This document shows, one piece after another, positions 1 through 40,279 of a DNA stretch of 40,279 bases. The notes under the pieces are model-generated. The model ran no database searches and was not told the DNA's origin. It was given only the letters and a program-made list of their open reading frames with translations. The stretch covers positions 1 to 40,279 of the forward strand of contig NZAZ01000024.1 of NCBI GenBank assembly GCA_002686255.1, read 5' to 3'. The DNA is from Rhodospirillaceae bacterium (lineage in GTDB: Bacteria > Pseudomonadota > Alphaproteobacteria > Rhodospirillales > Casp-alpha2). The position numbers were made by a program, and so were the translations under genes. Numbering within the stretch: the stretch's first letter is position 1; the number at the start of each line of letters is the position of its first letter.

Positions 1-160
1 ACTTCGTTCATGGGCGGCTCCTGTTTCCCTGTGGTTCCTAAACCACCATTTTGGCACCTAGATGCCGGCGGGTGGGAGCCGTCCACTGCATCATAAGCGG
101 ACCTAAGCGTTGCTAATGGAATTGGCACACTGGCCACTGACAACTCTATATTAGGGCGGA

Positions 161-463
161 TCAAGCACTATCGGACTTGATCTGGCCGAGGGCGACTCCG
201 AGAAGGGCGTCCATTTCCTGGCGCAACTGATCTTCAGATACGCCCACGTCCTTTTCCGCGAAGTCCTTCATCACCTTGCGGACCACATCGTCGTCGCCAG
301 GTTCCTCAAAATCCGATGCGACCACCTCCTTGCTGTACTCCTTAGCGGTCTCGCCAGTAATGCCCATCTTTTCGGCTGCCCACAGGCCCAAGAGCTTGTT
401 ACGCCGGGCAATCACCTTGAACTTCATTTCGCCCTGGCGAACGAAGTCCATTTCGTGCCCCAT
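161..463 (-). CDS. F1-ATPase zeta-subunit-like protein (DUF1476 family)
   Basis: This 100-residue protein has the family core ARRNKLLGLWAAEKMG (about residues 19-34), followed by an acidic helical C-terminal half with DVVRKVMKDFAEKDVGVS. DUF1476 proteins are the alphaproteobacterial zeta subunits that bind F1-ATPase and, in Paracoccus, inhibit ATP hydrolysis through their N-terminal segment. Here the N-terminus is odd: only 19 residues precede the RRNK motif instead of about 27, and the usual TFDDREKAFE-type stretch is replaced by GHEMDFVRQGEMKFK. An in-frame TAA lies 12 codons upstream of the ATG and no ATG, GTG or TTG lies between. No well-spaced ribosome site is evident, so the start is uncertain. 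The gene stands alone, although an FO operon occurs elsewhere in the window. The family call is firm; inhibitory function is not. Confidence 0.85.
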   Translation of the reverse strand: MGHEMDFVRQGEMKFKVIARRNKLLGLWAAEKMGITGETAKEYSKEVVASDFEEPGDDDVVRKVMKDFAEKDVGVSEDQLRQEMDALLGVALGQIKSDSA

Positions 464-582
464 GTCCTTGGGGTCGCCGGGACGCCGCAGCTTCTTCCGT
501 CTTTACCTTTCCCTTGTAGACCATACCATCAGCCTACCAAGCTTCTTCCCAGCGGGTATTTCCCAAGTAGCCCCTCGGCTGC

Positions 583-619
583 AAAAAAATGGTGCCGCAT
601 CATTTCCCTGTGCGGTGCC
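583..619 (-). terminator. Possible rho-independent terminator of the 45-residue membrane protein gene
   Basis: Read on the minus strand, an imperfect stem (GGCACCGCA pairing with TGCGGCACC, two internal mismatches) is followed directly by ATTTTTTT. It begins about 39 bases after the stop codon of the gene at 658-795. The T-tract and position support a terminator; the mismatched stem lowers confidence. Confidence 0.45.
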
Positions 620-657
620 AGATTTCAACTAAAGATCGGACTTGGTTTTTCTTGTGA

Positions 658-795
658 TTAAAAAGCTCCTAAAACTGCAGCGAGCATTATCAGGAAAACG
701 ATTCCGCCGACGACCGCTAGTTGCTTGAAGAGGTTCTTGCCAATGTCGTCCTCGTCCGGTGCTTCCGCGCCGGGCGTTCCTTCGTCAGTGGTCAT
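658..795 (-). CDS. 45-residue single-helix membrane protein
   Basis: A short open frame of 45 codons opens with ATG preceded by GGAGG at 5-base spacing, an excellent ribosome site for a gene this small. The product has an acidic, Pro/Asp-rich head (residues 1-20, several D and E) and one hydrophobic segment at about residues 26-45 (QLAVVGGIVFLIMLAAVLGA), ending four codons after the Met of that segment with no soluble tail. This predicts an N-in or N-out one-helix membrane protein. I do not recognise the family. A probable terminator lies downstream and a weak promoter upstream, so it is probably a monocistronic unit. Its function is unknown. Confidence 0.65.
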   Translation of the reverse strand: MTTDEGTPGAEAPDEDDIGKNLFKQLAVVGGIVFLIMLAAVLGAF

Positions 796-867
796 CTTTA
801 CCTCCGAATGTATTGTGTTTCGCGATAGGAGAACCCGCTAGATGAGTAGGCACCCCATCAAGGGACC

Positions 868-898
868 ATATTAGCGGAGTTCTAACCGGAATTTTCAA
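868..898 (-). promoter_or_regulatory. Candidate promoter for the small membrane protein gene
   Basis: On the minus strand TTGAAA (893-898) and TAATAT (868-873) are separated by 19 bases, inside an AT-rich stretch about 75 bases upstream of the ATG at 795. The spacing is longer than the ideal 17, so this is tentative. The rest of the 796-1076 gap shows nothing I can assign. Confidence 0.3.
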
Positions 899-1076
899 AA
901 TATTTTCCCCTACCAAAAAACCACTTGATTTCGGCCTCCGCCCGCTGTTTTTCATAACCCAACGAATGTCAGCTTTGGGTCACAAGCAGACGTAATCGTC
1001 AGTCCTGGAAATGGTCCGCTATACGGGGTAAAGCGGACATTCAACAAACCGACCCACTACTCGTTATTCCAATAAG

Positions 1077-1095
1077 GCCGGCGTTAGGCGCCGGC
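1077..1095 (-). terminator. Hairpin overlapping the HPt gene stop codon
   Basis: A perfect 7-bp stem GCCGGCG / CGCCGGC with a 5-base loop contains the stop codon of the HPt gene. On the minus strand it is followed by CTTATT, a weak T-rich tail. It is probably a transcription terminator or mRNA 3' stabilising hairpin. Confidence 0.5.
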
Positions 1096-1434
1096 ACGGG
1101 CGTCGTTAACGGCGCTGCGTAACTTATCCAGATGGCCTTCGATTGACTGCCAAAGGTCCATTGACGGCGTTTCCAGCATGGCCTCGCAGGCGGTTTCGGC
1201 CCTTTCCGCGGCATCACTGATTTCCGCAAAACCGAAAATACCGCCCGATCCGGCCAGTTTGTGGGCAATCTGTATCAGGGCGTCCAAGGCTTCGAACCTT
1301 TGCCCCGACAACGGGTCGATCCGGACGGCCCCGGCGGATGATTCGACTTCCTCGATCATGGCCCCGAGGTTGTTCACGTAAGCCCGTTTGAGTTTCTCGA
1401 GCCGTTCGTTGATGTCTTTTGGGTTATCGTTCAT
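1084..1434 (-). CDS. Orphan HPt (histidine phosphotransfer) domain protein
   Basis: The 116-residue protein is a single helical HPt domain. The phosphorylatable histidine is H58 in IAHKLAGSGGIFGF (residues 56-69), matching the HPt signature H-x-L-x-G with the following small and glycine residues and an aromatic. HPt modules relay phosphate between response-regulator receiver domains and histidine kinases in the cytoplasm. No kinase or receiver gene is adjacent, so its partners are unknown. The ATG is preceded by AGGGGG at 7-base spacing. A second stand-alone HPt gene is found at 20167-20529 in the same window; the two are not close copies. Confidence 0.8.
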   Translation of the reverse strand: MNDNPKDINERLEKLKRAYVNNLGAMIEEVESSAGAVRIDPLSGQRFEALDALIQIAHKLAGSGGIFGFAEISDAAERAETACEAMLETPSMDLWQSIEGHLDKLRSAVNDARAGA

Positions 1435-1483
1435 GGACGGACCCCCTGTCGGGAAAACGACACCATCAGCATATTAGCATTTA

Positions 1484-1675
1484 CTAGAGTCTTTCCGTCA
1501 ATCGGATGATCATCGACCGGCGGTCATGGGCCGAGCGTTCCTGATCCAGATACCCCGGGTCGGTTAGCTTCTTGATGTTGTAGGACACGTTGGAGCCCAG
1601 GCAATAGCCGCGCTCCACCAGGTCGCGGATGACGATTTCCTGTTCGCCGATGTTGGTCAGCAAAAGCGCCCACAC
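1484..1675 (-). pseudogene. Decayed MarR-family regulator (LdtR-like) remnant
   Basis: This 63-codon frame encodes the winged-helix core of a MarR-family regulator: NIGEQEIVIRDLVERGY, then the recognition segment LGSNVSYNIKKLTDPGYL and the wing QERSAHDRRSMIIRLTE. These match the alphaproteobacterial LdtR-like subgroup. It ends in TAG immediately after RLTERL, where full-length relatives continue with a dimerisation helix, and it begins with GTG inside what should be the interior of the domain. No ATG-started N-terminal dimerisation helix was found upstream in frame. About half of a normal 150-170-residue protein is missing, so I call it a remnant rather than a gene. Confidence 0.6.
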
Positions 1676-1765
1676 CCTCTTAAAGCCTTGGTGAAAGCCA
1701 TTTTTCGCGTCCGCACAGGGAATGGTTGACCGGCCGCTTGTTAAAGGTAGTGTTTCACCGCGCCC

Positions 1766-1804
1766 GGGGATTTCGGGGGGATTTCGGGGGATTTCGGAGG
1801 ATTC
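1766..1804 (+). repeat. Short tandem repeat forming the ribosome-binding region
   Basis: Four imperfect units of 9-11 bases (GGGGATTTC, GGGGGGATTTC, GGGGGATTTC, GGAGGATTC) lie head to tail and end at the ATG of the FAH-family gene. The last unit supplies the GGAGG ribosome site at 4-base spacing. The G-runs differ in length, as expected from slippage. Confidence 0.8.
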
Positions 1805-2656
1805 ATGAAACTGCTGCGTTACGGCCCCAAGGGTCAGGAAAAACCCGGCCTGTTGGACGAAGAAGGCCGGATCCGGGACTTGTCAGACAAGATCAACGAC
1901 ATCGACGGCGCCTTCCTGGCGTCCGACCGCCTGGCGCGGCTCGTCAAGCTGGAAACGGACTCTTTGCCGGTCGTCGATGGCACCCCCCGGCTCGGCCCGC
2001 CGGTGGCGGGCGTCGGCAAGATCGTCGCCGTCGGTATCAATTACGCCGCCCACGGCAAGGAAACCAAGTTCGACATTCCCGAACAGCCGATTTTGTTTTC
2101 CAAGGCCGTGACCTCGCTGAGCGGTCCCAACGATCCGGTGGTCCTGCCCAAGGATTCCGTCAAGGGCGATTGGGAGGTCGAACTGGCGGTGATCATCGGG
2201 CGCAAGGCGCAATACGTGGAGCAGGCCGACGCCATGGACGCCGTCGCCGGGTACTCGATCATGAACGACGTATCCGAACGCGAATTCCAACTGGAACGGT
2301 GCGGCCAGTGGGTCAAGGGCAAGAGCTTCGACACCTTCGCGCCGCTGGGGCCCTGGCTGGTGACCCCGGACGAGGTGCCGGACCCGCAAAACCTGAACCT
2401 GTGGCTCGACGTCAACGATACCCGCCGCCAGGACGGCAACACCTCGGCCATGATCTTCGGCGTCAGCCATCTAGTCAGCGACATCAGCCGCTATATGACC
2501 CTGTTGCCGGGCGACGTTATCGCCACCGGCACGCCGCCGGGGGTGGGTCTCGGCCACGAGCCGCCGATCTTCCTGAAACCCGGCGACGTCATGCACCTGG
2601 GCGTCGAAGGCCTGGGCGAACAGCACCAGGAAGTCAAAGCCTGGGAAGACGGCTAA
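1805..2656 (+). CDS. Fumarylacetoacetate hydrolase (FAH) family protein
   Basis: The 283-residue protein belongs to the FAH superfamily, which cleaves or decarboxylates beta-diketo acids, or hydrates or isomerises 2-oxo-dienoates from aromatic degradation, using one Mg2+ or Mn2+. The metal ligands are visible as E124 and E126 in WEVELAVIIG and D155 in MNDVSERE. The conserved K in WVKGKSFDTFAPLGPW (about 169-184) and the C-terminal TGTPPGVG (241-248) complete the active site. The roughly 60-residue N-terminal domain is present. Substrate cannot be told from sequence: FAHD1-like acylpyruvase and ureidoglycolate-lyase-like members have the same motifs. GGAGG sits 4 bases before the ATG. The gene ends convergently, overlapping the next by 3 bases. 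Confidence 0.9.
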   Translation: MKLLRYGPKGQEKPGLLDEEGRIRDLSDKINDIDGAFLASDRLARLVKLETDSLPVVDGTPRLGPPVAGVGKIVAVGINYAAHGKETKFDIPEQPILFSKAVTSLSGPNDPVVLPKDSVKGDWEVELAVIIGRKAQYVEQADAMDAVAGYSIMNDVSEREFQLERCGQWVKGKSFDTFAPLGPWLVTPDEVPDPQNLNLWLDVNDTRRQDGNTSAMIFGVSHLVSDISRYMTLLPGDVIATGTPPGVGLGHEPPIFLKPGDVMHLGVEGLGEQHQEVKAWEDG

Positions 2657-3639
2657 AGTCCCAGCCGTTGGCGGATGGCGGCGGCGATCTCTTGTGCCGG
2701 ATTCAACGGCGGATGGGTCCAGTCCTCGTATTCGCCGGTCAGCGGCCGGGCATAGCCTTGTTCATAGAGGTCGTCGTGAAGGCGCGCGTGCTTGGCCACC
2801 GTCAGGGCCGGCGGCGCGTAGATATAGACCGGCCCGGAACCGGCGCAGGCCTCCGAGCACATGGAGGCGGAATCGCCGGTGACGATGACCGCATCGGCCA
2901 GCGCCAAGTATCCATGATAGGGGTTATCGTCCTCCCCGCCTTCGCCCCAGCGGTAAATCCTGCTCGGCGCGTCGATGGCATCGATAAGGGGGCCGGCGGC
3001 GTCGCCGGTGCGGCGGCTGGTGGTGACCAATAATGACCCGCCCGCCGTTGCCGCCATCCTTGACGCCAAGGACGCCAATTCCCGGGCCATGGACTCTGAA
3101 AAAACGCGCCGCCGGGTGCCGCCGCCGACAATGAGCGCGATCCACGGTTTCGGCAGGTCGTCGAACCGCCCCCGCCAGTGGCCGGCTTCTTCCCGCAGGC
3201 GCTCAGCCGTCAACGGGTGCGGGGCGCCGGTGATCGGAATGACGTTGGCGCCGTCGCCGCCCCGGTCGTGGCGGGGCTGGGCGATGAGCCCGAAGTCCCC
3301 CGCCCCGGCCCCCGGATGCATGATCTGGGCGAGGAAACAGCCGCCCCCGCCCAGCCGCCCGATCTTCCGGGCCACCGGGGCCGTGCGGCGGCCGGCGGCG
3401 ATCACCAGGCCCGGCCACGGCGGCGACAGACGGGCCCGGCTTTCCCCGGTCAGCCCGGCCAAGGAAGCGCCGAGCAGCCCGTTGGGCAGCGCCGCCAGGG
3501 GGCCGTAGTCGAGCTCCTTGATCTCATACGCGAGGCCGAGTTGGTCGGCGACGCCCAGGCACTGGCTGCGGTTGCCGGCGCGGCCGTCGGCCAGGACCCA
3601 GATCACGGGCGGGGCGTTGCTGAATTTATCGGTGGTCAT
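2653..3639 (-). CDS. ELM1-family protein (mitochondrial-fission ELM1-like, DUF1022)
   Basis: The 328-residue protein begins PPVIWVLADGRAGNRSQCLGVA (from about residue 10), the hallmark of the ELM1 family shared by alphaproteobacteria and plants. Later family blocks are LIVGGGTRRRVFSESMA, LLVTTSRRTG, and YLALADAVIVTGDSASMCSEACA near the C-terminus, with the fold of a nucleotide-sugar-binding glycosyltransferase-like protein. Plant ELM1 recruits dynamin to mitochondria; the bacterial function is not established. There is no signal peptide, so it is probably cytoplasmic. No strong ribosome site precedes the chosen ATG. The stop codon overlaps that of the convergent FAH-family gene. Confidence 0.85.
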   Translation of the reverse strand: MTTDKFSNAPPVIWVLADGRAGNRSQCLGVADQLGLAYEIKELDYGPLAALPNGLLGASLAGLTGESRARLSPPWPGLVIAAGRRTAPVARKIGRLGGGGCFLAQIMHPGAGAGDFGLIAQPRHDRGGDGANVIPITGAPHPLTAERLREEAGHWRGRFDDLPKPWIALIVGGGTRRRVFSESMARELASLASRMAATAGGSLLVTTSRRTGDAAGPLIDAIDAPSRIYRWGEGGEDDNPYHGYLALADAVIVTGDSASMCSEACAGSGPVYIYAPPALTVAKHARLHDDLYEQGYARPLTGEYEDWTHPPLNPAQEIAAAIRQRLGL

Positions 3640-3819
3640 GGGTGGGGAAAAACTGGCACAAAACGCGCTTTCAAGAAAGCATCGCCGCGGTTCATCGGTT
3701 CATTCCATGGCTCGATAATATTGAGAATGGCCCCAGGGAATTGTCTTGGCCGCCGTTTGTCTCTAAACAGAAGGCAAGCGTGCTCATACGGGCCGCATCT
3801 TAATGGCCAGGGAAAAACG

Positions 3820-4512
3820 ATGCCAGCCGCCTCGGACGATATTCGGGAAAACGACAGCGGTTTGGAGACGGCGAAACTGCTTTTGGATATCGGCGCCGTC
3901 AACTTTCGCCCCGAAGAGCCCTATACCCTGACCGCCGGCTGGGTCAGCCCGGTCTATATCGACTGCCGACGGGCGATATCGTTTCCCGAGGCGCGTCGGC
4001 GCATCATTGGGCTGGCGGTCGAAAAACTGGAAACCGCCATCGGCTTCGACAACATCGATGCCGTCGCCGGCGGCGAGACGGCGGGTATCCCCTACGCCGC
4101 CTGGATCGCCGAAGCCCGGTCCAAGCCGATGCTTTACGTGCGCAAGAAGCCCAAGAGATTCGGACGCGACGCCCAGATCGAAGGACACCTGGAGCAAGGC
4201 CAGCGGGTGCTGCTGGTCGAGGACCTGGCCACCGACGGCGGCTCGAAGGTGACTTTCGTCGACGGGCTCCGCGGCGCCGGCGCCTTGGTCACCGACGTCT
4301 TCGTGGTCTTTTTCTACGGCGCCTTTCCCGGCGCCGGGGAAACCATGACCGGCCTCGGCGTCGCCCTTCATTACCTGGCGACCTGGAATGATGTCTTGAA
4401 AGCGGCCGAGGAAGGCCAATATTTCGATCAGGCCGCTATCGACGGGGTGCGCGGCTTTCTCGACGACCCCATCGGCTGGTCCAAGGCCCACGGAGGCAGC
4501 GACACCCCTTAG
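3820..4512 (+). CDS. pyrE: Orotate phosphoribosyltransferase
   Basis: This 230-residue enzyme converts orotate and PRPP to orotidine 5'-phosphate in pyrimidine synthesis. The PRPP-binding loop is VLLVEDLATDGGS (130-142), with the acidic pair ED. The basic loop YVRKKPKRFG (106-115) and FGRDAQIEG match the type found in many alphaproteobacteria. N-terminal LLLDIGAVNFRPEEPYTLTAGWVSPVYIDCR is typical of the family. I chose the ATG at 3820 because upstream in-frame sequence back to 3178 is antisense to the ELM1-family gene and lacks family similarity. The 180 bases between ELM1 and pyrE show no other gene. The downstream rhodanese gene begins 15 bases after the stop. Confidence 0.93.
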   Translation: MPAASDDIRENDSGLETAKLLLDIGAVNFRPEEPYTLTAGWVSPVYIDCRRAISFPEARRRIIGLAVEKLETAIGFDNIDAVAGGETAGIPYAAWIAEARSKPMLYVRKKPKRFGRDAQIEGHLEQGQRVLLVEDLATDGGSKVTFVDGLRGAGALVTDVFVVFFYGAFPGAGETMTGLGVALHYLATWNDVLKAAEEGQYFDQAAIDGVRGFLDDPIGWSKAHGGSDTP

Positions 4513-4527
4513 AAGGAAATAAAAAAA

Positions 4528-5058
4528 ATGAAAAAGAACATCCTGTCTGCTGCTTTCGCCCTTTTCGTTATCGTTGTTATCGCCGCCGCGCCGTCGTTTG
4601 CCGCTACGCCCTTGGTCAATGCCCAGTGGGTCAGGGACAACCTCGCCAAACACGACGTGGTGTTTCTGGACGTGCGCGGCTCGGTCGGGGCGTTTCGCGC
4701 CGGCCATATTCCGGGCGCGGCCCTTACGTCCTACGGGCGCGATAATTGGCGCCTGAAACGAGACGGGGTGCCCGGCATGCTCAAGGGCGCCATCAACCTG
4801 CCGGGCCGGTGGACCACGGTCGATGACGGCGGCACCTTCCGGTCCACCGAGACCCTGCGCCGCCTTTACGCCGCCGCCGGCGCGCCCACCGACGGCCCGG
4901 CGATCACGTTCTGCAATACCGGCCACTGGGCCTCGCTCGGCTGGTTCGTCAATTCGGAGTTGCTCGGCAATAAAAAAACCAGGATGTATGACGGTTCGCT
5001 CGCCGACTGGTCCCGTGACGCCGCCAACCCGATGGAGCAGAAGTTCAAGTTGCAATAA
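4528..5058 (+). CDS. Exported rhodanese-like sulfurtransferase
   Basis: The 176-residue precursor has a Sec signal peptide (KK, then a hydrophobic core to about residue 24, cleavage after APSFA), so the mature protein is periplasmic. One rhodanese domain follows: VVFLDVRGSVGAFRAGHIPGA (44-64) and the active-site loop ITFCNTGHWAS with catalytic C129, the residue expected to carry the persulfide. The HIPGA and GHWAS elements resemble the C-terminal domain of thiosulfate:cyanide sulfurtransferases. AAGGA precedes the ATG at about 10-base spacing. Downstream genes encode an exported cytochrome c and a TlpA-like thioredoxin, so a role in periplasmic sulfur or thiol redox chemistry is plausible but inferred. 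Confidence 0.88.
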   Translation: MKKNILSAAFALFVIVVIAAAPSFAATPLVNAQWVRDNLAKHDVVFLDVRGSVGAFRAGHIPGAALTSYGRDNWRLKRDGVPGMLKGAINLPGRWTTVDDGGTFRSTETLRRLYAAAGAPTDGPAITFCNTGHWASLGWFVNSELLGNKKTRMYDGSLADWSRDAANPMEQKFKLQ

Positions 5059-5080
5059 GGGAGCCCCTCGCCGGGCAATG

Positions 5081-5094
5081 TTGACGCCGGTCAA
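5081..5094. promoter_or_regulatory. FNR/CRP-family type palindrome before the cytochrome c gene
   Basis: TTGACGCCGGTCAA is a perfect TTGAC-N4-GTCAA palindrome fitting the general FNR/FixK/Dnr consensus TTGAY-N4-RTCAA. It ends 77 bases before the cytochrome c ATG, compatible with an activating site near -41 of a transcript with a short leader. Which regulator binds it is unknown. Confidence 0.55.
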
Positions 5095-5171
5095 GGTCGA
5101 CCCCAGGTGTTTTGGTTAGGGTCTTCCGCGTAATGCGATGATTTGCCTGTCTGAAATAAAGGAATTGGCCG

Positions 5172-5753
5172 ATGTTCTCCACATCCGGACCGAAAACTTC
5201 GATCACCGCAGTTGCTGCCCTGGCGTTGACCCTTTTCACCGCGCCTGCCTTTGGCGATCATGTTAAAAGCACTAAATTCGTCCCCGGCCACGGGGTGCGC
5301 CTGGTGATGCCGATCATGAACCCGGCGCGGGGAATGAAGCTTTTTGTCGATAAGGGGTGTGTCGCCTGCCATGCCATTAACGGCGTCGGCGGCCACGATG
5401 CGCCGGCCATGGACGCCCACACCCTTTCGGGGCTCATGAATCCCTTCGATTTCGCCGCCAAGATGTGGAACCACGCCCCGGCGATGATCGCCGCCCAGGA
5501 AGGCGCCTTCGGCGAACAAATCTTTTTCACCGGCGAGGAACTGGCCGACATGATCGCCTTCATCCACGACGACGAGGCGCAACACAACTTTTCGGAAAAG
5601 GATATGACGGCGAAGGCGCACAAGATGATGCAGCATGAACATGGCGGCAAGCCGGCGCCTGAAAAGCACGCCCCCGAAATCGGACACGAGCCTAAGCCAG
5701 CGGCCAAGGGCGGCCACGTCGATCCGCCGGGCTCGAAGCCGCATAAACACTGA
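5172..5753 (+). CDS. Exported c-type cytochrome with His-rich tail
   Basis: This 193-residue precursor has a signal peptide ending near PAFG/D (about residue 28) and one haem c motif, CVACH, at 63-67, with the class I style context GMKLFVDKGCVACHAINGVGG. Candidate sixth ligands are M98 (AAKMWNHAPAM) or M105. The haem domain ends near residue 142; the last 50 residues form a low-complexity tail rich in Lys, Pro and His (H150, H155, H157, H166, H172, H182, H191, H193), possibly metal-binding. AAAGGAA precedes the ATG. It lies between an exported rhodanese and a TlpA-like thioredoxin and carries an FNR-type box upstream, so an electron-transfer role at low oxygen is likely but unproven. Confidence 0.88.
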   Translation: MFSTSGPKTSITAVAALALTLFTAPAFGDHVKSTKFVPGHGVRLVMPIMNPARGMKLFVDKGCVACHAINGVGGHDAPAMDAHTLSGLMNPFDFAAKMWNHAPAMIAAQEGAFGEQIFFTGEELADMIAFIHDDEAQHNFSEKDMTAKAHKMMQHEHGGKPAPEKHAPEIGHEPKPAAKGGHVDPPGSKPHKH

Positions 5754-5759
5754 CCCGGA

Positions 5760-5773
5760 TTGACCGGGGTCAA
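5760..5773. promoter_or_regulatory. FNR/CRP-family type palindrome before the TlpA-like gene
   Basis: TTGACCGGGGTCAA is a second perfect TTGAC-N4-GTCAA site, 70 bases before the ATG at 5844 and just after the cytochrome c stop codon. It could also act as part of a hairpin in the intergenic RNA, since flanking bases are GC-rich. Its recurrence before other redox and stress genes favours a protein-binding site. Confidence 0.5.
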
Positions 5774-5843
5774 TGCGGTCCCGGGCCGCCTATTCCCGGC
5801 GCCAATTGCACCCCCGGCGCCGCTCTGGGATACTCTCGCCGTG

Positions 5844-6434
5844 ATGAAACGAAAGCGGCGAATTATCCCGGTCGTGCTTATGGCGGGAGCGTTGATCCTG
5901 TTGATGTCGTTGCCGGGAACGGCGGCCGGCGCCGAATCCGATAACGACCCGCCCCGGTTCCAAGGCCGCAACTTCCCGTTCGCCATCGTCCGTCCCGTTC
6001 AGCCGGCCCCAATTACGCCGCTCCATACCCTCAAGGGCGGGGTGACGACCCTGAGGCGGTTTTCAGGCAAGGTGGTGCTGTTGTACCTGTGGGCGACCTG
6101 GTGCCCGGTGTGCGTGTATGAAATGCCGTCCCTCGACAAACTGCAGGCCAGGCTCAGCGGCGACAGGTTCACGGCCGTCTCCCTGTCCGTCGATTCCCGC
6201 GGCGCCAGGGCCGTTCTTCCCTTTCTCCGGCGGCTCGGGATCAAAAATCTTCCGGTCTACCTCGACCCCGTGGGCCGCGCCGCCGAGGCGCTTGAAGTCG
6301 GCCAGGGCCTGCCCTGGACCTTCCTCATCGACCACCGGGGCCGGGTCATGGGCTACATGAAGGGCGCCGCCGATTGGGATACCCCCGAAGGCCAAGCCCT
6401 GATCCGCTATTACACCGGCCGCATTCCCCGCTGA
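5844..6434 (+). CDS. TlpA-like thiol:disulfide oxidoreductase
   Basis: The 196-residue protein opens with a basic stretch (MKRKRR) and a hydrophobic segment to about residue 29 ending TAAGA, a signal peptide or anchor, so it acts in the periplasm. The thioredoxin fold carries the redox motif W86-C87-P-V-C90 in YLWATWCPVCVYEMP and the cis-proline loop LPWTFLIDHRGRV near residue 160. TlpA/ResA proteins reduce disulfides, for example in apocytochrome c or the CuA site of cytochrome oxidase. The preceding cytochrome c gene fits the first of these. I chose ATG 5844 because it starts the signal peptide; an adjacent GTG at 5841 is possible. The ABC binding-protein gene starts 69 bases downstream. 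Confidence 0.87.
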   Translation: MKRKRRIIPVVLMAGALILLMSLPGTAAGAESDNDPPRFQGRNFPFAIVRPVQPAPITPLHTLKGGVTTLRRFSGKVVLLYLWATWCPVCVYEMPSLDKLQARLSGDRFTAVSLSVDSRGARAVLPFLRRLGIKNLPVYLDPVGRAAEALEVGQGLPWTFLIDHRGRVMGYMKGAADWDTPEGQALIRYYTGRIPR

Positions 6435-6503
6435 CCCCCTGTGCCGGGCGTGTTAACGTCCGGGTTTCAGGCTTGGGAACGCAACGAGACGGAGGCCACC
6501 TTG

Positions 6504-8177
6504 ATGGGTTTGCGGGGGCGAAGGGCGGCGGTCGCCGGCTGTCTGTTTTTTTTGGCCGCCGTTCTGCCAGCCCCCGCCAAGGCGGCCAGGGACGAGCTGG
6601 TGATCGGCATCACCCAGTTCCCGTCCACCTTCCACCCCAACATCGACGCCATGCTGGCCAAGACCTACATCCTCGGCCTGACCCGGCGGCCGCTGACCGT
6701 CTACGACAAGGACTGGCGGCTGCGGTGCATGCTGTGCGTCAAGCTGCCGACCATCGAAAACGGCCTGGCGGCGCCGGAACGCACGCCCGACGGCAAGCAG
6801 GGCATCGCCGTCACCTACACCATTCGCGACGACGCCAACTGGGGCGACGGCAAGCCGGTATCCACCGATGACGTGGTCTTCACCTGGAAGGTCGGGCGCC
6901 ACAAGAAAAGCGGCGTCGGCAACATGGAGTTTTACCGGAGCCTCTACAGGATCGACGTCAAGGGCCCCAGGACCTTCACCATGCATTTCGACAAGCTGAC
7001 CTTCCAATACAACGCCATCAACGGCTTTGAACTGATCCCGGCGCACCTTGACGAAGCCAATTTCACCGACCCGGTGGCCTACAAGAACCGCACCGCCTTC
7101 GACATCGACACCACCAACAAGGGGCTCTATTACGGGCCCTACCTGATCGACAGGGTGGTCACCGGCTCACACGTGGTGCTGGCGCCCAACCCGACCTGGT
7201 GGGGCAGGAAACCGCATTTCAAGCGCATCGTCGTCCGGGTTATTCCGAATACCGCGGCCCTGGAAGCCAACCTGCTATCCGGCAACATCGACATGATCGC
7301 CGGCGAGTTGGGGCTGACCGTCGACCAGGCCATCGCTTTTGAGAAGCGCCACGGCGGCAAATTCAACATCATCTACAAGCCGGGCCTGATCTACGAGCAC
7401 ATCGACCTCAATCTCGACAACCTGATCCTCCGGGATATCCGGGTGCGCCGGGCGCTGATTTACGCCATCGACCGCGAGGCCATCAGCGAGAAACTGTTCG
7501 CCGGGCGGCAGCCGGTCGCGCACACCAGCGTCAACCCGCTCGACTGGGTCCATGCCGACGACGTTCCGAAATACCCTTACGATCCGAAGAAGGCGGCGAA
7601 GCTGTTGAACGACGCCGGCTGGACCATGCGCAAGCGCGGCGTCCGCCACGACAAGAAGGGCAAGCGCCTGGGGCTTGAAATCATGACCACGGCGGGCAAC
7701 CGGTCCCGGGAACTGGTCGAGCAGGTGCTGCAAAGCCAGTGGAAGGCGGCGGGGATCGACGTCCGCATCAGGAACGAGCCGGCCCGCGTGTTCTTCGGCC
7801 AGACGGTGACCGAGCGCAGGTTTTCCGGCCTCGCCATGTACGCCTGGATCAGCGCCCCCGAAGGCGTGCCCCGGACGACCCTCCATTCGGCTCACATCCC
7901 GACCCCGGACAACAATTTCGCCGGCCAGAACTACACCGGTTTCCGCAACGCCGAGATGGACGGGCTGCTGGAAACCATCGAGGTCGAACTGGACCGGAGC
8001 AAGCGCAAGAAACTGTGGCGGCGGCTGCAGGAGATTTACGCCACCGAGCTTCCCGTCATCCCGCTCTATTTCCGCGCCGAGCCCTATATCCTGCCGAAAT
8101 GGCTGAAGGGGCTGGAACCCACCGGCCACCAGGACCCGTCGACCCTGTGGGTGGAGAACTGGCGGGCTCAACCCTAA
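6504..8177 (+). CDS. ABC transporter substrate-binding protein, family 5 (peptide/nickel type)
   Basis: This 557-residue precursor has a Sec signal peptide (MGLRGRRAAVAGCLFFLAAVL, cleavage near PAKA/A). The mature protein is a family 5 extracytoplasmic binding protein: LVIGITQFPSTFHPNID at the start, the signature region YTIRDDANWGDGKPVSTDDVVFTWK (about 110-135), and C-terminal ELPVIPLYFRAEPYILP. Such proteins capture oligopeptides, nickel chelates, sugars or other solutes for DppBC-type permeases. The ligand cannot be read from sequence. GGAGG lies 8 bases before the ATG at 6504. The permease gene that should follow directly is separated by a toxin-antitoxin insertion (8178-8936). Confidence 0.9.
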   Translation: MGLRGRRAAVAGCLFFLAAVLPAPAKAARDELVIGITQFPSTFHPNIDAMLAKTYILGLTRRPLTVYDKDWRLRCMLCVKLPTIENGLAAPERTPDGKQGIAVTYTIRDDANWGDGKPVSTDDVVFTWKVGRHKKSGVGNMEFYRSLYRIDVKGPRTFTMHFDKLTFQYNAINGFELIPAHLDEANFTDPVAYKNRTAFDIDTTNKGLYYGPYLIDRVVTGSHVVLAPNPTWWGRKPHFKRIVVRVIPNTAALEANLLSGNIDMIAGELGLTVDQAIAFEKRHGGKFNIIYKPGLIYEHIDLNLDNLILRDIRVRRALIYAIDREAISEKLFAGRQPVAHTSVNPLDWVHADDVPKYPYDPKKAAKLLNDAGWTMRKRGVRHDKKGKRLGLEIMTTAGNRSRELVEQVLQSQWKAAGIDVRIRNEPARVFFGQTVTERRFSGLAMYAWISAPEGVPRTTLHSAHIPTPDNNFAGQNYTGFRNAEMDGLLETIEVELDRSKRKKLWRRLQEIYATELPVIPLYFRAEPYILPKWLKGLEPTGHQDPSTLWVENWRAQP

Positions 8178-8183
8178 TCCCCC

Positions 8184-8282
8184 ATGGCGCATTTCCTTTT
8201 CCACCGCCTTTGGCAGTCGGTCCTTGTCCTGGGATTGGTCTGTGTCGCGAAAGGGATTTATTGTTTGACGCCTAATGCTTGA
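8184..8282 (+). pseudogene. Truncated 5' end of an ABC permease gene (dppB-like remnant)
   Basis: Seven bases after the binding-protein stop, an ATG opens MAHFLFHRLWQSVLVLGL, nearly identical to the start of the intact permease at 8937 (MTRFLFHRLWQSALVLGL). The DNA match begins at TCCCCCATG in both copies and runs about 60 bases; most differences are at third codon positions. After codon 18 the similarity ends abruptly and the frame stops at 8280-8282. This is a decapitated permease gene left in its original operon position, with a toxin-antitoxin pair now between it and the complete copy. Confidence 0.8.
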
Positions 8283-8291
8283 CGTTATATT
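8265..8291 (+). promoter_or_regulatory. Candidate promoter/operator of the toxin-antitoxin pair
   Basis: TTGACG (8265-8270) and TATATT (8286-8291) are separated by 15 bases. TTGACG recurs at 8279-8284, which could be a repeated operator half-site. The GTG proposed as toxin start lies only 9 bases after the -10-like hexamer, so the transcript may be leaderless. Confidence 0.4.
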
Positions 8292-8299
8292 CTGACTCC

Positions 8300-8587
8300 G
8301 TGATCAAGACATGGAAGAACGCCAAATCCCGCAAGGTTTACGAGCAAGGAATAACGCGTGGGTTTTCCGGTCTTGACCGTGAGGGGGCCCTTGAAGTTCT
8401 GAAAATGCTCAATGCGGCTTCGGCCATCAACCAGTTAAGCCCTCTCAAGAGCGTCGGGCTTCACCGGCTCAAAGGCACCCGCAAGGGTCAGTGGGCGATG
8501 ACGGTCAACGGCCCCTGGCGGGTCTGTTTCAAATTCCGAAACGGCCACGCTTACGACGTGGAAATTACGGACTATCATAAAGGATGA
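8300..8587 (+). CDS. higB: HigB/RelE-family toxin of a type II toxin-antitoxin pair
   Basis: The 95-residue product (from GTG 8300) begins VIKTWKNAKSRKVYEQG, the usual opening of the HigB branch of RelE-like mRNA endonucleases. It continues with the core LHRLKGTRKGQWAMTVNGPWRVCFKFRNGHAYDVEITDYH, in which the RLKG, VNG-WRV-F and the C-terminal DYH motifs are family hallmarks. These toxins cleave mRNA on the ribosome. A TTG start at 8279 would add seven residues without family similarity. There is no clear ribosome site. It ends in an ATGA overlap or near-overlap with the antitoxin gene, the toxin-first order typical of higBA. Confidence 0.88.
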   Translation: MIKTWKNAKSRKVYEQGITRGFSGLDREGALEVLKMLNAASAINQLSPLKSVGLHRLKGTRKGQWAMTVNGPWRVCFKFRNGHAYDVEITDYHKG

Positions 8588-8592
8588 CCCCC

Positions 8593-8874
8593 ATGCCCAT
8601 GCCCGTACACCCTGGCCGCATCATCAAACGCGAAATCGAGGCACGCGGCATCAGCGGCCACAAGCTCTCTCTCGAGCTCGGCATTCCTCCCGACCGGATC
8701 AGCAAGATCCTCAACGCCAAGCGCGGCATCAGCGCCGACACCGCGCTTCGGCTCGGCCGCTATTTCGCCACCGGTCCGGAATTCTGGATGAACCTCCAGA
8801 CGACCTATGACCTCGACATGGTGGAAAATCAGCTTGGCGAGGAAATCAGGCGCCGGGTTCATGTGGCCGCATAG
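8593..8874 (+). CDS. higA: HigA-family antitoxin (XRE-type helix-turn-helix)
   Basis: This protein of 93 residues (from ATG 8593) begins VHPGRIIKREIEARGISGHKLSLELGIP, the HigA opening, with the helix-turn-helix at about residues 17-50 (GISGHKLSLELGIPPDRISKILNAKRGISADTALRLGRYF) and the family end FWMNLQTTYDLDM. HigA neutralises HigB and represses the operon. The ATG at 8584 overlaps the toxin stop codon and would add three residues; I prefer 8593 because AAAGGA lies 8 bases upstream. The pair interrupts an ABC transporter operon and is flanked by a truncated permease copy, pointing to recent acquisition. Confidence 0.88.
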   Translation: MPMPVHPGRIIKREIEARGISGHKLSLELGIPPDRISKILNAKRGISADTALRLGRYFATGPEFWMNLQTTYDLDMVENQLGEEIRRRVHVAA

Positions 8875-8936
8875 CCCCGCATGAAGCTGCGTTTTCTTTT
8901 GCCCGCCGTCGCGCCAGCGGTGAAAACTCCTCCCCC

Positions 8937-9914
8937 ATGACCCGTTTCCTTTTCCACCGTCTTTGGCAGTCGGCCCTGGTTTTGGGGCTGATGTCGTTTG
9001 CCGTCTATTCGCTGATCGGGCTGATGCCGGGCGACCCGGTCGACCTGATGATCACCGCCGATCCGAAGATCACGGCCGAGGACACGGCCCGGCTGCGGGA
9101 GCTTTACGGGCTCAACAAATCCATCTTCGAGCGCTACGGCAACTGGCTGGCGGCGGCGTTGTCGGGTGATTTCGGCTATTCCCGGCTGCATGCCAAGCCG
9201 GTGATGCAGGTCATCGTCCCGGCCCTGGGCAACACGGTGACGCTGTTGGGGTTGAGCTTCGCGCTGGCGCTGGCGATCGCCCTTCCGGCCGGTATCGCCG
9301 CCGCCTACCGTCCCTATTCCAAGACCGATTACGCCATCAACCTGGCCGCCTTCGCCGGCATCTCGGTGCCGCCGTTCTGGCTGGCGTTGATGCTGATTAT
9401 CGTTTTCGCGGTCATTTTCGGCGTCCTGCCGGCGGGCGGGCTGGGCACCCTCGGCGAAACGGGAGTCCCGGGCGGGATTTGGCAAAACGCGCGATATCTC
9501 GTTCTGCCGGTGGCCAGCCTGACCATCGCTTCCATCGGCGGCCACACGCGCTATATGCGCGCCGCCATGATCGAGACCCTGCGCCAGGACTATATCCGCA
9601 CCGCGCGGGCGACCGGCGCCGGCGAGGTTCGCGTCGTCTTCGGCCACGCGCTCAGGAACGCGCTGATCCCCGTGGTCACCATCATCGCCCTCGATTTCGG
9701 ATACCTGTTTTCCGGCGCCCTGATCACCGAGACCATCTTCGCCTGGCCGGGCATGGGGCGGCTGATCTACGACGCCATCATGGGCAACGATTTCAACCTG
9801 GCCCTGGTGGCGCTGCTGCTGGCGACATTGTTGACGTTGGCCGGCAATTTCCTCGCCGACGTCGCCTATGTGTGGCTGGACCCGCGCATTTCCTTCCGCG
9901 GGGCCGAACGATGA
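8937..9914 (+). CDS. ABC transporter permease, DppB/OppB type
   Basis: The 325-residue inner-membrane protein has the DppB layout: an N-terminal helix (residues 10-30), the periplasmic loop GLMPGDPVDLMITADPKITAE, and five further helices. The ATPase-contact (EAA) loop is at about 222-244, TARATGAGEVRVVFGHALRNALI. It would form a heterodimeric channel with the next gene product for the solute bound by the family 5 binding protein at 6504. Its stop overlaps the next ATG (ATGA), indicating translational coupling. No ribosome site is visible upstream, and the sequence just before the ATG belongs to the inserted segment, so expression may have changed after the toxin-antitoxin insertion. Confidence 0.92.
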   Translation: MTRFLFHRLWQSALVLGLMSFAVYSLIGLMPGDPVDLMITADPKITAEDTARLRELYGLNKSIFERYGNWLAAALSGDFGYSRLHAKPVMQVIVPALGNTVTLLGLSFALALAIALPAGIAAAYRPYSKTDYAINLAAFAGISVPPFWLALMLIIVFAVIFGVLPAGGLGTLGETGVPGGIWQNARYLVLPVASLTIASIGGHTRYMRAAMIETLRQDYIRTARATGAGEVRVVFGHALRNALIPVVTIIALDFGYLFSGALITETIFAWPGMGRLIYDAIMGNDFNLALVALLLATLLTLAGNFLADVAYVWLDPRISFRGAER

Positions 9915-10834
9915 GCGCGCCCGGCCGCAAAGGCGAAACCGTGTGGGCGCTGACCGGGGGGCGTTTCCTCAAGCACCGTCTCGCCGTCGTCAGCCTCGGC
10001 GTGTTGGCGGCCCTGGCCCTGGCGGCGCTGTCGGCGCCCCTGGCCGCGGCCCTGATCGGCGCCGATGCCAGCGCCGTCGACCTGTTCAACCGCTTTCAGG
10101 AGGCCAGTTGGTCGCACCCGCTGGGCACCGACGAGATCGGCCGCGATATCCTGGTCAGGCTGCTTTACGGCGGCCGGATATCGCTTTTCGTCGGCTTGAC
10201 GGCGGCGTTCGCCTCGGCCGTTATCGGCACCATGGTCGGGCTGGTGGCCGGATACTACGGCGGGCGGCTTGACGCGTTCCTGATGCGGACCACCGACGGG
10301 GTGATCGCGCTGCCGCTGCTGCCGCTGTTGATCGTCCTGGCGGCGCTCGACCTCGGCAAGATCGGGGTACCGGAAACCATCGCGGCGTCGGAAAACATCA
10401 GCCTTTACCGCATCGTCGTCATCGTCGCCCTGGTCGGCTGGACGACGGTCGCGCGGCTGGTCCGCGGCACGGCGCTTTCGTTGCGCGAACGCCAATTCGT
10501 CGTCGCCGCCGAGGCCCAGGGCGCCTCGGCGTTCCGCATCATGACCGTCCACATCCTGCCCAACCTGGCGTCGCCGATCATCGTCGCCACGACGCTGTCG
10601 GTGGGCAACGTGATTTTGCTGGAATCGGTGTTGAGCTTCCTCGGCCTCGGCATCCAGCCGCCGATCCCGAGCTGGGGGAATCTGTTGACCAACGCCCAGG
10701 AACTGATCTTCGAGGCGCCGTCGCTGGCGTTTTATCCCGGCGTCTTGATCTTCGTCACCGTGATCGCCTTCAACTTCCTCGGCGACGGGCTGCAGGACGC
10801 CCTCGATCCCCGGGCGACGGAGCGGAGGGGTTAA
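9911..10834 (+). CDS. ABC transporter permease, DppC/OppC type
   Basis: This 307-residue partner permease begins with a cytoplasmic segment and a first helix at about 24-50 (the N-terminal OppC-type domain), then the conserved loop SHPLGTDEIGRDILVRLLYGGRISL (69-92). The EAA loop VVAAEAQGASAFRIMTVHILPNL is at about 197-219, and the end FNFLGDGLQDALDPR is typical of DppC. The start overlaps the previous stop by four bases. No ATPase gene follows: the next gene is on the opposite strand, 22 bases away. The transporter must borrow ATPases encoded elsewhere. Confidence 0.92.
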   Translation: MSAPGRKGETVWALTGGRFLKHRLAVVSLGVLAALALAALSAPLAAALIGADASAVDLFNRFQEASWSHPLGTDEIGRDILVRLLYGGRISLFVGLTAAFASAVIGTMVGLVAGYYGGRLDAFLMRTTDGVIALPLLPLLIVLAALDLGKIGVPETIAASENISLYRIVVIVALVGWTTVARLVRGTALSLRERQFVVAAEAQGASAFRIMTVHILPNLASPIIVATTLSVGNVILLESVLSFLGLGIQPPIPSWGNLLTNAQELIFEAPSLAFYPGVLIFVTVIAFNFLGDGLQDALDPRATERRG

Positions 10835-10856
10835 CCAAAACCCAGTTCAACATCAC

Positions 10857-11690
10857 CTAATGCGACATCAAGACGGGCACCGTCATGTGTTTCAGCATGT
10901 GGTCGGTGACGCCGCCCAGGACCAGTTCGGCCCAGCGGGCGTGGCCATAGGCGCCCATGACGATCAGGTCGGCGCCCTTATCGGCGACCCAGGACAACAA
11001 CGTGTCGCCGGTGCCTTTGTCCGTTTTCACATAGTCGGCTTCGGCCTTGACGCCGTGGTGCGCCAGATGGGCCGAGATGTCGGCGCCCGGAAGATCGCCG
11101 GTCCCGTTGACGCCGTTCTTGGGATTGATCACCATGACGGTGACGTCCTTGGCCGCCGGCAGCAACGGCAAGGCGTCATGAACGGCTCGGGCGGCCATCG
11201 GGCCGGCGTCCCAGGCGATCATCACGTGTTTTCCGATGGTGGCGTATTCACCGACGTAGGGAATGACCAGCGCCGGCCGCCCCGAAGTCATGATCATGCG
11301 ATCGGGCATTTCCCTGTCACCGACGAAAATATAGCTTTCGGGATTGCCCTGCCCGACCACGGCCAGGTCGTGATAACGGGCCTGCTTTGATAAAATTTCC
11401 GCCGTGTTACCTTCCTCGACCCGCCATTCGGATTGAAGGCCGTTATTTGCGGTCGCTTCCTTGAACTTCCTTTCCGCGTCTTCGGCCTGTTGCTTGGCCA
11501 TCTTGGCCTGTTCCTCCAGGATATCGGCGCTGATCTGAGCCTCGGCGTAGGCCGGAAGATAGGGTTTCGGGAGGATATAGAGCCCCGTCAACCGGGCATC
11601 CGAGGACTCGGCCAGATTGATAGCCGAGCGCAGGCGCGCCGCCGAGGGCTCCAAGGTGTCGACATGAACCAAAATGTCCTTGAATGGCAT
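10857..11690 (-). CDS. Universal stress protein with two Usp domains
   Basis: The 277-residue protein contains tandem UspA-like domains (about 1-146 and 152-275). The first starts FKDILVHVDTLEPSAARL and the second KHVMIAWDAGPMAARAVHDALP. The C-terminal domain keeps most of the ATP loop, GAYGHARWAELVLGGVTDHML (246-266), in the G-2x-G-9x-G pattern, but with Gly where Ser/Thr usually follows. Such proteins are cytoplasmic and induced by stress, including low oxygen. ATG 11690 is preceded by AGGAG at about 8-base spacing; the in-frame codons upstream (to 11711) do not look coding. An FNR-type palindrome sits 68-81 bases upstream. Confidence 0.88.
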   Translation of the reverse strand: MPFKDILVHVDTLEPSAARLRSAINLAESSDARLTGLYILPKPYLPAYAEAQISADILEEQAKMAKQQAEDAERKFKEATANNGLQSEWRVEEGNTAEILSKQARYHDLAVVGQGNPESYIFVGDREMPDRMIMTSGRPALVIPYVGEYATIGKHVMIAWDAGPMAARAVHDALPLLPAAKDVTVMVINPKNGVNGTGDLPGADISAHLAHHGVKAEADYVKTDKGTGDTLLSWVADKGADLIVMGAYGHARWAELVLGGVTDHMLKHMTVPVLMSH

Positions 11691-11757
11691 GATCCATCTC
11701 CTTTCGATCAATCTGTCGTTTCAAGGATCAGTATCGAGGGAATCCCCCCGGCCGCAT

Positions 11758-11771
11758 ATGACCGGGGTCAA
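11758..11771. promoter_or_regulatory. FNR/CRP-family type site before the universal stress protein gene
   Basis: ATGACCGGGGTCAA matches the palindrome at 5760-5773 in 13 of 14 bases (A instead of T at the first position). Its near end is 68 bases upstream of the stress-protein ATG, the same geometry as the cytochrome c and TlpA sites. FNR-type control of universal stress genes is known in other bacteria. Confidence 0.5.
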
Positions 11772-11787
11772 GAAGGCCGGAAACGGC

Positions 11788-11893
11788 CTTGGATAACTCT
11801 ATGGAAAAGCCCGGGAAAACCTGGTGATAAATGGGGATAAGGATAATTTATTGTTTAAATTCAAATGGTTAATTTGTGGACACTCTATCCACA
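11788..11893. other. AT-rich intergenic stretch with DnaA-box-like 9-mers
   Basis: Within about 105 bases are five 9-mers close to TTATNCACA: TTATCCAAG (minus, 11788-11796), TTATCACCA (minus, 11822-11830), TTATCCCCA (minus, 11832-11840), TTATCCTTA (minus, 11838-11846) and CTATCCACA (plus, 11885-11893). A very AT-rich run lies at 11843-11876. TGTGGA/TCCACA (11875-11893) also forms a 6-bp inverted repeat just after the FAAL fusion stop codon. A role as DnaA-binding site, terminator or promoter is undecided. Confidence 0.3.
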
Positions 11894-11900
11894 GGCGGCC

Positions 11901-14792
11901 TTAGGGCTGCTCTTTCAAGGCCGGGACCGGCGAGTCCTCCCTTTCAAGGTCCGGCTCGCCGGAATGCTTGAGGATCTCGCGGCGCACCCGGTCGCGAAGC
12001 GACACCGCCCGCGCCCAATTTCCCTCCTCCCCGGCGGCCGGGTCCGGCTCGACCGTTTTGCCGATGACGATGGTAATGGTCCCCGGCCTGGGCAACCATG
12101 AACCGTCGCGCAACATCGACCGGGTGCCCCGGATGATGACCGGCACGATCGGCGCGTCCGCTTCCGCCGCGGCGACAAAAGCGCCCATATGAAAAGGCAG
12201 CAACCCGGGCATCCGCGATAGGGTCCCTTCGGCGAAGAACAGCGGCGAGTGGCCGTTTTGTAAGCCCTGGGTCACCCGTCCGGTGTCGTCGATTCCCCGT
12301 TCGCGGTCGAACCGTTCGACGAACTCGGTTTCCAGCCGATCAAGCGGGATGCGCGTCATCCACGAATTCCTCAGTTCCGCCTTGACGACGAACCGGACCG
12401 GCCGGGGCAGGACGGCGCCGAGGGCGAAGCCGTCCAGGTAGCTGGCGTGGTTGGAAACGAAGACCGCGGCCCGGCCCTTTGGCGGCAGGTTTTCCAAACC
12501 CCGAACCGTCAACCGCGCCCCCACCAGCCACGCCAGCAGCCGGACCCCGCCGCCAAGACAGGTCCAACGCCAACCGAAGGGATGGATGGCGATGGCGCCC
12601 AGCCACAACAGCGGCACCAACAACCCGGTCAATAGCCAGGCGTAGGCGCCGAACAACATGACGCCAGCGCCGCGCCAGGCCCGGCGGGCCCTGGGCCCCG
12701 CCGAGGCCAGGGTCATGCGGGCCACCTGCCACCAGATGGCCGCGGGCGGTTTGCCGATCAGTCCCTTTTCGTAGATATCCCGGCAGGCGGAGCGGCGAAT
12801 CTTGCCGCTCGACGTCTTGAGGACGGTCCGCAGCGGCGCCAGGACAACGTCGTCGGGGGGACCGCCTATCAAATCCACACCCAGGCCGTTGATGGCGGAC
12901 CGCAGGCGTTCCTGGTCCTCGGGCTTGCGTTTGCGGGTTTCGGCAAGGATGACCAGGCGTTCCGTGCCGGTGGCCGGATCGGCGCTGCCGAAGACGGCGA
13001 CGTTGCCTTTCAGCACGCCCTCAAGATCGCCAACGGCGTCCTCGAATTCGGCCGGAAAAATATTACGCCCGCCGCGGATGATGATGTCCTTGGTGCGGCC
13101 GGTGATATACACGTCGCCGCCGGCGATATAGGCCAGGTCGCCGGAATTCAGCCAATCGCCGTCAAACAAAGCCTCGGTTTCCCTGGGGTTGCGGAAATAA
13201 CCAACCGTGGCCGACGGACCCAGGAACTGTAACCGGCCTTCCTGGCGTTCCGGGGCCTCGCGCCCGGCGTCATCGACGATCCGGATCTGATGTTGAGGCA
13301 ATGGCCGCCCGCAATTGACGAAACGGAGCGCCCCGCCGTCGGCGTCATCCGCAACCTCGGCCTGGCCGGTATTCATGAACGTGTCGCGATGGACCCGGTC
13401 GATGACCGGCCCCCGGCCCACAGGCGGGAAGGCCAGCGCCACCGAACACTCGGCCAGGCCATAGACCGGCATCAACGCTTTCGGGTTGAACCCGTATTCC
13501 CGGAACCGGTCGGTGAACCTTTGCAGGGTATCGGGGTTGATGGCTTCGGCGCCGTTAAACGCCACGCGCCATGAACTCAGGTCCAGGCCTTCTATGTCTT
13601 GGTCGGTGATCCGGTTGAGGCACAGTTCATAGGCGAAGTTGGGCGCCCCCGAGATCGTCCCCCGGGCGCGGTGGATCGCCCACAGCCAACGCTTCGGACG
13701 GGCCAGGAAATCCAGCGGCGGCATGATGACCAATGGGCTGGCGTAATAGAGGTTGCCGAGCCACGCCCCGATCAGGCCCATGTCGTGATAAAGGGGCAGC
13801 CAACTGACGAACGTGTCCCGAGGGGTGGCTTCCAAGGCCTCGCCCATGACCCGGATGTTGGCCATCAGGTTGGCGTGGGTCAGCATCACGCCCTTAGGCG
13901 CGCCGGTGCTGCCCGAGGTGTATTGCAGAAAGGCGATGTCCCGGTCCCGCGGCACCGGCCGGCTTAACGATCCCGCCCGCTCCATCAATTCCTCTACGGT
14001 GACGACGCCCTTGAGGATTTCCGCCTGCCCCGCCAAAAGCCCGGCAAAGCGCTGGGCTTCCGGCACGGTGATCATTATCGCGCCTTGGGCATTGTCGATG
14101 ATGGCGGCGTGACGGGTGAGGTGTTCTTCGATCTGACTCGGGCGTCCCGGCGGATAGATGGGGACCGGCACCCCACCGGCGTAAAGAATGCCGAAAAAGC
14201 TGAAGAAATAATCCGCCCCGGTGGGCAGCATGACGACCGCCGAGCGGCCGGGCTCGAACCCTTGTTGTTGCAGGCCGGCGGCGACCCGTTCGGCGCCTTC
14301 CTTGAGGGCCCGATAGGAAAGTGTCTCGCCGTCGCCTTCGTCGCTGTAAAGCCTGATGTGCGGCCGGTCGGGATGGACCCGGGCATGGAAGTCCAAAACC
14401 TCGGTCAGGGTGGCGGCCCCATGGGGCAGGTCCCCGGCTTCCTCGACAACACCGGCCACGATATCCTCTTGTATGGGGATTCCTCCTGCCTCTTTGATAT
14501 CCTTGGCGGCGCCGAGGACCGCCCTCAGCAAATCGCGGGGTGTTTCGGCGTTGGCGAAGGCGTGCTCCGGCAGGGAAATCCCGAAGGCGCGTTCGATCCG
14601 GACCAGAAGCTCGACCCGGCCCAGGCTGTCGAAGCCCAGGTCCTTGTCCAGCAAACTGTCCAACGTGACCGGGGTTTGGGATAAATGGGGGCGAAGCTCG
14701 GCGGCCACCTCACGGACCTGCCGCAAAAGCTGGGCCGCCGGGACTGAAGCTGCCGGTTCGGCGTCTTTGCCGTTGTTTGGGGCCCCTGTCAT
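11901..14792 (-). CDS. ACP - fatty acyl-AMP ligase - PlsC-type acyltransferase fusion
   Basis: This 963-residue fusion has three domains. Residues 20-95 are an acyl carrier protein with the phosphopantetheine serine S56 in DLGFDSLGRVELL. Residues 125-680 are an AMP-forming acyl ligase of the FAAL type: P-loop YTSGSTGAPKGV (291-302), SWLPLYHDMGLIG (330-342), VYGLAECSVALAFPP, SGDLAYI, and catalytic Lys K664 in KTSSGKIRR. A hydrophobic stretch at about 708-740 may anchor it. Residues 760-945 are a 1-acylglycerol-phosphate-type acyltransferase with H782-x4-D787 (NHASYLD) and FAEGT (853-857). The protein could activate a free fatty acid, load it on its own ACP and transfer it to a lyso-lipid or other acceptor. 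GGAAGG precedes the ATG by 7 bases. The order differs from E. coli Aas (acyltransferase first). The acceptor is unknown. Confidence 0.9.
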   Translation of the reverse strand: MTGAPNNGKDAEPAASVPAAQLLRQVREVAAELRPHLSQTPVTLDSLLDKDLGFDSLGRVELLVRIERAFGISLPEHAFANAETPRDLLRAVLGAAKDIKEAGGIPIQEDIVAGVVEEAGDLPHGAATLTEVLDFHARVHPDRPHIRLYSDEGDGETLSYRALKEGAERVAAGLQQQGFEPGRSAVVMLPTGADYFFSFFGILYAGGVPVPIYPPGRPSQIEEHLTRHAAIIDNAQGAIMITVPEAQRFAGLLAGQAEILKGVVTVEELMERAGSLSRPVPRDRDIAFLQYTSGSTGAPKGVMLTHANLMANIRVMGEALEATPRDTFVSWLPLYHDMGLIGAWLGNLYYASPLVIMPPLDFLARPKRWLWAIHRARGTISGAPNFAYELCLNRITDQDIEGLDLSSWRVAFNGAEAINPDTLQRFTDRFREYGFNPKALMPVYGLAECSVALAFPPVGRGPVIDRVHRDTFMNTGQAEVADDADGGALRFVNCGRPLPQHQIRIVDDAGREAPERQEGRLQFLGPSATVGYFRNPRETEALFDGDWLNSGDLAYIAGGDVYITGRTKDIIIRGGRNIFPAEFEDAVGDLEGVLKGNVAVFGSADPATGTERLVILAETRKRKPEDQERLRSAINGLGVDLIGGPPDDVVLAPLRTVLKTSSGKIRRSACRDIYEKGLIGKPPAAIWWQVARMTLASAGPRARRAWRGAGVMLFGAYAWLLTGLLVPLLWLGAIAIHPFGWRWTCLGGGVRLLAWLVGARLTVRGLENLPPKGRAAVFVSNHASYLDGFALGAVLPRPVRFVVKAELRNSWMTRIPLDRLETEFVERFDRERGIDDTGRVTQGLQNGHSPLFFAEGTLSRMPGLLPFHMGAFVAAAEADAPIVPVIIRGTRSMLRDGSWLPRPGTITIVIGKTVEPDPAAGEEGNWARAVSLRDRVRREILKHSGEPDLEREDSPVPALKEQP

Positions 14793-14886
14793 CCTATCGC
14801 CTTCCGCCCTTTCAACTCATTGATGAAAATTGTAGGACTTAATGACATGGGCCAAAAGGGCAGGCCTTGTTTAAAAGGATCGTTAC

Positions 14887-16275
14887 ATGACCGACCGGGG
14901 GAATTCCGCCGTCAGCCGCGACATCGCCTATCACGTACACGGCTACACCAATCTCAAGAAACACCAGGATCGGGGTCCGCTGATCATTACCGGCGGCGAC
15001 GGCATCCGCGTCCAGGACGACAGCGGCAAGACCTATATCGAAGGCCTGGCCGGGTTGTGGTGCGCGTCTTTGGGATTCTCCGAGGAACGCCTGATCGAAG
15101 CCGCCACCCAGGCCCTGAAGAGACTCCCCTACTACCACGGCTTCGCCCACAAGACCGCCGACGTCACCATTGAGCTGGCGGCGAAGCTGATCTCCATCGC
15201 CCCGACGCCGATGTCGAAGGTGTTGTTCGCCAATTCGGGCTCGGAAGCCATCGATCTGGCGATCAAGCTGATCTGGTACTACAACAACGCCCTCGGGCGG
15301 CCGGAAAAAAAGAAGATCATCTCCCGCAACCGGGCCTATCACGGGATTACGGTCGCCGCCGGCAGCCTGACGGGGTTGTCTCTCGTTCACGACGATTTCG
15401 ACCTGCCCATCGAACGCATCCTGCACACGGATTGTCCGCATTACTACCGCGAAGCCGAAGATGGCGAGTCGGAAGAGGATTTCGCGTCGCGCTGCGCCGA
15501 AAACCTGGAGAAGTTGATCGCCGAGGAAGGCCCGGACACCATCGCCGCCTTCTTCGCCGAGCCGGTCATGGGGGCGGGCGGCGTCATTGTGCCGCCGGCG
15601 ACCTATTTCGAAAAAATCCAGGCCGTGCTCGGGAAATACGACGTGTTGATGCTGGCCGATGAAGTGATCTGCGGCTTCGGGCGCACCGGCAACATGTGGG
15701 GCACGCAGACCTATGGCATGAAGCCGGACATGATCACCTGCGCCAAGGCGCTGTCGTCGGCCTATATCCCGATTGCGGCGCTGATGGTTTCCGAACCCAT
15801 TTATCAGGCCATGGTCAAGGAAAGCGAAAAACTGGGTCTTTTCGGCCACGGGTCTACCTATGGCGGACATCCCGTGGCGGCGGCGGTGGCATTGGAAACC
15901 CTCAACATCTACGAAGAACGCGATATCGTCGGTCGGGCCCGTGCCCTCGCCCCTCGCTTTCAGGACGGGCTCCGGAAATTCGCCGACCATCCCCTTATCG
16001 GCGAAGTCCGCGGCGTCGGTCTGGTCGCCGGTATTGAACTTGTCCGCGACAAGGCCACCAAGGAGGCTTTCGACCCCAAACTCGGCGTCGGCGGCCATTT
16101 CCAGGGCCGGGCACAGGAAGAAGGGCTGCTGATCCGCGCCATCGGCGACACCCTCGCCGTCTGCCCGCCGCTTATCATTTCCGAGGCCGAAATAGACGAA
16201 CTGCTCGGGTGCATCGACAGGGCCCTTGAGGCGACCTGGGCCTGGGTCAAGGAAAACGGCTCGGTCGCGGCTTAA
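14887..16275 (+). CDS. Class III PLP aminotransferase (omega-amino acid/diamine type)
   Basis: The 462-residue enzyme is a class III aminotransferase. It has the PLP-phosphate loop NSGSEAIDLAIK (116-127), the YHGIT segment (151-155), D258 in LADEVICGFGRTG (binding the pyridine nitrogen) and Schiff-base Lys K287 in ITCAKALSSAYIP. Its length and the GLWCASLGF, LFGHGSTYGGHPVAAA motifs place it with omega-amino-acid or putrescine:pyruvate aminotransferases rather than with ornithine aminotransferase or GSA aminomutase. The exact amine cannot be read off. AAGGA precedes the ATG by 8 bases. It is divergent from the FAAL fusion (94-base gap) and followed by hemA, but the 200-base gap suggests separate control. 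Confidence 0.9.
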   Translation: MTDRGNSAVSRDIAYHVHGYTNLKKHQDRGPLIITGGDGIRVQDDSGKTYIEGLAGLWCASLGFSEERLIEAATQALKRLPYYHGFAHKTADVTIELAAKLISIAPTPMSKVLFANSGSEAIDLAIKLIWYYNNALGRPEKKKIISRNRAYHGITVAAGSLTGLSLVHDDFDLPIERILHTDCPHYYREAEDGESEEDFASRCAENLEKLIAEEGPDTIAAFFAEPVMGAGGVIVPPATYFEKIQAVLGKYDVLMLADEVICGFGRTGNMWGTQTYGMKPDMITCAKALSSAYIPIAALMVSEPIYQAMVKESEKLGLFGHGSTYGGHPVAAAVALETLNIYEERDIVGRARALAPRFQDGLRKFADHPLIGEVRGVGLVAGIELVRDKATKEAFDPKLGVGGHFQGRAQEEGLLIRAIGDTLAVCPPLIISEAEIDELLGCIDRALEATWAWVKENGSVAA

Positions 16276-16283
16276 AACGCCAG

Positions 16284-16297
16284 TTAACCACGATCAA
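16284..16297. promoter_or_regulatory. Near-match FNR/CRP-type site before hemA
   Basis: TTAACCACGATCAA differs from TTGAY-N4-RTCAA at one position (A for G). It lies just after the aminotransferase stop codon and about 190 bases before the preferred hemA ATG, or 75 bases before the alternative ATG at 16373. hemA is under FnrL control in Rhodobacter, which makes the match worth noting. Confidence 0.3.
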
Positions 16298-16486
16298 GGC
16301 CCCCCCACCCTGTCCGTTGTTATTCTTTGCCCAAGTTGAGATGGCCCGGAAACGGATAGAGAGGCGCAGTCGATGAACATCGCATTAAAACAGTCGAAAA
16401 AGAATGAATCCCCGGTGTATAGTGCGTCACGGGGATCATTGGCGGACTCCAACGATAAACTTTTTAACCATCCTGGGCAGCAATCC

Positions 16487-17701
16487 ATGGACTATGAAGA
16501 ATTTTTCGCCGACAAAATCGGCGCCTTGAGGAAGGAAGGCCGTTACCGGGTTTTCGCCGACCTCGAGCGCAGGGCCGGGGATTTTCCCCAGGCCGTCAAT
16601 CACCGTCACGGCGCCGTCAACGAAGTCACGGTCTGGTGTTCAAACGATTACCTGGGCATGGGCCAGCACCCGGAAGTGTTGGACGCCATGAAAACCGCCA
16701 TCGACAAATGCGGCGCCGGCGCCGGCGGCACCCGCAACATTGCCGGCACCAACCATTACCATGTGCTCCTGGAGCACGAACTGGCCGATCTGCATGGCAA
16801 GGAAGCGGCGCTTATTTTCGGTTCCGGCTGGACCGCCAACCTGACGGCGTTGAGCACACTGGGCGCCATGCTGCCGGACTGCGTTATCCTTTCAGACGCC
16901 AAGAACCACAATTCCATGATCGAAGGCATCGTCCATTCGAAGGCCGAGAAAAAGATCTTCAAGCACAACGACGTCGAAGACCTGGAGCGCCTGCTGAGCG
17001 AATACCCCATCGAGCGCCCGAAGCTGGTGGCGTTCGAATCCGTCTATTCCATGGACGGTGACGTGGCGCCGATCAAGGAATTCTGTGACATCGCCGATAA
17101 ATACGGGGCCATGACCTTTATCGACGAAGTGCATGCCGTGGGCCTTTACGGGCAACGGGGCGCCGGCGTCGCCGAACGCGAAGGCCTGATGAACAGGCTG
17201 ACCGTGATCCAGGGTACCATGGCCAAGGCCTTCGGCGTGGTCGGCGGATACGTCGCCGGTTCGGCGGTGTTTTGCGATTTCCTGCGGTCCTACGGCACCG
17301 GTTTCATCTTTTCCACCGCCATGCCTCCCGGCGTTGCCGCCGCGGCACTGACTTCCATCCGGTATCTAAAGGAACACAACGAGATCCGCGAAAAGCACCA
17401 GGAACGCGCGGCGACCCTGAAACGCCGCCTGACCGAGGCCGGCATCGCGGTGATGGTGTCATCAACGACCCATATCGTGCCGGTGCCCATCGGCGATCCG
17501 GTGCTGTGCAAGCAGGCTTCGGATATCCTTATGGATAAATTCGGGATTTACGTGCAGCCGATCAATTTCCCGACCGTGGAACGGGGCACCGAAAGGCTGC
17601 GCTTCACCCCGACCCCCTATCACACCGATGCCGATATCGACCATTTGGTTTCAGCGCTGAAGGGAGTCTGGGCCAGCCTGGGGCTGAAATTCGCCGCCTG
17701 A
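16487..17701 (+). CDS. hemA: 5-aminolevulinate synthase
   Basis: This 404-residue PLP enzyme condenses glycine with succinyl-CoA to 5-aminolevulinate, the first step of haem synthesis by the C4 route used in alphaproteobacteria. Diagnostic blocks are [35 protein letters not shown] (75-92), [13 protein letters not shown]213 and H216 in [12 protein letters not shown], Schiff-base K247 in [13 protein letters not shown], and [20 protein letters not shown] chose ATG 16487 because [23 protein letters not shown] is the usual family start. An ATG at 16373, with AGAGG upstream, would add 38 residues that are Ser/Asn/Lys-rich and AT-rich in codons, unlike the family. That stretch is more likely leader, but this is not settled. 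Confidence 0.93.
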
Positions 17702-17872
17702 TTCGGCCGCCCTAAGCCGTTTTCACTCCTATTCCCCGGCCTTGTTTCTTCATAGGGCTCCGGGGGTGCGTGGATTTGGCCAAAAATTTCCCTTTAAATT
17801 AGAATCATACCCTTGCATTCCCCATATAGTAAGGCACCCTCCGTCTCCCCTAAAACGCCGGGAACGGGTTAA

Positions 17873-19258
17873 ATGCCGGTTGAGCGACGAGATAAAATGG
17901 CCGAGCCACTAAAATTAACCACCGCCCGGGGCCGGATGGCGGCTTACTGGCTGACGGGACTGGGGCTGACGGTGGTTTTTGCCGTCCTGCACGGTCATCA
18001 GTGGCGGGGCGGCGGCGGTCTTCATACCCCCGAGGAAGCCTTGGCCGCCTTGTTGGCGGCGATCGTCGGCGCCATGGCCCTAGTGCGTTTTTACTCCAAG
18101 AAGGACAACGTATTCCTTTTAATCGGCGCCGGGTTCCTGGGCACCGCGTTTTTGGACGGTTATCACGCGCTGGTGACGTCCGAATTCTTCCGGACCTTCA
18201 TGCCGTCCGACCTGTCGTCCCTGACCCCGTGGAGCTGGATCACCTCGCGTCAGTTCCTCGCCATTATGATGTTCCTGAGCTGGCTGGCATGGCTGCGCGA
18301 GCAGCGCCTTGGACGGAAAGGCAGGATCACCGAACGGGCCGTCTATATCTTCACCGGCGCCTTAACTTTGTTGAGTTTCCTGTTCTTCGCCTTCGTGCCG
18401 CTGCCGTCCGCCTATTATCCGGACATCACCTTCAACCGGCCCGAGGAATTCGGCCCGGCCATTTTCTTTCTGATGGCGCTGATAGGATACCTGAAAAAAG
18501 GCCATTGGCGCGACGATGCCTTCGAGCACTGGTTGGTTTTGTCGTTGATTGCCGGGGTCATCGGCCAAGCGGTATTCATGTCCCAATCCGGGCAACTCTT
18601 TGATTATGAATTCGACGTCGTCCACTTGCTCAAGATAGTGAGCTACGTGTGCGTGCTGACGGGCCTGATGATCAACATGTTCACGACCTTCCGCAGCGCC
18701 GAGGAAAACGAAGCCCGGTTTCGCGGCGCCATCGAAAGCCTGCAGGAAAGTTTCGCCCTTTACGATTCCGACGACCGCCTCGTCCTCTATAACGACGAGT
18801 TCGTGCGTCTTCATGCCGGCATCGAGGACATCATCAAGCCCGGGCTGCCGTTCGAGGGCCTGATCAGAGCCAGTGTCAAACGCGACATTGTCACCGAAGC
18901 CATCGGCAGAGAGGGGCAATATATCCAGGAGCGGGTCCGCCAGCACCGCAATCCTTCGGAGATGATCGTCCGCCAGCTCACCGACGGCACCTGGTACATC
19001 ATCAACGAAGCCCGGACTCCCGATGGCGGAATCGCCGTCACCCAGACCGACATCACCGAGCTCAAGGACGCCGAAAAGGCCCTGCGCGAAGGCGAGGAAC
19101 GCTTGAAGGCCATCATCGATAAACACGACGGATCCATCGGGTTCGACGCCGAGGCCGGCAAAGGGACGACTTTTTACTTCGAGGTTCCCCTTTTCGACGA
19201 AGGCGCCGCCGAGGAAGCATCCCCTCCACCCCCAACCGCCAAGCATTACGTATCCTGA
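17873..19258 (+). CDS. MASE3-PAS membrane sensor with the kinase core missing
   Basis: The 461-residue protein has about seven transmembrane helices (residues 22-275) of the MASE3 sensor type, with FLLIGAGFLGTAFLDGYHAL and SWITSRQFLAIMMFLSWLAWL. A PAS domain follows at about 283-398 (FRGAIESLQESFALYDSDDRLVLYNDEFVRLH ... TQTDITELKDAEKAL). The frame then runs EGEERLKAIIDKHDGSIGFDAEAGKGTTFYFEVPLFDE (407-443). Here EERLKAII is a typical start of a further PAS domain, whereas DKHDGSIGFDAEAGKGTTFYFEVPL is the last strand of a histidine-kinase ATPase domain. The phospho-acceptor helix and the N, G1, F and G2 boxes are absent. This is an in-frame deletion of roughly a kinase core. The remaining protein may be an inert relic or a kinase-less sensor. 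The start at 17873 or 17897 is undecided. Confidence 0.8.
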   Translation: MPVERRDKMAEPLKLTTARGRMAAYWLTGLGLTVVFAVLHGHQWRGGGGLHTPEEALAALLAAIVGAMALVRFYSKKDNVFLLIGAGFLGTAFLDGYHALVTSEFFRTFMPSDLSSLTPWSWITSRQFLAIMMFLSWLAWLREQRLGRKGRITERAVYIFTGALTLLSFLFFAFVPLPSAYYPDITFNRPEEFGPAIFFLMALIGYLKKGHWRDDAFEHWLVLSLIAGVIGQAVFMSQSGQLFDYEFDVVHLLKIVSYVCVLTGLMINMFTTFRSAEENEARFRGAIESLQESFALYDSDDRLVLYNDEFVRLHAGIEDIIKPGLPFEGLIRASVKRDIVTEAIGREGQYIQERVRQHRNPSEMIVRQLTDGTWYIINEARTPDGGIAVTQTDITELKDAEKALREGEERLKAIIDKHDGSIGFDAEAGKGTTFYFEVPLFDEGAAEEASPPPPTAKHYVS

Positions 19259-19262
19259 TTTG

Positions 19263-19473
19263 CTAGCAGGCTGCTGAAAACTCATGATTTGGAGCAATCA
19301 CCCTTCGAGACGGACCGCTGGTCCTCCTCAGGGTGAGGCATAATGTATTATAAATCCTCATCCCGGGCAGCGAGCGCAAGCGAGCGTGTCGAAGCCTCAT
19401 CCTGAGGAGCCGGCCAGCGGACGGCGTCTCGAAGGATTGTTGACGCAAATCCACTTTTTCAGCAGCCTGCTAG
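19263..19473. mobile_element. 211-bp MITE-like element with 18-bp perfect terminal inverted repeats
   Basis: CTAGCAGGCTGCTGAAAA at 19263-19280 is perfectly inverted at 19456-19473. If the outer CTAG is a 4-base target duplication, as in the IS5 family, the element is 19267-19469. Inside, a second inverted pair is built on CCTTCGAGAC...CCTCAGGGTGAGG and CCTCATCCTGAGG...GTCTCGAAGG, so the whole element is a nested palindrome able to fold into a long hairpin. It has no coding capacity. It sits between the truncated sensor gene and the winged-helix regulator gene, 4 bases after the sensor stop codon. Confidence 0.8.
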
Positions 19474-19557
19474 ACTAATCCCCCGCCTCGCCAGGGTTGA
19501 GTGGACTTCGACCCCGGCGGACGGTATTTTGCCGTTGAAAAGGAACGGATTTTCGCG

Positions 19558-20100
19558 ATGTATGCGGACAACACCCTGACCCCTAAGGAAGCCGTTCGGC
19601 TTTGCGCCTTGGGGACGCTGGCCTCGGGACCGGTGCGTTACAGCGCCCTGGCCAATGCCATTCGCCACTTCGTCAGCCATATCACCGGACCGTCCCTCGA
19701 AGTCATGGGCACGTCCCTGGAACTACTTAAATACGAAGGGCTGGTAACCGCCGTCGACGGCATCGGCATGGAGGACGACGCGGTCCTCAAAATCACCGAG
19801 TCCGGCGAAGCCGAGCTGCGCACCCTATTGACCGCCAACGTCCGTGCCCAGGCCAGCGAGATGAACAAGCTGATCGTCGCCTTGAAGTTCCGTTTTCTGC
19901 ATCTTCTGGACGAAACCGGCCAACGCAACCAGGCCGACATCCTTATCGAGGGCCAAGAGATCGAGTTGGCCCGCCTGGATCAACTGCGCCAACATCACGC
20001 CGAAGACGGCGGGCATTTGCTGGAATGGCTGGATCACGACATTCAGGAACTGGAATCCCGTCTCGCCTGGCTGCGGGATTTCCGTGATCGCCTGGGCTAA
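19558..20100 (+). CDS. PadR-like winged-helix transcriptional regulator
   Basis: The 180-residue protein begins MYADNTLTPKEAVRLCALGTLASGPVRYSALANAIRHF, a winged-helix start of the PadR-like type, with the recognition region SLEVMGTSLELLKYEGLVTAVDG (about 46-68) and the wing LKITESGEAELRTLL. The C-terminal half (95-178) is a helical, probably coiled-coil dimerisation region rich in Leu, Glu and Arg. I chose the ATG at 19558 because homology begins there; AAGGA lies rather far upstream (about 14 bases). The upstream in-frame codons to 19501 adjoin the MITE and look non-coding. The ligand and targets are unknown. Confidence 0.7.
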   Translation: MYADNTLTPKEAVRLCALGTLASGPVRYSALANAIRHFVSHITGPSLEVMGTSLELLKYEGLVTAVDGIGMEDDAVLKITESGEAELRTLLTANVRAQASEMNKLIVALKFRFLHLLDETGQRNQADILIEGQEIELARLDQLRQHHAEDGGHLLEWLDHDIQELESRLAWLRDFRDRLG

Positions 20101-20166
20101 GAGCCTATCCGAATAACTGGGCATGGCCGTGAAAGCGTTAAATTCTGCCGGAATCTTGAAAGCCGA

Positions 20167-20529
20167 TCAGGCCAGGAGCTTGTCGCAAGCCTGTTGCAGC
20201 CCGGCGAGCATTTTTTCGCCGGCCTTTCCGCCTTGGCCCTTCATGTCCTCGCCGATGACCAGTTTCAGCGAAGCAATATGGAGCTTTACCGCCTCGACCT
20301 CTTCGTCACCGATCTTGTCCGCCTTTTCGATCAACCGGCAAAGTTCGTTGGCGATCGCCGTCATCAGGTCATAACCGAAACTGCCCCCTTGGCCCTTGAT
20401 GTCGTGGGAAATATGGAAAACCGCTTCCATTTCATCTTTCCGGCCGCCCGTCGCCGCTTCCAGCTTCGCATAGGCTTGGTCGATTTTCTTGAGATCCTCG
20501 GCGACCCAGTTCAGGTAACTGTCGGCCAT
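20167..20529 (-). CDS. Second orphan HPt domain protein
   Basis: This 120-residue helical protein carries the HPt motif HISHDIKGQGGSFGYDLMTAIANELCRLIE, with predicted phospho-histidine H42 (S41-H42-D-I-K-G). The helix that follows is spaced as in HPt four-helix bundles. The C-terminal 35 residues extend the domain (VIGEDMKGQGGKAGEKMLAGLQQACDKLL), and MKGQGGKAG echoes the active-site IKGQGGSFG without a histidine. ATG 20529 has AGGAA about 8 bases upstream; upstream in-frame codons to 20655 lack similarity. No kinase or receiver gene is adjacent, but the MASE3-PAS sensor relic lies 0.9 kb away on the other strand. Confidence 0.78.
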   Translation of the reverse strand: MADSYLNWVAEDLKKIDQAYAKLEAATGGRKDEMEAVFHISHDIKGQGGSFGYDLMTAIANELCRLIEKADKIGDEEVEAVKLHIASLKLVIGEDMKGQGGKAGEKMLAGLQQACDKLLA

Positions 20530-20728
20530 GGGCCACGTTCCTTTTTTTTCGCGTGCCAAAGACGGACCCTTCCTTGACGGTGGCCCGATTTTTCCAAAAA
20601 CTATATGGAATGCCGGGACAATAGCAAGCTGAGAACCTTCACGATTCCCTGACAAAAAAAGGGGAGATCTTTAGAGACCGTTTGGAAAAGAATAGTGTGA
20701 TTTCATGACCTTGCCAATCGCCTGATCA

Positions 20729-20750
20729 TAAGTTGGATCATGGCAACTTA
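20729..20750. promoter_or_regulatory. 7-bp inverted repeat in the HPt / small-protein intergenic region
   Basis: TAAGTTG and CAACTTA form a perfect inverted repeat around an 8-base centre, in the divergent 336-base gap (20530-20865). It could be an operator. Another GC-rich hairpin (GAGCCGCCC / GGGGCGCTC) at about 20829-20849 lies just before the ribosome site of the gene at 20866. No promoter is clear in the gap. Confidence 0.35.
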
Positions 20751-20865
20751 GGTCGTCCCAAGATGAGTACGGCCGGGGATTTAACTACGGCAAATGACGA
20801 GAGCCGGAGCATAACGGCAGTTGATTATGAGCCGCCCTAGGGGGCGCTCCGGAAGGAGAACCAAC

Positions 20866-21111
20866 ATGCCGATCTGGAGGCTTGAGCCGATAAATCCGGA
20901 CGATCACCACTGGCGGGCGAGCACGTACGCGGGCCCTTTGACTGTGCGGGCGGCTGACGAAGACAAGGCCCGCGAGTTGGCGACATCGCAATTCCGCATC
21001 GGTGCGGAGAAGCCCCTGGTTCTCATAGTGATAGCGTTTGACGGTCGCATCCTCGATGGTCCGGTCCTTCATGTCGCGCCCGCCCGGCGCCGGGCGGTTG
21101 AAGGAGATTAA
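20866..21111 (+). CDS. Small conserved hypothetical protein
   Basis: The 81-residue product starts MPIWRLEPINPDDHHWRASTYAGPLTVRAADEDKARELA, continues with a hydrophobic beta-like segment PLVLIVIAFDG and ends in a basic tail. The pattern of WRAS-Y-G-V-VRA-DE-ARE-A resembles small alphaproteobacterial proteins of unknown function that are found widely. An AAGGAGA ribosome site lies 6 bases before the ATG. The gene ends 12 bases from the convergent atpF stop. There are no membrane segments or signal peptide. I cannot assign a function. Confidence 0.65.
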   Translation: MPIWRLEPINPDDHHWRASTYAGPLTVRAADEDKARELATSQFRIGAEKPLVLIVIAFDGRILDGPVLHVAPARRRAVEGD

Positions 21112-21123
21112 AGAAGCCCGGTT

Positions 21124-21624
21124 TTAGTGCAGCTTTTTCGGCAGATCCTTGATCGCCGTCTCGATCAACGCCTTCGCCTGCTTGCCCTTGAGGTTGTCGG
21201 CCAGGAAATCGCGGGTGGCGCCGATGGCGATGTCGATGGTGTGGGCCTGTACGTGCTCCAGCGCCGCCGCCTCGGCCTGGGCGATGCGGTCCATGGCCTG
21301 CTTTTCCCGCCTTTCCAGCGCCGCCTCAAGCCTTTCGCGGCCGTGTTGGATCAGGCGTTCGGCCTCTTCCTTGGCGTGCTCGATGATGGCCTCGGCCTCC
21401 TTCACCGAGTCGCGCTGCTGGCGCTGATAGCTGGCCAGCAGATCCTGGGCTTCCTCGCGCAGCTTTTCGGCCTCTTCCAGGTCGGCGCGGATCTTGTCGG
21501 CCCGCTTGTCGAGGCCGGCGGTGATGGCGCGGGAAATCGGCCGTGCCAGGGCGCCGACGAAAACGGCGAAGGCGATCATCACCCAGAACGTGGGGTCGTT
21601 TAGGAATTGCATGATCAGGTCCAT
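21124..21624 (-). CDS. atpF: ATP synthase FO subunit b
   Basis: The 166-residue protein has one N-terminal membrane helix (about 9-28, FLNDPTFWVMIAFAVFVGALA) and a long charged coiled coil (35-140), the peripheral stalk that holds F1 against rotation. It is the last gene of the atpI-atpB-atpE-atpF'-atpF cluster, starting two bases after the atpF' stop. Having two b-type genes (b and b') is normal in alphaproteobacteria. No F1 genes (atpHAGDC) are present here, consistent with the split arrangement in this class. No obvious ribosome site; it is probably translated by coupling. Confidence 0.92.
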   Translation of the reverse strand: MDLIMQFLNDPTFWVMIAFAVFVGALARPISRAITAGLDKRADKIRADLEEAEKLREEAQDLLASYQRQQRDSVKEAEAIIEHAKEEAERLIQHGRERLEAALERREKQAMDRIAQAEAAALEHVQAHTIDIAIGATRDFLADNLKGKQAKALIETAIKDLPKKLH

Positions 21625-21626
21625 GG

Positions 21627-22121
21627 TTACCGGTCTTCGGGCTTGAGCGCATTGTCGATGACCTTGGCGACGGCCTTTTCCCCCGGCGCTTCGCCGGTCA
21701 GTCGCTCCAGCGCGGCGGCGGCGACCTCGATGGTGGCGGCGCGGATGTTGTTCATGGCGTCGTCGACGGCCTTGGCGATCTCGTTCTCGGCGGCGGCGAT
21801 CCTGGCGCTTAGATCCTCGGCCAGCTTGGCTTCGCGTTCGGCCGCCTCGGCCGACATCCTGGCCGCCGCCTCGGCGATATGGGTATTGGCCCCGGCGTGG
21901 GCCTCGGCTATAGCCTGTTCATAGGCGGCCAGGGTCTGTTCGGCCTCCTTTTTCGATTCGACGGCCTTGTCCAGGTTGTCGTCGATACGCCTTTGCCTGG
22001 TTTCCAGCACGTCGGCAATGCGCGGCACCGCCACCCGCCACATCAAAAGAAAAAGCGCGGCAAAGGTAATGACCAGCCACACGATCTGCGGCAGGAAGGT
22101 ATTGACGTCGAGTTGCGGCAT
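21627..22121 (-). CDS. atpG: ATP synthase FO subunit b'
   Basis: This 164-residue b' subunit begins MPQLDVNTFLPQIVWLVITFAALFLLMWRVAVPRIADVLETRQRRI, with a single membrane helix at about 8-30 beginning PQIVWL. A long Ala/Glu-rich coiled coil follows (38-150). It pairs with subunit b to form the heterodimeric stator stalk of photosynthetic-type and alphaproteobacterial F-ATPases. The gene is named atpG, atpF2 or atpX in different genomes. AGGAG lies upstream of the ATG at wide spacing (about 12). Confidence 0.92.
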   Translation of the reverse strand: MPQLDVNTFLPQIVWLVITFAALFLLMWRVAVPRIADVLETRQRRIDDNLDKAVESKKEAEQTLAAYEQAIAEAHAGANTHIAEAAARMSAEAAEREAKLAEDLSARIAAAENEIAKAVDDAMNNIRAATIEVAAAALERLTGEAPGEKAVAKVIDNALKPEDR

Positions 22122-22159
22122 GGCGCCGTTCCGCTCCTATTGGTCAGCCAAAGTGGCGG

Positions 22160-22384
22160 TTAGCCGAACAGGATGACCAGGGCGATGACCAGGGCGTAAA
22201 GGGCGATGGCCTCGACCAGCGCGAACCCCAGCATGGTCATCGGGAACACCGCCGCAGTGGCGGCCGGGTTGCGGCCGACGGCCTGAATGAAGGCGGCGAA
22301 GATGTGGCCGATGCCGATACCGGCGCCGATCACGCCGACGACGGCAATGCCGGATCCCAGCATCTTGGCGGCTTCGATATCCAT
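22160..22384 (-). CDS. atpE: ATP synthase FO subunit c
   Basis: The 74-residue hairpin protein has two membrane helices joined by the polar loop GRNP (37-40). The ion-carrying carboxylate is E58 in LGFALVEAIALYALVIALVI. The Gly-rich first helix (GVIGAGIGIGHIFAAF) allows tight ring packing. The first-helix positions that would make a sodium-binding site do not show the usual polar set, so proton coupling is the reasonable reading. AAGGA is 8 bases before the ATG. It lies between atpB and atpF' as expected. Confidence 0.95.
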   Translation of the reverse strand: MDIEAAKMLGSGIAVVGVIGAGIGIGHIFAAFIQAVGRNPAATAAVFPMTMLGFALVEAIALYALVIALVILFG

Positions 22385-22421
22385 TTGTTTGATCCTTTCT
22401 TTTGTTTTCCGGTTGGCGGAT

Positions 22422-23153
22422 TTAATGCAGATGCAAGGCGTCGTTGAGATAAAGGCAGGTCAGGATGGTGAACACAAAGGCCTGCAGGAAAGCGATGACG
22501 ACCTCAAGCCCGGTCAGGACGACGACGAAGGCCAGCGGAAAGACGCCGAACAGCCCCAGCGCGACGACGAAACCGGCGAACACCTTCAACAGCGTATGCC
22601 CGGCCAGCATGTTGGCGAACAGCCGCACGCTCAGGCTTATCGGGCGCGACAGGTAAGAGATGATCTCGATCGGCACCAGCAGCGGCGCCATGATCAACGG
22701 CACGCCTGGGGGCATGAAAAAGGTAAAGAAACGCAGTTTATGCTTTTTCAGCGCGATCACGGTAACGCCCAGGAACACCACCATGGCCATGGTAAAGGTG
22801 ACGATGATGTGGCTGGTGAAGGTGAATCCGTAGGGCACCATGCCGAAGAGATTGCCCACCAGGACGAACATGAACACGGTGAAGATAAACGGGAAATAGG
22901 GCCGGCCTTCGGTGCCCACGGTGTCTTTGATCAGGTTGGCGATGAAAACGTAGGACAGTTCCACCATCGATTGCCATCGCCCAGGCACCATGGCCGGGCG
23001 GCGCATGCCGAGAATCAGAAAAATGCCGATGGCGAGAACCGTCAACACCATGAAGGTGGCGGAATTGGTGAACGAAACGTCCACGTCGCCGACCTCGATC
23101 GGCACCCAGCGTTTGATTTCGAATTGAGAAAGGGGGCTTTGACCTGCGGCCAA
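22422..23153 (-). CDS. atpB: ATP synthase FO subunit a
   Basis: The 243-residue protein has about five membrane helices, with the essential arginine R177 in PISLSVRLFANMLAGHTL, which releases protons from the c-ring, and the family start QFEIKRWVPIEVGDVDVSFTNSATFM. I chose a TTG start at 23153 because MAAGQSPLSQFEIKRW then matches the usual length, and AAGGA lies 8 bases upstream, inside the end of atpI. The frame can be extended to an ATG at 23303, but that extension is out-of-frame atpI sequence and Arg-rich, without family similarity. The gene overlaps nothing; the gap to the atpI stop is five bases. Confidence 0.92.
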   Translation of the reverse strand: MAAGQSPLSQFEIKRWVPIEVGDVDVSFTNSATFMVLTVLAIGIFLILGMRRPAMVPGRWQSMVELSYVFIANLIKDTVGTEGRPYFPFIFTVFMFVLVGNLFGMVPYGFTFTSHIIVTFTMAMVVFLGVTVIALKKHKLRFFTFFMPPGVPLIMAPLLVPIEIISYLSRPISLSVRLFANMLAGHTLLKVFAGFVVALGLFGVFPLAFVVVLTGLEVVIAFLQAFVFTILTCLYLNDALHLH

Positions 23154-23158
23154 CGTCT

Positions 23159-23524
23159 TTATCCTTCGATCCCCGATCCCCGGTCGTCCCCCGGGTCTTG
23201 GTCCTGTTTGTAGCCGACGGCGTAACCGAAGCCGCGGGCCAACCTGTAAACGTTCAAAATGCCGGCGGCACCCCCAAGCAGGATGAACACCAGCATCAGC
23301 CACGGGCCGGTCCCGAGCCAGCGGTCCAGCAACCAGCCGATGACCACCCCGATGGCAAGCGCAGAAACTAACTCGACACCGACGCGCATTGCAAGGCCGA
23401 GCGCGCTTCCGGGGACCGAATTTTCGGGCCCCGTGACGGCCCCGGATGGGTCCGCTTCGCCCCGCGCCTCACGGAGCCGGGCATCCAGCTCGTCCAGTTC
23501 CTTTTCCGGCCGTTGATCGCTCAT
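23159..23524 (-). CDS. atpI: AtpI-like FO assembly / accessory protein
   Basis: This 121-residue protein has an acidic N-terminal part (residues 1-45) and two membrane helices (about 47-66 and 71-92) with VELVSALAIGVVIGWLLDRWLGTGPWLML and the end of the second helix GGAAGILNVYRL, diagnostic of AtpI/AtpZ family. AtpI assists c-ring assembly. ATG 23524 is preceded by GGGAGG at 8-base spacing and is preferred over the ATG at 23554, whose extra ten residues show no conservation. It is the first gene of the FO operon, 81 bases after the smc stop, so it may also receive smc-directed transcripts. Confidence 0.85.
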   Translation of the reverse strand: MSDQRPEKELDELDARLREARGEADPSGAVTGPENSVPGSALGLAMRVGVELVSALAIGVVIGWLLDRWLGTGPWLMLVFILLGGAAGILNVYRLARGFGYAVGYKQDQDPGDDRGSGIEG

Positions 23525-23605
23525 CCCGGCACCCTCCCGGAAGCCGCCGTTCATCTTCGGCCCCGATGCCCGGCTGTCAAGCGTTGGTGGGCTGCGACGA
23601 TAGTT

Positions 23606-26600
23606 CTAGGCGGTCGCCTGCAATTCCTCGGCCCGGCTCAGGTCCACCGACACCAGTTGCGAGACGCCGCGCTCGGTCATGGTGACGCCATAGAGACGGT
23701 CCATGCGGGCCATGGTCATGCGGTGGTGGGTGATGATGATGAAGCGGGTCGTATCGGATTTGGCCATCGATTCGAGCATCGTGCAGAAGCGGTCGACGTT
23801 GGCGTCGTCGAGGGGAGCGTCGACCTCGTCGAGCACGCAGATCGGCGCCGGATTGGTCTGGAACACCGCGAACAGGAGCGCGATGGCGGTCAGGGCCTGT
23901 TCGCCGCCGGACAGCAGCGACAGCACCTGCAGGCGCTTGCCCGGCGGGCTGGCCATGATCTCCAGCCCGGCTTCCAGGGGGTCGTCGGATTCGGTCAGTT
24001 CCAGGTGCGCCCGGCCGCCCCCGAAAAGCCGCACGAACAGTTCCTGAAAGTGCTTGTTGACCTCTTCGAACGACGCCAACAGCCGTTTTCGGCCTTCGCG
24101 GTTCAATTCGGAAATCCCGCGCCTTAGCTTGTCGATGGCCTTGAGCAGGTCTTCGCGTTCGATCCCTAGGGTCTCGATCTGCTCTTTCATCTCGGCCGCT
24201 TCCTGCTCGGCCCTCAGGTTAACCGGCCCCATGGTCTCGCGCTCGCGGATAAGCCGCTCGACCTTGCGCTCGACGGCTTCCAGTTCCGGCGGGTCGGCGT
24301 CGGGTTTGAGGCCGGAAATCTCGAATAATTGGTCCGGCCCGCATTCGAGGCGGTCCTTGATGCGCTCCTTGATCGCCTCGCAGGCCTGTTTGCCCTGTTG
24401 GGCGGCGCCCTCGGCCCGGACCATGTTCTCCCGGGCCGCCGCCAGTTCGGCCTCGGCGGCGCGCAGGTTCTTGTCTGCTTCGGCCAGCGCCGTTTCGGTC
24501 TCCGCCAGTTGATCGGCCAGGCCCTTGCGCTTTTTCTCGGCCGTGTCGACGGAACCGAGAAGGGCGCGGCGCTGCTCCGCGATTTCGTCCGGGCGGGCGT
24601 CCAGGCGCTCAAGCTCCTGCTCAAGCGCCTGGCGCCGTTCGTTCAGTTGCTGCAATTGCGCCTTGGCGGATTCGCGGCGGCCGGTCCAGGACTTCGCCTC
24701 GGCCTCGATGGTGGTCAGGCGCTGGCGGCGTTCTTCGGCGGCACGTTCCAGGGTGTCGTGGCGGCTCTGGCATTCCACCTGATGCGCCCGCCGCCCGGCC
24801 AGTTCGGTGCGCAGGCCGGTGATTTCGTTTCGCGCCCCGGCCGGGGCGGGTATTTCGTCCAGAGCCTTGCGGGATTCGCTTTCTTCGGTTTCCAGGTGTT
24901 CCTGGTCGCCCTCGATGGCCGTCGCCTGATCGCGCAAGGAGGCGAGAAGAGAAACATGGCCCGTCAGGTGGTCCTTGATTTCGGCCACCCGGTCGCGGGC
25001 CTCGCCATAGGCCCCGTCAGCAGCGGACGCCGCTTCGCGGGCGGCGCGTTCGGCCGCCCGGGCGTCGTCCTCGGCCTGCTTCGCCGCCGCTTGACGGTGT
25101 TCGGCGACTTTCGCCGCCGCTTCGGCCTCGGCCAGATTTTCGCGAGCCTCCTTCAGGCGCTTGCGCTGCTCCAACCGGGCCTGGGCGGGGGCGGCGGCGG
25201 AAGCGGAGATGGTGAACCCGTCCCAGCGCCACAGCGACCCGTCGCGGCCGACCAGACGCTGACCCTGGGCCAGGCCGGCGGCCAGGCGGCGGGCTTCGTC
25301 CTCGCCGTCGACGACGCCGATCTGTGACAGCCGGCGTTCGAGGACGGCGGGGGCTTGGATGAAATCGCTCAACGGCGGGGCGCCGCCAGGGAGCGCCGGC
25401 GGGCTCGGGAGCGGACCCAGGACCCGCCAGTGGCTGGGCGCCGCCTCGTCGTCGGATGCGATCAGGTCTTCGCCGAGGGCCACGGCCAGCGCCGCCTCGT
25501 AACCCGGATCGACGGCGAGGGAGTCGATCACCGGTGGCCATTGCCGGCCGTCGCCGGTTTCCAGGACTTCCGATAAGGCCTGGACTTCCGCTTTCAGGCC
25601 GGCCGCCGCAGCGGCCGCCGCCTGGGCCCCGGATTGGGCGGCGGCGGCCTTGTCCCCGGCTTCGGCGCGGGTGGCTTCTGAGTCCTCGGCGGCCTTGCGG
25701 GCGTGATCGAGTTTGGCTTGGGATTCGGCCAACCGTTCTTCGGCTTCGGCCAGGTCGGATACTTCGGGCCGTTCGGTTTCAAGCTGGGCGCGCTGCTCGG
25801 CGATGTCACGGCCACGGGCGGCCAGCCGTTCCCGGCGCTCGTTCAGGTCCTTGATTTTGTGCTCAAGCCCGGCCCGGCGGGCTTCGTCATTGGCCGCTTG
25901 TTCGGTCAATGCCGTCAGTTTTTGTTCCAGCTCGGCGGCGGCGGCATTGGCGGCGGCAAGATTCTCGGTGGCCTCGGCGCGTGCGTCATCCTCGCCCTCG
26001 GCCGGCGTTTCGATGCGGCCCATTTCGTCGGCCAGGCGCCCGAGGGCGGCGTCGGCATCGGCGATGAGGGCGGTTTCCCGTGCCTTGTCGGCGGCGGTTT
26101 GTTCGATCCGGTCCCGGCAATCGGCGCTCTGTTCCCCGATCCTCTTTTCATCAGCCTCCAGGTTGTCGCGGGCGAGGTTGAGACGCTGAAGCTCGGCCGC
26201 CGCCTCGGCCTCGCCCTGGCGCCGTTTCGGCAACTCGGCGGCATGTTCGACCTGGACCGTCGCGGCGGCGCCGGCGGCGCCGGTCAAGGTCGTGACCACG
26301 GCCTCCGTTTCCGCAAATTCCTTCTTGGCCGCCTCCAGGGATTTCTCGTCGGCGGTCCAGCGCAGGAAAAACAGCGTCGCCTCGGCCTTGCGGATGTGGT
26401 CCGAAATATTGCGGTAGCGGGTTGCCTGGCGGACCTGCTTCTTCAGGTTTGCCAGTTGCGCATCCAGGGTCACCAGGATGTCGTCCAGGCGCTCGAGATT
26501 GGTTTCCGCGCCCCTGAGCCTCAATTCGGCCTCGTGGCGGCGCGAGTGCAGGCCGGTAATGCCGGCCGCTTCCTCCAACAACAACCGTCGCTCGACCGGT

Positions 26601-27070
26601 TTGGCGGCGATCACGGCGCCGATCCGGCCCTGACTGACAATGGCCGTGGAACGGGCCCCGGTGGCGGAATCGGCAAACAGAAGCTGCACGTCCCGGGCCC
26701 TGACCTCGCGGCCGTTGACCCGGTAGGTGGACCCCTTTTCCCTTTCGATGCGGCGGCTGACCTCCAGTTCATCGAAGTCATTGAACTGCGCCGGGGCGAC
26801 GCGGGCGGAGTTGTCGAGGCTGAGGACCACTTCAGCGATATTGCGGGCCGGGCGGTCCTCGGTGCCGCCGAAGATGACGTCATCCATTTCGCCGCCGCGC
26901 ATCTGCTTGGCCGAGGGTTCCCCCATCACCCAGCGCAATCCTTCGACCAGATTGGATTTGCCGCACCCGTTGGGACCGACAATCCCCGTCAGGCCCAATT
27001 CGACCTGCAGGTCGGTGCCTTCGACGAAGGATTTGAAGCCCGAAAGCCGGAGCTTGTTAAATCGCAGCAA
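23606..27070 (-). CDS. smc: Chromosome segregation protein SMC
   Basis: The 1154-residue ATPase folds and loops chromosomal DNA together with ScpA and ScpB. Walker A is GPNGCGKSN (32-40). Two long coiled coils flank a hinge at about 490-650 (LETGDGRQWPPVIDSLAVDPGYEAAL ... QRLVGRDGSLWRWDG). The C-terminal head carries the signature LLSGGEQALTAIALLFAV and Walker B PICVLDEVDAPLDDANV. The frame begins with TTG at 27070, giving MLRFNKLRLSGFKSF as in other SMCs (usually MQFTKLRLSGFKSF); there is no ATG at that place and only a weak ribosome site (AAAGAA). The gene follows dciA and dsbA in the conserved alphaproteobacterial order. Confidence 0.97.
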   Translation of the reverse strand: MLRFNKLRLSGFKSFVEGTDLQVELGLTGIVGPNGCGKSNLVEGLRWVMGEPSAKQMRGGEMDDVIFGGTEDRPARNIAEVVLSLDNSARVAPAQFNDFDELEVSRRIEREKGSTYRVNGREVRARDVQLLFADSATGARSTAIVSQGRIGAVIAAKPVERRLLLEEAAGITGLHSRRHEAELRLRGAETNLERLDDILVTLDAQLANLKKQVRQATRYRNISDHIRKAEATLFFLRWTADEKSLEAAKKEFAETEAVVTTLTGAAGAAATVQVEHAAELPKRRQGEAEAAAELQRLNLARDNLEADEKRIGEQSADCRDRIEQTAADKARETALIADADAALGRLADEMGRIETPAEGEDDARAEATENLAAANAAAAELEQKLTALTEQAANDEARRAGLEHKIKDLNERRERLAARGRDIAEQRAQLETERPEVSDLAEAEERLAESQAKLDHARKAAEDSEATRAEAGDKAAAAQSGAQAAAAAAAGLKAEVQALSEVLETGDGRQWPPVIDSLAVDPGYEAALAVALGEDLIASDDEAAPSHWRVLGPLPSPPALPGGAPPLSDFIQAPAVLERRLSQIGVVDGEDEARRLAAGLAQGQRLVGRDGSLWRWDGFTISASAAAPAQARLEQRKRLKEARENLAEAEAAAKVAEHRQAAAKQAEDDARAAERAAREAASAADGAYGEARDRVAEIKDHLTGHVSLLASLRDQATAIEGDQEHLETEESESRKALDEIPAPAGARNEITGLRTELAGRRAHQVECQSRHDTLERAAEERRQRLTTIEAEAKSWTGRRESAKAQLQQLNERRQALEQELERLDARPDEIAEQRRALLGSVDTAEKKRKGLADQLAETETALAEADKNLRAAEAELAAARENMVRAEGAAQQGKQACEAIKERIKDRLECGPDQLFEISGLKPDADPPELEAVERKVERLIRERETMGPVNLRAEQEAAEMKEQIETLGIEREDLLKAIDKLRRGISELNREGRKRLLASFEEVNKHFQELFVRLFGGGRAHLELTESDDPLEAGLEIMASPPGKRLQVLSLLSGGEQALTAIALLFAVFQTNPAPICVLDEVDAPLDDANVDRFCTMLESMAKSDTTRFIIITHHRMTMARMDRLYGVTMTERGVSQLVSVDLSRAEELQATA

Positions 27071-27132
27071 GGTTCTTTTGTCCCCTCTTTTCCAACCGTC
27101 CCCGGGCCGAGGCTAAGGGACGCAATGGGCGG

Positions 27133-27768
27133 TTATTTGCTCAGCGCCCTGTCGAAAACCTTCTTGAAGTTCTCATACGACATGGCGCCCGAGATCGTTT
27201 CCTTGCCGATGATGAACGTCGGCGTCGAATTGACTTTATACGTTTCCTGGGCCGCCGCCGCGGTACGGCGGATACCGTTCAGCAATTCCTGGAGCTTGAG
27301 GCATTCCTCGACGTCGGTCTCGGATATGCCGCCGAACCGAGCCACCCGGACCAGCTCGGCCAGGGGCTGGCGGCTCCGGGACCATTGGTTCTGGCTGCGG
27401 AAGATGATCTCGATGAAGCCAAAAAATTTATCGCGCCCGGCGCAACGCGCGATCATCGACGCCGCCAACGCCGGCGTGCCCAAGGGGAAATCCCGATAGA
27501 CCAGCCGCACCTTGCCGGTGTCGATGTAATCCTTCTTGATCTTGGGCAGGGTGTCGCGGTGGAAGGCGGCGCAGTGGGGGCAGCCCAGCGACGAATATTC
27601 GATCATGGTCACCGGCGCGTTGTCCGACCCCAACGACATTTCCGACAGCGCCTCTTCGACCGGCACAATCGCCGCCTTGGCCGGCACGGAGGCCAGCGGG
27701 ACGGCGATCAGGGCCATCAACAGAATAGGTAAGGCCGCAAGATTTGGTATAAATTTGGACAAACGCAC
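27133..27768 (-). CDS. DsbA-family periplasmic thiol:disulfide oxidoreductase
   Basis: The protein has a signal peptide (RLSKFIPNLAALPILLMALIAVPLASVPAKAA) and a DsbA/Com1-like thioredoxin fold. The redox motif is C63-P-H-C66 (numbered from the GTG at 27768) in MIEYSSLGCPHCAAFH, and the cis-proline region is NSTPTFIIGKETISGAMSYENFK. It would form or shuffle disulfides in exported proteins. The start is uncertain: GTG 27768 or TTG 27762 (with AGAGG upstream) begin the signal peptide, while ATG 27807 adds an AT-rich, His-containing stretch unlikely to be translated. It lies between dciA and smc, 62 bases before smc. Confidence 0.88.
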   Translation of the reverse strand: MRLSKFIPNLAALPILLMALIAVPLASVPAKAAIVPVEEALSEMSLGSDNAPVTMIEYSSLGCPHCAAFHRDTLPKIKKDYIDTGKVRLVYRDFPLGTPALAASMIARCAGRDKFFGFIEIIFRSQNQWSRSRQPLAELVRVARFGGISETDVEECLKLQELLNGIRRTAAAAQETYKVNSTPTFIIGKETISGAMSYENFKKVFDRALSK

Positions 27769-27905
27769 CTCTGGACACACAAGATGTTGATGAATATAGA
27801 ATCGCATCCGATGCCGAGTCGAATCCTTTCGCAAGGCATGTGACCGCCAACCAGGAGCGGCGGCAAAGGTTTTGCTCATGGTCCGGCCCTGATCGGCGCC
27901 CCGCC

Positions 27906-28409
27906 TCAGCCGGGCCGGCGGCCGATCACCGCCCGGCCCAGCGCCTTAAGGGCCTGTTTAAGTTCAGGATCGTCAACCTCCATCAGGCTTTCGGCCAAGC
28001 CGGATTCTTCCGCCTCTTGCAACGGCCGGACCGGCGGGGCCGGTTTATGGTCTTCCTTGGGCAACGGCCCCTGGGTGATTTTCAGCCTGTCGACGGCCTT
28101 GAAGCCGAAATAGCCGTTGATCCGCTCGATCAGCAGCGGCTCAAGGTGTTGCAGTTCGGTCGCCATGCCGCCGCTGTCGATGGTCAGGTAAAGCGTCCCT
28201 CCCGCGGCCTTGTCCCGGGGGGTGGATATCTTTTCCGGCAGGCTGTGGCGGGCCAAATGTTCCCCGGCAATGGTCGCCCAGTCCTTGACGATGGCGCCGT
28301 CGGCGAAACCGCGTTTGCCGAAAACGGTCTTGGTGACGGCGGAAAGAGAAGACGCCAAGGCCCGGGGGCCGCCGCCGCGTTTTTGTTTTTTTATCGCCTT
28401 GGCGGTCAT
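27906..28409 (-). CDS. DciA-like protein (DUF721)
   Basis: The 167-residue protein has a basic, low-complexity start (MTAKAIKKQKRGGGPRALASSL), then the DUF721 domain at about 20-115: FGKRGFADGAIVKDWATIAGEHLARHSLPEKIS and GGTLYLTIDSGGMATELQHLEPLLIERINGYFGF. DUF721 is the core of DciA, which loads the DnaB helicase in bacteria lacking DnaC/DnaI. The C-terminal 50 residues are acidic and Pro-rich. ATG 28409 is chosen over 28481 because the family starts there. In many alphaproteobacteria mutY precedes this gene; here apt does, with a 153-base gap. Confidence 0.82.
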   Translation of the reverse strand: MTAKAIKKQKRGGGPRALASSLSAVTKTVFGKRGFADGAIVKDWATIAGEHLARHSLPEKISTPRDKAAGGTLYLTIDSGGMATELQHLEPLLIERINGYFGFKAVDRLKITQGPLPKEDHKPAPPVRPLQEAEESGLAESLMEVDDPELKQALKALGRAVIGRRPG

Positions 28410-28444
28410 TGTCCCGTCCCTGTCGTTTGCGACGCCACGGGGTG

Positions 28445-28473
28445 ATGCTAGGATCGCCTTTGCTTGAGCGCAA
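28445..28473 (-). promoter_or_regulatory. Candidate sigma-70 type promoter for dciA
   Basis: On the minus strand TTGCGC (28468-28473) and TAGCAT (28445-28450) are 17 bases apart, about 40 bases upstream of the proposed dciA ATG. Both hexamers deviate from consensus, but the spacing and location fit. The rest of the 28410-28562 gap shows nothing else. Confidence 0.3.
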
Positions 28474-28562
28474 CCGGACAAAATGCCCAGGATGGATTCT
28501 CAACCGACCGCAACGGCCGACACCTGCCGTGGCGGGCAGCACCAGGGGAATAGCCTGGGGGA

Positions 28563-29081
28563 TTATTCGTCGTAAGCCATCAGGGCGTCAAAGGGGACAT
28601 CGTTGAGTTTCGAGCGGCCATCGAGAAAAGTCAGTTCGATAATGCAGGCGGCGCCGACAACCTCGGCCCCGACCTTGTTTATCAGTTCGATGGAAGCCGC
28701 CATGGTGCCGCCGGTCGCCAAAAGATCGTCCAGGATCACCATCCGTTGGCCTTTTTCGACCGCATCGGATTGGATTTCGATGGTGTCGGTGCCATACTCC
28801 AACTCGTATTCGTGGCCGATGGTATCCCCCGGGAGCTTGCCTTTCTTGCGGATCATGGTGAAACCGAGGCCGAGCCGGGACGCCAGCGGCGCCGCTACCA
28901 GGAACCCCCGGGATTCGATGCCGGCCAAAACGTCGGGTTGGTACTGGCCGACCATTTTCGCCAATCGACCCAGTGCTACCTGCCAGGCGTCGGCATGGGC
29001 CAACAAGGTGGAAATGTCATAAAAAAGGATGCCCGGTTTGGGGAAATCGGGAATCGAGCGGATGTGGTCTTTGAGGTCCAT
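28563..29081 (-). CDS. apt: Adenine phosphoribosyltransferase
   Basis: This 172-residue enzyme salvages adenine to AMP using PRPP. The family start [26 protein letters not shown], the adenine-side block [14 protein letters not shown] (54-67), the flexible RKKGKLPG loop and the PRPP-binding motif [13 protein letters not shown] (114-126) are all present. Its length is normal. AGGA lies 8 bases upstream of the ATG. It is divergent from the aminotransferase gene at 29178 with a 96-base gap. Confidence 0.96.
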
Positions 29082-29177
29082 GGTTTATCCTAAAATTCTA
29101 TGAAGGCTTTCGTAATCCTTCAGCCGTTTGTAACCTGATCATAATAATCTTGAGTGGGCCCGGAAAGGCAAGCCTCC

Positions 29178-30509
29178 ATGTCACACGTGTTTCACCGTCA
29201 AATCCATGCCGATCTGCCGCGCGCCAAAAAAGGCGATGGCATTTACATCATCGATGCCGACGGAAAGCGTTATCTCGACGCTTCGGGTAGTGCCGCCGTC
29301 AGTTGCCTCGGCCATTCGGATCCCGACGTGATCCAGGCGATCAAGGACCAGGCCGAGACGCTGCCTTTCGCCCATACCGCCTTTTTCACTTCCGAGGCGG
29401 CGGAGGAACTTGCCGACCTTCTTGCCGGCAAGGCGCCCGACGGGATCGAAGCCGTCTATTTCGTGTCCGGCGGTTCGGAAGCCATGGAAGCGGCGTTGAA
29501 GATGGCGCGCCAGTATTTCCTAGAGGCCGGCGAGCCCGAGCGGACGAAATTTATCGGCCGCCGCCAAAGCTACCACGGCAACACCCTGGGCGCCCTTTCG
29601 GTCGGCGGCAACGTCTGGCGGCGGCAGCCCTTCGAGGCGATGCTCATGGACACCGGCCACATTCAGCCGTGTTACGCCTATCGCAACCAATTGGATGGCG
29701 AGACGGAAGAGGAATACGGCCTTCGCGCGGCGGATGAGCTGGAAGCCGAAATCCAGCGCCTGGGGCCGGCAGCGGTCGCCGCCTTTGTCGCCGAAACGGT
29801 TGTCGGCACCACCGCCGGGGCGGTGCCGCCGGTCAAGGGGTATTTCAAACGCATCCGCGACATCTGTGACCGCCACGGCGTGCTGTTGATCCTGGATGAG
29901 GTGATGTGCGGCATGGGCCGGACGGGCACGGCCTTCGCCTGCGAACAGGACGGCATCGCGCCTGACATCGTCTGCATCGCCAAGGGATTGGGCGCCGGCT
30001 ATCAGCCCATCGGCGCGGCCCTGGTTTCGGCCAAGATTTTTCGGGCTTTCAGCGAAGGAAGCGGGTTTTTCCAACACGGCCATACCTACATGGGCCATCC
30101 GACGGCCTGCGCGGCGGCGCTGGCCGTGCAGCGGAAAATTCAGGCCCTCGACCTGCTGGCCAACGTCCGCAAGCAGGGAGAGGTTCTCGAAGGCCGTCTG
30201 TTGGACCGCCTGGGCAATCACGCCCATGTCGGCGATATCCGCGGCCGAGGGCTGTTCCGGGGCATCGAACTGGTCGCCGACCGCGCCACCAAGGAGCCCT
30301 TTGACCCGGCGCTCAAGCTTTATGCCGGGATCAAGGCCCAGGCCATGGAAAGGGGCCTGATCTGTTATCCGGGCGGCGGCACCGCCGACGGGGTCAAGGG
30401 CGACCATATCCTGCTGGCGCCGCCTTTCATCATCGAAGAGCCCGAGATCGACGAACTGGTGGATCGCCTCGGCCACGCCATCGACGCCGCCATCGAAGAC
30501 GCATGTTAA
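29178..30509 (+). CDS. Class III PLP aminotransferase
   Basis: This 443-residue class III aminotransferase is unlike the one at 14887: it starts MSHVFHRQIHADLPRAKKGDGIYIIDADGKRYLDASG and is of the type annotated as 'aspartate aminotransferase family' or 2,2-dialkylglycine-decarboxylase-like. The PLP phosphate loop is SGGSEAMEAALK (97-108), pyridine-N Asp D240 is in LILDEVMCGMGRTG, and Schiff-base Lys K269 is in CIAKGLGAGYQPIGA. The substrate is unknown; omega-amino acids are plausible. The ATG at 29178 is chosen because conservation begins there. Its end overlaps the following gene by seven bases, so the two are probably co-translated. Confidence 0.9.
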   Translation: MSHVFHRQIHADLPRAKKGDGIYIIDADGKRYLDASGSAAVSCLGHSDPDVIQAIKDQAETLPFAHTAFFTSEAAEELADLLAGKAPDGIEAVYFVSGGSEAMEAALKMARQYFLEAGEPERTKFIGRRQSYHGNTLGALSVGGNVWRRQPFEAMLMDTGHIQPCYAYRNQLDGETEEEYGLRAADELEAEIQRLGPAAVAAFVAETVVGTTAGAVPPVKGYFKRIRDICDRHGVLLILDEVMCGMGRTGTAFACEQDGIAPDIVCIAKGLGAGYQPIGAALVSAKIFRAFSEGSGFFQHGHTYMGHPTACAAALAVQRKIQALDLLANVRKQGEVLEGRLLDRLGNHAHVGDIRGRGLFRGIELVADRATKEPFDPALKLYAGIKAQAMERGLICYPGGGTADGVKGDHILLAPPFIIEEPEIDELVDRLGHAIDAAIEDAC

Positions 30510-31018
30510 AGGACTGGCTTTTAGGCAAGATCCGGACCCAGGCGCTCGGCGCCGGGGCCAAGGAAGTAGAAAAATTCATCGCCGGGCTCGAGGCCATGGA
30601 GGACGAGGAAATAGGCGCCATGATCGCCATCGCCACCGTCATCCGCGTCAATTTCGAGACCCACGGCGTCATCGCCGAGGGCGTGTTCACCGACGATCCC
30701 CTGCCCTCGGCGGAAGTGCTTGGCGGCTACCAATTGAAAATAAACAGGCTTTCCCGCCAGTTCAGGAAGATGGGTCTGGCCGCGGATTCCGCCGCCGCCA
30801 TGGTCTGGTCCTATACGTTGAGATGCCTCAACGTTCCTGAACTGAGGCCCCAAGGGATTCGCATGTGGTCGGAGCTCAGACGCGGCTTTCCCTATGTGGA
30901 GGAAGCGTTGAAAAAGGGCGAAGCCGAGAAGAGAGAGGCGTTCCCGGACCGAGTTTGGGCCGAATGGGGCCTGACGCCGACGGGTTTCGAGGTCCGGCTA
31001 ACACCCCGAAAGCCGTAA
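30503..31018 (+). CDS. Hypothetical protein coupled to the aminotransferase gene
   Basis: The 171-residue protein is mostly helical and soluble, with no signal peptide and no membrane segment. It has KDWLLGKIRTQALGAGAKEVEKFIAGLEAMEDEEIGAMIAIATVIRVNF at the start, then a central stretch with NRLSRQFRKMGLAADSAAAMVWSYTLRCLN and a Trp/Pro-rich end. I do not recognise the family. The ATG lies inside the end of the aminotransferase gene (7-base overlap), indicating translational coupling and perhaps a shared pathway. Codon use is like its neighbours, so it is very probably a real gene. Confidence 0.6.
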   Translation: MLKDWLLGKIRTQALGAGAKEVEKFIAGLEAMEDEEIGAMIAIATVIRVNFETHGVIAEGVFTDDPLPSAEVLGGYQLKINRLSRQFRKMGLAADSAAAMVWSYTLRCLNVPELRPQGIRMWSELRRGFPYVEEALKKGEAEKREAFPDRVWAEWGLTPTGFEVRLTPRKP

Positions 31019-31314
31019 TCAGCTATTGCGTCAGGCTGTTTTTGGGGGATAAGGTTCTCTCTGGGTTCCTTCGGTATCGTATCGGCAGACAGCGGCGCTT
31101 TATGCGGTTATTGCCGGTCCCATTGACAAGGAACAAGACGAAAACGAGAGCCGGTGAAAAATTCGGCCGAAAGGGAGAGCAGACATTCGCATATCGCAAG
31201 AAGAACGGCGCCGGGACGCGGGGCCCATTATTGGCCGTTTCCGTGCCGTTGTGCCGCTATAACCCGTTCTTTTCTTCAAACCTTCTCCAACCAAGTCAGG
31301 GAGGACAAACGACA
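31019..31314 (+). other. Leader region of the TRAP transporter operon
   Basis: These 296 bases lie between the hypothetical gene and the TAXI binding-protein gene. An in-frame extension of the binding protein runs through it but lacks family similarity and precedes a perfect signal peptide, so it is non-coding. No clear promoter or riboswitch was recognised. The ribosome site GGGAGG is at about 31300-31305. Confidence 0.4.
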
Positions 31315-32307
31315 ATGAGAAAGCTAACCGTAACGACCTTGGCCCTGGCCTTTGCCGCCGGCACGTTGTTCGCCGCCGGCACCGCCGAAGCCAAGAAGAA
31401 GTTCATCTCCATCGGCACCGGCGGTCCGACGGGCGTCTATTTCGTCGTCGGCCAGTCGATCTGCCGTTTGGTTCACAAGGCGGCCGCCGAAGGCCGCAAG
31501 ACGGGCCGTAAGCACGGCATCCGCTGCTCGGCGCCGTCGACCGGCGGCTCGACCTACAATATCGGCCAGATCCGCGAGGGCGAACTGGATTTCGGCGTCG
31601 CCCAGTCGGACTGGCAGTACCACGCCTATAACGGTTCGTCCAAGTTCAAGGGCAACGCCTTCAAGAAGCTGCGGGCCGTGTTCTCGGTTCATCCGGAGCC
31701 CTATCACATCATCGTCGGCGGCAATTCCGGCATCAAGTCGTGGGCCGACCTCAAGGGCAAGCGTTTCAACATCGGCAACCCCGGTTCCGGCCAGCGTGGC
31801 ACGACCGAAGTCCTGATGGCCAAGTACGGGACCAAGAAGAGCGACTTCAAGATCGCCACCGAACTGACCTCGACCGAGCAGTCGAAAGCGCTGTGCGACG
31901 GCAAGATCGACGCCTACGGCTATACCGTCGGCGTGCCCAACGCCGGCGTCTCGGTGGCCACCGACGGCTGCGGCGCCAAGATCATCAACCTCCAAACGTC
32001 CGTCGAAAAGGGCCTGGTTGACGCCAATCCGTTCTACGCCTTCGCGACCATCCCGAAGGGCACCTACAAGACGACGAATGCCGACGTCACCACCTTCGGC
32101 GTGATGGCGACCTTCGTCACCAGCGCCGATGTCGATGCAAAAGTGGTCTACGAAGTCGTTCGCGCGGTGTTCGAGAACATCGCCGACTTCCGCAAACTGC
32201 ACCCGGCGTTCAGGAACCTTGATCCTAAGCTGATGATCAAGAACGCCTTGTCGGCCCCGCTGCACCCCGGCGCCGTCAAGTACTACAAGGAAAAAGGCTG
32301 GATGTAA
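31315..32307 (+). CDS. TAXI-family TRAP transporter solute-binding protein
   Basis: The 330-residue precursor has a signal peptide (MRKLTVTTLALAFAAGTLFA, cleavage near TAEA/K). The mature protein starts KKFISIGTGGPTGVYFVVGQSICRLV, the TAXI hallmark. Other family blocks are CSAPSTGGSTYNIGQIREGELDFGVAQSDWQYHAYNG, WADLKGKRFNIGNPGSGQRGTTE and the C-terminal HPAFRNLDPKLM. TAXI proteins deliver organic acids or amino acids (glutamate in some) to a fused TRAP permease driven by an ion gradient. The ligand is unknown here. The permease gene follows after a hairpin that probably reduces read-through, so the binding protein should be made in excess. Confidence 0.92.
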   Translation: MRKLTVTTLALAFAAGTLFAAGTAEAKKKFISIGTGGPTGVYFVVGQSICRLVHKAAAEGRKTGRKHGIRCSAPSTGGSTYNIGQIREGELDFGVAQSDWQYHAYNGSSKFKGNAFKKLRAVFSVHPEPYHIIVGGNSGIKSWADLKGKRFNIGNPGSGQRGTTEVLMAKYGTKKSDFKIATELTSTEQSKALCDGKIDAYGYTVGVPNAGVSVATDGCGAKIINLQTSVEKGLVDANPFYAFATIPKGTYKTTNADVTTFGVMATFVTSADVDAKVVYEVVRAVFENIADFRKLHPAFRNLDPKLMIKNALSAPLHPGAVKYYKEKGWM

Positions 32308-32327
32308 TTTTTCCGACCTTATGAATT

Positions 32328-32378
32328 CCGGCGCTCCCTCCTGCCGACCGGGGCGGGGCGCCGGTTTTCTTTTTTTAT
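32328..32378 (+). terminator. Hairpin-T-tract attenuator between binding protein and permease
   Basis: CCGGCGC (32328-32334) pairs perfectly with GCGCCGG (32358-32364) around a 23-base loop and is followed by TTTTCTTTTTTTATTT. This is a rho-independent terminator 20 bases after the binding-protein stop codon; the permease ribosome site GGGGGG follows at once. Partial read-through would feed the permease gene. Confidence 0.75.
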
Positions 32379-32400
32379 TTATTCATAAGGGGGGAGCGTC

Positions 32401-34800
32401 ATGGCCGAGTCGGCCATTCCTGAGATTTCACAGGAAGAAATAGAAAAACAGATCGAAGACGTAGAATACACCGGGCGCAAGCACGGTCCGCGTCTGGCCT
32501 TCGTCGTCGGCCTCATCGCGGCGCTGTGGTCGCTGTTCCAATTATGGATCGCGTCTCCGTTCCCGTTCATGGTCGGCTTTGGGATCATTACCAGTGTCCC
32601 CGCCCGTGGCATTCACCTGGCCTTCGCTTTTTTGCTTTGTTTTCTGATGTTTCCGGCGGCCCGCTCGTTGGCGACGGCGCGCATCCCGGTTTATGACATT
32701 GTCTTCGCGTTTCTGGGCACGGGGTGCGCCCTATACCTGTTCTTCGGCTGGGACGGGCTGGTGTCGCGGGAAGGCGTGCTGTGGGCGTGGGATGTCTTCG
32801 GTTTTACGTTCCCCTTCGAGGCCATCCTGGGGACCGTCGGTGTGCTGTTGCTTCTGGAGGCGACGCGGCGGGCCATCGGCAAGCCGCTGGTCATCGTCGC
32901 TACTGTTTTTCTTTTGTATTCGTATTTCGGCCAGTCGATGCCGGACATTATTTCGCACCGGGGGCTGTCCATCAACCGGCTGATCGGCTATCAGTGGCTG
33001 GGCCAGGAAGCCATTTTCGGCATTCCCATCGACGTTTCCGTCAGCTTCGTTTTCCTGTTCGTGTTGTTCGGCGCGTTGCTGGACAAGGCCGGCGCCGGCA
33101 AGTATTTCCTCGATTTGTCCTTCGCCCTGGTCGGCAAATACCGGGGCGGCCCGGCCAAGGCGGCGATCCTGGCGTCCGGCATGACCGGCGCCATTTCCGG
33201 ATCGTCCATCGCCAATGTCGTCACCACCGGCGTTTTCACTATTCCCGTCATGCGCAAGATGGGCATGCCGGCGGTCAAGGCCGGCGCCATCGAGGTCGCG
33301 GCGTCGACCAACGGCCAGTTGATGCCGCCGATCATGGGGGCGGCCGCCTTCATCATCGCCGAGCTGATCGGCATTTCCTACTTCGACGTCGTCAAGGCGG
33401 CCTTTATCCCGGCGGTGTCCAGCTATATCGCGCTGATCTATATTTCGCACTTGGAGGCCATGAAACTGGGTCTCAGGGGCATGCCGAAAAGCGACATTCC
33501 GCCCCTCGGCAAGACCTTCAGGAGCGGCATCCATTACCTTATCCCGATCGCCGTTCTGGTCTACCTGCTGATGGTCGAACGGTGGACGGCGGGATCCGCG
33601 GTTTTCTATTCGATCCTGCTGCTGATGGTGATCATCATCCTCGAGCGGATCTGGCACGAAAAAATCACCGGCGAAGGGGATATCGCCGCCGCCGTCAAGG
33701 AAGGGTTCCGGGAAATCTATGACGGCCTGATCGCCGGCGCCCGCAACATGGTCTCCATCGCCATCGCCGTGGCGTCGGCCGGCATTATCGTCGGCGCCGT
33801 CGGCTCCACCGGACTGAACAACGCCCTGGTCGGCGTCATCGAGGCCATATCCGGCGGCAACGTCATTGTCCTTCTGGTGCTGACCGCGGTGCTCAGCCTG
33901 ATCCTCGGCATGGGCCTGCCGACGACGGCCAATTACCTGGTCGTGGCGTCCCTGTTGGCCGGCGTGCTGGTGGAACTGGGCACGGCGGCCGGCCTGGTGC
34001 TGCCGCTGATCGCGGTGCATCTCTACGTGTTCTATTTCGGCATCCTCGCCGACGACACGCCGCCTGTCTGCCTGGCGGCGTTCGCCGCCGCCGCCATATC
34101 CCGGGCCGATCCCATCAAGACCGGGATTCAGGGCTTCACCTACGACATCCGGACGGCGATCCTGCCGTTCATCTTCATCTTCAATCCGGAACTGCTGCTG
34201 GTCGGGGTCGACAGCTTCTGGCAAGGGCTGATGATCTTCGCCATGACGCTGCTGGCGCTGTTCAGTTTCAGTTCGCTGACCCAGGGATGGATCATCGTCA
34301 AGACCACGATTGCCGAAAGTATCCTTCTGGCCGCCATTGTGGTGTGCCTGTTCAGGCCGGATTACGTCATGGACCAGATTATCCCGAAATTCGCCACTTT
34401 CGATATGGCGAAATTCGCTACGGGCGAGGCTTCGGCGACGCCGGGATATTCGGTCCGATTTCATCTGACGCGGTCCACCGATTACGGCGACCGGTTCAAG
34501 CTCTACCGGGTGGCGACCCCCGATATGAACATCCCCGAACCGGAATACCGCTACGGGATCAAGATGGCGCCCGCCGATGACGGCCGCTACGAAGTCACCG
34601 ACCTGACGCCCAGGGGTCTGGCCGAGCAGGCCGGCATCGAGGTCGGCGATTACGTGACCGAGGTCGACGAGGAACGGGTCGGCCAGCCGCCCAAGGAACT
34701 GATCTATCCCGTCGGCCTGGCATTGATCGGGGTCGTTCTTGGCCTGCAACTGATGCGCCGCCGCCGGCAACAGCCCGTTTCCGCCGCCGCCGGTGATTAA
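32401..34800 (+). CDS. TRAP transporter fused permease (DctQ/DctM type) with DUF3394 tail
   Basis: This 799-residue inner-membrane protein fuses the small (4-helix, about residues 30-160) and large (12-helix, about 170-650) TRAP permease subunits, the standard partner of TAXI proteins. Conserved stretches of the large domain are GASGMTGAISGSSIANVVTTGVFTIPVM-like sequence at about 260-285, GAIEVAASTNGQLMPPIMGAAAFI and LGMGLPTTANYLVVASLLAGVL. After the last large-domain helix, about 150 residues form a soluble tail with the DUF3394 pattern and a PDZ-like element, LTPRGLAEQAGIEVGDYVTEVDEE, ending in one more helix (GLALIGVVLGLQLM). A GGGGGGAG ribosome site precedes the ATG by a few bases. The transported ion and solute are unknown. 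Confidence 0.93.
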   Translation: MAESAIPEISQEEIEKQIEDVEYTGRKHGPRLAFVVGLIAALWSLFQLWIASPFPFMVGFGIITSVPARGIHLAFAFLLCFLMFPAARSLATARIPVYDIVFAFLGTGCALYLFFGWDGLVSREGVLWAWDVFGFTFPFEAILGTVGVLLLLEATRRAIGKPLVIVATVFLLYSYFGQSMPDIISHRGLSINRLIGYQWLGQEAIFGIPIDVSVSFVFLFVLFGALLDKAGAGKYFLDLSFALVGKYRGGPAKAAILASGMTGAISGSSIANVVTTGVFTIPVMRKMGMPAVKAGAIEVAASTNGQLMPPIMGAAAFIIAELIGISYFDVVKAAFIPAVSSYIALIYISHLEAMKLGLRGMPKSDIPPLGKTFRSGIHYLIPIAVLVYLLMVERWTAGSAVFYSILLLMVIIILERIWHEKITGEGDIAAAVKEGFREIYDGLIAGARNMVSIAIAVASAGIIVGAVGSTGLNNALVGVIEAISGGNVIVLLVLTAVLSLILGMGLPTTANYLVVASLLAGVLVELGTAAGLVLPLIAVHLYVFYFGILADDTPPVCLAAFAAAAISRADPIKTGIQGFTYDIRTAILPFIFIFNPELLLVGVDSFWQGLMIFAMTLLALFSFSSLTQGWIIVKTTIAESILLAAIVVCLFRPDYVMDQIIPKFATFDMAKFATGEASATPGYSVRFHLTRSTDYGDRFKLYRVATPDMNIPEPEYRYGIKMAPADDGRYEVTDLTPRGLAEQAGIEVGDYVTEVDEERVGQPPKELIYPVGLALIGVVLGLQLMRRRRQQPVSAAAGD

Positions 34801-34812
34801 GGAGGCGAGAGA

Positions 34813-35241
34813 ATGTATAAAAAAATCCTCCTCACGGTGGACCTGAACGAAGACGTCTCGTGGAAAAAGGCGCTGCCGACGGCGGTCGAATTCGCCAAGA
34901 TTTTCGGGGCCGGCCTTCATGTGGTGACGGTGTTGCCGGACTTCGGGATGCCCGTGGTTCGGGGGTTTTTCCCTGACGATTTTCAGGAAAAGGCGCAAAC
35001 GGACGTCGAGGACAAGCTCGCGGCCTTTTGCGACGAACACATCGCTTCCGAAACCGGAGCCCATTCCGTGGTCCGGTTCGGCAATGTGTACGAGGAAATC
35101 CTCAAACTCGCCGATGAAATTGCCTGCGACCTTATCGTCATCGGGGCACCTCGCCCGGAGTTGAAGGATTACCTGCTGGGCCCCAATGCCGCCCGGGTTG
35201 TCCGCCACGCCAGTTGTTCGGTGCTGGTGGTCCGGGAATAA
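34813..35241 (+). CDS. Universal stress protein linked to the TRAP transporter
   Basis: This 142-residue single UspA domain starts MYKKILLTVDLNEDVSWKKALPTAVEFAKIFGAGLHVVTVLP and ends CDLIVIGAPRPELKDYLLGPNAARVVRHASCSVLVVRE, with the GPNAARVVRHA nucleotide-loop end typical of Usp proteins attached to TRAP operons, such as TeaD of Halomonas, which binds ATP and modulates TeaABC uptake. AAGGAGG lies 8 bases upstream of the ATG and the gap from the permease stop is 12 bases, so it is the last gene of the operon. A regulatory role on this transporter is inferred from the TeaD precedent. Confidence 0.9.
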   Translation: MYKKILLTVDLNEDVSWKKALPTAVEFAKIFGAGLHVVTVLPDFGMPVVRGFFPDDFQEKAQTDVEDKLAAFCDEHIASETGAHSVVRFGNVYEEILKLADEIACDLIVIGAPRPELKDYLLGPNAARVVRHASCSVLVVRE

Positions 35242-35539
35242 GAGCCGCCGACCGGGGCTCCCCCCCCGTCGACCGATCCGTCTCCCGGCGCTCGGCCTTG
35301 GTCGGGCGGCCCTGGTCGCGTTCGCGTCGCCCTGCCGCGTCTTCCGCTACCACGGGGGTTTGCTCATGTTTCCGTAAAGGCCGGAAACATGAGAAGGGCG
35401 CCGTCGCCGGTTTTCAGGAATTCGAAGACGCTTTCGGCGGCGTCATGGATGCAGGCGGAAAACCAAAGAAAGAACGACCAGCGCCGCGACAAGCTGGCCG
35501 AGTTCGGCCTTCCCGACAACGGGGAAAACCGCATGCGGC
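35242..35539. other. Gene-free stretch between TRAP operon and aceA-associated gene
   Basis: These 298 bases contain a strong hairpin (35363-35393) and several overlapping open frames on both strands. The frames are Arg/Ser-rich or Trp/Phe-rich, have no good ribosome site and no family similarity that I recognise. The plus-strand stretch around 35455-35530 has a codon-like texture (residues ENQRKNDQRRDKLAEFGLPDNG) and may be a remnant of a lost gene. Confidence 0.4.
35363..35393. repeat. 12-bp perfect inverted repeat (hairpin)
   Basis: CTCATGTTTCCG and CGGAAACATGAG form a perfect 12-bp stem around the 7-base loop TAAAGGC. No T-tract follows on either strand, so it is not a canonical terminator. 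It could stabilise the 3' end of the TRAP operon mRNA, or be an operator or remnant of a mobile element end. Confidence 0.75.
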
Positions 35540-35806
35540 TCAGTTGTCCTTGTGGATCACGAGATAAATCTGGTCGCCCCAATCGCCGGTGCCGGCGTGG
35601 AAACGGGATGCACGTTTGATCTCCACCGTCAGGCCGGCCTTGACCGCTTCGGTGATGGCCTCGTTCAGCCGGTGCAGGCTGTTGGTGACGACGCGGATCT
35701 TGCTGTCCTCCTCGGCGGTAAACCCATCCGGTCTTTCCACGGGCTCGGTTCGTGAGGGAAAGGGTTCCGCCTTCGGCGGCCGTTCCCGAATGGTCATGGA
35801 TTCCAT
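35540..35806 (-). CDS. Small hypothetical protein downstream of isocitrate lyase
   Basis: The 88-residue protein has a Pro/Glu/Arg-rich N-terminal third and a folded-looking C-terminal part, DSKIRVVTNSLHRLNEAITEAVKAGLTVEIKRASRFHAGTGDWGDQIYLVIHKD, with an alternating hydrophobic end suggesting a small alpha/beta domain. ATG 35806 has AGGAG 7 bases upstream; ATG 35812 is an alternative with the same site too close. It follows aceA on the same strand after 58 bases and is probably co-transcribed. I do not recognise the family. The upstream in-frame extension to 36043 is a shadow of aceA. Confidence 0.65.
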   Translation of the reverse strand: MESMTIRERPPKAEPFPSRTEPVERPDGFTAEEDSKIRVVTNSLHRLNEAITEAVKAGLTVEIKRASRFHAGTGDWGDQIYLVIHKDN

Positions 35807-35864
35807 GGTCATGCTCCTCTTGTCCCGGAGTGATCGCCCGGGACCGATTGCGTGTCGGTGTGCG

Positions 35865-37175
35865 TCATTGGGCAGCCGCCGTCGTTTGCGCGTGGTCGTG
35901 GAACTGGTCGGTCTCGGTGGAATCGCCCATTGCCGTGGTTGAGGTCGCGCCCCCCGAAAGCGCCATGGCCACGGCGTCGAAATAGCCGGTGCCGACCTCG
36001 CGCTGGTGGCGGGTGGCGGTGTAGCCGTTGGCCTCGCTGGCAAATTCGGCCCGTTGCAGGTCCACGTAACCCGACATGCCCTGCTGGACGTAACGTCGGG
36101 AAAGCTCGAACATACCGTGGTTGAGCTGGTGGAATCCGGCCAGCGTCACGAACTGAAACCCGTAGCCCATGGCCGCTAATTCGGTCTGGAAATCGGCGAT
36201 GGCTTGGGGGTCCAGGTTGGCTTCCCAGTTGAACGAAGGTGAGCAGTTGTAGGCCAGAAGCTTGCCAGGGAACTCTTCGTGGATGGCGTCCGCGAACGTG
36301 CGGGCGTCGTCCAGGTTCGGCTTCGACGTTTCCCACCATATCAGGTCCACGTAGGGCGCATAGCTGAGGCCGCGGGCGATACAGCTCTCGAGGCCCGCGC
36401 GCAGCCGGTAAAAGCCCTCGGGCGTGCGTTCGTCGCCGGCGATGAACCGGCGGTCGCGCTCGTCGATGTCGCTGGTGATGAGTTGGGCGCTGTCGGCGTC
36501 GGTGCGGGCGATGATAAGCGTCGGCACGCCCATAACGTCGGCGGCGAGGCGCGCCGCGTTCAGGGTCCGGATGTGCTGCTGCGTCGGGATCAGCACCTTG
36601 CCGCCGAGATGCCCACACTTCTTTTCGGACGCCAACTGGTCCTCGAAATGCACCGCCGCAGCACCGGCCTCAATGAACGCCTTGGTGATCTCGAAGGCAT
36701 TTAACGGTCCGCCGAATCCCGCTTCGGCGTCGGCGACGATGGGCGCGAACCAATCGATGGTGGCGCCGTCCTCGCAATGCTCGATCTGGTCCGCCCGCAG
36801 GAGCGCGTTGTTGATCCGCTGGCAAAGCTGGGGTCCCGAATTGGCGGGGTAAAGACTCTGGTCGGGATATATGGCGTTGGCGGCATTGGCGTCGGCCGCG
36901 ACCTGCCACCCGGACAGGTAGATCGCTTTCAGTCCGGCCCGAACCATTTGAACCGCCTGATTGCCGGTCATGGCGCCGAGCGCGCACACGCGGTCATCGG
37001 TTCGCAGGGATTCCCACAGCCGGTTGGCGCCCCGTTCGGCGAGGGTGTGGGCTATTGGCACCGACCCGCGAAGCCGTTCGACATCGGCCGGGGCGTAATC
37101 CCTGGCGATGCCCTGGAAGCGGGAGACTAGCGCGCCGGGAACGAGATCTTCGAATTTCTGGGCTTGTCCGGGCAT
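35865..37175 (-). CDS. aceA: Isocitrate lyase
   Basis: The 436-residue enzyme splits isocitrate to glyoxylate and succinate in the glyoxylate bypass, needed for growth on acetate or fatty acids. The catalytic signature is K185-K-C187-G-H-L-G-G192 in [22 protein letters not shown]. Other blocks are [43 protein letters not shown] (metal-binding region) and [16 protein letters not shown]. Its length is normal for the short bacterial form. AGGAGG lies 9 bases upstream of the ATG. It is divergent from the ScfR-like regulator gene, and the shared AT-rich interval carries repeated ATTGYAA half-sites, so it is very probably controlled by that regulator. No malate synthase gene is in the window. Confidence 0.97.
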
Positions 37176-37216
37176 GGTCGTGGGCCTCCTATGTAGTGAA
37201 GTTGGATAAAAAACTA

Positions 37217-37324
37217 TTACAATCTTTATCCTTTACATCACGTCGTCAATAACATATTGCAAATAAAAGGTTATTATGTTTAGTCTTTGATATCATTTTT
37301 GTTCAAATTGTAAAGATTGTAAGG
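37217..37324. promoter_or_regulatory. Cluster of ATTGYAA operator half-sites between aceA and scfR-like gene
   Basis: TTACAATCTTTA (37217-37228) is perfectly inverted as TAAAGATTGTAA (37311-37322). The latter lies in a tandem 9-base repeat, ATTGTAAAG-ATTGTAAGG (37307-37324). A further ATTGCAAAT is at 37256-37264. These resemble the TTGCAAA-type motifs bound by RamB, PccR and other ScfR-family regulators. The interval 37176-37338 is strongly AT-rich compared with its surroundings and must hold both promoters. Confidence 0.6.
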
Positions 37325-37338
37325 TTTCGACAAGCGGG

Positions 37339-38781
37339 ATGGCGACGGGCCAGAAAAAGATCTTCCCCGGCAGGCGCATCCGAAGGCTGCGCCGTGAGTT
37401 GGGCTTGACCCAGAAGGCGATGGCCGACGACCTGAGCATTTCATCCAGTTATCTCAACCTTATCGAACGCAACCAACGCCCGCTCACGGTGCAGTTGTTG
37501 TTGCGCCTTGACGACATCTACGACGTCGACTTGAAGGAGCTGAGCGGCGAGGACGATGCCCGGATTGCCGCGTCCCTTAAGGAGGTGTTCAGCGACCCGC
37601 TGTTCCAAAACCTCGAAATCACCAACAACGAACTGACCGATATCGTGGGCGCCAGCCCGGATGCCGCCCAGGCTATGTTCAAGCTCTATCGGGCCTATCG
37701 CGAGACCATCACCAACGCCGCCGCCGTTACCGAGCAAATGGCCGATGGAGAGGTCGCCATCGACATCGACGCCAACCAGTTTCCCGTCGACCAGGCACGG
37801 GATTTCTTCCACGACCACAACAATCATTTCCCCCAACTGGAGACGGCGGCGGAGACGCTGTGGGCGGACGCTTTGGAGGACGCCGACGATCTCAATTACG
37901 CGCTACGCCAGCACCTCAAGCGGGCCCATGGCTTCACGGTCAAGGTCATGCCCATCGACTTCATGCCCGATCTGCTGTGGCGCTACGACCGGCACTCAAG
38001 CCGCCTATTCCTCTCGGAGATGCTGGGCCACCCGGGCCGGACCTTCCAGTTGGCGTTCCAGGCCGGGATCCGAAGCCACCGCGAACTCATCGACGGCATC
38101 ATCTCGGAGGCCGAAGTAACCGGCGACGAGGCAGTGCAGCTTTGCCGGCTGGGGCTGGCCAACTATTTTGCCGGCGCCGTCATGATGCCCTATGAACGGT
38201 TTCTCAATGCTGCCGAAAAACAGCGCTACGACATTGAGATCCTGGCGCGGCGGTTCGGCGCCAGCTTCGAACAGATCTGCCACCGGTTAACCACCCTGCA
38301 ACGGCCCGGTTCCCGGGGCATCCCGTTTTTTTTCCTGCGGATCGACCGGGCCAGCAACGTCTCCAAGCGGTTCAGTTCCGGCGGCTTCCACTTCGCGCGT
38401 TTCGGCGGAACCTGTCCCAAGTGGAACGTCCATGAGGCCTTCCGCACGCCCGGCAAGATCGTAACCCAGGTCGTGGAGATGGAGGACGGCACCGCCTATT
38501 TCTCCATTTCCCGCACCGGGGCCGGATCGGGCGGCGGCTTTCATCTTCCGGAGCAACAATTAGCCATCGGCATGGGGTGCGAGATCAAGCACGCGCGCCG
38601 TCTGGTCTATGCCGACGGCCTGGACCTCGGCGATCGGGCAAACGTGACACCGATCGGTGTCAATTGCCGGCTTTGCGAGCGTGTGGATTGCCACCAGCGA
38701 GCCTACCCGCCTTTGAACCGCCGCATCTCCGTTAACGACACCTACCGCGGATTCGTTCCGTTTTCCTTCGCCGAGTTGTAG
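37339..38781 (+). CDS. ScfR/RamB/PccR-like short-chain fatty acyl-CoA regulator
   Basis: The 480-residue regulator has an XRE-type helix-turn-helix at about residues 12-66 (RIRRLRRELGLTQKAMADDLSISSSYLNLIERNQRPLT), an IrrE/ImmA-like central region (about 180-310) and the DUF2083 C-terminal region with the cysteine cluster VNCRLCERVDCHQRAYPPLNR near the end. Proteins of this family (RamB in actinobacteria, PccR in Rhodobacter, ScfRs) sense acyl-CoAs and control glyoxylate-bypass and propionyl-CoA genes. Divergence from aceA and the shared ATTGYAA sites support control of aceA and of itself. In the central domain the zinc-protease motif HEXXH is not evident. The start at 37339 has a modest ribosome site. 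Confidence 0.9.
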   Translation: MATGQKKIFPGRRIRRLRRELGLTQKAMADDLSISSSYLNLIERNQRPLTVQLLLRLDDIYDVDLKELSGEDDARIAASLKEVFSDPLFQNLEITNNELTDIVGASPDAAQAMFKLYRAYRETITNAAAVTEQMADGEVAIDIDANQFPVDQARDFFHDHNNHFPQLETAAETLWADALEDADDLNYALRQHLKRAHGFTVKVMPIDFMPDLLWRYDRHSSRLFLSEMLGHPGRTFQLAFQAGIRSHRELIDGIISEAEVTGDEAVQLCRLGLANYFAGAVMMPYERFLNAAEKQRYDIEILARRFGASFEQICHRLTTLQRPGSRGIPFFFLRIDRASNVSKRFSSGGFHFARFGGTCPKWNVHEAFRTPGKIVTQVVEMEDGTAYFSISRTGAGSGGGFHLPEQQLAIGMGCEIKHARRLVYADGLDLGDRANVTPIGVNCRLCERVDCHQRAYPPLNRRISVNDTYRGFVPFSFAEL

Positions 38782-38826
38782 GTAAATCGAAGGTTGTGAC
38801 GGGAACCGGGATTCGTCCCCACCCCC

Positions 38827-39090
38827 CTACCCGCCGCCTTTCTGGAACATGCGCTCGAAGAGATCGAGCTGGGCCGCCCGTTCGGAGTCGGTGTAACCCG
38901 AGAACTCCAGCCTCACGTCGGTGGCCGGGACCCTGAGGTTGGCGATGCGGCGTTCCCGTTCGGGCCCGAGCGTGATCTCCAGGCGCTTTTCGCCGTCTTC
39001 CAGGATCACGCCGTCCGGTTTTTTCTCGAAATTATCGGTGCCCAGCACACGGGGAATAATGCGGAAGAAATCCGCGTGGGTCAGCGCCAT
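38827..39090 (-). CDS. Small conserved protein ending in Gly-Gly-Gly
   Basis: The 87-residue protein reads MALTHADFFRIIPRVLGTDNFEKKPDGVILEDGEKRLEITLGPERERRIANLRVP ... LFERMFQKGGG, with a beta-rich middle and a helix near the end. The last three residues are glycine. It follows the MoaD/ThiS-like gene after 44 bases, and that in turn follows the flavoprotein gene, so the three form one operon. I do not recognise a named family. A GTG at 39129 with a good AGGGGG ribosome site would add 13 residues; I kept the ATG because the homologous-looking part starts there. The gene ends convergently 45 bases after the regulator gene. Confidence 0.6.
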   Translation of the reverse strand: MALTHADFFRIIPRVLGTDNFEKKPDGVILEDGEKRLEITLGPERERRIANLRVPATDVRLEFSGYTDSERAAQLDLFERMFQKGGG

Positions 39091-39134
39091 TTTCTTCTCG
39101 ACGGCAACCGGGTCCGGGGTCGCGGCCACGACCC

Positions 39135-39386
39135 CTATCCCCCTGCGACGGGCGGCCAAACGGCCAAATGGTCGCCGTCCTCCAGGACGTTGGCCGCCCT
39201 TTCGCTCGGGGCCAGGAAGACGCCGTTGACCAGCACCAGGTGGCAGACCTCGGGCGGCAGGCCGAGCCGCGCCAGGGCGGCGGCCGCCGTCGTACCGTCG
39301 GCGAAGTCCATGTCGGCCTGGTTGCGGGAACTGCCGTCCGGAAGGTATTCGTCCAGATTGGCGTAAAGCTTGACGCGGACGATCAT
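39135..39386 (-). CDS. MoaD/ThiS-like sulfur carrier protein
   Basis: This 83-residue protein has a ubiquitin-like fold pattern: IVRVKLYANLDEYLP at the start, the family middle ALARLGLPPEVCHLVLVNGVFLAP, then ERAANVLEDGDHLAVWPPVAGG. The C-terminal Gly-Gly is the site that is activated by E1-like enzymes and thiocarboxylated in MoaD and ThiS. In clusters with FAD/NAD oxidoreductases such proteins often accompany tungsten- or molybdenum-dependent aldehyde:ferredoxin oxidoreductases. No E1-like enzyme is in the window. The start is three bases after the flavoprotein stop, so translational coupling is likely. Confidence 0.8.
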   Translation of the reverse strand: MIVRVKLYANLDEYLPDGSSRNQADMDFADGTTAAAALARLGLPPEVCHLVLVNGVFLAPSERAANVLEDGDHLAVWPPVAGG

Positions 39387-39389
39387 CGA

Positions 39390-40279
39390 CTAGGCGACAG
39401 CGGGATAAAGGGCGGTGGCCACGTAGGCCTCGGCGATGCGGTGCGGGTCGGCGATCAGCTTTTCCTTCCACGCGCCCAGCCGCACCGGCGTCTGGATCAG
39501 CCCGCGCAGGACGCCGACGTAGTCCGTGCGTCCCAAGGTCAGCGAGCCGACGATGCGGTCGTCTTCGAACGCCAGGCGAATGTAGCGGAATTTTTTCTCG
39601 TCGAGGGCCTCGGCGAAATCGCTGCCGTCCACGCCCTGCCAACGGCCGAAGGACGCCGAGATCAGCCCCGCCGTATCGAGCACGTTCATGGCCAGGCTGC
39701 CCCGGAAGCGGACGTCCCGCCCGGCCATGTTGAGCGCCGCCACGCGCCCGTGATCCACCGCCGTCGGCTGCACCGCGTGAATCGACCAGCCACCGCAAAA
39801 ATCCGGCCCTTCGGCAACGTCGCCGGCGGCATAGATGCCGTCCACGGACGTTTTCATGCGGTCGTCAACGACGATCCCGTCCTTGATTTCGACGCCGGAG
39901 GAATCCAGGAACCCGGCGTTGGCCCTGACCCCCGTCGCCACCACCACCAACACCGCCGGCACCGCGTCGCCGTTGGAGAGGTGGACGCTCAGGCCCTTCT
40001 CGCCCGCTTTTTCCACCTTCACCGCCTGGGTTCCGGTCAAGACGGCGACGCCCTTGGACTCGCACCAGCGTTTGAGCATGGCGCCCCCGGTATCGTTCAT
40101 CATCCTGGGCACCATGTGGTCTTCCATTTCGACCACGGTCAGCTTGACGCCTCGTGAAATCAGGCTTTCCAGGATGATGCAGCCGATGAAGCCTGCCCCC
40201 ATCAGCACCACGTCGGCGCCGTCGTTCGCCAGGGCGGAGATGTTGCGGGCGTCTTCCAGGGTCCAGCAATGATGCACGC
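39390..40279 (-). CDS. FAD/NAD-dependent pyridine nucleotide-disulphide oxidoreductase family protein (partial)
   Basis: The gene runs off the end of the window, so its N-terminal FAD domain (at least about 100 residues) is missing. What is present starts at the NAD-binding domain: HHCWTLEDARNISALANDGADVVLMGAGFIGCIILESLISRGVKLTVVEM (Rossmann motif GAGFIG), then VLVVVATGVRANAGFLDSSGVEIKDGIVVDDRMKTSVDGIYAAGDVAEG, the second FAD-binding stretch. The C-terminal dimer domain is replaced by a region with RYIRLAFEDDRIVGSLTLGRTDYVGVLRGLIQ, as in nitrite reductase-type and AOR-associated flavoproteins. No redox CxxxxC is seen in the visible part. It is upstream of the MoaD/ThiS-like gene in one operon. 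Confidence 0.85.
   Translation of the reverse strand, partial: VHHCWTLEDARNISALANDGADVVLMGAGFIGCIILESLISRGVKLTVVEMEDHMVPRMMNDTGGAMLKRWCESKGVAVLTGTQAVKVEKAGEKGLSVHLSNGDAVPAVLVVVATGVRANAGFLDSSGVEIKDGIVVDDRMKTSVDGIYAAGDVAEGPDFCGGWSIHAVQPTAVDHGRVAALNMAGRDVRFRGSLAMNVLDTAGLISASFGRWQGVDGSDFAEALDEKKFRYIRLAFEDDRIVGSLTLGRTDYVGVLRGLIQTPVRLGAWKEKLIADPHRIAEAYVATALYPAVA

Follow-up and report, generated by a model that had tools for sequence, protein, structure and literature searches.

A small protein with a conserved glycine end, AorE, accompanies one type of tungsten AOR and may take part in its maturation

At the end of a 40,279-nucleotide stretch of DNA from a Rhodospirillaceae bacterium (assembly GCA_002686255.1, contig NZAZ01000024.1; hereafter the window), a partial flavoprotein gene is followed on the minus strand by a gene for a MoaD/ThiS-like protein and a gene for a protein of 87 amino acids. 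Both small proteins end in Gly-Gly. A preliminary description of this three-gene run, which our analysis confirmed, suggested either a two-carrier sulfur relay or the maturation of a tungsten or molybdenum enzyme encoded just outside the window. What, then, do two proteins with such an end do side by side, and is the second one a carrier at all?

The contig continues past the window end, to 53,632 bases, and the remainder of the flavoprotein gene is found there together with two further genes, upstream in the direction of the operon. One of these encodes a tungsten aldehyde oxidoreductase (AOR; PF01314, PF02730), as had been suspected. The genes are listed below, with L004 as our handle for the extended locus.

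aorE, 38827 to 39090, minus strand: 87 amino acids, C-terminus FQKGGG; predicted helix, four strands, helix and loose glycine tail; no Pfam or NCBIfam family.
aorD, 39135 to 39386, minus strand: 83 amino acids, MoaD/ThiS family, C-terminus WPPVAGG; Pfam ThiS 34.2 bits (cut-off 22.5).
aorC, 39390 to 40277, minus strand: FAD/NAD oxidoreductase, 3′ part inside the window; complete (416 amino acids) at L004:1393-2640.
aorB, L004:2694-4538, outside the window, same direction: tungsten-type AOR, 615 amino acids; PF01314 461.9 bits, PF02730 197.8 bits.
aorA, L004:4543-5067, outside the window, same direction: 4Fe-4S protein, 175 amino acids.

Based on the two profile matches, the AOR large subunit contains both the AFOR_N and the AFOR_C domain, and it shares the operon with an Fe-S small subunit and an FAD subunit in the order A-B-C. 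These five genes form an aorABCDE operon, whose C, D and E products are the flavoprotein, the MoaD/ThiS-like protein (described beforehand as ending PPVAGG) and the 87-residue protein. We infer the name AorE from the position of its gene as the fifth of the operon and from its presence in 33 of 35 AOR-positive genomes, a comparison made among sequences other than that of Aromatoleum AorE (WP_041646407).

Ambiguous bases are frequent towards the 5′ end of aorB (L004:4236-4428); L004 as a whole contains 45 N, one of which falls within aorC. Beyond aorE (window positions 35865-38781) lie an isocitrate lyase gene on the minus strand and a gene for a RamB/ScfR-like acetate regulator on the plus strand, the latter convergent with the aor operon. 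Upstream of aorA, serC and serA, which encode phosphoserine transaminase and phosphoglycerate dehydrogenase, are found at L004:5695-8539; the same neighbours occur in several relatives, at L035, L038, L039, L049 and L059.

The aorABCDE operon of Aromatoleum aromaticum (AOR_Aa) has the same layout, with genes for Fe-S, tungsten and FAD subunits followed by two small genes. Its aorA-C encode the purified enzyme, and aorD and aorE have been named putative maturation factors in the published accounts (PMC6365974, PMC9295118). By analogy, the AOR encoded here would be linked to NAD. Association of moaD with AOR has been known since 2006, when MoaD genes neighbouring those for AOR and pyridine disulfide oxidoreductase were described and proposed to serve the tungsten cofactor (Iyer, Burroughs and Aravind, PMC1779556). 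Those clusters share the MoaD-AOR-oxidoreductase grouping with the aor locus, and we found no AorE-type protein in the description given of them. Since at least 2019 aorE has been known as a putative maturation factor (PMC6365974, PMC9295118, PMC10413684); in these three papers we found no account of its tail, its fold or its distribution.

We found that AorE follows the enzyme. The window's genome and its relatives comprise 61 genomes, 42 of which have AorE, and each of these 42 also has a PF01314 match (in G002 the match is fragmentary and falls short of the family cut-off). Twelve of the 19 genomes without AorE have no PF01314 match. Of the others, G001, G005, G008 and G017 have a distant paralogue only, G035 apparently a second AOR type only and G022 fragments; G036 has a strong AOR match, and the downstream side of its operon runs off the contig.

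A second sample consisted of 399 genomes of the order of G079, which we take to be Burkholderiales because the AorB of G079 is 99% identical to a Hydrogenophaga one. AorE was found in 33 of the 35 genomes with a strong AOR match (E below 1e-100), at most 13 candidates being scored per genome, so that an AorE may have been missed. The other two, G502 and G568, are 84-85% complete. The 355 genomes without a PF01314 match gave a single AorE call, in G284 (E 8.6e-4, tail unmatched), which we judged false. Seven of the nine genomes with weaker PF01314 matches have no AorE; the exceptions are G613, with AOR fragments on the same contig, and G577, in which only another AOR type was found and AorE lies 428 bases from the contig start. 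The association between AorE and strong AOR gives a Fisher p value of about 2e-42, with G284 counted and shared ancestry ignored.

At the level of loci, AorE lies alongside AorB in 74 of the 80 AorB loci listed, a list without Aromatoleum. For two of the six loci that lack an adjacent aorE (L088, L093, L116, L143, L149, L152), AorE is present elsewhere in the genome and ends RGGG: G456, a Serpentinimonas MAG (L088), and G457, a Rubrivivax MAG (L143). No AorE was detected in G458 (Tepidimonas alkaliphilus), where aorD is present, also with a Tepidimonas query. None was detected in G459, G460 or G461, whose contigs stop soon after aorB.

A tie between AorE and AOR of any kind is not supported, as G001, G005, G008 and G035, which have other or weaker AOR only, are without AorE. 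Two plasmid AOR loci with MoaD and no FAD subunit show no AorE-type gene in the incomplete gene table of PLSDB. At one plasmid locus (L075, Azospirillum thermophilum, NZ_CP029357.1), genes for an Fe-S protein, AOR and MoaD directly precede NADH-quinone oxidoreductase-like genes, and neither an FAD subunit nor AorE is listed. A weak AorE-like stretch without a tail was found in G017 (L161, G017:C6:125129-125293; E 7e-4), whose AOR is a distant paralogue only. It may be a decayed aorE remaining after AOR loss, or chance.

Could the co-occurrence merely reflect a shared operon? The complete order A-B-C-D-E is found in 24 of 35 wide loci, and another five show B-C-D-E truncated at a contig end. 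AorE also accompanies AOR when unlinked, so linkage is not the sole cause: it is distant from aorB on its own in G050 and G037, with aorD in G303, and with aorC and aorD in the closed genome G052. In G329, aorE is divergent from aorABCD. The AorE gene of G042 is at a contig end and was left out of the unlinked set. We therefore reject operon hitch-hiking as the whole cause, the pairing persisting unlinked in several genomes. The one-contig genome G052 carries its aorC-aorD-aorE cluster (L058, G052:C1:2620500-2636000) apart from both of its AOR genes.

Judged from the alignments, the most conserved part of AorE is its glycine end. We examined 153 loci and found AorE in 147, of which 146 are complete at the C-terminus (145 distinct sequences, L071 and L113 being identical); L062, cut by a contig end, was excluded. 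All 146 end in Gly-Gly and 142 in Gly-Gly-Gly, with no residue beyond, in a search whose model spans the tail columns and thereby makes a tail-less distant homologue somewhat harder to detect. Comparison of homologues had been proposed as a check on the importance of these glycines, and the last two proved invariant and free of extensions. The tails are RGGG (127), KGGG (14), RAGG (4) and SGGG (1), with Arg or Lys at position -4 in 145 of 146. The count includes two N-terminally incomplete sequences, L061 and the frameshifted L019, and excludes three weak tail-less matches, those of G284 and G017 and a second one, with a stop, in G464. In a smaller, earlier set, 28 of 29 complete AorE ended in [KR]GGG and the remaining one in RAGG.

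An alignment of 85 diverse AorE sequences, with identities to the window's down to 23%, gives the same picture: invariance is confined to the start M1, G86 and G87, residue 85 is Gly in 84 of the 85, and residue 84 is Arg or Lys in all. At the nucleotide level, each of the four Gly codons and each of the three stop codons occurs at this end. Because all four Gly codons are used, the constraint acts on the protein, and chance or a nucleotide constraint can be ruled out, the tail also being kept where AorE is unlinked or divergent. Of the 85 sequences, 41 have a Cys as residue 3; no other Cys or His is conserved, so AorE is not an obvious enzyme.

AorE does not resemble a second MoaD. For the window's protein, neither Pfam nor NCBIfam gave a match up to E 1. 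A scan of 25 diverse members against Pfam at E up to 10 gave six families, each hit by one member only and none better than 0.015, and four members scanned against NCBIfam gave none. None of the AorE proteins scanned matched the ThiS/MoaD profile, and profile-profile comparison with AorD gave a probability of 0.1%. The 87-residue protein is thus as unrelated-looking as initially described. Both small Aromatoleum proteins were said in 2019 to be MoaD-like (PMC6365974); for the 87-residue family this wording is unsupported, because of the 0.1% profile-profile probability.

The structure prediction that had been called for was run and yielded no beta-grasp. Two AlphaFold models, one built from 29 sequences and the other from 85 (mean pLDDT 77 and 81, pTM 0.61 and 0.65), agree in placing one helix at residues 5-16 and another at 68-83/84, with four strands lying within residues 22-64 and a loose tail at the end. 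This predicted fold does not match the beta-grasp order of strand-strand-helix-strand-strand. In terms of the MoaD/ThiS sulfur carriers, AorD belongs to the family by profile; AorE shares their small size and terminal Gly-Gly, but it matches no ThiS-family profile and its predicted order is helix, four strands, helix. As far as profiles and models can tell, AorE is not recognisably MoaD-like or beta-grasp.

Foldseek searches with the AorE models gave nothing at E below 0.001, and searches of PDB sequences with AorE profiles gave no useful match. Structural re-alignment listed KA1 domains, that of Chk1 scoring Z 8.0 and 7.6. It also listed the Thermus thermophilus MoaD-related protein 1v8c, whose residues 94-165 overlay AorE (Z 6.8 and 6.7, 2.2 Å, 71 aligned residues) at the lowest rmsd among the rows listed. 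Z values of this size are common. We take KA1 and the C-terminal domain of 1v8c to belong to the TBP-like fold class, and the latter domain to be DUF1952 (PF09189). The overlay with 1v8c falls within the range of a common arrangement and has no DUF1952 counterpart in sequence, as PF09189 matched neither the window's genome nor the scanned AorE proteins. Among 14 control genomes it matched only Thermus composti, and a PF09189 search on two Thermus plasmids for the MoaD-related gene returned no result.

The layout of 1v8c is resembled by natural fusions. An in-frame fusion of aorD and aorE without an aorD stop, with a 10-residue linker, was found only in G009 and G002, both of the window's genus. 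In G009 (L039) the whole reading frame covers 180 amino acids. In G002 (L019, G002:C77) the linker has the same length and the aorE part is then frameshifted, with the KGGG end in another frame. The Gly-Gly of AorD becomes internal in these fusions, and that of AorE stays terminal. In the window and the other loci that carry both, aorD and aorE are separate genes. AorD ends exactly at Gly-Gly in 136 of 141 loci; the five extended cases are the two fusions and three unfused proteins with 1, 2 and 9 further residues. Fusions and extensions come from draft genomes, and single cases may be errors.

E1-like genes had been named as ones to look for upstream of the window end; the operon has none. 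The only E1-like match of the window's genome, of MoeB type, is on another contig and scores 325.1 bits against the SAMP-activating E1 model, below the cut-off of 450. Besides AorD, this genome has two further ThiS-family matches, of which one lies next to moaE (C102) and the other is on C160. MoaE gave one match in each of 42 genomes tested, picked from 66 with and without AorE. From the single E1 match and the single MoaE match it follows that both enzymes are presumably common to AorD and the housekeeping MoaD.

Published expression data bear on what the pair does. Specific activity was 4.5 U/mg for recombinant aorABC alone, 16 U/mg when aorDE was co-expressed and 85 U/mg when tungstate was supplied as well; without extra tungstate, the addition of aorDE lowered tungsten content from 1.06 to 0.39 (Table 1 of PMC9295118; single values, with aorD and aorE added together, so that the effect is not separable to AorE). 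Dividing the specific activities by the tungsten contents of that table, we obtain 4.2, 41 and 56 U/mg per mol W, and 16 for the native enzyme. Most tungsten bound without aorDE is therefore inactive, given 4.2 versus 41 and 56. Because activity per tungsten rises with aorDE and tungsten content drops without extra tungstate, the effect fits making the site correct more than metal loading. A 2026 account (PMC13197769) states that the tungstate-inserting enzyme has not been conclusively established.

Taking these observations together, we tentatively propose, at a little under even confidence, that the aor operon encodes a three-subunit, FAD-containing, NAD-linked tungsten AOR together with a dedicated maturation pair, AorD and AorE, and that the Gly-Gly-Gly end of AorE is used chemically. 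The idea of a maturation pair draws on operon order, co-occurrence, persistence when unlinked, conservation of the tail, the single MoaE and E1 and the published aorDE effect. Going by what is known of the family, AorD would be adenylated and thiocarboxylated by the only E1-like enzyme detected in the genome and would give the dithiolene sulfur together with the only MoaE detected. AorE, which by our comparison accompanies this AOR type in nearly all sampled genomes, linked or not, and with an exact Gly-Gly end, would then act beside AorD to render the bis-pterin tungsten site active. Its Arg/Lys-Gly-Gly-Gly end would most likely be a second C-terminal sulfur carrier or acceptor, which would give AorE a ubiquitin-like tail on a fold other than that of ubiquitin. 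Opposed to the pairing are the AOR-positive genomes in which AorE was undetected (G502, G568, G036, G458, G459, G460 and G461) and the converse case of G577, with AorE and only another AOR type.

Whether the tail is charged or only binds is the closest decision. A charged tail, as in a second carrier, is the reading that we place first, although we regard it as falling short of an even chance. The absence of an E1 gene from the aor operon and the fold of AorE, not recognisably beta-grasp, argue against it; for MoeB-type E1s, recognition involves the beta-grasp body and not the tail alone. In addition, the cryo-EM study (PMC10413684) could not resolve the two small tungsten ligands and was fitted best by a dioxo model, so that no terminal sulfido ligand in need of an extra carrier is evident. 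Among the papers searched, none dealt with sulfide activation of tungsten AOR.

The strongest alternative, which we rank second and consider a real possibility, casts AorE as a chaperone or adaptor specific to AOR, with a tail that docks and takes no part in chemistry. This tail would thread a narrow channel, such as the MoaE tail groove or the AorB cofactor cleft, and thereby aid assembly or insertion of the bis-pterin cofactor. The compact predicted fold without conserved catalytic residues and the genome-wide association of AorE with AorB are in keeping with such docking, as are the AorD-AorE fusions, which suggest side-by-side action; E1 charging, moreover, would be unusual on a fold other than that of MoaD. 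However, docking does not obviously need an end that is exactly Gly-Gly in 146 of 146 proteins.

It is improbable that AorE belongs to the AOR complex or its filament as a minor structural component, with a glycine tail that only fits an interface: AorE is found with AorABC-type AOR operons and the Aromatoleum AOR forms filaments (PMC10413684), but AorD and AorE are not in the enzyme as purified (PMC6365974). Least probable of all is a protein modifier whose C-terminal glycine is joined to a target, as in SAMPs or Pup, a role that the exact free Gly-Gly end, the Arg or Lys four from the end and the below-cut-off score of the genome's E1 with the SAMP-activating model would suit, but that is at odds with an occurrence tracking one enzyme type.

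Returning to the charged tail, its most far-reaching form would make AorE the first of a class of carriers, with ubiquitin-type Arg-Gly-Gly chemistry on a non-beta-grasp fold, charged by the shared MoeB-type E1, confined to tungsten AOR and working in a two-carrier relay with AorD. We think this rather unlikely. The interpretation offered at the outset is thus partly supported: operon, co-occurrence and the published aorDE effect tie two Gly-Gly proteins to AOR, while the two-carrier sulfur relay stays a hypothesis, the single E1-like match lying on another contig and AorE not being recognisably ubiquitin-like.

Little is known about the assembly and activation of bis-pterin tungsten sites, and AorE may point to an undescribed step in the activation of tungsten enzymes. 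It is short and dedicated to a single type of tungsten enzyme, its one obvious mutable feature is the tail, and a recombinant host exists. If the tail is only docked, it may reveal the site of cofactor insertion. If it is charged, E1-type chemistry would not be confined to ubiquitin-like folds in this pathway.
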